This document shows positions 1 to 48,327 of a stretch of 48,327 nucleotides of DNA, in pieces (the first letter of the stretch is position 1; the number at the start of each line of letters is the position of its first letter). This DNA comes from Myxococcales bacterium (lineage in GTDB: Bacteria; Myxococcota_A; Polyangia; Polyangiales; Polyangiaceae): the NCBI GenBank assembly GCA_013297655.1, contig JAAFHV010000004.1, positions 1 through 48,327 on the forward strand, read 5' to 3'. The notes beneath the pieces were generated by a model. That model had not been told where the DNA came from and made no database searches. It worked only from the letters and a program-made list of their open reading frames with translations. The translations under genes were made by a program, and so were the position numbers.

Positions 1-300
1 GCGACCGCGATGAAGGAGGCGCTCGGGCTGTTCGGCGAGTGGCGGAGGCTCGATCGCGCGAAACAGAACGTCGCGAACGAGCGGCAAACCCTCTACGAGA
101 AACAACGTCGGATCAACGAGCAGCTCGCGGTGCTGAAAGACGGCGGCCCCGAGGCGCAGCTCCGCGCGCGCTACGTGAAGGAGCTCGAGGCCGCCCAAGA
201 CGCGCTCGTCGCCCTCGACGACAAAGAGCTGCGCCTCGCGAAAGAGGCAGAAGAAGCGGGCGCAGCGGCCTGGCGCACGATCGCGACGCAAGTGAAGTAA
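1..300 (+). CDS. C-terminal part of a coiled-coil protein (5' end outside window)
   Basis: The frame is open from the first base, so this is probably the 3' end of a longer gene; the ATG at 10 is likely internal. The visible 99 residues are almost entirely charged, helical and heptad-like, with an LRARYVKELEAAQDAL segment, which indicates a coiled coil. Its character recalls the C-terminal helices of DUF4139-type proteins, but I cannot confirm the family without the N-terminus. The stop is TAA at 298-300. There is no clear terminator before the MITE-like element that follows. Confidence 0.6.
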   Translation, partial: ATAMKEALGLFGEWRRLDRAKQNVANERQTLYEKQRRINEQLAVLKDGGPEAQLRARYVKELEAAQDALVALDDKELRLAKEAEEAGAAAWRTIATQVK

Positions 301-360
301 GGACTCTGTTTGCGCGGTTATTCGACTAGCAGGCTGCTGAAAAAGGGACCGAATCCGTCC

Positions 361-389
361 GTCCCTCGTCAGGGACTTCCAAGGGTCGT
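361..389. repeat. 29-bp hairpin repeat, copy 1
   Basis: The first of two identical 29-bp copies inside the MITE-like element. It starts with a 6-bp stem and 4-nt loop (GTCCCT-CGTC-AGGGAC) and ends in TTCCAAGGGTCGT. The second copy begins 79 bp later. Confidence 0.8.
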
Positions 390-439
390 CGTCGTCGCCG
401 CAAGAGCGAGGCGTCGATCCGAGGAGCGCGCGGAGCCTA

Positions 440-468
440 GTCCCTCGTCAGGGACTTCCAAGGGTCGT
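440..468. repeat. 29-bp hairpin repeat, copy 2
   Basis: An exact second copy of the 29-bp repeat at 361-389, in the same orientation, again starting with the GTCCCT/AGGGAC stem. The DNA between the copies is unrelated to them. Confidence 0.8.
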
Positions 469-559
469 TTTCTAGGTGAGCACGCACCGGAGGATCGCAA
501 CGAAGCTCTTGCGAGTGCGGCGGCGGACGGACGACGGGAGTTTTTAAGCAGCCTGCTAG

Positions 560-602
560 AACTAGATCGTCAGGATACGAAAACTAGATCGTCAGGATAC
601 GA
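560..602. repeat. Tandem 21-bp direct repeat next to the MITE
   Basis: Two exact 21-bp copies (560-580 and 582-602) with a 22-bp period, each containing ACTAGATCGTCAGGATACGA. They abut the right end of the MITE-like element and reach to within 18 bp of the stop of the flavin monooxygenase gene. Each copy contains CTAG, the sequence found at the element ends. Confidence 0.8.
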
Positions 603-619
603 GCTGCGGCCTCGAGCGC

Positions 620-1870
620 TCAGATCGCGAGCGTCTTACCGAAGAAGCCGTCCACCACGCCGCACATCGAAAGCGCCATGATTTTTCGCGTGAAGCCGAT
701 CTTGTTCATGATCGGCATCGCCACGTCGCGGAGGGTACCGAAGCCCTCGTCGTCGCCCTGGAAGAAGGGAGTGAGCCACCGCGTCGCGAGTTGATAGAAG
801 GCGAGGTGCTCGCGTCGTATCCGGCTGTACGTGTCGAGCGCGGTAGGCAGCTCCACGTCGGCGGTGAGGCAGTCGGCGAGCGTCATCGCGTCCCAGAGGG
901 CGAGATTGCAGCCCTGGCCGAGCTGTGGGCTCATCGCGTGGCCGGCGTCGCCGAGGTAAACCACGCTCCGCGTGTTCCATCGCGCCATTCGAACGTCGTG
1001 ATAGACCGAAAAGAGGAGGCTCTCGCGGCCTCGGATTTGGAAGACCAAGTCTTCCGCGTCCGGCACCATGTCGAGGATCTCGTCTTTCCAACGCTCGATA
1101 CCCGTCGAGAGGAGCTCTTCCAGGCGGTCGGCGCGGACACTCCAATAGAGGCTCACGAGCGGCGTGATGCCGGACGGGCCCGTGCCGCTCGGGAGGAGAC
1201 CGAGCATTTTTTGATTCTTCTCGACCACTTGATAGAGCGTGCGGCGGAAGCGCTTCTCCTTGTCTTCCCCTACGAACCAAAGCGCTCCCCACGCGTACGG
1301 CGAGACCACCTTCGTGAGATCGGTGTCGTCGCGGAAGCTGGAGCGCGCACCGTCGCACACGAGGACGAGCTCGTGCGGACCATGGCGCCGCCCCTCGTCG
1401 TCGACGATGCGGTAGCGGCGCGGAGCCGAGCGACCCGGGCCGCCAGCGAAGCCCTCCGCTGCGGGCTCCGCACGCTCGAGGTCGACGCACGAGACCCCGA
1501 GGCGCAGATCGACGCCGCTCTCCTGGACCTCGTGGAAGAGGCTCTGGAACACGACCCCGCGGTGGATGCCCACGCCGTAGAAGCGATCACTCGCGTGGCG
1601 GTAGTGGAGGTCGAGGAGGGTGCGCTTCTTCGTGTGCGTCACGCAATGGAGGCGATCGATGCGCGCTCCGCGAGAGACGATCTCGCGCTTTAGCCCGAGC
1701 TTCTCCAGCACGTGAAGCCCCGTCGGCTGGAGGGTGATTCCAGCGCCCACCGGCCCCGGTTCGCGCACGCGCTCGTACACCGTGACGTGGTGCCCAGCGC
1801 GCGCGAGGAAGATGGCGACGGCGCTTCCTGCCGTGCCACACCCGATGACCCCAATCGAGAGGCGACGCAC
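620..1870 (-). CDS. FAD-dependent monooxygenase (UbiH/PHBH-like)
   Basis: A 416-residue flavoprotein of the aromatic-ring hydroxylase class, normally using NAD(P)H and O2 to hydroxylate an aromatic or polyketide-like substrate. The N-terminus has the FAD-binding Rossmann motif GVIGCGTAGSAVAIFLARAG (residues 7-26) followed by the ribose-binding YER. The second FAD motif, YLGDAGHAMSPQLGQGCNLA, sits about three quarters along, and its GD and DA residues are intact. The length is normal. The start is GTG; upstream is TAAGAC followed by 7 nt, a near match to the leaderless pattern in this window. The gene stands alone, so no pathway can be assigned and the substrate is unknown. Confidence 0.85.
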   Translation of the reverse strand: MRRLSIGVIGCGTAGSAVAIFLARAGHHVTVYERVREPGPVGAGITLQPTGLHVLEKLGLKREIVSRGARIDRLHCVTHTKKRTLLDLHYRHASDRFYGVGIHRGVVFQSLFHEVQESGVDLRLGVSCVDLERAEPAAEGFAGGPGRSAPRRYRIVDDEGRRHGPHELVLVCDGARSSFRDDTDLTKVVSPYAWGALWFVGEDKEKRFRRTLYQVVEKNQKMLGLLPSGTGPSGITPLVSLYWSVRADRLEELLSTGIERWKDEILDMVPDAEDLVFQIRGRESLLFSVYHDVRMARWNTRSVVYLGDAGHAMSPQLGQGCNLALWDAMTLADCLTADVELPTALDTYSRIRREHLAFYQLATRWLTPFFQGDDEGFGTLRDVAMPIMNKIGFTRKIMALSMCGVVDGFFGKTLAI

Positions 1871-2034
1871 GCGAACGGTCTTATCACGACGCGCGGGCGA
1901 TGGGCCCTCACCGAACGAGCAAGGCAGCCAACCGAACGCGCGAAAGTCACGCCGGAGAGCGCGCGCGCGAGCGACGAAATGCCGGCCGCGCTCGTGTGAC
2001 GGAAGGAAGGGAGGCCGTCGCCCCGCGCGTTTGC

Positions 2035-2040
2035 TACGAT
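2035..2040 (+). promoter_or_regulatory. -10-like TACGAT 6 nt before the start at 2047
   Basis: TACGAT ends 6 nt before the ATG and no Shine-Dalgarno is present, so a transcript starting about 7 nt downstream of the hexamer would be leaderless. No convincing -35 is seen. Confidence 0.45.
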
Positions 2041-2046
2041 CGTGTC

Positions 2047-2850
2047 ATGCGGGATGGGAACGGTCCGTCCGTGCCGAATTGGCGCGTCCCTTCGACGCCC
2101 GAGGTCGGGCCGTGTGTTGGCGGGCGAACGCTCACACCCGGCGCGTTCGGAGCGCTCGTCGCGATCACGGCGGCGGTCGCCGCGAGCTGCCTTACGGGCT
2201 GCCCTGGCGCTCCCCCGCCCCACAGCGAGAGCACCACGCCGATCCCGATGCACGCGGCGGGCAAGGCGAAGGTCGTGTTCCTCTGGCCATCGGACAACTG
2301 CGAGCCCGGCGGGCACTACACGATCGCGACGAGCGGCGGCAGGTTCCTCGGCAACGTGGGCCGCGGCACCCGCCTCGAGGTCGACCTACCCGAAGGCGCG
2401 TTCACGTTCTTCGCGTGGAACCACCGCCGCGAGGAGACCTCGCTCACCGTCTCGTCCGCGAACGTGGCGGTGATGCACGCCGAAGTATATGCAGACCGCA
2501 CGTATTTCGTCCGCCTAGCGTTCGGGGAATGGGACGAGCATGGCCCGCGTGTGCGCTACGGGGGCGATTTCCGCCGGCGCGGCACGGCCTACCGCGTTTG
2601 TGTCTCCGCCGACGCCGCCCTCTTCGCCCTCGCCCCGAAGAGTGAAGACTGGGCGAGCCTCCACGACTGGCTCGACGAGCTCACCCCTGTCGCGTCGCGA
2701 AACCCCGACGGTCAAGCGTGGCTCGACGCGGAGCCGCTCATGCTCCCCGACCACCGCGCCCTCGGTGAGCGCCATTGGCTGCGCATGACGGGCGAGGCGC
2801 AAAAGATCGCGACGCTGTCGGCCCGCGACGGCGTGAGGGTAGAGCCCTGA
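2047..2850 (+). CDS. Lipoprotein of unknown function, DUF2846-like
   Basis: A 267-residue predicted lipoprotein. After a long N-terminal stretch, a hydrophobic segment (about residues 34-48) leads to the lipobox LTGC, with the acylated cysteine at 52. The mature part is mainly beta: a GKAKVVFLWPSDNCEPGG strand region, a GGRFLGNVGRGTRLEVDLPEG segment and a RTYFVRLAFGEW strand. This resembles the layout of DUF2846-type envelope proteins, but that is my impression from pattern only. The ATG at 2047 is chosen because TACGAT lies 6 nt upstream; the frame is open further upstream, but that sequence looks non-coding. It is convergent with the HEPN gene. The function is unknown. Confidence 0.7.
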   Translation: MRDGNGPSVPNWRVPSTPEVGPCVGGRTLTPGAFGALVAITAAVAASCLTGCPGAPPPHSESTTPIPMHAAGKAKVVFLWPSDNCEPGGHYTIATSGGRFLGNVGRGTRLEVDLPEGAFTFFAWNHRREETSLTVSSANVAVMHAEVYADRTYFVRLAFGEWDEHGPRVRYGGDFRRRGTAYRVCVSADAALFALAPKSEDWASLHDWLDELTPVASRNPDGQAWLDAEPLMLPDHRALGERHWLRMTGEAQKIATLSARDGVRVEP

Positions 2851-2907
2851 CGGGCTGCGAAGAGTCCAAAGCAGCTCGGCGATATCGAGCCCGGCCTTCT
2901 GCGCGCG

Positions 2908-3315
2908 TTACGACGACAAGGAGCGCGCGCGCAAGTGGGCAATCGCCTTCTCGATGAACGCACCAGCGTCGACGAAGGCAGAGTCGAGAATTTCCTGAGT
3001 GGCGTCGAAGGCACGCTCGTAGTCGGCCATATCGCGATAGGTCGCGAGGCGCGCCAAGCGCGCAGCGTCGGTGGCGTCGAAGCCGGCGCCTGCAAGGTGG
3101 GTGAGCAGAAGGCCCGGCATCCCGCGATGCCGTCTTGGCTCGACGCCTTCGGTCAGGAGCAGCGCCGTCGCGTGGTGAAAGACGGCATAATACAAGCGAC
3201 TCAACGCGTCGTTGCGCATCCCGAGATCGCGCAGCGAGGTCGCCGCGGCGAGCGCTTGTTCGCCGTGCCGCACCTCGCGCGCGACGGCGTCGCTCAACGC
3301 TTCGTCGATCGTCAT
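2908..3315 (-). CDS. HEPN-domain protein, probable toxin of an MNT/HEPN pair
   Basis: A 135-residue all-helical protein matching the HEPN fold. Signature features are SRLYYAVFHHATALLL (residues 39-54) and YRDMADY (93-99). The arginine at 40 followed six residues later by histidine (R-x6-H) fits the RX4-6H motif of HEPN ribonucleases, although its position near the first helix should be checked against a structure. Its ATG overlaps the stop of the upstream nucleotidyltransferase gene (ATGA at 3312-3315), so the two are translationally coupled. In characterised MNT/HEPN systems the nucleotidyltransferase modifies and neutralises the HEPN RNase. That role is inferred here. Confidence 0.8.
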   Translation of the reverse strand: MTIDEALSDAVAREVRHGEQALAAATSLRDLGMRNDALSRLYYAVFHHATALLLTEGVEPRRHRGMPGLLLTHLAGAGFDATDAARLARLATYRDMADYERAFDATQEILDSAFVDAGAFIEKAIAHLRARSLSS

Positions 3316-3647
3316 GGCCGTTCTCCGTCGCGCTCGACTTCGCGCACGAAAGCGCCACCCGCGAGCGCAGGATCGTGGCCCGCGGCGAACCGCTCGGTGG
3401 CCATGGGAACCGAGGCGAGCGGGATCCCCGTTTCGATCGCGAGCGCAAACGTGATGTCGGAGACCGACGCGATTTCGTGGGACGCGAGGTCATCGACGAG
3501 CACGAGCACGTCGACGTCGGAGTGTTCGTTCGCCTCTCCACGGGCGTACGAGCCAAACAGACGAACCTCCGAGAACCGCTCCGCGAACCGAAGCGCGAGG
3601 CGCGTCTCGAGCTCCAACAAAACGGGACGGAGATGCGACGGCATCAT
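3312..3647 (-). CDS. Minimal nucleotidyltransferase (MNT), probable antitoxin
   Basis: A 111-residue protein of the NTP_transf_2 / MNT type. The diagnostic motif GSYARGEANEHSDVDVLVLV gives the GS loop and the two metal-binding aspartates (DVD). The usual third carboxylate on the later strand is not obvious in the IPLASVPMA segment. Three in-frame ATGs exist (3653, 3647, 3644). I prefer 3647 because TAGCGT lies exactly 7 nt before it, matching the leaderless pattern elsewhere. The gene lies 43 bp after the histidine kinase stop and overlaps the HEPN gene by 4 bp. MNT antitoxins adenylylate or otherwise modify the HEPN partner; which chemistry applies here is not visible. Confidence 0.8.
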   Translation of the reverse strand: MMPSHLRPVLLELETRLALRFAERFSEVRLFGSYARGEANEHSDVDVLVLVDDLASHEIASVSDITFALAIETGIPLASVPMATERFAAGHDPALAGGAFVREVERDGERP

Positions 3648-3654
3648 TGCCATG

Positions 3655-3660
3655 ACGCTA
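3655..3660 (-). promoter_or_regulatory. -10-like TAGCGT before the MNT gene
   Basis: On the minus strand TAGCGT is followed by 7 nt and then the ATG at 3647. No -35 is evident. It would allow the toxin-antitoxin pair to be transcribed separately from the upstream kinase gene. Confidence 0.4.
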
Positions 3661-3690
3661 GCACGGCGACCGACGTTGGCGGTCGCGCGT

Positions 3691-5067
3691 CTACGTCGCA
3701 CCCGGTCCTTGCACGGGAATCGAGAGCTCGAACGTGGCGCCTCCGCCCGGCGTCTCCAACAGGGTGACACCGCCCCCGTGCGCCTCCGCGATCCGCCGCA
3801 CCACCGGCAACCCGAGGCCGGTCCCCGTCGCGCGGGTGGTGAAGAACGGCAGGAAGATTTGCCCGTATATCTCCTTCGGCACGCCGCGACCCTCGTCGAT
3901 CACACGGAGCGAAAGGCGCCGATGCGCGCACGTCGCCGTCACGCGGACGGGCCCGCGACGATCGGGGGCGTCGACCGCGTTCGTGAGCAAGTTGATGACG
4001 GCTTGCCTCACCAGGCGCTCGTCGCAGTGCACCTTCGGGAGGCCGGACGCGAGCTCGAGCTCCACGTCGACCGCGGACTCGGGACAGGCCGTGCGAACCG
4101 CTTCTATCGCGCTCTCCACGATCGGCTGGACGTCGCTCGGCTCGAGCACGAGGCTCTCGGGTCGCGCGAACTCGAGGAGATCGGCGACCATGCGCTTCAG
4201 GCGCTCTGCCTCTTCCTCGACGATCCCGAGGAGCTTGTCCGGATCTTCGGGGCGCTTTCGCAACGTGGCGATCGCGTTGAAAATAACGGCGACGGGGTTT
4301 CTCACCTCGTGCGCGACGACAGCCGACATTTCGCCGAGGGCGGCGAGCCGGGCCTGGCGCACGAGCTCCTCTTCGGCGGACCGAAGTTGGCGCGCGTTGC
4401 GCACGTACGCGCGCGACAAGTCGTACGAGACGGCGACGACGAGCACGAGATACCCGACGTCGAGCAGATAGGGCATTTCGAGGACACCGGACGAGACCAG
4501 GCTGTCGCTCGTCGCCGCGAGCGCGAGCGCGAAGAGCCCCACGATCTCGCCCGCCAAGTTTCGGTCGCCGCGGCGAAAGCGCAATACCGCGCGCACCGCG
4601 ACGAGGCCAATCGCGCCGAGGAGGTAGACGAACGTAACGTTCCCGAGGGTCGTCGATCGGGCGTCGTTGTATTGGATACCTAGCCAAGGGATCGGGTGGT
4701 CCCAGGGCTCGCTGGCGTAGAGCGTGCCGGGGAAGAGGCCGATCATCCCGAAGCACAGCGACCCCGCCACGATCGCCTTCTCGAAGCGGTAGAGCGGACG
4801 CTCGTCACGCCGGGACGAGTACACGAGCCACGAGCTCGCGTGGAGGGCCATGAGGAGGACCACGAACCTCAACGCGATCCGCGCCGCGAGCGCGCTCCCC
4901 GACGACTGCGCCGCCATCGCGCATGCGTATCCCGCGCCGCACATCGAGCTCGCCGAGAACCAACGGAGCCCGCGAAGGCCGGGCGCGTCCGAGATCGACC
5001 ACGTCATCGCGGCGAACAACGTGCCCACGACCGCCGTCGTCACCGACACGAGGGTCGCGACGTTCAA
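3691..5067 (-). CDS. Membrane-bound sensor histidine kinase
   Basis: A 458-residue kinase. The N-terminal half (about 1-215) has six or seven hydrophobic spans and no large periplasmic domain, so it probably senses a signal in or near the membrane. A short linker leads to the HisKA H-box AVVAHEVRNPVAV with phospho-acceptor H253. The HATPase domain has the N-box NLLTNAVDA (359-367), G1 DEGRGVP (391-397), an F-box FLPFFTT and G2 GTGLGLPV. The start is TTG, with GGAG 9 nt upstream. There is no adjacent response regulator, so it is an orphan kinase. The MNT/HEPN pair follows on the same strand. Confidence 0.88.
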   Translation of the reverse strand: MNVATLVSVTTAVVGTLFAAMTWSISDAPGLRGLRWFSASSMCGAGYACAMAAQSSGSALAARIALRFVVLLMALHASSWLVYSSRRDERPLYRFEKAIVAGSLCFGMIGLFPGTLYASEPWDHPIPWLGIQYNDARSTTLGNVTFVYLLGAIGLVAVRAVLRFRRGDRNLAGEIVGLFALALAATSDSLVSSGVLEMPYLLDVGYLVLVVAVSYDLSRAYVRNARQLRSAEEELVRQARLAALGEMSAVVAHEVRNPVAVIFNAIATLRKRPEDPDKLLGIVEEEAERLKRMVADLLEFARPESLVLEPSDVQPIVESAIEAVRTACPESAVDVELELASGLPKVHCDERLVRQAVINLLTNAVDAPDRRGPVRVTATCAHRRLSLRVIDEGRGVPKEIYGQIFLPFFTTRATGTGLGLPVVRRIAEAHGGGVTLLETPGGGATFELSIPVQGPGAT

Positions 5068-5404
5068 CCTGGACGACTCCGGTTACCGGGCATATCGCTT
5101 CGAGGCTATCACCCTGACCCCGCCGCGGGCTCGCACGGTTTTCGAGGCACCGACACGGCACGGGGACACGAGCTTCGGCCGTCCTCGAGCGGCGTCGAGC
5201 GCGGAAAGCGCCTCGAAACGCGCGCGCGCGACGAGCGTCGCAGCCCGGCGAGGGCGATCTTCACGACGCGACGGCACGACGCCGCAGCCCCGGCGGACCG
5301 AGCGCTCCTCACGAAAGAGAGCAGCGAGGCCAGGATCGCTCCCGGCCTCGCCGCGTCACGACCGCGCCGCTCGACGCGCGCGATACATGCATACTACATA
5401 GAGG
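5068..5404. other. 337-bp intergenic region between kinase and fadA-like gene
   Basis: It holds the 3' flank of the thiolase gene and the upstream region of the kinase gene, both on the minus strand. Apart from the hairpin at 5324-5351 and the GGAG before the kinase TTG, I see no convincing gene or promoter. Confidence 0.5.
5324..5351 (-). terminator. Hairpin downstream of the beta-oxidation operon
   Basis: An 8-bp perfect stem (GCGAGGCC / GGCCTCGC) with a 12-nt loop, about 53 nt after the fadA-like stop. On the minus strand it is followed only by a mildly T-rich stretch, so it is a weak intrinsic terminator at best. Confidence 0.35.
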
Positions 5405-6571
5405 TCACTTGACCGATTCGACGAGCCCCGCGGCGCCCATGCCGCCGCCGATGCACATCGAGACGATCGCGTACTTGCCGCCGCGACGCTTGAGCTCGTA
5501 GAGCGCGGTCGCGACGAGCTTCGCGCCGGTGCACCCGAGGGGGTGACCGAGGGCGATGGCGCCGCCGTTCACGTTCAAACGATCCTCGGGGAGGCCCAAG
5601 GTGTTCTTCACGTAGACCGACTGGCTCGCGAAGGCCTCGTTGATCTCGAACAAGTCGATGTCCGAGATCTTCAGGTTGGTCTTCGCGAGGAGCTTGCGAA
5701 TTGCCGGCTCGGGCCCGATGCCCATGATCGACGGGTCGACGCCGACGGTGACGAACGCGCGGAAGATGCCGAGGCCCTTCACGCCCGCTGCGTCTGCCTT
5801 CGCGCGGCTCAAGAGGAGCGACGCCGCGGCGCCGTCCGAGAGCGGCGATGCGTTGCCGGCGGTGACGCTGCCCTTCGCCGAGAACGCGGGCTTCAATCCC
5901 GCGAGGCTCTCGAGGGTGGTGTCCGGACGCGGGAGCTCGTCGCGATCGAAGACGAAGGTCTTCTTCTCTTGGCCGTCGAACTTGATGCCGGTGACCGGGA
6001 CGATCTCCTGCACGAACTTCTTGCCCTCGATCGCGGCGGCGGCCTTCTTCTGGCTCGCGAGCGCGAACGCGTCTTGTTCTTCGCGCGAAATCTTGAATCG
6101 ATTCGCGACGTTCTCGGCGGTGATGCCCATCGGGGTGTAGGCCGAGGGGTACTTCTCCATGACCTCGGCGGAGGCGGAGAGCTTGTTGCCGGTCATCGGC
6201 ACCATGCTCATCGACTCCACACCACCGGCGACGACGACGTCGTTCGATCCGGCGAGGATGGATCCGGCGGCGAGCGCGAGCGACTGGAGGCCGCTCGAGC
6301 AGAACCGGTTGATGGTCATCGCGGCGGAGTCCTCCGGGAGGCCTCCGAGGAGACCCGCCATGCGCGCGATGTTGAGCCCTTGCTCACCTTCCGGCATGGC
6401 GCAGCCGAGGACGAGATCTTCGACCTCGGAGGACTTCACCTGAGGAACGCGCGCCATGAGCGCACGGATGACCTCTCCGGCGAGATCGTCGGGGCGGCGC
6501 AGGGCCAAAGAGCCCTTGTGCGCGCGGCCCACGGCGGAACGAACGGCTTCGGCAATGACGATGTCCATCAT
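5405..6571 (-). CDS. fadA: Acetyl-CoA acyltransferase (thiolase)
   Basis: A 388-residue thiolase of normal length. It cleaves 3-ketoacyl-CoA with CoA to give acetyl-CoA and a shortened acyl-CoA, the last step of beta-oxidation. All catalytic elements are present: the nucleophile Cys91 in NRFCSSGLQS, NEAFA (311-315), His343 in GGAIALGHPLGCTGA and Cys373 in CIGGGMG. It is the second gene of a two-gene operon, starting 4 nt after the fadN-like stop, with an AGGAAC ribosome-binding sequence inside the end of that gene. The pairing with a multifunctional hydratase/dehydrogenase supports a degradative rather than biosynthetic role. The symbol is by family and context. Confidence 0.93.
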   Translation of the reverse strand: MMDIVIAEAVRSAVGRAHKGSLALRRPDDLAGEVIRALMARVPQVKSSEVEDLVLGCAMPEGEQGLNIARMAGLLGGLPEDSAAMTINRFCSSGLQSLALAAGSILAGSNDVVVAGGVESMSMVPMTGNKLSASAEVMEKYPSAYTPMGITAENVANRFKISREEQDAFALASQKKAAAAIEGKKFVQEIVPVTGIKFDGQEKKTFVFDRDELPRPDTTLESLAGLKPAFSAKGSVTAGNASPLSDGAAASLLLSRAKADAAGVKGLGIFRAFVTVGVDPSIMGIGPEPAIRKLLAKTNLKISDIDLFEINEAFASQSVYVKNTLGLPEDRLNVNGGAIALGHPLGCTGAKLVATALYELKRRGGKYAIVSMCIGGGMGAAGLVESVK

Positions 6572-6575
6572 GGGC

Positions 6576-8960
6576 TTAGTTCCTGAGCGGCTTGTTGTTC
6601 ATGAGCATGAATTGCATGCGTTCTTGGCTCTTCGGCTCGCCGCAGAGGCTCACGAACGCTTCGGCTTCGATGTCGAGGAGCTCCTGCTCGGTGCACTCGT
6701 GCGACGCGCCCGAGATGCCACCGCAGAGAACCTCCGCCACCTTGCCCGCGATCTTCGCGTCGTGCTCGGAGGCGAATCCACCGGCGACGAGCGTGTCGAC
6801 CATCATCTTCAGGGTCGCGATGCCGCTCTCGCCGGGGAGCACGTAGGCCTTCGGCGTGGGCGCGTGATAGCCCGATTCGGCGAGGCCGATCGTGCGCTTC
6901 TTCGCGTCGACGAGGACACGGGCCTTGTCGAACGAGACGCCGTCGGTCTTGCGGAAGAACCCGAGCTGCTTCGCTTCTTCCGCGCTCGTCGCGATCTTGG
7001 CGAGGGCGATGTTCTTGAACGTGTTGGTCACGATCTCGAGGGTGTTGAGCTGAGCGCCCTCGGGCACGCCATCCATGGCGCGCCAGAGCATGTTCAGGTT
7101 GCCCGCGCCGCCGGGGAGGAGGCCGACGCCCACTTCCACGAGGCCCGAGTAGGTCTCTGCCGCGGCCTGCACCGCGGAGCCGCCGAAGCAGAGCTCGAGG
7201 CCGCCACCGAGCGTCATGCCATAAGGCGCGACGACGACGGGAACGGTGGAGTACTTCATGCGCTGAACCGCGCCCTGATACCCCTTTACCATCTTGCGGA
7301 TGTCCTCCCACTGCTGGGAGCCCGCCGCCATGACGACGAGGAAGAGGTTCGCGCCGACGCAGAAGTGCTCGCCTTCGTTGGCGACGACGAGGCCGCGGAA
7401 GTCGGTCTCTGCTTTTTCGACCGCCTGGCCGATCATCGAGATCACGTCCGGATCGATGCTGTTCGCCTTCGTCTTGAACGTGAGGCCGAGGATGCCGTCG
7501 CCCAAGTCCCACGCTTCCGCGCCGTCGTTCTTGAGGACGGGGGAGGTGCCTTTGCGGAGCACCGGGAGCGTGGCGTAGCGGGGGTCCGCCTCGCGCTTGG
7601 AATAGGCACCTTTGACGAGATCGAAGATCGCGCCGTCTTCGCGATAGAACGCGGTCGCGCCGCTCGCCTTCATTTTCAGCACGGACTCGGGGAGCTTCAC
7701 GCCCTCCTTCACCATGCGATCCGTGGTCTCCACGAAGCCGAGGGCGTCCCAGGTCTCGAACGGGCCGAGCTCCCAGTTATATCCCCACTTCATCGCGTCG
7801 TCGATCGCGGTGATGTCGTCCGTGATCTCGCCGATGCGGCGCGCGGAGTAGGCGAGGCTCTTCGAGATGGTCTTCCACGCGAACGCGCCCGCTTTGCCTT
7901 CGTCGGCGACGAGCTTCTTCACCCGCTTCTTGACGTCTTCTTCTTTCGCGATCGCCTTGGTGGCGTTCTTGATCGCGTCGTCGCCGCCCTTGGGGCGGTA
8001 GTCGAGCGTCTTCGGATCGAAGGTAGAAATGCTCTTGTCGGCGCCCTTCTTGTAGAAGCCGCCCTTGGTCTTGTTGCCGAGGATCTTCTTCTCGACCATC
8101 GTGCGAATGAAGGCGGGAATCTCGAACATCTTGCGATCTTCGTCGTTCTCGAGCGCCTTGAAGCAGTTGTCGGCGACGTGGGCGAAGGTGTCCAAGCCGA
8201 CGAGATCCGCGGTGCGGAAGCTCGCGCTCTTGGGGTGGCCCATGGGGGTGCCGGTGATGTTGTCGACGTCCTCGGGGGTGAGGCCGTCTTCGAGCATCTG
8301 GTGGATGGTCGACATCATCGCGTGCACGCCGATGCGGTTGCCGACGAAGTTCGGGGTGTCTTTCCCGAAGACGACGCCCTTGCCGAGCACGTCCTCGCCG
8401 AACTTCTTCACGAACGAGACCACGCCGGGGTCGGTGTCCGGGCCCCACACGATCTCGAGGAGCTTCATGTAGCGGACGGGGTTGAAGAAGTGCATCACGA
8501 GGAAGCGCTTCTTGAAGGCGTCCGAGCGGCCCTTCAGCATGTCGACGATGCGGAGACCGGACGTGTTCGACGCCACGATCGCGTGGGCGGGGACGAGCTT
8601 CTCGAGCTTCTCGAGGAGGGCCTGCTTCACGTCGATGCGCTCGAGCACGGCCTCGATGACGAGATCGCAGGTCGCGACCTTGGCGAGGTCGTCGTCGGTG
8701 TTGCCGACGGTGACGAGGCGCGCGTTCTGCTTGTGGAAGAACGCGGCGGGGCGCGCCTTGAGGGCCTTGTCGAGCCCTCCCGCGGCGAACGCGTTGCGTG
8801 CGCGGGCGTTGGGCATCGGGGCCTTGTCCGCATCTTTGAGATCGGGGGGGACGATGTCGAGGAGGAGGACCTCGATACCGGCGTTGGCGAAGTGGGCGGC
8901 GATGCCTTGCCCCATGACGCCCGCGCCGATGACACACGCGCGGCGAATCGGTTTGTTCAT
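6576..8960 (-). CDS. fadN: 3-hydroxyacyl-CoA dehydrogenase / enoyl-CoA hydratase
   Basis: A 794-residue bifunctional beta-oxidation enzyme. The dehydrogenase comes first: an NAD-binding Rossmann motif ACVIGAGVMGQGIAAHFANAG (residues 8-28), then HFFNPVRYMKLLEIV and helical dehydrogenase domains. A crotonase/enoyl-CoA hydratase domain lies in the C-terminal third, with GGGLELCFGGSAVQAAA and GVGLLPGGAGN. This order (dehydrogenase then hydratase) matches Bacillus FadN rather than E. coli FadB, where the hydratase is N-terminal. The ATG at 8960 is chosen because the Rossmann fold starts just after it and a GAGGA sequence precedes it. It is the first gene of the operon with the thiolase. No acyl-CoA dehydrogenase or regulator is adjacent. 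Confidence 0.92.
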   Translation of the reverse strand: MNKPIRRACVIGAGVMGQGIAAHFANAGIEVLLLDIVPPDLKDADKAPMPNARARNAFAAGGLDKALKARPAAFFHKQNARLVTVGNTDDDLAKVATCDLVIEAVLERIDVKQALLEKLEKLVPAHAIVASNTSGLRIVDMLKGRSDAFKKRFLVMHFFNPVRYMKLLEIVWGPDTDPGVVSFVKKFGEDVLGKGVVFGKDTPNFVGNRIGVHAMMSTIHQMLEDGLTPEDVDNITGTPMGHPKSASFRTADLVGLDTFAHVADNCFKALENDEDRKMFEIPAFIRTMVEKKILGNKTKGGFYKKGADKSISTFDPKTLDYRPKGGDDAIKNATKAIAKEEDVKKRVKKLVADEGKAGAFAWKTISKSLAYSARRIGEITDDITAIDDAMKWGYNWELGPFETWDALGFVETTDRMVKEGVKLPESVLKMKASGATAFYREDGAIFDLVKGAYSKREADPRYATLPVLRKGTSPVLKNDGAEAWDLGDGILGLTFKTKANSIDPDVISMIGQAVEKAETDFRGLVVANEGEHFCVGANLFLVVMAAGSQQWEDIRKMVKGYQGAVQRMKYSTVPVVVAPYGMTLGGGLELCFGGSAVQAAAETYSGLVEVGVGLLPGGAGNLNMLWRAMDGVPEGAQLNTLEIVTNTFKNIALAKIATSAEEAKQLGFFRKTDGVSFDKARVLVDAKKRTIGLAESGYHAPTPKAYVLPGESGIATLKMMVDTLVAGGFASEHDAKIAGKVAEVLCGGISGASHECTEQELLDIEAEAFVSLCGEPKSQERMQFMLMNNKPLRN

Positions 8961-9551
8961 GAACGCATCCTCGGGATGATGACCGCCCGCACGGCGCGAG
9001 CGGCGGGGGAAGTGAACCGCCATTCAGTCGCGAGCGCAAGGCGCGCAGGCAAAAAATGTCTCCACGCGGTACCGCTGGGAAAAATAGCCCGATCGTGACG
9101 TTTCGACGGCGCGAAATCTTCGCGGTCGCGCGCAACGTGGTGCCGCGCCGTCACGGGATCGTCGTGCGCTCCGGGCTCGCCCCGCTTCCGGGCCTCCGCC
9201 GCGTTCGATCACGATGGCCTCACGAGGCGAGCCGCTCGCGCGCCCGAGCCTCTGGATGCGAGCTCGAGGCACGAACCACGAACCACGGCCGAGCGTTCGT
9301 GAGCTTCGGATCGTCGCCCGCGACCGCGCGCGAGCGACACGGCGCTCGTCGAAGAGCAACCCCACGTCGGCCGCTCGCTCGCGAGAGACGCTACGGAGGC
9401 TCCGCCGAGAGCGGAAAAGAACGCGTGCGACGACCCACGTTCGAAGGCGCTGGCCCCCAGCAGGCGCAACTCGGCACACGGGCGTCACGATTCATTCGCT
9501 GGCGCTCGAATGTCCCTCGACGACTGCCCATTTGCGGTGAAGGCTCCGCGT
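8961..9551. other. 591-bp intergenic region upstream of fadN
   Basis: It separates the divergent fadN operon and zinc-ribbon gene. The reading frames here are arginine-rich and look like random high-GC sequence, so I call no gene. A GAGGA ribosome-binding sequence precedes fadN and GAAGG (9539-9543) precedes the zinc-ribbon start. I could not find a convincing operator or promoter. Confidence 0.5.
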
Positions 9552-9947
9552 ATGGCACTCACGCTTTGCGCAGTCTGCGCTCGTCACGTTCGAACCTCCG
9601 ATGCTCAATGCCCGTTCTGCGGGAGCACACGCGACGCCGCGTTGCCTACGCCCCTCTCGCGCGCCACGCGCGCCGCGCTCGTCTTCGGGAGCGCGACGAT
9701 GGTGGTCGCCGGTATGGCGTGCGGCGGCTCGGTCGACGACAAGGCCGACGGAGGGAGCACCGAGGCCGACGCGGCCGCCTCCGCGACGGCGACCTCGACC
9801 TCCACCAACGTCGCCCCGCCCTACGGCTCGCCCCCGATCGACGCTGGCTCCGACACGTCCGCCGTCGCGATGTACGGCGCGCCGCCGCCCGACGCGAGCG
9901 CCGTCCCGGCCTATGGGCTCCCCGCCCCGGACGCGAGCCGCGACTGA
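9552..9947 (+). CDS. Zinc-ribbon protein with membrane segment
   Basis: A 131-residue protein. The N-terminus is a zinc ribbon of the CxxC-x10-CxxC kind (Cys 6, 9, 20 and 23, with a CPFCGS knuckle). A hydrophobic helix follows, ending in VAGMAC. The remainder is low-complexity Ala/Asp/Pro/Thr with repeated YG-P-PDA units (YGSPPIDA, YGAPPPDA, YGLPAPDA). The ATG at 9552 is preceded by GAAGG at 8 nt; an upstream in-frame ATG at 9510 lacks a ribosome-binding site. It is followed by a strong terminator, so it is monocistronic. The ribbon would face the cytoplasm and the tail the periplasm if the helix is a simple anchor. The function is unknown. Confidence 0.65.
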   Translation: MALTLCAVCARHVRTSDAQCPFCGSTRDAALPTPLSRATRAALVFGSATMVVAGMACGGSVDDKADGGSTEADAAASATATSTSTNVAPPYGSPPIDAGSDTSAVAMYGAPPPDASAVPAYGLPAPDASRD

Positions 9948-9975
9948 CCAGCATCGCGAGAACGCCTCGTGCGAT

Positions 9976-10013
9976 GGGCCGCGGACGACGTCGTTCGCGG
10001 CCCTTCACTTTTT
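9976..10013 (+). terminator. Intrinsic terminator after the zinc-ribbon gene
   Basis: GGGCCGCG (9976-9983) pairs with CGCGGCCC (9996-10003). The intervening ACGACGTCGT is itself palindromic, extending the stem almost to the tip. A TTTTT run follows at 10009-10013. It lies in the convergent gap with the LysR gene. Confidence 0.7.
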
Positions 10014-10065
10014 AGCGCGGTCCGCGCGACCGAGGGCGAACGTGGGGTCTCGAACGTCTCCGAGA

Positions 10066-10989
10066 CTACCGGTTATCGCCCGCGACGGGCGCGCCTGTCG
10101 CGGCGAAGGACTCGACGAGGAACTTCACGAACGCCCGCACGTGGGCGGAGGTGGCGCGCGACGCGGTGGTGAGCGCATGAACGAGCGGGCCCTCGGCGGC
10201 GAACGCGGGAAGGAGCTCGACGACCGTGCCATCGCGGAGCGCATCCGAGACCATGAAATCGAGCACCTGACACACACCGAGCCCCGACGCGGCCGCCGCG
10301 AGCAGGTGCTGGCCATGATCGACGAGCAGATTGCCACTCACGGCCTCGGCCCGCACGCGGTCGCCGTCGACGAACGTGAAGTCGCGCGGTTTCCCGCTCG
10401 GCGCGACGAAACGAAGGCAATTATGGCTCTCCAAATCGACCGGGCGCCTCGGCGCGGGCCTTCGCGCGAGGTAGCTCGGGGAAGCGACGGTGACCCAGCG
10501 TGTGCGGCGGAGGAGGCGCGCTATCGACGTGGAGTCTGGCAGCGGGCCCATGCGAATGGCCACGTCGTAGCTCTCGTCCAGGCGCGCGACACGATCGCTC
10601 ACGTTCAATCGATACGTGAGCCGCGGGTGGCGCGCCGATAGCGAGACGAGGTTCGGGACGACGAACGGCGCGAGGATGAACGGGAGCGTGACCGCGACCT
10701 CCCCGCGCGGCTCGCGGCGCGTGCCCTCCACCGCCGCTCGTGCGCCCTGCACGCCGAGCACGGCAGGCTGGCAGCGGGTGAAGAGCTCCTCCCCTTCGCG
10801 GGTGAGGGCGACCGACCGTGAGCTCCGGTCGAGGAGCCGCACCCCGAGGTCGTCCTCGAGCTTTCGCACCGCTTTGCTCACCGCCGCAGTGGTGACCCCC
10901 AGGCTCGCCGCCGCTTGCCCGAAGCTTCGCTCCTCCGCGACACGAACGAACGGGAGGATTCCAACGAACAAGTCGGACCGGACCTTCAT
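10066..10989 (-). CDS. LysR-family transcriptional regulator
   Basis: A 307-residue LTTR. The N-terminal winged helix-turn-helix is typical: FVRVAEERSFGQAAASLGVTTAAVSKAVRKLEDDLGVRLLDRSSRSVALTREG within the first 70 residues. A periplasmic-binding-like effector domain follows. The ATG at 10989 is used; an in-frame TTG sits 6 nt upstream. The gene is divergent from the F420/NADP-type reductase with 90 bp between starts, the classic arrangement in which an LTTR controls its neighbour and itself. A dyad in the gap is the likely operator. The inducer is unknown. Confidence 0.92.
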   Translation of the reverse strand: MKVRSDLFVGILPFVRVAEERSFGQAAASLGVTTAAVSKAVRKLEDDLGVRLLDRSSRSVALTREGEELFTRCQPAVLGVQGARAAVEGTRREPRGEVAVTLPFILAPFVVPNLVSLSARHPRLTYRLNVSDRVARLDESYDVAIRMGPLPDSTSIARLLRRTRWVTVASPSYLARRPAPRRPVDLESHNCLRFVAPSGKPRDFTFVDGDRVRAEAVSGNLLVDHGQHLLAAAASGLGVCQVLDFMVSDALRDGTVVELLPAFAAEGPLVHALTTASRATSAHVRAFVKFLVESFAATGAPVAGDNR

Positions 10990-11011
10990 CGTCAACTTCT
11001 GCTCAACGATA

Positions 11012-11037
11012 GGTTGCCCTCGACGTCGTGGTCAACC
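11012..11037. promoter_or_regulatory. Dyad, probable LysR operator
   Basis: A 26-bp dyad with outer arms GGTTG (11012-11016) and CAACC (11033-11037) around a perfectly palindromic core CGACGTCG (11021-11028); both share the same centre. Of 26 positions, 22 are symmetric. It sits in the 90-bp gap between the divergent LysR and reductase genes. Confidence 0.5.
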
Positions 11038-11079
11038 GCGGGCGCGCTTCTTAGGCTTGTTCGCGAGGAGATGACACAC

Positions 11080-11769
11080 ATGAAGATCGGTATTCTCGGC
11101 TCCGGTATCGTCGCCAAGACCATCGCAGGGAAGCTCGCTTCGCTCGGGCACGCGGTAAAGCTCGGGACGCGCGATCCACGAGCGACCCTCGCGCGGAGCG
11201 AGCCGGACATGGCCGGTGGCCCGCCGCTTCGAACCTGGCTCGAGACGCGGCCCGAGATCACGCTCGTCCCCTTCTCGGAGGCCGCCGCGCACGGAGAGTG
11301 GGTCGTGAACGCGCTCTCCGGCGAAGGCTCCCTCCCTGCCCTCGCGCTCGCGGGCGAAGCGAACCTCGCGTCGAAGGTGCTCCTCGACATCTCGAACCCC
11401 TTGGATTTCTCCCGTGGAATGCCTCCGTCGCTCACGGTCGCGAACACCGACTCGCTCGGCGAGAGCATCCAACGCGCGTACCCGAGGACGAAGGTCGTGA
11501 AGACGCTGAACACCGTGAACGCCTTCTTGATGGTCGAGCCGGGGCAGCTCGCTGGCGGCGACCACACCATGTTCGTGTGCGGTGACGACGCGCCGAGCAA
11601 GGCCGAGGTCACCCGCCTCCTCAAGGAAGGGTTCGGGTGGAAAGAGGTCATCGACCTCGGCGACCTGTCGAACGCGCGCGCGACCGAGATGTACGTGGTC
11701 CTCTGGGCACGGCTCTACGGCGCGACGAAGGACCCGATGTTCAACGTGAAGGTCGTACGCGCGACCTGA
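11080..11769 (+). CDS. NADPH-dependent F420 reductase-like oxidoreductase
   Basis: A 229-residue protein of the F420_oxidored (NADP-dependent) family. The N-terminus is a Rossmann motif MKIGILGSGIVAKTIAGKL followed by GTRDP, in which the arginine after the second strand fits NADP preference. Further motifs are VVNALSGEG, DISNPLDF and TLNTVNAFLM. The ATG at 11080 has GAGGAG 9 nt upstream (11065-11070); the ATG at 11071 would leave no spacing. Many family members in organisms without F420 act on other substrates, so the cofactor is uncertain. Likely control by the divergent LysR gene is inferred from position. Confidence 0.85.
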   Translation: MKIGILGSGIVAKTIAGKLASLGHAVKLGTRDPRATLARSEPDMAGGPPLRTWLETRPEITLVPFSEAAAHGEWVVNALSGEGSLPALALAGEANLASKVLLDISNPLDFSRGMPPSLTVANTDSLGESIQRAYPRTKVVKTLNTVNAFLMVEPGQLAGGDHTMFVCGDDAPSKAEVTRLLKEGFGWKEVIDLGDLSNARATEMYVVLWARLYGATKDPMFNVKVVRAT

Positions 11770-11770
11770 C

Positions 11771-11807
11771 GCCGAGACCACGGCGGGCTCCCGAGCGCCG
11801 TCTCGGC
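11771..11807 (+). terminator. Hairpin after the reductase gene
   Basis: A perfect 8-bp stem GCCGAGAC / GTCTCGGC immediately after the stop, with a 21-nt GC-rich loop. No T-run follows, so it may be a weak terminator or an mRNA 3' stabiliser. Confidence 0.35.
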
Positions 11808-11839
11808 ACGAAAGGAGCGTTCCACGGGCGGATTTTCTA

Positions 11840-14077
11840 ATGCCGTGCGATGCTCCTGGCGTGCCTTTTCGTGCTCGTGTCGCCCTCGTCGACGTCGCCG
11901 GCTCCGCCGAGCTCCTGGCGGCGACGTTGCGCTCCCTCGGCGCGGACGTCACGTGCGACGAGCTCTCGCGGCTGACGGCCCCCCTCGACGTCCTCGTCGT
12001 CGGCGGAAGCACCAGCGAGCGCGTCGATGCGCACGCCGCGGCGCCTTCGCTCGGCGGCCCCCTGGTCGTCGAGACTGCCCACGACGAAGCGAGCGCCGAG
12101 GCGGCGTTCGCGCGCGGCGCCGACGACGTCATCGCGACCGTGAGCGAAGGCCGAATCGCCGCGATCTTGCGACATGCCGCCCGCCTCCGGAGCGCGTCGA
12201 TCTCGCCCGCGAACGCGAACGCGAACGCGAACGCGTTAGAGGGACGAGCCGAGACCTTGCTCGCCAACGTGTCCGACCTCGTCGCGAACGTGAGCGCGTC
12301 GAACGTGGTCACGTACATGAACCGCGAGGGGGAGACCGGCGCCGGCGGGGTCGGCTGCGTCGTGCTCGATCTCTTCCCGCACGACTACCGCGCGCTCGTG
12401 CAGACGACCCTCGCGGCGGCGCGTTCGGGCGGCAATATCCGCACGTTCGACGTCAGGCTCGTGGGTCGCACCTTTCACGTGCGCGCGGTTCCCCTCGGAG
12501 GAGGCGAGCTCACCCTCATCGCGAGCGACGAGACGGAGGTCTCCGACGTGCTCGAGCGCCTCGGCGACAGCGAGGCGCGCGCGGGCGCGATCGTGGCGGC
12601 GATGCCGGACCTCGTCTTCCGTATGACGGAGGACTCTATTTTTCTCGAGGTTCATGCCCCCGAGAACACCTTCCTGCTGGTGCCGGCGCACGAGATCCCT
12701 GGGCAGCCGGTGGGCGCGCTCCTCCCGCGCGAGGTGGCCGACCTGGTCGTGCCGGCGGTCGCGCGCGCGGTGCGACAGCGCACGACCGAGCTCGTCACGT
12801 ACGAGCTCGACATCCAAGGCGCGCGCCTCTCGTACGAAGCGCGCATCGTGCCCGTCGGACGCGACCAAGTGCTCGCGATCGTGCGGAACATGACCGAGTA
12901 CAACGAGCGGCGGGAGCGCCTCGCGCTCGCCGATCGCCTCGCCTCCCTCGGCACGATGGCCGCCGGCGTCGCGCACGAGATCAACGGGCCGCTCACCTTC
13001 GTGATGCTCGGTCTGGAGTGGCTGGAGCAGCGGGTCGACAAGCTCGACGTGCCCGGCGCCGAGCCCACCGCGAGCGCGCGGGAGCGGCTCCGCGCCATCC
13101 TCGACGGCGTCGTACGGATTCAGCGAATCGTCCGTGATCTCAAGGGATTTACGCGCAAGGACGACCCCGAGGGCGCGGCCGACGTGGCCTCGGCGCTCGA
13201 CGGCGCGCTTCGCCTCGTCTCGGTCGAGCTCCGCTACCGGGGCCGCGTCGAGCGACGCTACGATCCGGTGCCGCTCGTCAAAGGGAGCGCAGTCCGCCTC
13301 GGCCAAGTGTTCTCCAACTTGATCGTGAACGCGGCGCATTCCCTCTCGGAGGACCCGACCGCCGAGAGCGTCGTCACTCTCCGCACGTTCGTCGCCGGGG
13401 ACGGGAGGGTCGCGATCGAGGTGGCGGACACGGGCCGCGGCATTCCCCAGGAGCACCTCCTCCATCTCTTCGAGCCGTTCTTCACGACCAAGCCCGTCGG
13501 CCAAGGCACCGGGCTCGGGCTGTGGGTTTGTCACGAGATCGTGAAGGAGCTCGGAGGAGAGCTCGTGGTCGAGAGCGAGGTGGGCAAAGGGAGCACGTTC
13601 CGCGTTCTCCTCCCTCCCGCGAGCGCGGCCGACATCGTGGCCAGCTCCGGAGCGCCGATCGTCGCGCCGCCGCCGCCGTTGCCGCCGCGAGCGCGCATCC
13701 TCGTGATCGACGACGAGCCGAACCTCGCGAAGACGCTCGCGATCCTCCTCGACGAGCACGTCGTCGAGATCGCGATCGGCGGCGCGGCGGGGCTCGCGCG
13801 CCTCGAGCGCGACACCGAGATCGACCTCGTCTTGTGCGATCTCATGATGCCGCAGATCACGGGGATGGACGTCTACGCGGAGGTGTGCGCGCGCTGGCCC
13901 GCGCTCGCGAGCCGCTTCGCGTTCATGACCGGCGGCGCCTTCACGCCTCGCGCGCGCGAGTTCATCGAGACGTGCGGTCGACCGCACCTCGAGAAGCCGT
14001 TTCGCGCCGAGGACGTGCGCGCCCTGCTGCGCGACGAGGCCCTCCGCTACGCCGAGGAGCGCGCCGGAAAGAGGTAG
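11840..14077 (+). CDS. Hybrid sensor histidine kinase with N-terminal pseudo-receiver
   Basis: A 745-residue cytoplasmic hybrid kinase with no membrane span. Residues 11-115 look like a receiver fold (RARVALVDVAG, DVLVVGGSTSE) but lack the phospho-acceptor aspartate after strand 3, so it is probably a degenerate receiver. Two PAS-like regions follow (about 135-235 and 245-350). HisKA has MAAGVAHEINGPLTFVM with H379. The HATPase has the N-box NLIVNAAH, DTGRGIP and GTGLGLW. A C-terminal receiver (about 618-735) has DD, the acceptor D667 in LVLCDLMMP, MTGG and K719. An ATG and a nearby GTG (11861) are both possible starts. A hexanucleotide repeat codes for an Ala-Asn linker near 125. Confidence 0.88.
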   Translation: MPCDAPGVPFRARVALVDVAGSAELLAATLRSLGADVTCDELSRLTAPLDVLVVGGSTSERVDAHAAAPSLGGPLVVETAHDEASAEAAFARGADDVIATVSEGRIAAILRHAARLRSASISPANANANANALEGRAETLLANVSDLVANVSASNVVTYMNREGETGAGGVGCVVLDLFPHDYRALVQTTLAAARSGGNIRTFDVRLVGRTFHVRAVPLGGGELTLIASDETEVSDVLERLGDSEARAGAIVAAMPDLVFRMTEDSIFLEVHAPENTFLLVPAHEIPGQPVGALLPREVADLVVPAVARAVRQRTTELVTYELDIQGARLSYEARIVPVGRDQVLAIVRNMTEYNERRERLALADRLASLGTMAAGVAHEINGPLTFVMLGLEWLEQRVDKLDVPGAEPTASARERLRAILDGVVRIQRIVRDLKGFTRKDDPEGAADVASALDGALRLVSVELRYRGRVERRYDPVPLVKGSAVRLGQVFSNLIVNAAHSLSEDPTAESVVTLRTFVAGDGRVAIEVADTGRGIPQEHLLHLFEPFFTTKPVGQGTGLGLWVCHEIVKELGGELVVESEVGKGSTFRVLLPPASAADIVASSGAPIVAPPPPLPPRARILVIDDEPNLAKTLAILLDEHVVEIAIGGAAGLARLERDTEIDLVLCDLMMPQITGMDVYAEVCARWPALASRFAFMTGGAFTPRAREFIETCGRPHLEKPFRAEDVRALLRDEALRYAEERAGKR
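12209..12235 (+). repeat. Hexanucleotide microsatellite (GCGAAC)4.5
   Basis: Twenty-seven bases of perfect GCGAAC repeat inside the hybrid kinase gene, coding for alternating Ala-Asn between the pseudo-receiver and first PAS region. Changes in copy number would stay in frame and alter linker length only. Confidence 0.85.
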
Positions 14078-14162
14078 TCTCGTGCGGCCATCTGCCACGA
14101 GCGGGGTGACAGCACAGGCGTTGATTCGCCTACGATCGTGCGGAACGTGCAATGATCGCGGG

Positions 14163-14942
14163 GTGACAGGAGCGCCGTTTACGTTCGGTCCTCGCGCCAT
14201 CCTCGCCGGGGCCGCCCTCGCGGCGTGCGCGCTCGCTCCACCTTCGGCGCACGCCGAAGACGCGACAAGCACGAGCACGAGCACGAGCCCCTACCACTTC
14301 AAGGCGACGCTCGATCTCCCGCTCGTGCTCGTGAGCGCCGCCGGCGCGCTGACGGCGTTCGTCCCGCGCGAGCCAGCCCCGTGCATGCCCGACTGCACAC
14401 CGCCCGCGCGCATGCTCGGCATCGACGAGCGGGTGCTCGGCAACTACTCCACCGGCGCGCACTCGGCGGCGAACGTGATGGTCTTTTCGCTGCTGCTCGC
14501 GCCGCACGCCGTGAACCTCGTCGCGACCGGCGGCAAAGACGGCGCGTGGTTCGAGGACCTCGTCATCACGGGGGAGAGCGTGCTCCTCGCGCAGGCCCTC
14601 ACCCAGGTCGTCAAGTCGGCGACCGATCGGTACGCCCCCATCGTCTACGACCCTGGCGTCCCGCTCGAAGAGCGCACCAGCGCCGACGCGCTCGGCAGCT
14701 TCTGGTCGGGCCACACCGCCACCGCGTTCTCGGCCGCGACGTCGTTCGCGGTCTCTTATTGGCTGCGCCACCCGCGTGATCCGTGGCGCTTCGTGGTGAC
14801 GGCGGGGATGGAGTCGGCCGCGCTCTGCGTCGGCCTCCTCAAGATACGTGCAGGATACCACTATCCGACGGACATCGCGGCGGGCGCGGCGGCCGGCATC
14901 GGCGTGGGCCTCCTCGTGCCGATGCTCCACACCACGTTCTGA
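14163..14942 (+). CDS. PAP2-family phosphatase-like protein, altered active site
   Basis: About 259 residues from a GTG that gives a clean signal peptide ending PPSAHA. The body has membrane helices and the PAP2 motifs: SFWSGHTATAF (SGH at 182-184) and IRAGYHYPTDIAAG (R229, H233, D237). The first motif, normally K-x6-RP, reads KSATDRYAP, so the arginine next to proline is alanine (158), although the lysine (151) is kept. PAP2 enzymes remove phosphate from lipids such as phosphatidate or undecaprenyl diphosphate; here activity may be changed. The start is uncertain: an in-frame GTG at 14082 also exists. The gene follows the hybrid kinase by 85 bp. Confidence 0.8.
   Translation: MTGAPFTFGPRAILAGAALAACALAPPSAHAEDATSTSTSTSPYHFKATLDLPLVLVSAAGALTAFVPREPAPCMPDCTPPARMLGIDERVLGNYSTGAHSAANVMVFSLLLAPHAVNLVATGGKDGAWFEDLVITGESVLLAQALTQVVKSATDRYAPIVYDPGVPLEERTSADALGSFWSGHTATAFSAATSFAVSYWLRHPRDPWRFVVTAGMESAALCVGLLKIRAGYHYPTDIAAGAAAGIGVGLLVPMLHTTF
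14268..14288 (+). repeat. Hexanucleotide repeat (AGCACG)3.5
   Basis: A short perfect AGCACG repeat just after the predicted signal-peptide cleavage site of the PAP2-like protein, coding for a Thr-Ser run. It is in frame. Confidence 0.7.
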
Positions 14943-14973
14943 GCGCGCGGACGCCAGGCAGAGAGCTCGCGAG

Positions 14974-15009
14974 CGTGCCAAAGTGGGCCGTGCCAAGGTG
15001 TGACGTGCC
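14974..15009 (+). promoter_or_regulatory. Three 15-bp-phased CGTGCC repeats, candidate activator sites
   Basis: CGTGCC occurs at 14974, 14989 and 15004, exactly 15 bp apart. The first two extend to CGTGCCAA-GTG. They lie about 70-105 bp upstream of the start predicted from the sigma-54 promoter at 15052, the usual location for enhancer-binding-protein sites. The function is inferred. Confidence 0.4.
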
Positions 15010-15051
15010 GCGAAATAGCGTAAATTGCCGAGGAACGCGCGAATCGGCGCG

Positions 15052-15067
15052 TGGCACGGCACCTGCT
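15052..15067 (+). promoter_or_regulatory. Sigma-54 (RpoN) promoter, near consensus
   Basis: The sequence TGGCACGGCACCTGCT matches TGGCACG-N4-TTGCW at all but one defined position, with the invariant GG and GC separated by exactly 10 bp. Transcription would start near 15077, leaving a short leader that carries AAGGAG (15080-15085) 9 nt before the ATG at 15095. Confidence 0.65.
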
Positions 15068-15094
15068 TTAAGGGTGAGCAAGGAGATTCGACAC

Positions 15095-17626
15095 ATGACC
15101 GCCAAGACCACCTTCGTCCTTCTCGCCGCGTCCGGCCTGGCTGCTTTCGCCATGGGCTGCAGCGGTTCGACCACCGAGCCGGCCCCCCTTGGCCAAGACG
15201 AAGCCATGCTCCGACGCATGAAGTCGTGTGGCGAGCTCCTCACGGAGCTCAAGAGCGACGCCGCCTACAAGGTGAACCACGCGACCGATCGTCAGATCGA
15301 GATGACGCGTCGGTTCTACTCTCAAGGCGGCTACGGCGGCTTCGGCGGCGGTCTCGGGATGCCGGGCGCCGCATCGGACAGCCGCGCCGAGTCGAGCGGC
15401 GCTCCGCAGGCCGGCGCTCCCAGCGCACCCAACTCGCCCACGAGCCCGAGCCCGAGCGCCCCGAAGGCGAGCGATCACTCCGAGACCACCTCGCAGGTCG
15501 CGGGGGTCGACGAGGCCGACTTCGTGAAGGCCGACAACGAGCGCCTCTACGTGCTCCACGGCACGCAGCTCAAGGTGCTCCGCGCCTGGCCGAAAGAGAG
15601 CCTCGCCGAGCTCGGTCAAGCCACCGTCGAGGGCACTCCCTCGGAGATGTTCCTCGATGGCCAGACCCTCGTCGTCTACTCGCAGGTGAACGGCGCGAGC
15701 TTGTTTACCGCGACCGGCACGCCGATGCGTGAAGAATACAACGACTACGGCTACGGCGGTGGCGGCTTCGGCGGCGGCGTCAGCGTAGGCCGCGCGGAGT
15801 CGGTGCCCACCATGCCCGGCGGCGGCGTCCCGCAGTCGTCCGCGCCCTACCACCCGCTCACGAAGATCACCGTCTTCCAGGTCGCGAACGGCGTGCCGCA
15901 GGCCACCCGCGAGCTCTACTTCGAGGGCCACTACGAAGACTCGCGCCGCGTCGGTCCCGAGGTCCGCACCGTGCTGACCGGCGCCGCCCACGGCCCGAAG
16001 CTCTCTTCCAACTTGGAGCTTGCCCCCGGCGAGCAGTACCCACAAACCGCCGACGAGATCATCGCGAAGTACGAGCTCCTCCGCGCGAAGAACCTGGCCG
16101 CCGTCGCGGCGAGCCAGCTCGACGACTGGATGCCGGTCTCGTTCGAGAAGGTCGGCTCGCAAGTCACCGTCGCGCGCCCCACGTGCTCCGACTACTACCT
16201 CCCCACCACCGGCTCGACGAGCTACGGCCTCACCCAGGTGGAGTCGATCAACCTCACTCAGCCGAACGCGCCCGTGAAGAGCGCGGCGATCACCGGCCAC
16301 ACCAGCGTCGTCTACGGCAACGGCGGCTCGCTCGTCCTCGCGCAGCAGGGCTACGTCGACCTCCCCTGGAGTGACATCTACGCGTCTTGGCAGTCGCAGC
16401 AGACGAGCAACGGCGGCAGCGGTTGGGGCTGGGGCTCCTCCGGCTCGATGCCCGGCACCGAGGCGAGCCCTCCGGACACCGCGACCCCGGCGCCTTCGCC
16501 CACGCCCCTGCCCGCTCCTGGCCGTGTAGGAACCCGCACCTCGCCCGCGGTCACCCCGGTGACGCCGCCGGCGCTCCCGGCGCGCTTCGTGACGAGCCGC
16601 ACCCACGTCCACAAGCTCGTCTTCAACTCGCCGAGCGAGCCCGGCTTCCCGATCTACGTGGGCTCCGGCACCGTCGGCGGCTCGGTCGACGACCAGTACT
16701 CGATCGACGAATACCAGGGGAACATCCGCATCGCGTCGACGGAGAGCTTCGTTTACCTCCACCAAGCGCAGAACGAGACCGAGCGCCTCGCGCAGCCGCA
16801 GAGCGAGAACCACGTCCGTGTGCTCGGCCCGGCGACCCCCGGCCTCCGCCTCCCGCTCCGCGGCGACACCGGCAAGCTCGCGCCGGACGAGCGCATCTAC
16901 TCGGCGCGCTTCATGGGCGGCAAAGGGTACCTCGTCACGTTCCGCCAGGTGGACCCGCTCTTCTCCCTCGACCTCTCGAACCCCGACGCTCCGCGCGTGA
17001 CCGGCGAGCTGAAGATCCCAGGGTTTAGCGAGTTCATGGTCCCGATGGACGACAACCACCTCCTCACGATCGGTCGCGACGCGACGGACCAGGGGCGCGT
17101 CCAGGGCCTCGCCCTCCAAATCTTCGACGTGACCGATCCGGCCCGCCCGCGCCTCGCTCACAAGCACTCGTACTCGAACAGCGAGTACGGCCACTCCGAC
17201 GCCCTCCACGACCCCAAGGCGTTCACGTACTTCAAGGAGCGCGGCCTCCTCGCCTTCCCGTACTACGCGTACAACAACTCGCCGAACGGCATGCGCAGCT
17301 CGCTCGAGGTGTTCACGGTGAACGCGCAGACCGGCTTCACCAAGGCCGGCAGCGTGGACCACACCTCGTTCTTCGCGAGCCAGCCGCAAGGTTACTCGTG
17401 CGGTTATTACCAGCCCAGCGTGCGACGGGGCGTGTTCCTCGAGGACGTCATCTACTCGATTAGCTACGGCGGAGTCATCGCGCAGAAGGTCGGTCAGCTC
17501 GGCGTCCCCGGCTCGAAGCTCCCGCTCTCCGCGCCGGTCGCCCCGCCCGGATACCCGTCCTGCGGCGACTCTCCCGGCGTGCGTGAGCCCGCCCCGACCC
17601 CAGTGCCCGTCCCCGGCGGCGGCTGA
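15095..17626 (+). CDS. Secreted beta-propeller-domain lipoprotein
   Basis: An 843-residue protein. The signal peptide ends in a lipobox MGC (Cys22), so it is predicted to be anchored in the envelope. After a Gly/Ser/Pro-rich linker comes the signature TTSQVAGVDEADFVKADNERLYVL, which marks the beta-propeller family PF09826 (usual form: QVxGVDEADxVKTDGxYIY). The propeller continues with blades such as GKGYLVTFRQVDPLFSLDLS and NPDAPRVTGELKIPGFSEF. Two low-complexity insertions interrupt it: a Gly/Tyr-rich loop near 220 and a Ser/Gly/Pro-rich loop near 430-490. The ATG has AAGGAG at 9 nt. It is monocistronic, with a sigma-54 promoter and a strong terminator. Its function is unknown, possibly surface binding. 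Confidence 0.88.
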   Translation: MTAKTTFVLLAASGLAAFAMGCSGSTTEPAPLGQDEAMLRRMKSCGELLTELKSDAAYKVNHATDRQIEMTRRFYSQGGYGGFGGGLGMPGAASDSRAESSGAPQAGAPSAPNSPTSPSPSAPKASDHSETTSQVAGVDEADFVKADNERLYVLHGTQLKVLRAWPKESLAELGQATVEGTPSEMFLDGQTLVVYSQVNGASLFTATGTPMREEYNDYGYGGGGFGGGVSVGRAESVPTMPGGGVPQSSAPYHPLTKITVFQVANGVPQATRELYFEGHYEDSRRVGPEVRTVLTGAAHGPKLSSNLELAPGEQYPQTADEIIAKYELLRAKNLAAVAASQLDDWMPVSFEKVGSQVTVARPTCSDYYLPTTGSTSYGLTQVESINLTQPNAPVKSAAITGHTSVVYGNGGSLVLAQQGYVDLPWSDIYASWQSQQTSNGGSGWGWGSSGSMPGTEASPPDTATPAPSPTPLPAPGRVGTRTSPAVTPVTPPALPARFVTSRTHVHKLVFNSPSEPGFPIYVGSGTVGGSVDDQYSIDEYQGNIRIASTESFVYLHQAQNETERLAQPQSENHVRVLGPATPGLRLPLRGDTGKLAPDERIYSARFMGGKGYLVTFRQVDPLFSLDLSNPDAPRVTGELKIPGFSEFMVPMDDNHLLTIGRDATDQGRVQGLALQIFDVTDPARPRLAHKHSYSNSEYGHSDALHDPKAFTYFKERGLLAFPYYAYNNSPNGMRSSLEVFTVNAQTGFTKAGSVDHTSFFASQPQGYSCGYYQPSVRRGVFLEDVIYSISYGGVIAQKVGQLGVPGSKLPLSAPVAPPGYPSCGDSPGVREPAPTPVPVPGGG

Positions 17627-17647
17627 GATCGATAGGATACGATAAGC

Positions 17648-17687
17648 CCGCGGGCGCCCTCGAGAGAGCGCGCCCGCGGCGCTTTTT
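17648..17687 (+). terminator. Strong intrinsic terminator of the beta-propeller gene
   Basis: A perfect 10-bp stem CCGCGGGCGC (17648-17657) / GCGCCCGCGG (17670-17679) with a 12-nt loop, followed by CGC and TTTTT (17683-17687). Confidence 0.9.
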
Positions 17688-17768
17688 GTGACGTGAGATC
17701 GGAGGGTTACTCGCGATCGCCGACGAGTCGCGACAGGCCACGACGCAGGCGTGGGTGACGTGGGTGAC

Positions 17769-17792
17769 GGGGTTGGGGGCGGGGGTTCGGGG
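17769..17792 (+). other. G-quadruplex-forming sequence between convergent genes
   Basis: Four G-runs (4, 5, 5 and 4 guanines) with loops of 2, 1 and 3 nt fit the canonical G4 rule. Two tandem copies of GTGGGTGAC (17751-17768) immediately precede it. It lies beyond the terminator of the beta-propeller gene and before the 3' end of the convergent AGPS-like gene. Confidence 0.7.
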
Positions 17793-17842
17793 CCGTCCGG
17801 AGCAGGGGGTGACTCTGCGGAAATTCTTATTCTGGGAGGGTC

Positions 17843-19426
17843 CTAAATGAGGACTCCAGGGTTGAGGATTCCGCGGGGGTCGAGCTTCTGTTTCATCGCG
17901 CGGAGCACGTCGCCGTAGAGGGAGGGGCGCTCGGACTCGTATCCCGCTTTGTGCCAGCGTCCGACGGCGTGATGGTGCGTGACGGTGCCGCCGCCGCGCT
18001 TGATCGCGCCGAGGGCGGCCTCCTTCACGGTGGCCCATTGCTCGAGCTCTTTGCCGCGGGTGGCTTTGCCGAGGAACGTGTAATAGGGCGCCGGCCCGTC
18101 AGGGTAGACGTGGGTGAAGCGGCACGAGACGAGACCTCCGCCGCACGCGCGGCCGAGGGCGTCGCCGACGTCGGCGCGAATGGCAGCGTCGAGGGCGGGA
18201 AACGATTCCCACGTGCACGCGGTCTCGAAGGTGTCGGCCATGACCCCGAGGCTGACGAGCGCGCTCTGGAGGTAGGGCGCGCCGAGGAACGCGGACTTCC
18301 AGGCGGAGGATTCTTGGCTCTTTTCGCTGGAGTAGCGGCCCTCTTCTTCGCAGGTGCCGCCGAGATCGGTCGCGATCGAGAGCGCGCGTTCGAGCCAGGC
18401 CTCGAGCGGATGATCGTGAGACTCGAAGGCGAGGAGCAGCACGGCGTCGCCGCGGGTGGAGACTTGGTGCACGAGCGCCTCGACCGGATCGAGGAGACGG
18501 CAATTGGCGGGGTGAAGGCCTGACTGCGCGAGGGCGCGGGTGGCGCGGACCGCGTCGTCCATTTTTTCGAACGAGACGGTGGCCTGCGCGCGCCAACGCG
18601 GGGCCTCTTGGAGGCGCATCGTGGCGTCGACGATGATGCCGAAGGCGCCCTCAGAGCCGAGGATGAAGCGCTCCGGTGCGGGGCCTGCGCCCGAAGCGGG
18701 GACCTTGTGCGTTTCGAATGGGCCACGCGGCGTGAGCATGCGCACCGACTGCACGAAGTCGTCGATGTGGGTGTGGAGGGTGGCGAAGTGCCCGCCCGCC
18801 CGGGTCGCGATCCAGCCGCCGAGGGTGGAGTGCTCGAAGCTCTGCGGGTAGTGACGGAGGGTGAGCCCCTGCGCCGCGAGCGCGGTCTCGAGCGCGGGGC
18901 CCTTCATGCCGCCCTGGATCCGCGCGGTGCGATCGACCTTCGAGACGGAGAGCACCTTGTCGAGCTTCGCGAGGGAGACAGTGACGACCCCGCGAAAGCC
19001 TTTTTCGAGCACCGTTTCGACGCCACCGACCACGCTCGTGCCGCCGCCGAACGGCACGATCGCGACGTCTTCGCGCTCGCAGTAGAGGAAGAGGGAGGCG
19101 ATGTGGTCTTCGCTCTCGGGGTAAAAAACCCAATCGGGTGGGCTCTTGATGTCGCCGCGAAACGCGCGCACGAGGTCGCGGTAGCCCTTGCCGTAGGCGT
19201 GGTGAATGCGGTCGCTCGGAGCGTCGGAGCCGAACGCGCGCAGCTCGTAGGGCGGCACGATGCGCGGCTTCGGGAGCTCGATCGAACCGAGGGGAACCGC
19301 CGTCTCGCGTTCGAGAGGGCCGGAGAGCGTCATCGCGAGGCGCTTCTCGAGCTTGCCGAGCGCCGCCTCGTCCGGAAACGCATCCTCGTAGCCCCACGCC
19401 CAGTGGCTCCGCACGCGTTCGCTCAT
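17843..19426 (-). CDS. agpS: Alkyldihydroxyacetonephosphate synthase-like FAD enzyme
   Basis: A 527-residue FAD-linked protein of the AGPS group. These enzymes exchange the acyl chain of acyl-DHAP for a fatty alcohol, forming the ether bond of ether lipids. The FAD-binding PCMH domain has VAIVPFGGGTSVVGGVE (GGGTS at 127-131) and HYPQSFEHSTLGGWIATRAGG (192-212), close to the AGPS pattern of SLE-STVGGW. The C-terminus has the triple histidine TVTHHHAVGRWHK (H484-486) typical of AGPS, and LDPRGILNPG. Myxobacteria make ether lipids during development, which fits. The ATG is preceded by a TTGAAC / TACTCT promoter. A D-lactate- or glycolate-oxidase-like role is less likely because of the HHH motif. 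Confidence 0.82.
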   Translation of the reverse strand: MSERVRSHWAWGYEDAFPDEAALGKLEKRLAMTLSGPLERETAVPLGSIELPKPRIVPPYELRAFGSDAPSDRIHHAYGKGYRDLVRAFRGDIKSPPDWVFYPESEDHIASLFLYCEREDVAIVPFGGGTSVVGGVETVLEKGFRGVVTVSLAKLDKVLSVSKVDRTARIQGGMKGPALETALAAQGLTLRHYPQSFEHSTLGGWIATRAGGHFATLHTHIDDFVQSVRMLTPRGPFETHKVPASGAGPAPERFILGSEGAFGIIVDATMRLQEAPRWRAQATVSFEKMDDAVRATRALAQSGLHPANCRLLDPVEALVHQVSTRGDAVLLLAFESHDHPLEAWLERALSIATDLGGTCEEEGRYSSEKSQESSAWKSAFLGAPYLQSALVSLGVMADTFETACTWESFPALDAAIRADVGDALGRACGGGLVSCRFTHVYPDGPAPYYTFLGKATRGKELEQWATVKEAALGAIKRGGGTVTHHHAVGRWHKAGYESERPSLYGDVLRAMKQKLDPRGILNPGVLI

Positions 19427-19433
19427 TGCTACG

Positions 19434-19463
19434 AGAGTATTCGCGAAACGACTCGCCGTTCAA
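19434..19463 (-). promoter_or_regulatory. Promoter of the AGPS-like gene
   Basis: On the minus strand, TTGAAC (19458-19463), an 18-bp spacer and TACTCT (19434-19439), which ends 7 nt before the ATG. No Shine-Dalgarno is present, so the transcript is probably leaderless. Confidence 0.5.
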
Positions 19464-19587
19464 TCATCGCGCGCGAGACGCCGAATGCGCCAGAGGGCGG
19501 CTCCACATCGAGGGATCCGCTCCACGCCCGCGCCGAGCCGTTCGCTCGCCAGACGGGTCGCCAGAGAGCAGGGCCCGTGCTCCCTCC

Positions 19588-20424
19588 TCAGTAGTCGCCG
19601 CTCGAGCCGCCACCGCCGAAATCGCCGCCGCCACCGCCAAAATCGCTACCGCCTCCCGAGTCGGACGAGCCACCGCCGTAGTCCGAGCCACCCCCGCCCG
19701 AGTAGTCCGAGCCGCCGCCGTAGTATCCACCGCCGTAGTACCCGCCGCCGCCGCCGTAGTCGCCACCGCCACCGCGTGCGCGCTTGATCACCTGGATGAT
19801 CACGACGAGGAAGAGGAACCCGAGGAAGACGAGCGAGGCGATGAGCTTCACGCTGTCGGTGGACGAGCGCTTCGCCTTGGGAGGAGGCGCGAGCGGCAAC
19901 CCGGAGAGCTTCGCGATGATGCCGTCGACCCCTGCGATGAGCCCGGCGCCGATCTGCCCGCTCTTTAGTCGCGGCGCGATCTGATCGCGGATGATGCGGC
20001 TCGCGTCGACGTCGGTCAGATCACCACCGACGCCCTTGCCGGTCTCGATGCGGATCTTGCGCTCGCCCGTCGCGAGGAGGAGGAGCACCCCGTCGTCGTT
20101 CTTTTCGCTCCCGAGGCTCCAGGCGCGCGCGGTGTGATACGCGAAGTCTTCTACCGACTCGCCGCCGAGGGTGGGCACGGTGAGCACGGCGACCTCGTGG
20201 CCCGTACGTGCTCGAAACTCTTTGATTTTCTGCTCGAGATTGGCCTTCTCGGTGGCCGAGAGCACGTGCGCCGTGTCCGTCACCGGGCCTTCGAGCGTAG
20301 GCGCAGTGAACGCGAACGCGACCCTCGGCAGCAGGCCTACGAGGAGCGCAGTGACGAGACCAAGCAGGGCGACGAGAGCGATCCGTACGGAACGCGGTCT
20401 CGGGAACGACGGACCTCGTGCCAT
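19588..20424 (-). CDS. TPM-domain membrane protein (YgcG family)
   Basis: A 278-residue protein. An N-terminal signal segment is followed by a TPM domain: VTDTAHVLSATEKANLEQKIKEF, TGHEVAVLTVPTLGG, NDDGVLLLLATGERKIRIETG and a helical segment ending near 190. A membrane helix (about 195-213) leads to a long Gly/Tyr/Asp/Ser-rich tail with repeated GGGG and DYGGG units, as in YgcG relatives. TPM proteins are linked to photosystem repair in plants; the bacterial role is poorly known. The ATG has AAGGAG at 6-7 nt. It lies 110 bp after lemA on the same strand; LemA and TPM proteins are often neighbours. Confidence 0.85.
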   Translation of the reverse strand: MARGPSFPRPRSVRIALVALLGLVTALLVGLLPRVAFAFTAPTLEGPVTDTAHVLSATEKANLEQKIKEFRARTGHEVAVLTVPTLGGESVEDFAYHTARAWSLGSEKNDDGVLLLLATGERKIRIETGKGVGGDLTDVDASRIIRDQIAPRLKSGQIGAGLIAGVDGIIAKLSGLPLAPPPKAKRSSTDSVKLIASLVFLGFLFLVVIIQVIKRARGGGGDYGGGGGYYGGGYYGGGSDYSGGGGSDYGGGSSDSGGGSDFGGGGGDFGGGGSSGDY

Positions 20425-20534
20425 GGACTCTCCTTGCGGCTCACGTCTCGTCAGCGGAATTCGTCGTCACCGAGCTCGTCACGCGCTGGGCGACAAGAGC
20501 CGCCTGGAAGACGGCCCGTGGCGCAGCGTCGATT

Positions 20535-21170
20535 TCAGAACGAGACCTTGGGAGCGGCCTGCGCTTCGGTGGCAGCGGCGAAGTAGACGCGCTCCTTGAA
20601 GGGCTTGCCGGTGGCCTTGTTGATGACCTGGCCGCGGATCTTCTTGAGCTCCGTGTTGAACACGCGGACCGCATTGTTGTACTCCTCACGCGATCGGAGG
20701 ATGCGGTTCTCGGTGCCTTCGAGCTGGGTCTGAAGGTCGCGGAAGGCCTGGTTTCCCTTGAGATCGGGGTAGTTCTCGTTCGCGACGAGGAGGCGCGAGA
20801 GCGAGCCCTTGAGCTGATCTTGTGCCTTCTGGAACGCGGCCATCTTCTCCGGATCGGTGAAGTCGTCGCCGGTGAGCTTGATGCCGGTGGCCGAGGCGCG
20901 GGCCTCGGTGACCTTGGCGAGCGTGTCGGCTTCGTGCTTCGCAGAGGCCTTCACGGTGCTCACGAGGTTGGGGACGAGATCGTAGCGGCGCTGGAGCTGG
21001 GCCTCGTAGTCAGCCCACTTCTGCTCGCAGATCTGGTCCTTCTCGACGAGCTGGTCGTAGTTCTGGCAGCCGGGGGCGAACGCGAGCGCGATGACGCCAA
21101 CGAGGAGCCACGCGGCTCGGAAAACCTGCGCGAGCATGGCCGAAGGCGCCTCTTTCATTCGGGAATTCAT
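20535..21170 (-). CDS. lemA: LemA family lipoprotein
   Basis: A 211-residue LemA protein. A hydrophobic segment ends in APGC (Cys35), predicting a lipoprotein. The body is the LemA helical bundle: YDQLVEKDQICEQKWADYEAQLQRRYDLVPNLV, ANENYPDLKGNQAFRDLQTQLEGTENRI and EYNNAVRVFNTELKKI, all strongly conserved family motifs. I chose the ATG at 21170 because TTGCCT / TAGCTT lies just upstream; ATGs at 21158 and 21137 are alternatives, the last giving a shorter signal peptide. It is first in a likely operon with the TPM gene. The molecular role of LemA is not settled. Confidence 0.9.
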   Translation of the reverse strand: MNSRMKEAPSAMLAQVFRAAWLLVGVIALAFAPGCQNYDQLVEKDQICEQKWADYEAQLQRRYDLVPNLVSTVKASAKHEADTLAKVTEARASATGIKLTGDDFTDPEKMAAFQKAQDQLKGSLSRLLVANENYPDLKGNQAFRDLQTQLEGTENRILRSREEYNNAVRVFNTELKKIRGQVINKATGKPFKERVYFAAATEAQAAPKVSF

Positions 21171-21178
21171 CACGCCGC

Positions 21179-21207
21179 AAGCTAAGGACTCGCGCCGCGC
21201 GAGGCAA
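21179..21207 (-). promoter_or_regulatory. Promoter of lemA
   Basis: On the minus strand, TTGCCT (21202-21207), a 17-bp spacer and TAGCTT (21179-21184), followed by 8 nt and the ATG at 21170. The arrangement implies a leaderless or nearly leaderless mRNA. Confidence 0.45.
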
Positions 21208-21346
21208 GCACGCCGTACCTTCACCTCCCCTCGAGCGCCGTTACGCGGCGAGCTCTGGTGCGGCACGGAGCCCGGAATACGCTATGTTTCGGGGGTCGTG
21301 ACAACCGTCGCGAACGCCAGACACCGCCCCCGCAACCAAGGCCGCC

Positions 21347-22459
21347 GTGAGCTCCGCCGCGCAAACGAAACGAGAAGGAAACGCGCTCACCCTCGTGGCG
21401 TCGCTCGCCGCGCATGGGCTTGTCGCGCTGCTCGTCGCGCGGACGTCGATCGCGCCCCGCTCCACACCGAGCCCCCCGAACGCCCCGATCGACGACGTGG
21501 TCGAGCTCGAGTGGCACCCTGCTCCCGCTCCGCTCGAGGTCACCCCGGACCGACCGGACGAGCCAGCGATCGCACCGCAGCCCGTCGTCGCGCGCGTGGA
21601 CGTCACGCGTCCTGTCCCGCCTCCAGTCGACACCGCGTCCTCGAACGAGCCGCCCGCGAACGAGCCGCCCGCGACCGCGTCCGCTGCCCCCGCCGGGCCG
21701 GCCGGGAGTCCCGCTGGCCCAGCCGGCGGCGCGCCACATTCCCTCGCCTCGATCGGGGTCGGGAAGAACCCTTTTTTGCCTGGTCGGAACGACGTCGATC
21801 CGGGGGCAGGCTCGGCCAAGGCCGCGGCGCCGTCGCCACCGCCGGGCGCCGACATGGCCGACGCCAAGGCGCGTGTCGAAGCCTCGCTGCGTGCCTCGGC
21901 GCGTGAGCGGGAAGCCGAGATCGGGCTAGGGCCCGAAGGTCCGGTCCGCGAGGCGCTCGGCGCGGCCATGTACGAGAGCAACGCTCCGGTCATCGGGCGC
22001 GTGGTGTTCGCGGTGTCGGCCGACGCGCAGGGCCACGTGCTCTCGGTCGAGACGGTGAGCGCCGATCGCACCCTCGCCGACTACGCGGGCATGCTCGCGA
22101 TCGCGCGGCGGAAGCTCGGCCGCGCCACGCTTCGTCTCCCGTCGACGGCGAAGGGTGCGCGCTTGCGCGTGGAGGTCACCTCCGCCTGGAAGCTCCCGAG
22201 CGGCCACGATCCCGGGATCGATCTCAGCCTGTTCGGGCAGTCGTTCAAAAAGGGCGAAGGCAAGACGGCGACGCGCGTGGAGGTGCTCCCGCTCCCGAAG
22301 GTGATCTGCACCGAGGTCGACGAGTCGAAATCGGGAGTGAAGATGCCCACCTGTGTGCTCAGCGCGCCCATCCTCGCGACCGACGGCGATCCGGCGGACA
22401 TCGGCGCCAAGCCGCGACGCATCGTCGGTACGAAGGTGATCGAGCGCACCGTTTTGTGA
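21347..22459 (+). CDS. TonB-like energy-transducer protein
   Basis: A 370-residue protein from a GTG start. One N-terminal membrane helix (about 14-33, LTLVASLAAHGLVALLVA) is followed by a long Pro/Ala-rich periplasmic region, the general layout of TonB. The C-terminal half contains IGRVVFAVSADAQGHVLSVETVSADRTLADYAGMLAIARRKL, which resembles TonB-like C-terminal sequence. No ExbB/ExbD or TonB-dependent receptor is adjacent. A cytoplasmic or unrelated proline-rich anchor protein is the main alternative. The gene is divergent from lemA. Confidence 0.6.
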   Translation: MSSAAQTKREGNALTLVASLAAHGLVALLVARTSIAPRSTPSPPNAPIDDVVELEWHPAPAPLEVTPDRPDEPAIAPQPVVARVDVTRPVPPPVDTASSNEPPANEPPATASAAPAGPAGSPAGPAGGAPHSLASIGVGKNPFLPGRNDVDPGAGSAKAAAPSPPPGADMADAKARVEASLRASAREREAEIGLGPEGPVREALGAAMYESNAPVIGRVVFAVSADAQGHVLSVETVSADRTLADYAGMLAIARRKLGRATLRLPSTAKGARLRVEVTSAWKLPSGHDPGIDLSLFGQSFKKGEGKTATRVEVLPLPKVICTEVDESKSGVKMPTCVLSAPILATDGDPADIGAKPRRIVGTKVIERTVL

Positions 22460-22529
22460 GCCTCGGCGCGGCCGCGGTCGCTAAAGCTTCCCCTCGGCGC
22501 GTCTCGTTCTTTACGATGGCGCAAGATCC

Positions 22530-24128
22530 ATGTCGCCGCGCCGCATCTTCCTCTTTGGGTCCTTCGCTGCGTGTTTCGGAGTGGGCGCGATCGCGTTCAC
22601 CGTGCCGAGCCTCGCGTGGTCGGCGTTGCCGGTGGGGGTGCTCGTGCTCCTCGGCGCGTACGACATGATCCAGGACAAACACGCGATCCGGCGTAATTTC
22701 CCGCTCGCGGGCCGCCTCCGCTACGTGTTCGAGTCGGTGCGGCCGGAGCTCCAGCAGTACTTCGTCGAGTCGAACGCTTCGGGTCGCCCGTTCGCGCGCG
22801 ACCTCCGTTCGCTCGTGTACCAGCGCTCCAAAGGCGAGACCGACACCGTGCCCTTCGGCACCGAAAAAGACGTCTACACCGTCGGCTACGAGTGGATGAA
22901 CCACTCGCTGCTCGCCAAGACCGCGCCGAAGACTCCCCACCGCGTCACGATCGGCGGGCCGGACTGCAAAAAGCCCTATGCTTCGAGCGTGCTCAACGTG
23001 TCGGCGATGAGCTACGGGTCCCTCAGCCGCAACGCGATCCTGGCCCTCAACCGCGGCGCGAAAGAGGGCGGCTTCGCTCACAACACGGGGGAGGGCGGGC
23101 TCACGCCGCATCACCGCGAGGGCGGCGGCGATCTCGTATGGCAAGTAGGAACGGGTTACTTCGGTTGCCGCGACGACGAGGGCCGGTTCGACCCCGAGAA
23201 GTTCCGCAAACGCGCAGACGACGATCAGGTCAAGATGATCGAGATCAAGCTCTCGCAGGGGGCAAAACCCGGCCACGGCGGCATTCTCCCCGCCGCGAAG
23301 GTCACCCCCGAGATTGCCAAGATCCGCGACGTGCCGATTGGCAAAGACGTGCTCTCGCCGCCCACCCACTCGGCCTTCTCTACCCCGCTCGAGCTCTGCG
23401 CGTTCGTCGGCAAGCTCCGTGAGCTATCGGGTGGGAAGCCGATTGGATTCAAGCTCTGTGTCGGCAAACGGCGCGAGTTTTTCGCCATCTGCAAGGCCAT
23501 GCTCGAGTCGAAGATCGCCCCCGACTTCATCACCGTAGACGGCTCCGAAGGTGGCACTGGCGCCGCCCCGCTCGAGTTCTCGAACGTGCTCGGCACGCCG
23601 CTCGTGGAGGGTCTCGTCTTCGTGCACAACGCGCTCGTGGGCTGCGGCCTGCGCGATCGCGTGAAGGTGATCGCGAGCGGCCGGGTGGTGACCGGGTTCG
23701 ACATCGCGCACAAGCTGGCGATCGGCGCCGACGTCTGCAACTCGGCGCGCGCGATGATGTTCGCCCTCGGTTGCATCCAGGCGCAGCGGTGCAACACGAA
23801 CGATTGCCCGACCGGGATCGCGACCCAAGATCCCGAGCTCGTCGCCGGGCTCGTGGTGAGCGACAAAGCGAAGCGCGTGAAGCGCTACCAGGCCGCGACG
23901 GTGCACGCGTTCGACGAGCTGCTCGCCGCTGCGGGGCTCGACAAGCCGAGCGACCTACGGCCCTGGCACGTGATCCGACGGACGAGCCCGACCGAGTCGA
24001 AGCACTACGGTGAAATGTACACGTACCTCGAGCCGGGCGAGCTCCTCCGCGGCGACGCCCCGAAGAGCTACGCGAGAGCCTGGAACGCGGCGCGCGCAGA
24101 CTCGTTCTTGTCCGCCACGAGCGACTGA
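22530..24128 (+). CDS. Membrane-anchored FMN-binding glutamate synthase family protein
   Basis: A 532-residue protein with the FMN-binding domain of glutamate synthase (Glu_synthase). One or two N-terminal hydrophobic helices (about 5-45) probably anchor it. Core motifs include LNVSAMSYGSLSRNAILALNRGA, NTGEGGLTPHH, IEIKLSQGAKPGHGG, FITVDGSEGGTGAAP and the cysteine cluster CIQAQRCNTNDCPTG (about 413-425), which binds the 3Fe-4S cluster in the family. The glutaminase domain and the NADPH subunit of true GOGAT are missing, so it is a stand-alone relative whose substrate is unknown. The start is a plain ATG; TACGAT lies 12 nt upstream (22512-22517). Confidence 0.88.
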   Translation: MSPRRIFLFGSFAACFGVGAIAFTVPSLAWSALPVGVLVLLGAYDMIQDKHAIRRNFPLAGRLRYVFESVRPELQQYFVESNASGRPFARDLRSLVYQRSKGETDTVPFGTEKDVYTVGYEWMNHSLLAKTAPKTPHRVTIGGPDCKKPYASSVLNVSAMSYGSLSRNAILALNRGAKEGGFAHNTGEGGLTPHHREGGGDLVWQVGTGYFGCRDDEGRFDPEKFRKRADDDQVKMIEIKLSQGAKPGHGGILPAAKVTPEIAKIRDVPIGKDVLSPPTHSAFSTPLELCAFVGKLRELSGGKPIGFKLCVGKRREFFAICKAMLESKIAPDFITVDGSEGGTGAAPLEFSNVLGTPLVEGLVFVHNALVGCGLRDRVKVIASGRVVTGFDIAHKLAIGADVCNSARAMMFALGCIQAQRCNTNDCPTGIATQDPELVAGLVVSDKAKRVKRYQAATVHAFDELLAAAGLDKPSDLRPWHVIRRTSPTESKHYGEMYTYLEPGELLRGDAPKSYARAWNAARADSFLSATSD

Positions 24129-24168
24129 CCACGACCACGTTCGAACGGAGCCCTCGTACGAGCGACGC

Positions 24169-25476
24169 TCAGGGCGCGATCGGCAAGATCACGGTCGCCT
24201 CCGCGCCGCGACCGCCCTCGCGGGTACGGAGGCTCACCTCACCCCCGTGCGCCTCCGCGATCTGCCGCGCGAGCGCGAGGCCGATCCCGGTGCCGCCCGG
24301 TTTGGTCGTAAAAAAGGGAACGAACAGGCCCGAAGCCTCCGCGACGCCGGGCCCTTCGTCCTCCACGAAGAGGTGAACACGCTCGTCTTCGACGAGCCAA
24401 CGAATGCCCACTTCGGTGCCTGGCGGAGCGGCCTCGACCGCGTTCTTGACGAGGTTGATGAGGAGCGCGTCGAGTTGATCGCCGTCGGCGCGCAGGCTCA
24501 CGGAGGGCCCCTTCGCCACCTTCACGCGCCCGTCGTGGCCGAGCGCCACCACCCGCGCGACCCACTCCTCCACCGTGGTGTCGCGCAGCACCGGCAGCGG
24601 TAGCTTCGCGAGCCGCGCGTACGCCGACATGAAACGCCCGAGCGAGCGCGAACGCCGCGCGACGACCTCGAGCCCCTCCATGACGTCCGCCTCCCAGTCT
24701 TCCGGGCGCGGGCTCTTCGCGAGCACCGTCGACACGTTCTCCACGATGGACTCGATCGGCGCGAGCGAGTTGTTGATCTCGTGCCCCATCACCGAAATGA
24801 TGCGTTTCCAAGCCTCTTGCTCGCGCTCACGGAGGGCGACCGTCATGTCCGAGAGCACGAGGAGCGTGTGCTCTACACCCGCGAGGCGAAACGTCCCTCG
24901 GCGGAGCTCGAACGGGCGCTCCCCGAGGGCGGCGAGGTCCGAGACCACCCGCGGCGCCTCACCCGCGAGGAGCGCGTCGAGCCCGAGCTCGAGCGCCGAC
25001 CTCCCGACGAGGCGGCTCGACGAGAGCCCGAGCGCGCGCGACGCTGCCTCGTTCGCGAGCCGCACGCGTCCGTCGGCCTCGAACGAGAGCACCACGACGT
25101 CGATCTCGGCCATCACCTTCCGCAAGAGCGACCACGCCTCCATCTCGCCGAGACGATGGTCACGGAGCGTGTCGCCGAGGGCGTTCAAGTCGACGAGCAC
25201 GTCGTCCACCGCGACGTCCTCGCGGGTCTCCCGCGCGCGGATCGAGAAGTCGCCCTCGCGGTAAGCCGCGAGCACCGCCGAGATCGTACGCAGCCTACGA
25301 ATTCGCACCGATCGCGCGTAAATGGCCAATCCAAGAGTGACCACGATCGCCACGCCGAGGTGGGCCTTCGGGGCCCCCGCAACGAAGCCCACCACCAGCG
25401 CCGGCAACCCGATCACGAAGAGGCGCGCGAGGTCGACGAGCGCCTTCGCGCGGAGTGGCTCGTTCGAGTCGCTCAC
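24169..25476 (-). CDS. NtrY/NtrB-like sensor histidine kinase of the efflux operon
   Basis: A 435-residue kinase. Two closely spaced N-terminal membrane helices (about 16-34 and 38-55) leave little periplasmic sequence. A HAMP-like segment and a PAS domain (about 118-210, ANEAASRALGLS) follow. The H-box is SVMGHEINNSLAPIESIVENV with H232, the NtrY-type form. HATPase motifs are NLVKNAVEA, DEGPGV and TGIGLALARQIAEAHGG. The GTG start overlaps the stop of the response-regulator gene (GTGA at 25473-25476), so the two are translationally coupled and surely partners. It is the last gene of the operon. Confidence 0.9.
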   Translation of the reverse strand: MSDSNEPLRAKALVDLARLFVIGLPALVVGFVAGAPKAHLGVAIVVTLGLAIYARSVRIRRLRTISAVLAAYREGDFSIRARETREDVAVDDVLVDLNALGDTLRDHRLGEMEAWSLLRKVMAEIDVVVLSFEADGRVRLANEAASRALGLSSSRLVGRSALELGLDALLAGEAPRVVSDLAALGERPFELRRGTFRLAGVEHTLLVLSDMTVALREREQEAWKRIISVMGHEINNSLAPIESIVENVSTVLAKSPRPEDWEADVMEGLEVVARRSRSLGRFMSAYARLAKLPLPVLRDTTVEEWVARVVALGHDGRVKVAKGPSVSLRADGDQLDALLINLVKNAVEAAPPGTEVGIRWLVEDERVHLFVEDEGPGVAEASGLFVPFFTTKPGGTGIGLALARQIAEAHGGEVSLRTREGGRGAEATVILPIAP

Positions 25477-26843
25477 TCTTTCTCCGTGATGCCGAGCACC
25501 TGGAGCCTTCGGTAGAGCGCGCTCCGCGAGAGCCCGAGCGCCTCCGCGGCCGCGTTCGCCGACGGCGCGCGTTCCATCGCGCGACGAACGAGGTACGCCT
25601 CCGCGTCCGCCAAGGTCATCCGCTCGAGCGCGACCGCGGCAGACGTACTGCCCGCGCGCCGGAGGTGCAGATCCGCGAGCTCGATCGTGGCGCCCTCCGC
25701 CAGCACCACCGCGCGCTCGACCACGTGCTCGAGCTCGCGCACGTTCCCGGGCCACGCGTGCTCGGCCATCGCGACGCTCGCCTCCGAGGAAAACCGCTCG
25801 ATCGTCTTCCCGTAGCGCGCCGCCTTCTTCGCGAGAAAATGCGCCGCGAGGGCGGGCACGTCCTCCGGGCGCTCGCGAAGTGGAGGCAGCCGCACCTCGA
25901 CCGTGTCGAGGCGAAAGAGGAGATCTTCGCGAAACTCCCCCCGCGCCACGCTCGCCGCCACGTCGACGTTGGTGGCGGAGACCACCCGCACGTCGACCGT
26001 GCGTGTACGCGACGAGCCGACGGGGGTGAGCTCGCCGCTCTGGAGCACACGAAGGAGCTTGGCCTGCTGCCCCGGCGGCATGGTGCCGATCTCGTCGAGG
26101 AAGAGCGTGCCTCCGTCGGCGAGCTCGAAGCACCCGATGCGATCGGACTTCGCGTCGGTGAAGGCCCCTTTCACGTGGCCGAAGAGCTCACTCTCGAACA
26201 CGCCGTCGGCGAGCGCGCCCGCGTTCACCGGCACGAACGGGCGCGACGCGCGCGGCGATGCGGCGTGAATCCAGCGCGCGACCACGTCCTTCCCCGTGCC
26301 GTGCTCGCCGGTCACGAGCACGTTCGCGTCCGACGCGGCGACCCGCGCGACGAGGCGCTTGACCGGCTCCATCGCCTTCGACACCGCGACGAGCTCGGGG
26401 AGCGCGCGATCGTTCTCGCGCGCCGACTGCGCACCGAGACGAGCGGCGCGGAGGCCCACGTCCGCGAGCTGGATCTCACGGCGCAGCGTCGCCATCAACC
26501 TCTCGTTTTTCCAAGGCTTTTCGACGTAGTCACGCGCACCGCGCCGCATCGCCGCGACGGCGCCCTCCACGCTCCCCCAGGCGGTCATCACGATGACGGG
26601 GAGGTCTTTCGAGGTGGCGAGGAGCCGGCCGACGAGGTCGAGCCCTTCGTTTCCCGAGGTGGTGTCGCGCGCGTAGTTCATGTCGACGAGCGCGGCGGCG
26701 AGCTCCTCGTCACGTGCGAGCGCGAGGGCACCCTCGGGTGACTGCGCGGTGACCACGCCGAAACCCTCGGACTTCAAGAGGAGCTTCAGCGCCGTGACCA
26801 CGTCGGCCTGATCGTCGACCACGAGGACGCGAGGAGCGCGCAT
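25473..26843 (-). CDS. Sigma-54-dependent response regulator (NtrC family)
   Basis: A 456-residue enhancer-binding protein. The receiver has DD (10-11), acceptor D54 and K109. The AAA+ domain has Walker A GEHGTGKD (179-186), the sigma-54 contact loop GAFTDA (226-231; the common form is GAFTGA), Walker B GGTLFLDEI and the arginine-rich LRERPEDVPAL. The C-terminal Fis-type helix-turn-helix is NAAAEALGLSRSALYRRLQVLGI. It starts 2 nt after the permease stop and overlaps the kinase gene, so it is made with the exporter it probably controls. The GAFTDA change is known in other members and does not by itself imply loss of function. Confidence 0.93.
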   Translation of the reverse strand: MRAPRVLVVDDQADVVTALKLLLKSEGFGVVTAQSPEGALALARDEELAAALVDMNYARDTTSGNEGLDLVGRLLATSKDLPVIVMTAWGSVEGAVAAMRRGARDYVEKPWKNERLMATLRREIQLADVGLRAARLGAQSARENDRALPELVAVSKAMEPVKRLVARVAASDANVLVTGEHGTGKDVVARWIHAASPRASRPFVPVNAGALADGVFESELFGHVKGAFTDAKSDRIGCFELADGGTLFLDEIGTMPPGQQAKLLRVLQSGELTPVGSSRTRTVDVRVVSATNVDVAASVARGEFREDLLFRLDTVEVRLPPLRERPEDVPALAAHFLAKKAARYGKTIERFSSEASVAMAEHAWPGNVRELEHVVERAVVLAEGATIELADLHLRRAGSTSAAVALERMTLADAEAYLVRRAMERAPSANAAAEALGLSRSALYRRLQVLGITEKE

Positions 26844-26845
26844 GC

Positions 26846-29296
26846 CTATTCATACCTGAGGGCGACGGCGGCCGGGATACGAACGGCGCGCCACGCAGGG
26901 ACGACGCAGGCGATCGCGCCGGCGAACGCGAGCACGAGCGGAACCGCGGCGAACACGACGAGATCGAACGCGCTCACCCCCGGCACGCGCGTCGCGAGGA
27001 AGCGGCCGACGACGAGAGCGAGGAAGAGGCCGACCGCGAGACCGATCCCGAGCAGGCGCATGCCTCCCTGCGTGACGAGGCGAACGACGCCGGCGGGAGT
27101 GGCCCCGAGCGCCATCCGGAGCCCGAGCTCGCGTGTGCGCTGCGCGGTGGTGTACGAGACCAACCCGAAGAGCCCGAGGGTCGCGAGCAAGAGCGCCGCG
27201 GCGGCGAACGCGCCCAAGAGAGCCGTGACGGTACGCCGGCTCCCGATAGCGTCGTGGAGGCGCTCGGAGAGGAGCTTGGTGCCCGCCGGCGCTTGATCCG
27301 GGTCGACCTGCCGTACGAGCTCCGGCATACGATCGACCAGGGCGTGCGCCATCCCGGGGCGTGTGCGCGCCACCATCACCATCCAGCGACTCGGTGCTTG
27401 CGCGAGGGGCACGTACGCCTCGAGCTCGGCCGGCTGGTCCAGGCCGCGGCGGAGGACGTCCCCGACGACACCGACGATCTCGCGGTAGATCGGCTTCGCG
27501 TCGCCGTGCTGGTCACCCCAGTTGATGCGCTTGCCGATCGGATCTTCCCCCGGGAAAATACGGTCCGCCACGCTCTTGCTCACCACCATCACGAGGCGAC
27601 CGTCCTCGCGATCGTCGGCGGTGATCGAGCGGCCCGCGAGGAGCGGCACGCGCATCGTCTCGAAGTAGCCGGGGAGCACCACGTTGCGCGCGAGGAGCGG
27701 GTGATCGCCGGCCGGATACTCGGGGCGGCCTTCGACGCTGAACGATCCGTTCGAGTTCGAGCCCGAGAACGGGAGCGTCGAGTCACCGCCGACGGCCACG
27801 ACGCCCGGCTCGTTCGCGATCTTCGCGGCGAGGTCGGCGAAGAACCGGCGCGTGCGCCCGTCTTCGGCGTACTTCGGGACGGGGAGGAACATGCGCGAGG
27901 TCACGAGATCTTCGGCGTCGAACCCGGTCGGCGTCGCGGAGAGCTTCGAGAACGCACGGAGCGCGAGGCCGCTCGTGACGAGGAGCGCGGCCGCGAGCGC
28001 CACCTGACCGACGACGAGCGCGCCACGGGTGAGCACCTGCGCGCGGCTCGTGCCCGCGCGCGTGGCGGACTGCTTCAACACCGAGTGAGGCGTCGTGCGC
28101 GCGACGGCAATGGCGGGCACGAGCCCGAAGACGAGCCCCGCGAGCGTGGAGGTGACCACCGCGAACGCGAGGGCGAGCACGTCTACGTTCACGTCGAGGG
28201 TGCTCGCGCCAGGGCTCTCGACGAGACCGGAGGCGAAGAGCTCGACGAAGAACCGCGCCACGATCGCGCCGAGCAAAGCGCCAATCGCGAACACGACGAC
28301 CGTCTCGGTCACGACCTGGGTCGCGAGCCTCCGACCGGTCGCCCCGAGGGCGGCCCGAATCGCCATTTCGCCGCGTCGAGATTCGGCGCGGGTCAATAGC
28401 AAGTTACCCACGTTCGCACACACGACGAGGAACACGAGCGCCACCGAAGCGAACAGGATCCAGACGCCGCTCCGCGAAGAGGCAACGAGCGTCTCGTGGA
28501 GATCCTCCGCGCGCGCGCCGACACGCGCGTTCGTCTCCGGGTTGGCGGCCTCGATCGCGCTCGCGATCCGCGAAACTTCCGCCCCTGCCGCCTCGACCGA
28601 GACTCCCGCTTTCCTTCGGCCGACCACGTGCAAGAAGTGATTCCCGCGACCGCCGACCAGCGACGCCGCGTATTCGTCGTAGGCCACCGCGAGGGGTGCC
28701 CACACGTCGGCGCGATCGGTATAGGGGCCAGCAAAACGAAACCCCTCCGCCGCGACGCCCACGAGCGTAAACGGCACTCCGTTCAGCATCAGGGTTTTGC
28801 CGATTGCGTCCGGATCGCTCGCGAACCTTCGGTGCCAAAGCGCGGAGGAGATCACGCACGTGCGGGGGGCACCGAGGCGATCGTCGTCCGGCCCGAGGAG
28901 CCTGCCCCGGAGCGGCGCGATCTCGAACGTCGGGAAGAAGTCCCCCGTGACGGAGGCACCGCGGAGGTTCTCGGCGGCGGCGCCCTCCGACGTGAGCGTG
29001 AACGCGTCGTACTCGACCGCGGCGAGCGTACGGAACGAGGTAGCCCCCGCTTTCCAATCCAGAAAGTCCGGGAGCGACACGGGAGAAGGGTCGACCCGCG
29101 GCTGGACCGCCCACACCATCGTGAGCTCCGACGCGCGCGGATACGGAAGCGGCTTCAGCAGCAGGCACTCGACCAAGCTGAACATCGCGGTGGTCGCGCC
29201 GATGCCCATGACGAGCACGAAGAGCACCGTCGCGAAGAACAAGGGAGCCTTCGTGAATTGGCGAAACGTGTGACGAACGTCGTTGAAAATAGGCAT
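26846..29296 (-). CDS. ABC transporter permease, ADOP (FtsX/MacB) type
   Basis: An 816-residue permease with two copies of the MacB periplasmic-core plus FtsX unit, the layout called ADOP and common in Acidobacteria and Myxococcota. The N-terminus FRQFTKAPLFFATVLFVLVMGIGATTAMFSLVECLLLKPLPYP is characteristic. FtsX motifs are RRGEMAIRAALGATGRRL in the first half and RTRELGLRMALGATPAGVVRLV in the second. About eight membrane helices are expected. The ATG at 29296 is preceded by TGAGGA and sits 7 nt after the ATPase gene. MacB-type exporters use ATP to drive a periplasmic machine; the substrate may be a peptide, lipid or drug. Confidence 0.92.
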   Translation of the reverse strand: MPIFNDVRHTFRQFTKAPLFFATVLFVLVMGIGATTAMFSLVECLLLKPLPYPRASELTMVWAVQPRVDPSPVSLPDFLDWKAGATSFRTLAAVEYDAFTLTSEGAAAENLRGASVTGDFFPTFEIAPLRGRLLGPDDDRLGAPRTCVISSALWHRRFASDPDAIGKTLMLNGVPFTLVGVAAEGFRFAGPYTDRADVWAPLAVAYDEYAASLVGGRGNHFLHVVGRRKAGVSVEAAGAEVSRIASAIEAANPETNARVGARAEDLHETLVASSRSGVWILFASVALVFLVVCANVGNLLLTRAESRRGEMAIRAALGATGRRLATQVVTETVVVFAIGALLGAIVARFFVELFASGLVESPGASTLDVNVDVLALAFAVVTSTLAGLVFGLVPAIAVARTTPHSVLKQSATRAGTSRAQVLTRGALVVGQVALAAALLVTSGLALRAFSKLSATPTGFDAEDLVTSRMFLPVPKYAEDGRTRRFFADLAAKIANEPGVVAVGGDSTLPFSGSNSNGSFSVEGRPEYPAGDHPLLARNVVLPGYFETMRVPLLAGRSITADDREDGRLVMVVSKSVADRIFPGEDPIGKRINWGDQHGDAKPIYREIVGVVGDVLRRGLDQPAELEAYVPLAQAPSRWMVMVARTRPGMAHALVDRMPELVRQVDPDQAPAGTKLLSERLHDAIGSRRTVTALLGAFAAAALLLATLGLFGLVSYTTAQRTRELGLRMALGATPAGVVRLVTQGGMRLLGIGLAVGLFLALVVGRFLATRVPGVSAFDLVVFAAVPLVLAFAGAIACVVPAWRAVRIPAAVALRYE

Positions 29297-29303
29297 GTCG
29301 TCC

Positions 29304-30008
29304 TCAGGCCGCGTGGGCGCCGTCCTCGACGACGCTCCCGTCGAAGAGGTGAATCGCGCGCGTCGCACGACGGGCGTACTCGCGGGCGTGGGTCACGATG
29401 CAAATCGTGGCGCCGCCGGCGTGGAGCTCGTCCAACAGGTCCATCACCGCGTCGCCATTCTTGGAGTCCAAGCTGCCCGTCGGCTCGTCCGCGAACACGA
29501 TCGCCGGGTCCCCCGCCACCGCGCGCGCGACGGCGACACGCTGCTGCTGACCGCCCGAGAGCTGGCTCGGCACGTGCCCTCCGCGATGAGCCATCTTCAC
29601 CTTGTCGAGCGCGGCGTCCACCCGCGAGCGGCGCTCGGCGGCCGGCATCCCGCGATACACGAGCGGGAGCTCCACGTTCTCCCGCACCGTCAAATCGCCA
29701 ATCAGGTTGAAGCTCTGGAATACGAACCCGATCTCACGGTTGCGGATCTTGGCGCGCGCGCGCGCGTCGATCCCGGACACCTCGTTTCCGGCGAGCCGAT
29801 AGGTGCCCGCGCTCGCGACGTCGAGGAGCCCGAGAATGGATAGGAGCGTGGTCTTTCCGCTCCCGGAGGGCCCTTCGATCGCCACGTATTCTCCCTTCCT
29901 CACGTCGAGGTGAATCTCGCGGAGGGCGTGCGTCTCGAGCTCGTCCGTCAGGAATACTTTCTTGATTCCGGTGAGTCGAAGGAGCGGCTCGGCGGTCTGT
30001 TCGGTCAT
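29304..30008 (-). CDS. ABC transporter ATP-binding protein (MacB/LolD-like)
   Basis: A 234-residue ATPase with every motif intact: Walker A GPSGSGKTT (46-54), Q-loop Q98, signature LSGGQ (150-154), Walker B IVFADE (170-175) and switch H207. The overall sequence matches the MacB/LolD/FtsE group, which powers FtsX-type permeases. It lies 84 nt after the adaptor gene and 7 nt before the permease. Together with both neighbours it makes a MacAB-like exporter in which ATPase and permease are separate chains. Confidence 0.95.
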   Translation of the reverse strand: MTEQTAEPLLRLTGIKKVFLTDELETHALREIHLDVRKGEYVAIEGPSGSGKTTLLSILGLLDVASAGTYRLAGNEVSGIDARARAKIRNREIGFVFQSFNLIGDLTVRENVELPLVYRGMPAAERRSRVDAALDKVKMAHRGGHVPSQLSGGQQQRVAVARAVAGDPAIVFADEPTGSLDSKNGDAVMDLLDELHAGGATICIVTHAREYARRATRAIHLFDGSVVEDGAHAA

Positions 30009-30092
30009 GGTCTCGGCTTTCGGTTCTTGGGAGTCACGTTCGAAATGTCGTCGACGTTCGGGAGCGCGGTCTTCGTGCGCGCGCCGCGTCGC

Positions 30093-31334
30093 TCATCGGA
30101 TGCGAAGGGTTCGCGCAGAGTCCCACGCGCTCGTATCGGAGACGACGACGCGGTCGCCCTCGCGGAGGCCCGATTCGATCTCGATCTCGCGCGGGGATCC
30201 GCGTCCGAGGCGCGCGACGGTGCGCGCAGCGAGCTTGCCGTCCGCGGAGAGCACGAAGAGCTCGTTCGCGCCGCTCTCCTTCGCTCCCATCGGACGGCCC
30301 ACCACCAGCGCGTGCGGGATGGTCTCGATCTCCACGTTCCCTGACACGGCTTGGTCCGCGCGCGCCTGGGGGGGCACGTTCGCGAGGGAGACCACGAGCT
30401 TCACCGTGCCCGCCACCACCGCCGGATCGATCCGCTCGACGGCGCCGGTCATGCCGGCCGGCGACTCGAAGCGAACGAGGGCGCCTTTTCGGACGTCTTT
30501 CGCGCTCGCCTCTGCCACCTTCAGCTCGCCGCGCAGCTTCTCGGGGCCGGCCACCTTGGCGAGGAGCGCGCCCATCGCGACCCATTGACCGTTCTCGAGC
30601 GGCACGTCTTGCACGATCCCGTCGATCTTCGCGCGGACCTCGAGGGACGCGAGCTGCTTCTTACGAAACGCTGCGATTTCCCTTAGCCGAGCCACCTCCG
30701 CCGCCTGCGCTGCGATCTGGCGCGCGCGCCCCGCGTCGAGCGCGCTCTTGCGCGACTCCTCCGCCGTCACCCTCGCCGCGAGGCCCGCGCTCTTCGCGAT
30801 CGCGTCGTGGCGGTCGATGTCGCCGAGCAGCCCCTCGCGCGAGAGACGCTCCGAAGAGTCCGCGTGCCGCCTCGCGTCGCCGAGGTCGGCGTGGAGCGAC
30901 ACGAGGCTCGCCGCTTGCGCGCGTGACTCCGCGTCGGTTCGCGCCTCGAGCTGCACACGCGCCGACTCCGCGCTCGCCGCTCGCTGCTCGGCCTCGAGCG
31001 CGAGCAGCTCCAGGTCGGGGTTCTCGAGGACCACCACGACCGTCGACGCCGTCACCGTCGCGCCGGGGCGCACGACGATCCTCGCGATTCGCGCGGCGGT
31101 CGGCGCCGAGAGCCACTCGACCCGATCGGGGACGAGCGATCCGGTGACGGAGACTTTGCGCACGAAGTCCTTTCGAACCACGGCCTCCGTGAGCACGCTC
31201 GTCTTCTCGACGAGCAGCTCGCCGCGCGCCGGCGCGCTCCGAATCACCGTCGCGACGACCACCACGGCGAGCCCCACGAGAGCGGCGAAGAGGGCGTGCT
31301 TGCGACGCGAGGGGCGAGGTCGAACGATGTCCAC
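30093..31334 (-). CDS. MacA/HlyD-family periplasmic adaptor
   Basis: About 413 residues from a GTG at 31334. The N-terminus DIVRPRPSRRKHALFAALVG matches the start of adaptors paired with ADOP permeases, which is why I prefer this start; an ATG at 31382 is in frame. One membrane helix is followed by a barrel/lipoyl half (RKVSVTGSLVPDRVEWLSAP, ARIVVRPGATV), a long coiled-coil hairpin rich in Ala, Glu and Arg (about 140-240), the second lipoyl half (VRAKIDGIVQDVPLENGQWV) and membrane-proximal domains. It links the inner-membrane pump to an outer-membrane channel. No TolC-like gene is adjacent. It is the first gene of the operon. Confidence 0.9.
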   Translation of the reverse strand: MDIVRPRPSRRKHALFAALVGLAVVVVATVIRSAPARGELLVEKTSVLTEAVVRKDFVRKVSVTGSLVPDRVEWLSAPTAARIARIVVRPGATVTASTVVVVLENPDLELLALEAEQRAASAESARVQLEARTDAESRAQAASLVSLHADLGDARRHADSSERLSREGLLGDIDRHDAIAKSAGLAARVTAEESRKSALDAGRARQIAAQAAEVARLREIAAFRKKQLASLEVRAKIDGIVQDVPLENGQWVAMGALLAKVAGPEKLRGELKVAEASAKDVRKGALVRFESPAGMTGAVERIDPAVVAGTVKLVVSLANVPPQARADQAVSGNVEIETIPHALVVGRPMGAKESGANELFVLSADGKLAARTVARLGRGSPREIEIESGLREGDRVVVSDTSAWDSARTLRIR

Positions 31335-31402
31335 GTCCGCACCTAAGCGAAGAGCATGCCGCCGGCAGCCGCACGATTTCATTGTGTTTTTCGGCATCCC
31401 CG

Positions 31403-31416
31403 GCAAGACGGGCTCC
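31403..31416 (-). promoter_or_regulatory. Weak candidate sigma-54 promoter of the efflux operon
   Basis: On the minus strand GGAGCCCGTCTTGC has GG and GC separated by 10 bp and a perfect TTGC at -12, but a poor -24 (GGAGCC against GGCACG). It lies about 70 bp before the adaptor start. It is suggested because the operon encodes its own sigma-54 activator. Confidence 0.3.
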
Positions 31417-31422
31417 CGCTTT

Positions 31423-31450
31423 CGGGACCCGTCGTCCCGGTATTGGGACG
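31423..31450. promoter_or_regulatory. GGGAC half-site cluster, candidate regulator-binding sites
   Basis: Three half-sites form two overlapping dyads: CGGGAC (31423-31428) with GTCCCG (31434-31439), and CGTCCC (31433-31438) with GGGACG (31445-31450). They lie just upstream of the candidate sigma-54 promoter and in the gap shared with the divergent lipoprotein gene. Confidence 0.4.
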
Positions 31451-31512
31451 GAACGATGGTCGTCGTGAGCTCGGCCTCGACCTCACCCGCGTCTCGGTCG
31501 ATCATCGCGACC

Positions 31513-32580
31513 ATGCGACGCAACGGCCTGGTCCTCGTCCTCGTCCTCGGTCTGTCCGTGCTCGCGGGAGCATGCGTGAAAGACCGTCCTTCGTCCGGCT
31601 CGACGAGCGCGGCGGCGAGCGGGAGCGGGAACCCGAGCGCGCCTGACGGGACGGCGGCCCCGCCCGCGGGCAGCGGCCCCACGGGAGCGCCCAGCGTCGC
31701 GGTGGCTGCACCCGCGCCGAGCGTGAACGTGACGGTCCTCGCGCCGGGGCATTTTGCGATCGAAGCGACGAGGGAGACCTCCCTCACGACGAACGCGCGC
31801 CTCGAGCGGAAGAACGGAACCGGCTGGCAAGCCCTCGAGAACCTCGATCTCGGGACCGGCTATCGCCTCGTAGAGGCATGCCCACCACGCGACACGGCGG
31901 CGCCTCGCTGCGTGACGATCGCGCCCGGAAAGACGCTCCGTCCGGTGCCGTGGCAGGGCCTCGGCTGCAGCGCACAATGCAACGCGACCTGCCGCGCGAA
32001 CGCCTGGGAAGGGCCCGGGACCTTTCGCCTCGTGATGAGCCCGTGCGACGGCGGCGCAGCGATCGAGGGTCCGACGTTCGAGCTGCCCGATGCGACCTTC
32101 GCCGGCCGCGAGGCGTTCGCGCGCTGGGGCCTCGCCGCCGGGCTCACCCGCGTCGCGATCGTGCGACTCGTTCTGGAGGGGGCGGCACGTGACGACGTGC
32201 CTCGTCCCGCGAACGGGCGCATCTTCGGTTACACCACCGTGCCCGCGAGCGAGCGGCGCCTCGTGGGGACCGACGTAGAGGCCCTCGCCGCGCTCCTTCG
32301 CGCTCCGAAGGGCTTCGACGACCGCATCCAAAAGCGCTGCGCGATGAAGACCATGGTCGGCTTTCGTCTCGAGCGGAGCCTCGCCTCCACGTCGCCGGGC
32401 GCGCACACCGAGACGACCGAAATGGCGATCGACTTCACCTGCGCCAAGCTGTTCGCCGTGCGCGGCGAAGGCGCGGCGCGCACCGTGACGGCGACCCATT
32501 TCGACCCGTCACGTCCCGCGTTCGTCGAGCTCGTGAAGCGCGCCCTCCCCGACGATCCGGAGATCACGAAGCTTCGATAA
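31513..32580 (+). CDS. Lipoprotein of unknown function
   Basis: A 355-residue predicted lipoprotein with a short signal peptide and lipobox LAGAC (Cys21), then a Ser/Gly/Pro/Ala linker to about residue 80. The mature domain contains paired cysteines in GLGCSAQCNATCRANAW, probably disulfide-bonded in the envelope, and beta-rich sequence such as GTFRLVMSPCDGGAAIEGPTF. I recognise no family. The ATG is supported by the signal peptide; no Shine-Dalgarno is obvious. It is divergent from the efflux operon and shares its upstream region, so the two could share regulation. Confidence 0.75.
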   Translation: MRRNGLVLVLVLGLSVLAGACVKDRPSSGSTSAAASGSGNPSAPDGTAAPPAGSGPTGAPSVAVAAPAPSVNVTVLAPGHFAIEATRETSLTTNARLERKNGTGWQALENLDLGTGYRLVEACPPRDTAAPRCVTIAPGKTLRPVPWQGLGCSAQCNATCRANAWEGPGTFRLVMSPCDGGAAIEGPTFELPDATFAGREAFARWGLAAGLTRVAIVRLVLEGAARDDVPRPANGRIFGYTTVPASERRLVGTDVEALAALLRAPKGFDDRIQKRCAMKTMVGFRLERSLASTSPGAHTETTEMAIDFTCAKLFAVRGEGAARTVTATHFDPSRPAFVELVKRALPDDPEITKLR

Positions 32581-32614
32581 AGCACGCGGCCGAACGAGAG
32601 TTTGTCGCGGCCGA

Positions 32615-33697
32615 TCAGTTCTCGACGCAGGCCAAATCGCGCGACGGCCCCGGCTCCGCCCAGAAGCGGTACGGCGAGAACCAGAAGCCTCCGAGCGTTC
32701 CTCGGCTCGCCCTTCGCCACGCGCCGAGCAGATGCCCGAAATCACGCAGGCTCCGCTGATCGACCGAGCCACCGAGCGCGTCGAAAAAGGTAAAATCGCT
32801 CAGGTAGTCGGACTGGAGGAACGGGTCGGTCACGACGTACGCCGTGCGCGCGCCGAGACCGACCACGAGCGCCCCCGTGTTGCGGAGGTTCGTGTGGGTG
32901 TGGTCCGCGCATGGGTCGAGGAGGATACGATCGGCCGGCACGCCGTGGAGACAGCGCACGAGGTGCTCGAGCGCGAAGGCCTCGACGAGCTCGGAGTGCA
33001 CCGCGCCACCGCTGAGGGTCACCACCGGAGCGACCCTCCCGCGGTACGCGCTCGCCACCCGCTCGGCGCGGATCATGTTCACCCCGAGCCGGTTCCGCTC
33101 CTCGGCCGAAAGCGATTTGCACGCCGCCCCGGGGAGCACGTCGACGAGCACGCTCACTTCTTGCGCGAGAGATCCGTAGCCGAACGTCGACGCCGCGGAA
33201 TAAGCAAATTCCCGCGCCGTCGTGAGCCCAGCGAGCGCACGAAGCGTCACCGCGTTGGTTCGCGCGGCGGCCGATCGGACGCGCGGAGACAGCGGGCAAG
33301 CGAGCTCGAGCGGGAGCTCGCGGAGGTCTCCTTTGGCGATCCGGTCGTAGAGTGAAGCGCGTCGGAGCAGCGTCGCGCGTGAGCCCTCGACGCTCTGCGG
33401 AAAGCCGCAGCCGGCGGGCACGGGACCGGCGTGCGCCTCGTGGGCGCCATGGGAGACCTCCACGAAGCAGCTCGCCTCGAGGTGAGCCTCGGGAAAGCTC
33501 GTGTGCGACGAGGCCTCGCGATCGAAGTCGACCGCGCTCCGCCACGAGGTGCACGCGAGCTCGGGGCGAAACGTCTCTGGCACGAGGCCCGCACGTGGGC
33601 CCGCGACCTTCGCGTCGGGGATCACGTCGCGGGCGCAGCCGAGCCCCCCGAGCGCGACCGAAGCCAACACCGAGATCGAACCGATGCGCGACGCCAT
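32615..33697 (-). CDS. Lipoprotein with ElyC/SanA/YdcF-like (DUF218) domain
   Basis: A 360-residue predicted lipoprotein (lipobox GLGC, Cys21). The first 190 residues form a cysteine-containing helical region of no family known to me. The C-terminal part carries the DUF218 pattern: VAPVVTLSGGAVHSELVEAFALEHLV, DRILLDPCADHTHTNLRNTGALVVGLG and AYVVTD, in which the sE, acidic-rich and TxxN elements are recognisable. ElyC and SanA act in peptidoglycan or envelope metabolism, and the related YdcF binds S-adenosylmethionine. A lipid-anchored form with a large N-terminal extension is unusual. It is convergent with the lipoprotein gene at 31513. Confidence 0.72.
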   Translation of the reverse strand: MASRIGSISVLASVALGGLGCARDVIPDAKVAGPRAGLVPETFRPELACTSWRSAVDFDREASSHTSFPEAHLEASCFVEVSHGAHEAHAGPVPAGCGFPQSVEGSRATLLRRASLYDRIAKGDLRELPLELACPLSPRVRSAAARTNAVTLRALAGLTTAREFAYSAASTFGYGSLAQEVSVLVDVLPGAACKSLSAEERNRLGVNMIRAERVASAYRGRVAPVVTLSGGAVHSELVEAFALEHLVRCLHGVPADRILLDPCADHTHTNLRNTGALVVGLGARTAYVVTDPFLQSDYLSDFTFFDALGGSVDQRSLRDFGHLLGAWRRASRGTLGGFWFSPYRFWAEPGPSRDLACVEN

Positions 33698-33823
33698 GCG
33701 GCGGAAGGTCCCCACGAGAACGAGCCTACGGGACCCCGTACCGCTGCGAGCAAAACTTTCCTCGCGCCAGGTCGCGTGTCGGACAACGGTGCACAAAAGC
33801 GACCGACGCGGCGTGTCGCTTAG

Positions 33824-33852
33824 TTGTCCGCGAGGTGCCGGCAACGTAGCGT
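33824..33852 (+). promoter_or_regulatory. Promoter of the 33860 operon
   Basis: TTGTCC (33824-33829), a 17-bp spacer and TAGCGT (33847-33852), with the GTG start 7 nt later. No ribosome-binding site is present, so the first gene is probably leaderless. Confidence 0.5.
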
Positions 33853-33859
33853 CCCTACC

Positions 33860-34471
33860 GTGAAATTCGGCTTTCTCACGTGGTCCTCCTCCGGCGCGAC
33901 GGGCCTCCTCGTCGGCGCGTTTTTGCTTTCTGCTTGCGACGGCAAAGCTGTCGATCCGGCGACGAAGGGCGACGTCCCTTCGGTGTCGGCCGGCACGCTG
34001 GTGAAGGGCACGATCACGTCCCCGCGCGAAGCGAAGGACCTCGCCGTTCGTGGCGCGCTCCCCGTCGAAGCGCAGTCGAAGCTCGACGGGTCGTGGGTTC
34101 CGGTGCTCGTGCCTCGCGCACGCGCCGAGGCCGTCCACGTCACGGTGGAGCCAGGCTTCTATGCCTACTCGGGCGCGATCGATCGCCCCCTCCCCGATGG
34201 TCGTGTGTCTCGCGCGACGATCGCGGTTCAAGGCACGCGCTTCGCGCACGAGCACGAGGGCTTTCCGAAAGACGTGACCACCCACGTCATGCGCGGCACA
34301 CGCGGGCTCTTCACCATCAACGAGGGCATCACCACCACCACGTGGATCGAGAACGGCGCGAGCTACTCCGTCGACGTGGAGTGCAGCATCGACGCCGACA
34401 CCCGCTGCCACGACGAGGCGTACGTCCTCGAGCTCACCGCCTCGCTCGCCTTCGTCGGAGGTCGCCCGTGA
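33860..34471 (+). CDS. Small lipoprotein, first gene of the peptidase operon
   Basis: A 203-residue predicted lipoprotein (lipobox LLSAC, Cys26) from a GTG start. The mature part is mostly beta, with VKGTITSPREAKDLAVRG, GFYAYSGAIDRPLPDGR and a stretch of four threonines. Two cysteines near the end (VECSIDADTRC) may form a disulfide. I do not recognise a family. Its stop overlaps the GTG of the M23 peptidase gene (GTGA at 34468-34471), so the two are translationally coupled. A role as partner or regulator of the peptidase is an inference from that coupling. Confidence 0.72.
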   Translation: MKFGFLTWSSSGATGLLVGAFLLSACDGKAVDPATKGDVPSVSAGTLVKGTITSPREAKDLAVRGALPVEAQSKLDGSWVPVLVPRARAEAVHVTVEPGFYAYSGAIDRPLPDGRVSRATIAVQGTRFAHEHEGFPKDVTTHVMRGTRGLFTINEGITTTTWIENGASYSVDVECSIDADTRCHDEAYVLELTASLAFVGGRP

Positions 34472-35460
34472 ACGCTCGTCTCGCCTTCTGCGCGTTCGCC
34501 TTCGCGACGACCGTCCTCACCCTCGTCCCCGAGCGCGCCCACGCGCAGCCGTTCACCTACGATCCCCCCGGAACGCTCGTCCCGAGCCGGTCCGGTCGCG
34601 GCCGCGTCGACAGCAAAGCTTATGCGCCTACGATGCGGTTTCCGCTCGAGCAAGCGCGCGCCTTCGCCAACTCGCAGGTGTACGGAAACGGCGGCGGACA
34701 GGGCACCGGCGGCCAATGCGACGCCGTGAACTACGCCTACCCCTGGCACGACAACTACTGCGAGTCGCGCTCCTACTCGATGCCCCTCTGCCCCGCTGGC
34801 ACCGGCCACCAGGGCCAAGACATTCGCCCCGCCACCTGCGTGAAGGACACCCACTGGGCCGTCGCCGCAGAGGCCGGCACCATCACGAACATCGGCAGCT
34901 ACTCGGTGTATCTCACCGCCGCCGACGGCACGCGCTTCGACTACCTCCACATGAGCCAGGTGCAGGTCGCCGTCGGCGCGAGGGTCACCAAAGGGCAGCG
35001 CCTCGGCAAGGTCTCGAATGCGTTCGGGGGCACTCCGACCACCATTCACCTCCACTTCAACATCCGCCAAACGGTGGCGAGCGTGGGCGCGGTCTACGTG
35101 CCTCCGTACGTGTCTCTCGTCGACGCGTACAAGCGCGCGAACGGCCTCATCCCCACCCCGGACGCTGGGGTGAGGGACGCCGCGGCGCCGAAGGACGGCG
35201 CGATCGACGGCGCGCTCCGCGACGCCGCGGTCGAGCCGGAGGAGCCAGGAAACCCTCCCACGCCGATCGCGCCCGGCGATCCCGATCCGGACGAGCTCCC
35301 GACCCCCGAGGGTGAGCTCGCAGCAGAAGAAGGCGCGCTCCCCGAGAGCGGATGCAACGGAGCGGGCGCGACGACCTCCGCGTCGCCGTCGTTCGTCGTG
35401 CTCGGGCTCGCGTCGCTCGGGCTCGTCTCGCTCGTGCGGCGTCGCAAGCGGCGCGCATGA
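34468..35460 (+). CDS. M23 (LytM) metallopeptidase with MYXO-CTERM-like tail
   Basis: A 330-residue secreted protein. The signal peptide ends AHA at 26. The M23 domain has the zinc ligands in GHQGQD (H114, D118) and HLHF (H194, H196), plus H161 in YLHMSQ, so the active site appears complete; family members cut peptidoglycan crosslinks. Cysteines around it could form disulfides. A Pro/Asp/Ala linker leads to a tail typical of MYXO-CTERM: SGC (Cys296), a hydrophobic helix (about 309-323) and RRRKRR. Such tails are thought to direct lipid-like anchoring at the myxobacterial surface. It is coupled by overlap to the genes on both sides. Confidence 0.9.
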   Translation: MNARLAFCAFAFATTVLTLVPERAHAQPFTYDPPGTLVPSRSGRGRVDSKAYAPTMRFPLEQARAFANSQVYGNGGGQGTGGQCDAVNYAYPWHDNYCESRSYSMPLCPAGTGHQGQDIRPATCVKDTHWAVAAEAGTITNIGSYSVYLTAADGTRFDYLHMSQVQVAVGARVTKGQRLGKVSNAFGGTPTTIHLHFNIRQTVASVGAVYVPPYVSLVDAYKRANGLIPTPDAGVRDAAAPKDGAIDGALRDAAVEPEEPGNPPTPIAPGDPDPDELPTPEGELAAEEGALPESGCNGAGATTSASPSFVVLGLASLGLVSLVRRRKRRA

Positions 35461-36302
35461 AGTCGCGCCCATTCGGCGCCACGGGGATCCTGCTCCCGGT
35501 CGTCGGCCAAGGAACGTGGCGCCTGGAGAGCGCGCCGCGGCCGCAAGTGGTTCGTTCGCTCCACCGCGGCATCGAGCACGGAATGACCCACATCGACACC
35601 GCCGAGCTCTACGGGCGCGGCGTGGTCGAGGAGGTCGTCGGCGAAGCGCTCGCCGGCCACCGCGACTCGGTGTTCCTCACCTCGAAGGTGATGCCAGAGC
35701 ACGCGACCTTCGCGGGCACCCTCTTGGCGTGCGAGCGGTCTCTCCGCCGTCTCCGCACCGATCACCTCGACTTGTACCTGCTCCATTGGCGCGGCGAGCA
35801 CCCGCTCGAGGAGACCCTCCGCGCGATGATGACCCTCCGCCACGAGGGAAAAATCAGACACTTCGGCGTCAGCAACTTCGACGTGACCGACGTCGAGGAG
35901 GCCGCCGCGATCGTGGGGGCGGAGAACGTGGCCTGCAACCAAGTGCTCTATCACCTAGGGGAGCGCGATCTCGAGCACGTGCTCCTGCCGGTGTGCGAGC
36001 GTCTAGGGATCGCGATCGTGGGCTATTCGCCGTTCGGCTCGGGCGACTTCGTCCACGCGGAGAGCCCGGCGGGGCAAGTCCTCACCGACATCGGCCGTAA
36101 GTACTTCGTGAGCGCACACGCCGTCGCGCTCGCGTTCCTCGTCCGCCGAAGCTCGCTCTTCACCATCCCGAAGGCGCTCGATCTCGGGCACGTGGACGAC
36201 AACGCGCGCGCGGGCGAGCTCACCCTCACCGAGGCCGAAATCACCCGCATCGATTGGGCATTTCCCCTCGGCGCGCCGCTCTCTCGTTTGCCCACTCTGT
36301 AA
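35457..36302 (+). CDS. Aldo/keto reductase
   Basis: A 281-residue aldo/keto reductase. The catalytic tetrad is present: D47 and Y52 in HIDTAELYG, K77 in LTSKV and H110 in YLLHW. Later motifs KIRHFGVSNFD, CNQVLYH and IVGYSPFGSG fit the NADPH-binding barrel. The ATG overlaps the stop of the M23 peptidase gene (ATGA at 35457-35460), giving an odd pairing of a cytoplasmic reductase with surface proteins, possibly only shared expression. The substrate is unknown. Confidence 0.9.
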   Translation: MKSRPFGATGILLPVVGQGTWRLESAPRPQVVRSLHRGIEHGMTHIDTAELYGRGVVEEVVGEALAGHRDSVFLTSKVMPEHATFAGTLLACERSLRRLRTDHLDLYLLHWRGEHPLEETLRAMMTLRHEGKIRHFGVSNFDVTDVEEAAAIVGAENVACNQVLYHLGERDLEHVLLPVCERLGIAIVGYSPFGSGDFVHAESPAGQVLTDIGRKYFVSAHAVALAFLVRRSSLFTIPKALDLGHVDDNARAGELTLTEAEITRIDWAFPLGAPLSRLPTL

Positions 36303-36333
36303 GAATGGCGCACCATCTTTAGCGCGCCATTCT
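36302..36333. terminator. Perfect hairpin in a convergent gap
   Basis: AGAATGGCGC (36302-36311) and GCGCCATTCT (36324-36333) form a perfect 10-bp stem with a 12-nt loop, nearly filling the 35-bp gap between the aldo/keto reductase and HD genes. It begins in the TAA stop codon. There is no T-run on either strand, so a bidirectional terminator is likely but not certain. Confidence 0.6.
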
Positions 36334-36337
36334 CACG

Positions 36338-37000
36338 TCAATCGGTGCCTGGCCACGCCTCGTGGGCCGGAAAAGCACATTCGTCGGCGAGGGCGGCGAC
36401 GAACGTCTTCATGAATGCGATCCGCTCTTCGGCGAGCCTCTTCGCGGCGGCCGTGTGGAGTCGCGCAGGGATGCGAAAGAGCTTCTTCGCGAAGTGGTCG
36501 AGGGCGTAGGCGCGGTCGTCGAGCGGCCGCGCCGTCGCGAACGGGTCGTCCGGAGAGTAGAAGCGGCTCTTCATCTCCGCGGCGGTCGCCATGCAGCGCG
36601 CGACGCCGATCGCACCAATCGCGTCGAGACGGTCGGCGTCTTGGAGGATTTTCGCTTCGAGGCTCTCCGGCACGACCCCCTTCGAGAACGCGTGATCACG
36701 AATGCACGCCGCGACCGCGTCGACGAACGCCGGATCCGCGCCGTGCTCGCGCAGCACCTCCGCCGCCCGCACGGCGCAAAGATCGCCGGACGTGCTCGAT
36801 TCGGGGTGATTCTTGGGCAGGTTCACGAGCTCGTGGAGGAGCGCGGCGGTGGTGCACACGTCTACCCGCGCGCCTTCGGTCGTCGCGATGCGCTCGGCGT
36901 TCGCGACCACACGGAGCACATGGGAGAGGTCGTGGCTCGCGGGGGCATCGCGGAGCGCCTCTTCCGCGACGCGGCGAAGCGAAGCGAACGAGACGCTCAT
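36338..37000 (-). CDS. HD-domain phosphohydrolase (YedJ-like)
   Basis: A 220-residue HD-domain protein of metal-dependent nucleotide phosphohydrolase type. The first motif SHDLSHVLRV gives H23, D24 and H27. The second, normally HD, reads LLHELVNLPKNHP, with glutamate at 57 in place of the metal-binding aspartate. ACIRDHAFSKG and LQDADRLDAIGAIG supply the later ligands. Its ATG overlaps the stop of the LOG gene (ATGA at 36997-37000). The pairing with a nucleotide-processing LOG protein suggests nucleotide salvage or clean-up. Confidence 0.88.
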   Translation of the reverse strand: MSVSFASLRRVAEEALRDAPASHDLSHVLRVVANAERIATTEGARVDVCTTAALLHELVNLPKNHPESSTSGDLCAVRAAEVLREHGADPAFVDAVAACIRDHAFSKGVVPESLEAKILQDADRLDAIGAIGVARCMATAAEMKSRFYSPDDPFATARPLDDRAYALDHFAKKLFRIPARLHTAAAKRLAEERIAFMKTFVAALADECAFPAHEAWPGTD

Positions 37001-37596
37001 GGTGCCTTCGGCGTCTCGACCCACTTCGAGCCGTACACCGGCCTCTCGAAGCTCGCGAGCGCCTCGATGAGCGCGTCCGGATCGGGGTTCGAAAGGAAGA
37101 GCTGCTCGTGCTCGGGGAGCGCGAAGCCCTCCGTCACCGCGTGGCGGACGAGCGCACGGAAGGGCTCGAAATAACCCTTCACGTCGAGCAAACCGACCGG
37201 CTTTTCGTGGAGCCCGATCTGCGACCAGGTGAGCACCTCGAAGAGCTCGTCGAACGTACCGAGGCCGCCCGGGAGCGCGATGAACGCGTCGGATCGCTCG
37301 ATCATGCGCTGCTTTCGCGCGTGCATCGAGTCGACGATGTGGAGCTCCTTCAGGCGCGAGTGGCCCACCTCGCGGCTCTCGAGCCAGCGCGGGAGAATAC
37401 CGACGACCTCGCCGCCCGCGTCCAGCACCGCGTCGGCGAGAGTGCCCATGAGGCCCACGCTCGCCCCTCCGTAGACGAGGCCGATCTGTTTTCTCGCCAG
37501 CGCCCGGCCGAGCTCGATCGCAGCTTCGGTGTGCTCGGGGCGGTTTCCAGGACGCGATCCGCAGTACACGCAGACGTAGGTCAGAGCTCGCTTCAC
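36997..37596 (-). CDS. LOG-family nucleotide phosphoribohydrolase (TIGR00730)
   Basis: A 199-residue LOG protein. The family signature PGGLGTFDELFEVLTW (about 109-124) is intact, together with VYCGSRPGN, GLVYGGASVGLMG and HARKQRMIERSDAFIALPGG. LOG enzymes release ribose-5-phosphate from nucleoside monophosphates such as AMP or cytokinin nucleotides. The start is GTG, with TAGGAT 6 nt upstream. It is divergent from the Ser/Thr kinase gene, with only 55 bp between the starts. Confidence 0.93.
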   Translation of the reverse strand: MKRALTYVCVYCGSRPGNRPEHTEAAIELGRALARKQIGLVYGGASVGLMGTLADAVLDAGGEVVGILPRWLESREVGHSRLKELHIVDSMHARKQRMIERSDAFIALPGGLGTFDELFEVLTWSQIGLHEKPVGLLDVKGYFEPFRALVRHAVTEGFALPEHEQLFLSNPDPDALIEALASFERPVYGSKWVETPKAP

Positions 37597-37602
37597 CCCA
37601 GC

Positions 37603-37608
37603 ATCCTA
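37603..37608 (-). promoter_or_regulatory. -10-like TAGGAT of the LOG gene
   Basis: On the minus strand TAGGAT ends 6 nt before the GTG start; GTGACG lies 16 bp further upstream as a possible -35. No Shine-Dalgarno is present. Confidence 0.4.
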
Positions 37609-37638
37609 CACGGCCCCCCCGGCTCGTCACAAAACGCG

Positions 37639-37644
37639 TATCCT
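37639..37644 (+). promoter_or_regulatory. -10-like TATCCT of the Ser/Thr kinase gene
   Basis: TATCCT ends 7 nt before the ATG at 37652, with no ribosome-binding site. It lies in the 55-bp gap with the divergent LOG gene, so the two promoters are packed back to back. Confidence 0.4.
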
Positions 37645-37651
37645 CTGGCGC

Positions 37652-39346
37652 ATGCCCGCGGACGATTTTGGCCTCGTCGGCCAGACGATCGATCAGCTTC
37701 GCTTCGACCAGGTGGTCGACGGAGGCGGCTTCGGGCTCGTCTATCGCGCCACCCACATGGGGCTCTCCGAGTCCGTCGCGGTGAAGTGCCTCAAGATCGA
37801 CCGCAGCGTCGACGACGCGCTCACGGAGTCATTTTTCCAGCGTTTCAAGGACGAAACGCGTATCCTCTACCGGCTGAGCCAAGGCTCGCTCGACATCGTG
37901 AGGGGCATCTCGAGTGGCACCCTTCGCTCCCCGAAGACGGGCGAGGACATTCCCTACATGGTGCTCGAGTGGCTCGACGGCCACACCCTCGCCCACGAGC
38001 TCCGCGCCCGCGCGATGGCTGGGAAACCGTACTCGGTCGCCGAGGCCCTCGACGTGCTCGCGCCCGCGTTCTCCGCCCTCGCTTACGCGCACTCGCAGGG
38101 CATCGTTCACCGCGACATCAAGCCAGGAAACCTCTTCATGTCCCTCGCGCGGGACGGCAAGACCCGCATGAAGGTGCTCGATTTTGGCCTCGCCAAGATC
38201 TTCGAGCCCACGCTCGGAGTGGCACCGAGCGTGCAAACCATGAAGGGAGTAGCGCTCTGCTCTCCCTCGTATGGCGCGCCAGAACAATTCGTAAAGCGCT
38301 TCGGACCGATTGGCCCCTGGACCGACGTGTACGCGCTCGCGCTCGTGACGCTCGAGCTCCTCTCCCTCCGAAAGGCACGCCACGCCGACACGCTCGTCGA
38401 AGGCCTCGCCAAAGCGATCGCCAAAGAGACCGCGTCGCCCACCCCGGAGAGCCTCGGCGTCACCCTCGCCCCCACCGTCGCGCTCGTGCTCGAGCGCGCC
38501 GTCTCCCGCGAGACCAACGTGCGCCCGCTCGACGCTGCTCGTTTCCAGCGCGAGCTCCTCGATGGCCTCGCGGCAGCGGAAAACACGAGCTCGCTCGCCG
38601 CCACGATGGTGCGCGCGCCAGACCACGACGACGACCTTCGCGCCACCGCCGTGCTCGATCGAAGTCTGCCTTTTGCGCCCGCGCCACCGTCGGGGCCGCG
38701 CTCGGCCCCCGCGACGATGAAGTCTACCGCGGTGCTCCCGCAGGGCTCGATCGGAGCCCCGATGCCGCACACGGCTCGCATGTCGCCGCCCGCGGGAATT
38801 CCAGCGCAGCGTGGGCCGATCGGCGCGCCGCCTTCGTACGGGTCACAAGGCCCGCAAGGCCATGGACAGCATGGCCAGCACCAGCAGCATCAGCACCACC
38901 ACCAAGCGCAACACCAGGGGCCACCAGGGTCGCAAGGGCACGCTTCGCAGCGACCGTCTGCTCCCGGCGCCGGCATCGCGCCCTACGGACCGCCGATGGG
39001 CCCCTCGTCGGCTCCGGCGCACGCGCGCCCGGGAAGCCCGTCTCGACCTCCCGGCCCGATGGCCAACCCGATGCCAGGGCCACCGCCCCTCCTTCCGACG
39101 ATGATGAAGGCGCACGGCGGCTTCGTGCTCCCGCCCGCAGGAAACGAGCCGCCTCGCAGCCCGGGGGCGAGCACCTTGGGGCCCATCTCCGCGGCCGGTG
39201 TGCCGAAGCGCGGGAGCGGCGGGAAGGTCGTCGCCGTCGTGCTCGCGGTCGTGCTCGCGTTCGCAATTGTTGCAGCTTACATCTATTTCGACCAGCAACG
39301 CTCGCAGGGGTCTCACATGGGTACGAACGTAGAGGGGCGCGCATGA
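37652..39346 (+). CDS. Membrane-anchored Ser/Thr protein kinase (Hanks type)
   Basis: A 564-residue kinase. The catalytic domain (about 15-290) has a glycine loop VVDGGGFGLVY, the VAVK lysine (K45), the catalytic loop HRDIKPGN (153-160), DFG (177-179) and APE (209-211), so it should be active. The linker (about 340-510) is Pro/Gly-rich with a His/Gln run near 410-430. One membrane helix (KVVAVVLAVVLAFAIVAAYIYF) lies close to the C-terminus, leaving a very short outer tail. This resembles PknB-type layout without PASTA repeats. Its stop overlaps the ATG of the next gene. Confidence 0.93.
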   Translation: MPADDFGLVGQTIDQLRFDQVVDGGGFGLVYRATHMGLSESVAVKCLKIDRSVDDALTESFFQRFKDETRILYRLSQGSLDIVRGISSGTLRSPKTGEDIPYMVLEWLDGHTLAHELRARAMAGKPYSVAEALDVLAPAFSALAYAHSQGIVHRDIKPGNLFMSLARDGKTRMKVLDFGLAKIFEPTLGVAPSVQTMKGVALCSPSYGAPEQFVKRFGPIGPWTDVYALALVTLELLSLRKARHADTLVEGLAKAIAKETASPTPESLGVTLAPTVALVLERAVSRETNVRPLDAARFQRELLDGLAAAENTSSLAATMVRAPDHDDDLRATAVLDRSLPFAPAPPSGPRSAPATMKSTAVLPQGSIGAPMPHTARMSPPAGIPAQRGPIGAPPSYGSQGPQGHGQHGQHQQHQHHHQAQHQGPPGSQGHASQRPSAPGAGIAPYGPPMGPSSAPAHARPGSPSRPPGPMANPMPGPPPLLPTMMKAHGGFVLPPAGNEPPRSPGASTLGPISAAGVPKRGSGGKVVAVVLAVVLAFAIVAAYIYFDQQRSQGSHMGTNVEGRA

Positions 39347-40023
39347 AGCTGTTCGTCGCGGGCATCACCGGAGCGACGGGGCAAGTGTTCCTCCCCCTCG
39401 CCGAGAAGGCGGGTCACGAGCTCGTGTTTCACGTTCGCCCGAAATCGAAGGACAAAACGCCGCTCGGGAGCGATCCACGGGCGAGGATCTTCGACCTCAC
39501 CGACGACGGCGCGCTCGACGACGCGATCGCGGGATCCGACGCGATCGTCTCGTTCGTCGGCACGATGCGAAAGCGCTTCTCCGATGGCGACGACTACGCC
39601 ACGAGCGACGTGGGCTCGGCGCGGAGCCTCGCGAAAGCGGCCAAGCGCAAAGGTGTACCGCGCATGTTGCTCCTCAGCTCCGTCGGCGCGGGCGGCAGCG
39701 GCGCATACCTGAAAATGAAGCTCGCGTGCGAAGATGCCGTGCGCGACGAGGGCCTCGCGTGGACCATGTTCCGCCCGAGCATCCTCGTGAGCCCGGCCGA
39801 CGGCACCGAGAGCCACCACGGCAAACGTGAAGCCCCCTTCGGGACCACCGCGCTCTTCGGTGCGCTCGGGTACTTGCCGGGCCTCGGCAACGTATCGCTC
39901 GACTACAAGCCTGTCCCGATCGCGCTCGTGTGCAAAGGCTTCCTCGAGGCCCTCGCCCACCCCGAGCGCTACGACGGCAAGGTGGTCCTCGGGCGCGATC
40001 TGTGGGCCCTCTCTCCCTCCTGA
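39343..40023 (+). CDS. NAD(P)-binding Rossmann oxidoreductase (atypical SDR)
   Basis: A 226-residue protein with the NAD(P)-binding motif GITGATG (7-13) at the N-terminus, followed by HVRPKSKDK, which fits NADP, and LLLSSVGAGG. It lacks the classical YxxxK pair in the usual place and matches the NmrA-like/atypical SDR group, some of which sense redox state rather than catalyse. The ATG overlaps the kinase stop (ATGA at 39343-39346). The coupling suggests the kinase and this protein act together, but no function can be assigned. Confidence 0.85.
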   Translation: MKLFVAGITGATGQVFLPLAEKAGHELVFHVRPKSKDKTPLGSDPRARIFDLTDDGALDDAIAGSDAIVSFVGTMRKRFSDGDDYATSDVGSARSLAKAAKRKGVPRMLLLSSVGAGGSGAYLKMKLACEDAVRDEGLAWTMFRPSILVSPADGTESHHGKREAPFGTTALFGALGYLPGLGNVSLDYKPVPIALVCKGFLEALAHPERYDGKVVLGRDLWALSPS

Positions 40024-40086
40024 TTCCGCGACAAACCAGGGCGGATAACGCGCTGCGCGGGCCCAAAAAGCTGGTAGTGCGCACGG

Positions 40087-42234
40087 ATGGCGATCTTCCA
40101 GAAGCCCCCGAGCACGCCCGAAGAGCTCGAAGCGGCCAAGCCCCTCGAGCTCTCGCCCGAAGAGGTCCTCAAGTTCGACGAGGCCGAGTGGTACGAGCGC
40201 GCCTACCGCGGTGACGCTCCCCAGCTCACCCCCCGCGCGGTCTTGATGGGCACGATCCTCGGGTTCTTCCTCTCGTTCACGAACGTGTACATCGGCCTGA
40301 AGACGGGCTGGTTCTTGGGAGTCGCCCTCACTGCGTGCATTCTCTCGTATGCCATTTGGTCGTTCCTTCGCACCACCGGGCTCGCGAAGTCGGACATGAC
40401 CATCCTCGAGAACAACTGCATGCAGTCGACGGCGTCGTCGGCCGGGTATGCGACCGGCAACGTGGCGGTGTCGGCGATCCCCGCGTTGCTCCTCCTCACC
40501 GTGACGGACGAGAACCGCCGCGGCGTGCAGATGGCGCTCCCGCTGATGGCGCTCTGGGTGCTCTGCCTCGCCACGTTCGGCGTCGTGCTCGCGATCCCGA
40601 TGAAGCGGAACCTCATCAACCGCGAGAAGCTGAAATTTCCCTCTGGAACGGCCGCTGCCGTCACCCTCCAAGGCCTCTACAGCAAGGGCGACGAGGCGAT
40701 GAAGAAGGCGCGCGCGTTGCTCTACGCGGCGCTCGCTTCGGGCACCGTCCCGCTCCTCAAAGATCTCGAGGCGCTCAAGGTCGTGAAGGACGGCAAGGTC
40801 GTGGGCCGCGAGGCGCTCCTCCCCTCGTCGTCGAATATCTTCAACTTCATTCCCGCGCCGAACGTCGACGGCAAAGCGTGGAAATGGAGCGACTGGAACG
40901 TGAAGCTCGATCACGGAGTGGTGCTCATCGCCGCGGGGGCGATCATCGGCATTCGCATTACCGCATGGATGGTCGTCGGTGGGCTCGTCGTCGCGACCGC
41001 GCTCGGCCCGATGGCCCTCGTGAACAAGTGGCACTCTCCGGCGGCGATCGAGCTCTCGGAGCACGCCAAAGTCGTCGCGGTGAAGCTGCTCGGCGTAAAG
41101 GCCTATTCCACCGGCATGGCGGACGCGCTCGTCGCCCCCAAGCTCAGCGGCGCGGCCACGCTCCCGAAGAGCGCTTGGAAAGAAATTGGCATTTGGTTCG
41201 GCGCGCCGCTCCTCGTCGCCTCCGGCCTCGTGCAGCTCGCCGCCCAATGGCGCACCATCGTTCGCGCCGTCGCGCCGCTCCTCGGCGGCAAGAAGAAGCC
41301 CGCCGACGCAGACGCCACGAAACCCGAAGGCGACGAGGCCACGACGACCACGGCGAAGTATCGCGCCGAGGACGTAGAGGTGCCGACGAAGTGGTTCCTC
41401 TATGGCCTCTGCGGATCCGGCCTCGCGATCATCGTGGTCGCGGCGGTGTTCTTCGATATCCCGCCGTACTTCGGGCTCCTCGCCGTCGCGATGACCTTCG
41501 TGCTCGCGATGGTGTCGGCCCGCGCGACGGGCGAGAGCGACATCACCCCCGGCGGCGCGATGGGCAAGATCATGCAGCTTACCTACGGCGTGCTCATCCC
41601 GCAGAGCACGACCGCGAACCTCATGACGGCCTCCATCACGTCCGGCGCCGGCCTCGCGACGAGCGATCTCCTGAACGACCTCAAATCGGGATACCTCCTC
41701 GGGGCCAATCCGCGACGCCAATTCCTCGCCCAGGCGATGGGCATCCTCACCGGGACGGTCGCCACGACGCTCGGTTATTTCCTGCTCGTTCCCGACGCGA
41801 CCGTGCTCACGGGCACACCCGCGACGGACGACATGCCGGCCAAAGATCCGGCGTTCCCCGCGCCCGGTGCGCAGCAATGGCTCGCGGTCGCGAAGCTCTT
41901 CAAGAGCGGCACGAAGAACATGCACCCGATGGCGCAGACCTGCATCAAAACGGGTCTCATCGTGGGCGCGATCCTCGCTCTCCTCGAGGCTACGGTTCCG
42001 AAGAAGCACAAGAAATACGTGCCGTCTCCGACCGGCCTCGGACTCGGCATGATCCTGCCGTTCTTCTCCCCCTTCGCGATGTTCTTCGGCGCGGTGCTCG
42101 CGGAGCTCGCGGTGAGCATGAAGAAGGCGTGGGCCGAGCGCTACGTCGTCCCGATCGCGGCCGGTATCATCGCGGGCGAGAGCATCGTCGGCGTCGTCGT
42201 GGCGGGGCTCAACAACTTCGTCCTCAACTCCTGA
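40087..42234 (+). CDS. OPT-family oligopeptide transporter
   Basis: A 715-residue membrane protein with many hydrophobic segments and a charged cytoplasmic loop near 400-430 (KKKPADADATKPEGDEATTT). Signature pieces are LTPRAVLMGTILGFFLSFTNVYIGLKTGW and NNCMQSTASSAGYATG near the N-terminus, and PTGLGLGMILPFFSPFAMF near the end. OPT transporters take up peptides or metal-chelate complexes using the proton gradient. The ATG follows TAGTGC by 6 nt. A terminator follows, so the gene may be monocistronic. The substrate is unknown. Confidence 0.93.
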   Translation: MAIFQKPPSTPEELEAAKPLELSPEEVLKFDEAEWYERAYRGDAPQLTPRAVLMGTILGFFLSFTNVYIGLKTGWFLGVALTACILSYAIWSFLRTTGLAKSDMTILENNCMQSTASSAGYATGNVAVSAIPALLLLTVTDENRRGVQMALPLMALWVLCLATFGVVLAIPMKRNLINREKLKFPSGTAAAVTLQGLYSKGDEAMKKARALLYAALASGTVPLLKDLEALKVVKDGKVVGREALLPSSSNIFNFIPAPNVDGKAWKWSDWNVKLDHGVVLIAAGAIIGIRITAWMVVGGLVVATALGPMALVNKWHSPAAIELSEHAKVVAVKLLGVKAYSTGMADALVAPKLSGAATLPKSAWKEIGIWFGAPLLVASGLVQLAAQWRTIVRAVAPLLGGKKKPADADATKPEGDEATTTTAKYRAEDVEVPTKWFLYGLCGSGLAIIVVAAVFFDIPPYFGLLAVAMTFVLAMVSARATGESDITPGGAMGKIMQLTYGVLIPQSTTANLMTASITSGAGLATSDLLNDLKSGYLLGANPRRQFLAQAMGILTGTVATTLGYFLLVPDATVLTGTPATDDMPAKDPAFPAPGAQQWLAVAKLFKSGTKNMHPMAQTCIKTGLIVGAILALLEATVPKKHKKYVPSPTGLGLGMILPFFSPFAMFFGAVLAELAVSMKKAWAERYVVPIAAGIIAGESIVGVVVAGLNNFVLNS

Positions 42235-42247
42235 TCGCCAGGACGAG

Positions 42248-42284
42248 AGGCCGCGACGCCACAGGCTATCGTCGCGGCCTTTTT
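42248..42284 (+). terminator. Intrinsic terminator of the OPT transporter gene
   Basis: AGGCCGCGAC (42248-42257) pairs perfectly with GTCGCGGCCT (42271-42280) around a 13-nt loop, followed by TTTT. It also lies in the convergent gap with the NDH-2 gene. Confidence 0.9.
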
Positions 42285-42300
42285 CCTCAGACGCTCGTGG

Positions 42301-43659
42301 TCAGTCGGTGAGCGCGCGCTGCGACATGGGCTTGCGCTCGTCGTGGTCCGGCATGATCACGCGGGAGCCGACCGCCTTCATCGGGTGAGTCATCAAGCGC
42401 GCGCCGCGATCGTATGCAAAGTACGACCACGCCCACGTGAAGAGCACCACCGCTCGGCTCCGAAAACCGACGAGATAGATGAGGTGGATGAACAGCCACG
42501 CGAGCCAGGCGAGGAACCCACGCATCTCGATGCCGTTCGCGTACGCGATCGCGCGCGAGCGGCCGATCGTGGCCATCGAGCCCTTGTCGAAGTAGCGAAA
42601 CGGCTTGACCGTCTGCCCTTGGAGACCACGCAAGATCACCTTCGCGACGTGCCGCGCCTGTTGCATCGCGACCGGCGAAAGGCCTGGGAGCGGCTTTCCG
42701 TCTTGCTCGAAATGCGCCATGTCACCGATCGCGAACGCCCCCTCCACGTCGGCGATTCGCGCGTGGTCGTCCACGATGACGCGCCCCTGGCGGTCGAGGG
42801 GGACCCCGAGTCCCTTCGCGAGGCTCGTGCCCTGCACCCCCGCGCCCCACACCACCGTGCTCGCTTCGATGCGACCGCGCCCTCCTTTTCCGAGGCCGGG
42901 CAGCTCGTCCTCGTGCGCAGACTCCCACTCGACGCCGTCGGGATCGATCTTGGTCACCCTCGTGTTCGTCCGAACCTCGACCCCGAGCTCCTCGAGCTGC
43001 TCCTCCGCACTGGCGGAGAGCGTCTCCGGGAAGCTCGCGAGGATGCGTGGGCCGGCCTCCACGAGCACCACCTTGGCGTCCTTGGGATTCACGGAGCGAA
43101 AGTCGTCGTTGAGCACGAAGCGCGACAGCTCGCTCACCGCGCCGGCGAGCTCGACGCCAGTGGGACCGCCGCCGATGATCGCGAACGTGAGGAGGCGCGC
43201 GCGCACGGCCGGGTCCGTCTCGCGCTCGGCCCGCTCGAACGCGAAGAGCACGCGGTGACGGATCTCGAGGGCGTCCTCCAGGGACTTGAGCCCGGGGGCG
43301 TCCTTTGCCCAATCGTCGTGGCCGAAGTAGCTCGTCTTCGCGCCGACCGCGAGGACGAGGAAGTCGTACCCGAGGGGCTCGCCATCGACCGAGACGGTCT
43401 TCGCTCGAAGGTCGACCGCGGTGACCTCGCCCAAGAGAACGCGCACGTTTTTGTGGGCCGCGAGCACACCGCGGATCGGCGCCGCGATCTCGGCGGGGCT
43501 GAGCCCTGCCATCGCCACCTGATAGAGAAGTGGTTGGAACAAGTGGTGATTTTGGCGATCGACGACGGTGATGCGGACGGCCTCACCCCCGAGCTCCTGC
43601 GCGGCGGTCAGCCCCGCGAAGCCAGCGCCCACGATGACCACGTGCGGTTCCTTCGACAT
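42301..43659 (-). CDS. ndh: Type II NADH dehydrogenase (NDH-2)
   Basis: A 452-residue flavoprotein that would pass electrons from NADH to quinone without pumping protons. The FAD motif VVIVGAGFAGLTAAQEL starts at residue 7, the NADH-binding motif FAIIGGGPTGVELAGAVSEL near 163, and the second FAD motif near 300 is AFAIGDMAHF. The AMQQARHVAK segment is typical of NDH-2. A hydrophobic amphipathic stretch (FLAWLAWLFIHLIYLVGF, about 384-401) would attach it to the membrane. The ATG start has no clear ribosome-binding site. It stands alone, convergent with the OPT gene. Confidence 0.92.
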   Translation of the reverse strand: MSKEPHVVIVGAGFAGLTAAQELGGEAVRITVVDRQNHHLFQPLLYQVAMAGLSPAEIAAPIRGVLAAHKNVRVLLGEVTAVDLRAKTVSVDGEPLGYDFLVLAVGAKTSYFGHDDWAKDAPGLKSLEDALEIRHRVLFAFERAERETDPAVRARLLTFAIIGGGPTGVELAGAVSELSRFVLNDDFRSVNPKDAKVVLVEAGPRILASFPETLSASAEEQLEELGVEVRTNTRVTKIDPDGVEWESAHEDELPGLGKGGRGRIEASTVVWGAGVQGTSLAKGLGVPLDRQGRVIVDDHARIADVEGAFAIGDMAHFEQDGKPLPGLSPVAMQQARHVAKVILRGLQGQTVKPFRYFDKGSMATIGRSRAIAYANGIEMRGFLAWLAWLFIHLIYLVGFRSRAVVLFTWAWSYFAYDRGARLMTHPMKAVGSRVIMPDHDERKPMSQRALTD

Positions 43660-43765
43660 CGCACCGACCCATAGTGGCTTTTGCGCGAAACGCCCAGACC
43701 CGTTCCGTCACGCAGCTCGCGTCGCGCGACGTTCACGTGCCTTTGCGGTGGTCGTCACCGAGCTC

Positions 43766-43778
43766 ATGCAGGCTGCAT
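43766..43778. promoter_or_regulatory. 13-bp palindrome upstream of the small membrane peptide
   Basis: ATGCAG-G-CTGCAT is a perfect inverted repeat 19 bp before the ATG at 43797, and TGCATGCAT overlaps its right arm. It could be an operator or simply a short hairpin. Confidence 0.3.
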
Positions 43779-43796
43779 GCATCGAAAGGACGACCC

Positions 43797-43886
43797 ATGC
43801 ACCCCATCGCGACCAGCCTCGTGCTCTGTGCATCGTATTTGTTTCTCGTCGCCGTTCACCGCTTCGGGCCCCCGAAGGACGCGTAG
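43797..43886 (+). CDS. Possible 29-residue membrane peptide
   Basis: The sequence codes for MHPIATSLVLCASYLFLVAV followed by a short basic-polar tail, that is, one membrane helix of about 17 residues. A good Shine-Dalgarno (AAAGGA, 43785-43790) lies 6 nt before the ATG, better than most genes here have. It is divergent from the NDH-2 gene. Tiny single-helix proteins often join respiratory complexes, but no homolog can be named and it may be chance. Confidence 0.4.
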   Translation: MHPIATSLVLCASYLFLVAVHRFGPPKDA

Positions 43887-43944
43887 GCGAGGACCTGACG
43901 CGCGCGCCTCGCCCTCGCGCGACGTCCGACGCTCGGCGAGGTGC

Positions 43945-43950
43945 TACCGT
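43945..43950 (+). promoter_or_regulatory. -10-like TACCGT of the PQQ-propeller gene
   Basis: TACCGT ends 7 nt before the ATG at 43958 and no ribosome-binding site is present, consistent with a leaderless mRNA. Confidence 0.4.
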
Positions 43951-43957
43951 GGCGGTG

Positions 43958-45184
43958 ATGGCTCGCTTCGTCTTCGTCCTCGCTGTCGCGGTCGTGTCCG
44001 GCTCCCTCCTCGCGATCTCGTGCGGTGATACCGAGCCACGCGTCGACGCAGGCCCCCCCGTCGCTGCCGACGCGGAAGCCGACGCGGCCGCGGATGGCGA
44101 GGTCGACGCTGCGACGACACCGACGGCCGAGGACCCGTGCCTCGACGCGAACGGCGTCGCGGCGGGCTCTCCCTGGCCCATGCGCGGCGGTTGCCCGCGC
44201 CGGCCAGGCTCGAGAATGAACCGACGTGGGCCTCAGAGCGGCAACCTGGTGTTCACCTATCCGACCACCGCGCGAGCGACCGCGCCCGTGATCACCGGAG
44301 GGGGGCTCGTGGTGGTGGGCACCGACGACGGTCACGTGATCGCCATGAGCCCTACGGGGCAAAAACAATGGGACGTGACCGTGGGCCGCTCGATCGGGGT
44401 CTCTCCCTTCGTCCGCGACGCCGACGAAATCGTCGTCGCGACACGAGACGGGCGCCTCCTTCGCCTCGCGACGGCCGACGGTAGCGAGCGCGGAGCGGCC
44501 GACGGAGCGAGCGAGCCCTCGGAGCTACTCCCCCTCGCGGACGGCCTCGCGTACACCGCCGCCGACGGCAAGCTCCACCGAACCGACGCGAACCTTCGCG
44601 AAGTCTCCGTCGTCGAGGTGAAGTCCAAAGAAGGCCTGACCCTCGCCAAGGACGGCGCGTTGCTCGCGGCAGGCGAAGACGGGGTGCTCCGTCGCGTCGA
44701 TCCGTCGAACGGCGCGATCACCGAGCTCTTCCGTGCCCCCGCCGCCCTCACCGCGTCGCCGACGGTGACCTACTACGGAGACATCGTCGTGGTCGGCAAA
44801 GACGAGAAGCTCCGAAGCCTGGACGCCAAAGGTGTGCTTCGTTTCGAGCGCCCGCTCGGATCCGCGCCCATCGGCCCGCCCGCGTGTAGCCCCGACGGAG
44901 CAGCCTATGTAGCGACCGCCGCCGGCAAGGTCGTCGGCTTCGATCGCGCCGGCCAGGAGACGGTGTCGTTCGCGCCACTCGGCCTCGCCGAGCCTCCGAT
45001 CGTGGGCGCCCAAGGCACGATTTACTTCGGAGCGGAGGACACCAAGCTCTATGCAGTGCAACCGAGCGGGCGCCTCTTGTTCGCGGGCGCGCTGCGGGTT
45101 CGCGCGCGATCGTCCCCAGCGCTGGCCGACAATGGAGCCCTCTTTCTCGCCGTCGAGGGCGGCGTCGCCGGCGTAGGGCCCTGA
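43958..45184 (+). CDS. PQQ-like beta-propeller lipoprotein
   Basis: A 408-residue predicted lipoprotein (lipobox LAISC, Cys22) with an Ala/Asp-rich linker and then repeated beta-propeller blades: GGGLVVVGTDDGHVIAMSPTGQKQWDV, VVATRDGRLLRLATADG, GDIVVVGKDEKLRSLDAKGVLRFERPL and GTIYFGAEDTKLYAVQPSGRLLF. These match the PQQ-like (PF13360) repeat with its D-G-x-L-x-A-x-D/S blade ends. The fold resembles BamB, the outer-membrane assembly lipoprotein, but the context does not support that role. The ATG is supported by the signal peptide. Confidence 0.88.
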   Translation: MARFVFVLAVAVVSGSLLAISCGDTEPRVDAGPPVAADAEADAAADGEVDAATTPTAEDPCLDANGVAAGSPWPMRGGCPRRPGSRMNRRGPQSGNLVFTYPTTARATAPVITGGGLVVVGTDDGHVIAMSPTGQKQWDVTVGRSIGVSPFVRDADEIVVATRDGRLLRLATADGSERGAADGASEPSELLPLADGLAYTAADGKLHRTDANLREVSVVEVKSKEGLTLAKDGALLAAGEDGVLRRVDPSNGAITELFRAPAALTASPTVTYYGDIVVVGKDEKLRSLDAKGVLRFERPLGSAPIGPPACSPDGAAYVATAAGKVVGFDRAGQETVSFAPLGLAEPPIVGAQGTIYFGAEDTKLYAVQPSGRLLFAGALRVRARSSPALADNGALFLAVEGGVAGVGP

Positions 45185-45360
45185 TCTCGCGAACGACGGC
45201 CAGAATCGGGAGCCGCGCAGGCGCAGAAAGTGGCGCGAGGCGGAGGGTGTCCGCGGGACTCGGCGACGGCCACGTGTGGCAACGAACTATCCTCGTGGCG
45301 CGGCGCTCACGAGCGGATCGGAATGCACGGACGCAGGTACGCGTGCCACGCGACCACGGC

Positions 45361-45744
45361 TCACAGCGGCAGGTATCGGATTCCCGCTTTGAACCCGACG
45401 CGGCGAACCCTCTTCTGGGCAATCGCGAGGGCTGCGACCCGCAGGAACGGGTCTTTTTTGATGCCGAGCATCGCGCGTAGCTCCCTCGCGCGCGCCCCGC
45501 CCGGAATCGCCTTTACGAGCTCCTCGAGCTTGTCGACGAAGTCCTCGGCGTGGACCCAGTGCGTCGGTTGGTTGCGCTTCGCGTCCTTGGCCCGGCGCGC
45601 CGGAGGGCGCGCGAGATCTCCGCTTCGTCGAGGACCGAGCTCCGTGTGGGAGAGCTCGTCGGCCGAGGCGTGCACGGCCGCTGTCACCATGTCGGACGCG
45701 AACGCGCGGGCGAGTGCTCGGAGGGAGTTTTCGAGGGAGGACAT
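45361..45744 (-). CDS. Small protein with probable C-terminal winged helix
   Basis: A 127-residue basic protein. The N-terminal half is helical (SSLENSLRALARAFASDMV) and then rich in Arg and Lys. The C-terminal half, VDKLEELVKAIPGGARARELRAMLGIKKDPFLRVAALAIAQKRVRRVGFKAGIRY, reads as helix-turn-helix plus wing and recalls a group of small myxobacterial proteins that end this way; I cannot name the family with certainty. DNA binding is an inference. The 205 bp upstream contain an ATTGGC / GCCAAT inverted repeat (45767-45772 and 45800-45805) that could be a binding site. Confidence 0.65.
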   Translation of the reverse strand: MSSLENSLRALARAFASDMVTAAVHASADELSHTELGPRRSGDLARPPARRAKDAKRNQPTHWVHAEDFVDKLEELVKAIPGGARARELRAMLGIKKDPFLRVAALAIAQKRVRRVGFKAGIRYLPL

Positions 45745-45949
45745 CGATGTTACGCGCTAGCTGATGATTGGCGAGAATGCCACGACATTTGCCGCGATTG
45801 CCAATCCTTTTTTGACCGCTGTCCACCAAACATGCCCCTCCGCTTCTGTCGCGCCATTTCGCCGCGCTCACTGGGCCAAACCGGGACCATGGGCAGGAAA
45901 TTTCGCCAGTTCGTGCGATGAGGGCACGATTCGGGCGGCGCTCGCGGCG

Positions 45950-47356
45950 TCAGCGAGAAGCGAGTGTCGCCTCACGCAAGAGGCGTCGAGCGTCGTCGCG
46001 GCGCCCCTCGATAGCGGCTTTCCAGGCGAGCTCCCGCGCGACCTCCACGTACGTAGCGGAAGCGCCTGCTTCGCGCGCGGCGACCGCGACCGCGAGGAGA
46101 GACTCGGCGAGCTCTTCGTCACCCGCGGCGCGGGCCGCGCGAGCCACCGCGAGGGCGCCGCGCAAGGGAGGGCTCCCCGAGGACGCGACGAGCGCTCGCG
46201 CCACTCCGAGCGCGGCGGCGCGGACCCCATCGTCGTCGACAAAAAGCCCGAGGTAGGCCGCCTCCCAACACGGCACGCGCACGAGCGGCGGAGTCTGCGG
46301 CACGAGGGCCGCGAGTGCCGAGAACGCCACCTCGGCTCGCTTCGTGTCGCCATCACGGACCGCGCCCGCCGCCGCGAACGCGAGCCCCTCCGCCGAGCCG
46401 CGCGGCAGCTCGACCTTGGCCTCGAAGCGTCCGGTCGCGAGATCGATCGCGCGACGAGCGCTCGCCACGGAAGGAGCGTCGGCCAACGCGCGCATCACTG
46501 CGAAGACCTCGTCGTGAGACGACGCGTTGGCCGCGGTGGTGAGGCTCTTCCAGGCTTCGAGCCTCGCGCGGAGGGCGGCGCCGAGGCGCTCGTCGGTGAG
46601 CTTGGCGAACACGGCGAGCACGCGATCGCGCTCGATTTCGGTGAGCGAGTGCGACATTCGCTCGGCGTGCTCGCACACGACGCGGAGGGCACGCGCCTTG
46701 TCGCCTCCGTCGCGGACGATTCGCTCGAGCTCGGTGAGCCAGCCCGCGCGTACGAACCGGCTCGGCGCGCCGAGGCCGAACGGCGCGAGGCGGAGCACGA
46801 GCCCCTCTGGCAGCTCACGAAGAACGAGCGACTTTTCGAGCGCCCGCGCGTCGTCGAAGCGGCCCGATTCGTAGAGAATCGCAGCGCGAAACGCGCGCGC
46901 CTGTGCGAGCACCACCGCGTCGCCCTCGCGCTCCGCGAGCCGCTCGGCCTCCACGAAGGCGGCCCGCGCGCCCGAGTCGCGCGCGCGCTCGAGGCAGCGC
47001 CCGTGCAGATACGCCGTCACCGCGCGAGGGTTGCGGAGGAGCTCGAGGGCCGCGAGCCCCGCCGCGACGAGCCAGTAGCCGCGTGCGCAAAGGGCGAGGA
47101 CGACCGCGCGCGCCCGAACGTCGAGCGCTCCCTTCGTCACGCTCGTGTAGAGGCCGACGAGGGTCGACGCGAGGGCCTCGTCCGACAGCTCCGCTGCGCA
47201 CGAGACGGCCTCGAGCACCGCGCGCCCGCGCGTCTCGGAGTCGGCCGCGTTCTCTGCGAGCGCGCGATAGGGAACGAGCGCGGCGCGCGGACCTAGGTTC
47301 TTTCGAACACGTTCGGCGGTCGCGAGCGCGACGTTGTTGGCGAGCTCCGAGATCAT
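45950..47356 (-). CDS. Helical-repeat (TPR-like) protein paired with Hsp70-like gene
   Basis: A 468-residue, almost entirely alpha-helical, Ala/Leu/Arg-rich protein made of roughly 30-40-residue helical pairs (for example AVVLAQARAFRAAILYESGRFDDARALEKSL and LAVARAARAAGDEELAESLLAVAVAAREAG), which fits TPR or Sel1-like solenoids. No catalytic motif is visible. It has no signal peptide, so it is cytoplasmic. It starts 9 nt after the stop of the Hsp70-like gene and is therefore its operon partner. TPR proteins commonly act as Hsp70 cochaperones, which makes that role a reasonable guess. Confidence 0.7.
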   Translation of the reverse strand: MISELANNVALATAERVRKNLGPRAALVPYRALAENAADSETRGRAVLEAVSCAAELSDEALASTLVGLYTSVTKGALDVRARAVVLALCARGYWLVAAGLAALELLRNPRAVTAYLHGRCLERARDSGARAAFVEAERLAEREGDAVVLAQARAFRAAILYESGRFDDARALEKSLVLRELPEGLVLRLAPFGLGAPSRFVRAGWLTELERIVRDGGDKARALRVVCEHAERMSHSLTEIERDRVLAVFAKLTDERLGAALRARLEAWKSLTTAANASSHDEVFAVMRALADAPSVASARRAIDLATGRFEAKVELPRGSAEGLAFAAAGAVRDGDTKRAEVAFSALAALVPQTPPLVRVPCWEAAYLGLFVDDDGVRAAALGVARALVASSGSPPLRGALAVARAARAAGDEELAESLLAVAVAAREAGASATYVEVARELAWKAAIEGRRDDARRLLREATLASR

Positions 47357-47365
47357 GTCATCGCC

Positions 47366-48327
47366 TCACGCTCCGCCCCCGCGATCGGTGACCATGCCAA
47401 TCTGAGGAACACGCTCGAGCGCGGCCTCGATGCGCTCGAGCTCGCCGGCGAGCTGATCGGCTTTCCGGCGGCTCGCGTCGGGCTCGCCCTCGGCTTTTTC
47501 CAGGTCGACGAGGGGCAGCGCGACCTCGTCGCGGTACCACTTCCGGATGCGATCGAGCTCCGTCTCTTGGAGCTTGCGCAGATCGCCCGCGGTCGTGAGC
47601 GACACGTCGTCGATCTCACGATGCAGGCGCGAGGCCCAAGCGACGACCCGCGACACGCGCGTCCGCACGTAGGCCGGATCATCGAGCTTCATCGCGGAGA
47701 ACTCTTCCTGCCAGGCGGTCTCGAGGAGCGCCTGCACCTCGTTGAACGCGCGCCGCCAGCCGGTGCCGTCGTGAGCGTCGTAGGCCTTCCGCGCGCGCGC
47801 ATCGACCTCGTCGACCCGCTCTTCCCACTCGCGCCGTGTCATCCCCACCAGCGTGTCTTTCGCGCGGTAGATGATGCGACGGAGGCTGTCCAAGGCCTCC
47901 TCGAAGCGCGCGAGCGGAGGCACGAGCTCCTCGACCGAAGAGCCCGCGAGCTCGTCGATGAGGTGGCGAAGCTTCACGCAGAGCGCGGCGAGCTTGTCCG
48001 GGTCGGTGAGCGCAGCTTCACGAATGCCGACGGTGAGCTTGTCGGCCTCGCGTTGGTATACCGCGGCGAGCCCTCCCCAGAGGTTTCGCTTCGCGCGCTC
48101 GGCTTCTTCGAGGAGCTTCTCCACGTCGGGTCTCGTCTGCGCCGATTCCTCTGGAGTTACGAGGGCTTCAATCTGGGTCTGGCCGACGGTCGCTTTGGCC
48201 TCCATCCGCATCGATTCGTCGCAACGGAGCACCACCTCGACCGGCGAGCCCACCGGGAGGCCCTTCGGCACCTCGAGCACGAGCATCTTGATGGGGACGC
48301 GATTTTGGAGGAGCCGGAGCACGACCC
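47366..48327 (-). CDS. C-terminal part of an Hsp70-like protein (5' end outside window)
   Basis: The frame runs off the right edge, so the gene start is missing. The visible N-terminal part resembles an Hsp70 substrate-binding domain: NRVPIKMLVLEVPKGLPVGSPVEVVLRCDESMRMEAKATVG. The rest is a long helical region (EEAERAKRNLWGGLAAVYQREADKL, LRKLQETELDRIRKWYRDEV) larger than the usual helical lid. The ATPase domain, if present, lies outside. It ends in VTDRGGGA, not the EEVD or DnaK-type tail. The TPR-like gene follows after 9 nt. A divergent Hsp70-family protein is my best call. Confidence 0.65.
   Translation of the reverse strand, partial: VVLRLLQNRVPIKMLVLEVPKGLPVGSPVEVVLRCDESMRMEAKATVGQTQIEALVTPEESAQTRPDVEKLLEEAERAKRNLWGGLAAVYQREADKLTVGIREAALTDPDKLAALCVKLRHLIDELAGSSVEELVPPLARFEEALDSLRRIIYRAKDTLVGMTRREWEERVDEVDARARKAYDAHDGTGWRRAFNEVQALLETAWQEEFSAMKLDDPAYVRTRVSRVVAWASRLHREIDDVSLTTAGDLRKLQETELDRIRKWYRDEVALPLVDLEKAEGEPDASRRKADQLAGELERIEAALERVPQIGMVTDRGGGA

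Follow-up and report, generated by a model that had tools for sequence, protein, structure and literature searches.

A putative IS5-family MITE of a Myxococcales bacterium that probably holds two copies of a 27-bp mobile element

The stretch of DNA analysed here (48,327 bp, hereafter the window) contains a 234-bp element at positions 326-559 that is very probably a non-autonomous IS5-family MITE, moved in trans and holding two copies of a 27-bp mobile element. Judged from its sequence, the MITE is non-coding and, taken alone, an ordinary and routine member of its family. The nested unit, far below the size of any transposon yet apparently moving, can be followed to the exact base, and it is documented with empty sites, two length forms that compete for those sites, covariation in its hairpin, tandem arrays, and in-frame nine-codon inserts in conserved enzymes of distant bacteria. 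With its edges, its target and Y1-free candidate genomes named, the spread of repeats of 20-40 bp becomes directly testable. The features of the element are as follows.

326-559, + strand: putative IS5-family MITE, type A, CTAGs included, with inverted ends, two full and one truncated further copies in its own genome, and a related IS with a transposase in genome G043
326-329, no strand: CTAG, left copy, presumed 4-bp target duplication, by comparison with related elements
330-344, + strand: left terminal inverted repeat CAGGCTGCTGAAAAA, from arm comparison and 15-mer search
541-555, - strand: right terminal inverted repeat, one mismatch, from arm comparison and 15-mer search
556-559, no strand: CTAG, right copy, presumed target duplication, from the sequence and related elements
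362-388, + strand: putative 27-bp mobile unit, copy 1, at host site 1 (..GTCG^TCG.. in type-B copies), a site empty in the type-B copies of contigs C224 and C530 and holding a 34-bp form in C65
441-467, + strand: putative 27-bp mobile unit, copy 2, at host site 2 (GCCTAG^TTTTCTAGG), with the empty site in C530 and C224 (0 of 36 mismatches)
436-476, + strand: small inverted repeat CCTAG/CTAGG flanking unit copy 2; the empty site, minus the unit, is predicted to fold as a hairpin with the loop TTTT

The anatomy from which a MITE-like element had originally been predicted was confirmed. The inverted arms (326-344 and 541-559; 19 nt each, 196 nt apart) are complementary at 18 of 19 positions (95%), CTAG stands at both outer ends, and the 15-mer CAGGCTGCTGAAAAA (≤2 mismatches) is restricted within the 48,327-bp window to the two MITE ends, with 0.00 occurrences expected (100 shuffles). 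The accompanying claim that no protein is encoded between the ends also holds: open reading frames called by program run mechanically across the MITE (e.g. 310-681, 123 aa, TTG start), but no coding evidence was found in 326-559, and repeats alone lie between the ends of the family copies. Absent from the original prediction is a direct repeat of 29 bp inside the MITE (361-389 and 440-468). Without its two 27-bp units, the window MITE measures 172 bp between the CTAGs, and 14 related MITEs measure 120-174 bp. A 22-bp tandem duplication with ACTAGATCGTCAGGATACGA (561-602) adjoins the right end of the MITE and starts near a CTAG.

The original prediction had proposed that a search of the genome with the element and its ends would reveal further copies and name the family, and both searches were productive. 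In its own genome (G000; 9.9 Mb, 546 contigs), the 234-bp element has two full further copies (C532:13009-13241, 96%, and C168:33162-33394, 95%) and a truncated one (C301:2371-2487), with flanks unrelated to each other. A second set in this genome, type B, has the core of type A and different ends (AGCCCGTTGATTTTCGGACC, 11 matches), flanked, where read, by CTAG, TTAA, TAG or CTGG-like bases. Across the order, 17 of 183 genomes have type-A ends (≤1 mismatch), with none for the reversed control. The 28 loci retrieved there contained 15 inward-facing end pairs, of which 14 span 120-174 bp and the remaining one, with a transposase, 1,299 bp. These pairs are flanked by CTAG on both sides in 11 cases and by TTAG on both sides in one, the others having GTAG/CTAG, CTAG/CTAT and ATAC/CTAG; the IS5 group generates 4-bp target duplications of the YTAR type. 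The long element (G043:C25:23619-24925, CTAGs included) has ends of 15-19 bp as in the window MITE and encodes a 363-aa protein that scores as an IS5-family transposase (NCBIfam NF033581, 265 bits, cut-off 140) and is also above cut-off for PF05598 and PF01609. This parent-type IS lies in another genome and has in common with the window MITE about 20 bp of ends; its transposase has 0 matches in the genome of the window, in a search of a fragmented assembly run without a positive control.

The assignment to the IS5-family MITEs follows from the copies at unrelated sites together with the G043 IS, which has matching ends, CTAG flanks and an IS5-family transposase. Mobilization in trans, as originally claimed, is well supported by this anatomy: a DDE transposase of the IS5 family, supplied in trans, would bind the CAGGCTGCTGAAAAA ends and duplicate a CTAG-like target. 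That the 234-bp element is instead a conserved hairpin with a regulatory role, and no transposon, seems barely credible. Its ends could pair in RNA, but three copies have unrelated flanks, CTAG stands on both sides, an IS with matching ends carries a transposase, and Rfam gave no match in the regions searched (window 1-5000 and 300-620). The element resembles IS5-family MITEs in its ends, its 4-bp CTAG-like target, its lack of genes and its size once the units are removed, and differs from them in holding two nested 27-bp mobile units.

The unit has the sequence TCCCTCGTCAGGGACTTCCAAGGGTCG (27 bp), and its 17-base core TCCCTCGTCAGGGACTT has 158 matches (≤2 mismatches) in the genome of the window, against one for the reversed pattern. 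Among 100 distinct copies read, 70 have the 27-bp form (ending ..CCAAGGGTCG) and 26 a 34-bp form (ending ..GCGGCCCTGTAGCGTCG), while four are of other form or cut by a contig end. The 34-bp form has its first 17 bases in common with the 27-bp form and occupies identical sites; all cases seen are loci of the genome of the window, to which the search for this form was confined.

Mobility of the unit appears from the comparison of filled with empty copies. Each unit was removed, its 18+18 flanking bases were joined, and matches with ≤3 mismatches were collected from all sequences analysed. From 185 units, 31 with another unit in the flank were left out, and an empty site was found for 34 of the 154 tested, at 12 sites, one of which (L291) was a tandem artefact. 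The remaining 11 sites comprise eight in the genome of the window, two in G189 and one in G187; the two G189 loci are each filled where the other is empty. The 11 include both unit sites of the window MITE, which were scored in related copies. When either edge was displaced by 1-3 bases, the result fell to 0-2 matches, and when the whole excised interval was shifted, to 0-1. With looser criteria, three more sites emerged: one in G028, which is the MAG also listed as G189; one in G184, with the empty version in G186 and G183; and another in G187.

Insertion of the unit adds precisely 27 bp, mostly between G and T (CG^T): across 63 clustered contexts (from 126, tandem members left out), the preceding base is G in 45 and the following base T in 54. 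A duplication of 1-2 bp is possible because the unit starts with T or TC, as does the target; nothing longer was seen. Tandem arrays with 27-bp spacing also occur, a spacing that would arise if the end of a unit (..TCG^T) could itself act as a target. A by-eye look for unit halves without a partner, as parts of an autonomous long form, found only apparently decayed units.

The interplay of the two forms is best seen in repeat family C, which has two unit sites. Its 20 scored copies (14 further rows without one or both sites were left out) have the states, first site/second site and 0 for empty, 0/0 (one copy), 0/27 (four), 0/34 (eight), 27/0 (one), 34/0 (one), 34/27 (two) and 34/34 (two), with one copy unclear. 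Occupancy of one site is independent of that of the other, and each of the two forms is found at both. Family C, with CTAGAGC.. ends (L030 from ~40, L037, L086-L096, L124 and others), and families D and E are hosts of 27- and 34-bp units in the genome of the window.

As the sites in this genome lie mostly in repeat families, gene conversion could spread the unit without transposition. Taken further, the units might be immobile, ancestral parts of the MITE that were precisely deleted in some copies and shuffled by gene conversion, and the filled/empty pairs are indeed mostly between repeat-family copies of one genome, where repeats recombine. This reading is quite unlikely: it needs base-exact deletions at 11 sites, one site holds now the 27-bp and now the 34-bp form, and the unit occurs in unrelated hosts, in several families of repeats as well as in single-copy genes, and in more than one phylum. 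It also has to account for interrupted enzyme genes whose solved relatives are without the unit. A mobile unit remains the preferred reading.

The 27 bp amount to nine codons, and the unit is a clean in-frame insert in two enzyme genes. A PfkB-family ORF of the MAG Zod_Metabat.937 (G187) aligns to the solved protein 1vk4 (E 7.7e-82) with a 10-residue gap at the nine codons of the unit, and an oxidoreductase ORF has a 9-residue alignment gap exactly at the unit. In a DUF6178 ORF (L266), the unit falls inside the matched domain by coordinates alone, and an IS91-type transposase ORF (G013:C211; L057:1298-2980, - strand) contains four 27-bp units, all in frame. Both orientations of the unit occur within these ORFs. 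Pfam assigned a family to 8 of 20 frames across units, and because the unit is outside the matched domain in several of them, the gene evidence is limited to the PfkB, oxidoreductase, IS91-type and DUF6178 ORFs. Kin of the IS91-type ORF in ACE_MYX3 and in a Phycisphaerales-titled MAG have units at similar places. Another ORF (L051:1-1746, - strand) has two tandem units in frame and matches the SpvB domain (PF03534).

Within the order, the 23-base core of the 27-bp form (≤2 mismatches) was found in 7 of 183 genomes, with 93 matches in the genome of the window and 2-4 in each of the others. A degenerate 28-base pattern, searched with one genome per species (records of the genome of the window perhaps left out), returned 30 stretches in Polyangiaceae and Myxococcales MAGs, the deltaproteobacterial Zod_Metabat.937, Bacillota/Clostridiales-titled MAGs (TL2-1.bin18, TL1-3.bin40, WH4.bin36 and clean1781) and one Phycisphaerales MAG. 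In total, the unit is present in 13 genomes from myxobacteria, another deltaproteobacterium, four Bacillota MAGs and one Phycisphaerales MAG, a count in which identical MAGs are merged (G013=G188, G021=G191, G028=G189, G116=G190). It is most abundant in the genome of the window (140 units), followed by Zod_Metabat.937 (65), WH4.bin36 (17), TL1-3.bin40 (12) and TL2-1.bin18 (10), with 3-9 in the remaining genomes and a control count of 0 in 11 of 11. Since the unit-bearing genomes with known titles are all MAGs, contigs may have been binned wrongly, a risk that is greatest for the Phycisphaerales MAG, whose unit-bearing contigs resemble those of Polyangiaceae MAG.220 and may be such an error. 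Searches of viral contigs and of phages found no unit, and a search of plasmids gave one 20-base partial match, taken as chance.

The unit has a predicted hairpin at its left edge. When all position pairs were compared across 67 distinct 27-mers, covariation was strongest for 5:10 (C-G 30, T-A 30, G-C 1, T-G 4, C-A 2), which forms the top of a hairpin spanning 1-14, with 15:27 in second place (C-G 61, T-A 4, C-C 2) and 19:23 in fourth (C-G 62, G-C 2, C-A 2, G-G 1). The first hairpin (1-14), with the stem TCCCT/AGGGA of 5 bp (6 with the flanking G), is well supported by this comparison. A second hairpin (15-27), which would join the two ends of the unit, is only suggested; it draws on few sequences, differs from the predicted minimum-energy fold, and is given little weight because folding does not predict it. 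Three consensus units were tested for fold energy, and two of them did no better than shuffles. Insertion sites, once the flanks are joined, are predicted to fold slightly better than chance (mean -10.44 versus -9.62 for mis-joined flanks, sd 0.29, 0 of 300 shuffles, 65 clusters), and the base pairs crossing the insertion point are weakly above those of mis-joined flanks (29 of 300 reach the count). Examples of hairpin sites are site 2 of the window MITE and GGTCTG^TCGGTCAGACC (L205).

Taken together, we infer that the unit would move as a folded single strand, DNA being more likely than RNA, and that it would enter single-stranded or hairpin DNA with the help of a trans-acting enzyme. Among the possible routes, movement as single-stranded DNA, by an HUH-like or other enzyme, is favoured, if somewhat short of an even chance, because of the exact ends, the lack of a resolvable duplication, the left-edge hairpin and the leaning to hairpin sites. 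A route through RNA, template switching during replication, and some further mechanism are each about half as probable. Spread by RNA copying has been proposed for the cyanobacterial small dispersed repeats. Here it would mean that a transcript containing the unit served as template for DNA synthesis at a nick or a hairpin, a doubtful but serious contender that is consistent with the covarying hairpin and the precise ends; a DNA hairpin fits the covariation equally well, and the presence of units in both orientations within genes speaks against the RNA route.

Alternatively, the unit may be REP-like, moved as a single-stranded hairpin by a RAYT or other Y1 (IS200/IS605-type) transposase that cuts after CG. 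The hairpin directly at the left edge and the lack of a resolvable duplication would fit, as would the unit end TCG, which resembles the left flank CG, and the location of some unit sites in small palindromes, as reported for some REPs (PMC3733652). This possibility is nevertheless unlikely. Y1_Tnp (PF01797) is present in 7 of the 11 unit-bearing genomes and absent from the genome of the window (140 units), G187 (65 units), G188 and G190, and none of the 13 Y1 loci inspected yielded a unit. Y1/RAYT was rejected as the mover because four of the 11 genomes searched, including both of those with the most units, gave no match. Copies of a host repeat near two Y1 genes are ~1.4 kb off and without the unit. 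The sole Y2_Tnp (IS91-type) match of the genome of the window (L200, G000:C320:5297-5939) is also without the unit and is probably a broken gene, as it is split over two frames. For an IS91-type (Y2) transposase as the mover, a possibility looked at in the genome of the window alone, the evidence points neither way. Within the preferred single-strand DNA route, the mover of the unit is left unnamed because the obvious Y1 enzyme was not found in the two richest genomes.

Among known repeats, the closest kinds appear to be cyanobacterial small dispersed repeats, REPs and Rickettsia palindromic elements. The cyanobacterial repeats, reportedly described by Elhai et al. in 2008 (Genome Res 18:1484), are said to be ~21-27 nt long, dispersed and mobile, often located in minitransposons, with a covarying hairpin and tandem or nested copies. 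Compared with this description, the unit is alike in its size (27 bp), dispersal and apparent mobility (11 filled/empty sites), and in its minitransposon hosts, covarying hairpin and tandem and nested copies. It differs in its hosts, which are myxobacteria, a deltaproteobacterium and Bacillota, and in its in-frame presence in enzyme genes.

The CGTC-tagged REPs are palindromic repeats of 20-40 bp with a stem of 8-9 bp and A-T at the first two stem positions, some of which lie inside small palindromes and for which a dedicated transposase is not known, according to PMC3733652, where a word search found no mention of Myxococcota or Deltaproteobacteria. The unit is similarly a short palindromic repeat with some copies in small palindromes and no dedicated transposase known. 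Where a target ends in CG, the left junction of the unit reads CGTC, the CG being part of the target. By contrast with these REPs as described there, its stem is 5-6 bp without A-T at the first two positions, and exact insertion with empty sites is documented for it here. Rickettsia palindromic elements, according to PMC2229807 and PMC10969869, are ~105-150 bp long and lie in frame in conserved protein genes; the unit inserts likewise, but is 27 bp long and occurs also inside MITEs. The logic proposed for REPINs and RAYTs in PMC3116915, a short hairpin repeat moved in trans, would also be that of the unit, but the Y1 transposase is missing from the two genomes richest in units.

By these comparisons, the unit seems to be a new variant among very small mobile repeats, placed outside every named family. 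In the literature searched, mostly outside subscription journals, no description of the 27-bp unit in these bacteria was recognised from titles and the beginnings of abstracts. The broadest reading, a family of ~27-bp mobile elements common to myxobacteria, another deltaproteobacterium and Bacillota, which would insert exactly at G^T, often into hairpin loops, into other mobile elements and, in frame, into enzyme genes, by a mechanism that employs no known transposase class, is a tentative proposition, less likely than its alternatives combined.

Two minor observations concern variants of the unit. A subfamily, T15/A27 (L260, L267, L270, L268, L291 and L298), occurs in one deltaproteobacterial and two Bacillota MAGs, and was found once in the middle of a tandem array of the usual form. 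Four Bacillota loci (L300, the same place as L245, and L302, L305 and L314, the last in G185) have the unit in one common context, followed by G, not T, and the frame across the unit in L245 has RRXRR and HNH domains.

Follow-up and report, generated by a model that had tools for sequence, protein, structure and literature searches.

A lipoprotein gene and its upstream region

The window, a 48,327-nucleotide stretch of a Polyangiaceae genome (Myxococcales bacterium), carries a gene for an 843-residue lipoprotein with a clear match to the β-propeller family PF09826 (Beta_propel; 379 bits against a cut-off of 22.4), for which sequence matching recovered no resembling solved structure. The lipobox at its N-terminus suggests that it resides in the outer membrane or at the surface. 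The features relevant to its expression are:

11840-14077, hybrid histidine kinase gene, upstream of the lipoprotein gene
14082-14942, PAP2 phosphatase gene, upstream of the lipoprotein gene
14974-14980, + strand, putative activator half-site 1, CGTGCCA (a TGTGCCA variant), at about -104
14989-14995, + strand, putative activator half-site 2, CGTGCCA (a TGTGCCA variant), at about -89
15004-15010, + strand, weak, degenerate third copy, CGTGCCG, at about -74; left out of the half-site count at one mismatch
15010-15030, unstranded, AT-rich tract GCGAAATAGCGTAAATTGCCG, spacer separating the promoter from the activator sites; may be bent
15052-15067, + strand, σ54 promoter TGGCACGGCACCTGCT with -24 and -12 elements, from consensus match and ortholog conservation
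about 15078, + strand, predicted transcription start, 12 nt past the -12 C at 15066 by the σ54 promoter rule
15080-15085, + strand, ribosome-binding site AAGGAG, 9 nt ahead of the ATG at 15095
15095-17626, + strand, β-propeller lipoprotein gene, lipobox ...FAMGC
25473-26843, response-regulator enhancer-binding protein (EBP) gene with GAFTDA replacing GAFTGA, adjacent to the gene for a MacB/FtsX-type permease

Given the kinase and phosphatase genes upstream and the opposite orientation of the next genes downstream, the lipoprotein gene seems to form a transcription unit by itself, served by its own promoter. That promoter, TGGCACGGCACCTGCT, departs from the σ54 consensus TGGCACGNNNNTTGCW at a single position, with C in place of the first T of TTGC. 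It retains the GG (-25/-24) and GC (-13/-12) pairs at the correct spacing and is the sole one-mismatch match across the window. The near-consensus RpoN promoter and well-placed ribosome-binding site described in a first-pass annotation are thereby borne out, with the predicted start at ~15078 in place of 15077. The same annotation had described phased CGTGCC repeats upstream of the promoter. Copies at 14974, 14989 and 15004 do lie at intervals of exactly 15 bp, ending only ~70 bp upstream of +1, and no equally spaced triplet (7-30 bp) arose in any of 60 simulated windows with the dinucleotide make-up of the real one. However, 15 bp corresponds to 1.4 helical turns, so that consecutive copies are not helically phased, and the third copy is weak.

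The σ54 promoter is conserved across related lineages

We collected the upstream DNA of 19 orthologs of the lipoprotein gene from the same family and order (n=20 with the window gene) and scored it with a σ54 weight matrix built from the published consensus, whose scores (maximum 22) are relative only. The σ54 promoter before the lipoprotein gene proved to be conserved across related lineages: all 20 genes have a site 29-99 nt before the start (score 10.6-18.0), the second-best site in each ortholog upstream sequence usually scoring below 5. Sites scoring at least 10 occur at ~0.09 per kb of strand, which amounts to a ~1% chance per 100-nt search. The promoter is also found before the orthologs of Polyangium, Sorangium, Archangium and Myxococcus xanthus. 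Homologs from archaea and Bacillota almost all score below 7, that is, are without a σ54 site, as are five paralogs of the window's own genome and family (L053, L054, L057, L058 and L059; scores 2.5-6.3). The protein tree shows the same partition, in that the window protein falls in a 24-row clade (100/99) with the promoter in 23 of 24 members, while it occurs in none of the 8 members of a paralog clade.

TGTGCCA is the conserved upstream element

The first-pass annotation had proposed searching for the CGTGCC triplet upstream of orthologs. Related repeats do accompany their σ54 promoters, but the conserved upstream unit is the heptamer TGTGCCA/TGGCACA and not the 15-bp triplet, which in its exact form is particular to the window's genome. 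Within the 150 bp above the promoter, the exact heptamer is present in 17 of the 20 upstream regions (0.37 expected) and its core GTGCCA in 19 of 20 (1.24 expected). L033 has no half-site, and the copies in L049 are all imperfect. The CGTGCCA copies of the window are a local variant of this lineage's TGTGCCA half-site; the nearest tree relative of the window protein (L034) also has CGTGCCA at a different spacing.

Half-sites tend to be paired. In a set of 50 promoters, part of which was selected for one TGTGCCA and none for a pair, 46 pairs lie 7-24 bp apart where shuffling gives ~0.9; most are palindromes (e.g., TGGCACACGTGTGCCA) or direct repeats with a spacing of 9-10 bp. With near-copies removed, half-site positions show a 10.75-bp period (P about 0.0003; orthologs alone P=0.07, other genes alone P=0.0017). 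The related promoters present paired sites in helical phase at about -70 to -150, as in the upstream activator region of an EBP; those of the window are atypical in their 15-bp spacing and do not lie clearly within the common phase. AT-rich 7-mers concentrate in the interval from -45 to -70 that separates half-sites from promoter, with hardly any between -80 and -125; the AT-rich tract of the window at 15010-15030 occupies the same place as this peak. In arrangement, the TGTGCCA promoters match the classical EBP type, bendable spacer included.

In the Myxococcus/Archangium line the σ54 promoter is kept and TGTGCCA is absent. Instead, 7 of 9 orthologs of this type (L098, L101, L105, L124, L125, L127 and L097) have a palindrome, CTCAGA-N2-TCTGAG, matched at 10-12 of 12 positions and located at -83 to -124 upstream of the lipoprotein gene; such matches occur in 1% of random same-locus stretches, although the palindrome was defined on the sequences in which it was counted, making the count descriptive. 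No promoter of the Polyangiales set matches it at more than 9 of 12 positions. With the promoter retained and TGTGCCA replaced by the palindrome, the activator site has changed on a conserved promoter.

TGTGCCA precedes σ54 sites of other exported-protein genes

A loose composite of half-site and promoter, searched genome-wide in G000, gave 8 raw matches against 10 for a read-backwards control. Since this showed no excess in one genome, we turned to a stricter pattern, TGTGCCA-N40-70-TGGCNCN5TTGCW, in 41 family genomes, which recovered 18 matches against one for a permuted heptamer of the same composition (CTGTGCA). In a phylum-wide search, matches outside the order were at control level; hence the motif is not general to myxobacteria. 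The genes behind TGTGCCA and a σ54 site mostly code for lipoproteins or other signal-peptide proteins, as judged by eye from their N-termini, and include two DUF2330 proteins, a serpin and a Cu2_monooxygen protein. The two DUF2330 proteins (L230 and L235) come from two family genomes and both have the arrangement, pointing to a TGTGCCA-σ54 link that may be conserved for this family too; the serpin-family protein (L237) is itself a lipoprotein.

Two further loci are of note. At L221 ~1480-1590 (G000 C113:42100), one short intergenic stretch holds two divergent σ54-like sites, each with a GTGCCA half-site. Near a contig end, L282:100-245 (G000 contig C266) packs ~8 TGTGCCA half-sites into 145 bp, with no σ54 site found near the cluster.

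Start codons around 56 σ54 sites (G000 and family loci L171-L244) are most frequent 27-31 nt beyond the T of TGGC, in a sharp peak (24 ATGs in this bin against ~3 in others), which predicts 5′ leaders of ~1-5 nt, that is, near-leaderless genes. The window gene is not of this kind, its ATG lying 43 nt past the T of TGGC behind a ribosome-binding site.

A putative trans-acting enhancer-binding protein

The genome (9.9 Mb in 546 contigs) has one RpoN gene and ~70 full-length σ54 activator domains (EBPs). The EBP gene in the window belongs to a separate gene group 8 kb from the lipoprotein gene, and EBPs are not enriched near the lipoprotein gene or its orthologs (5 in 1.37 Mb, the chance expectation). 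With no linked EBP, the one serving the lipoprotein promoter most likely acts in trans. A scan of 67 EBP loci and one non-EBP region for an autoregulated EBP with TGTGCCA yielded no convincing case, only weak single half-sites at or below chance level (e.g., C446, L245).

What the half-sites bind can be weighed against these data. The resemblance of TGTGCCA to the -24 element itself, whose sequence TGGCAC(G/A) is nearly TGGCACA (the window's GCCGTGCCA and TGGCACGGC are exact reverse complements), raises the idea that these words are spare -24-like elements, which would enrich σ54 locally by binding it, alone or as holoenzyme, rather than serve an EBP. However, no -12 element follows the TGTGCCA copies, an unrelated palindrome takes their place in Myxococcus/Archangium, and the copies face either way, form palindromes or pairs 9-10 bp apart, and hold a fixed helical phase at -70 to -150, as fits dimeric activators, all of which leaves this idea quite improbable. 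Somewhat less remote, yet still unlikely, is a repressor or other non-EBP regulator that occupies the half-sites and modulates the σ54 promoter, with the EBP binding elsewhere or acting from solution. The want of a linked EBP and the half-site cluster on C266 that stands apart from any σ54 site would suit such a regulator; it is at odds with half-sites that lie upstream at -70 to -150, are helically phased and associate strongly with σ54 sites genome-wide. As for chance matches of promoter and repeats in GC-rich DNA, the window by itself offers some room, with 8 consensus matches at up to two mismatches where 4.6 are expected. The ortholog comparison refutes such an origin, the promoter being present in all 19 other orthologs and absent from the paralogs and nearly all archaeal homologs, and reduces its probability to next to nothing.

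From what we computed, namely a conserved promoter, a helically phased half-site motif and the return of that motif ahead of other exported-protein genes, we conclude that the stretch is very probably the σ54 (RpoN) promoter of the lipoprotein gene together with an upstream activator region bound by a putative trans-acting EBP. The core of the first-pass reading, a σ54 promoter with activator sites before a β-propeller lipoprotein gene, thus gains support from the orthologs, the RpoN gene and the many EBPs; this sequence-based analysis found no link between the lipoprotein promoter and development, a theme which that reading had raised. RNA polymerase-σ54 would sit in a closed complex at 15052-15067, and the putative EBP, as a dimer or oligomer supplied in trans, would occupy the two CGTGCCA copies, near -104 and -89. 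The DNA may bend at the AT-rich tract and so let the activator reach the polymerase, whereupon ATP hydrolysis would open the promoter, presumably in answer to an inducing signal.

By extension, TGTGCCA would generally be bound by a trans-acting EBP, as its placement suggests. We further propose, as a model that could go either way, that a single, undescribed EBP recognises TGTGCCA in Polyangiaceae and their relatives and governs a broad σ54 regulon of lipoproteins and other exported proteins, many of them made from near-leaderless transcripts, and that the lipoprotein's promoter was kept through Myxococcota as its activator site was swapped for the palindrome in the Myxococcus/Archangium line. 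Myxobacteria possess dozens of EBPs, mostly without known sites or targets; having both a defined half-site and a set of promoters that carry it opens a route to the activator and its signal. The TGTGCCA promoters suggest a single circuit governing surface and exported proteins in a group that has received little study. The lipoprotein promoter illustrates cleanly how an activator site can turn over while the promoter itself is conserved, and the set also supplies predicted near-leaderless σ54 genes.

Comparison with known σ54 systems

With NtrC-class σ54 promoters, the TGTGCCA promoters share the -24/-12 elements, the phased, paired half-sites at about -70 to -150 and the AT-rich spacer; they differ in the half-site itself, which we did not find described as a σ54 activator site in the literature searched, whose coverage mostly excludes subscription journals. 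The nearest described myxobacterial systems are the Nla28 and NmpR regulons of Myxococcus xanthus, and their sites differ. Nla28 likewise governs a myxobacterial σ54 regulon with repeated half-sites and the promoter consensus TGGCACG-N4-TTGC(T/A); unlike the TGTGCCA set, it uses the half-site CT(C/G)CG(C/G)AG, acts in the starvation response and belongs to a different suborder (PMC9765219). The NmpR sites resemble the repeats of the window in recurring upstream of σ54 promoters, preferably 14-15 bp apart, but have the form GCGCA-N5-TGCGC and control oxygen-utilisation genes (PMC11841059). Membership of either regulon was rejected, as the window region has CGTGCCA repeats and neither of these sites. 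At a broader level, σ54 has been described as a controller of the bacterial exterior, a cross-phylum theme based on gene associations (Francke et al., 2011; PMC3162934); the TGTGCCA motif is not described there, whereas the predominance of lipoproteins and other exported proteins among the predicted targets accords with that theme. The promoter type is already known, and the TGTGCCA set is a predicted new regulon.
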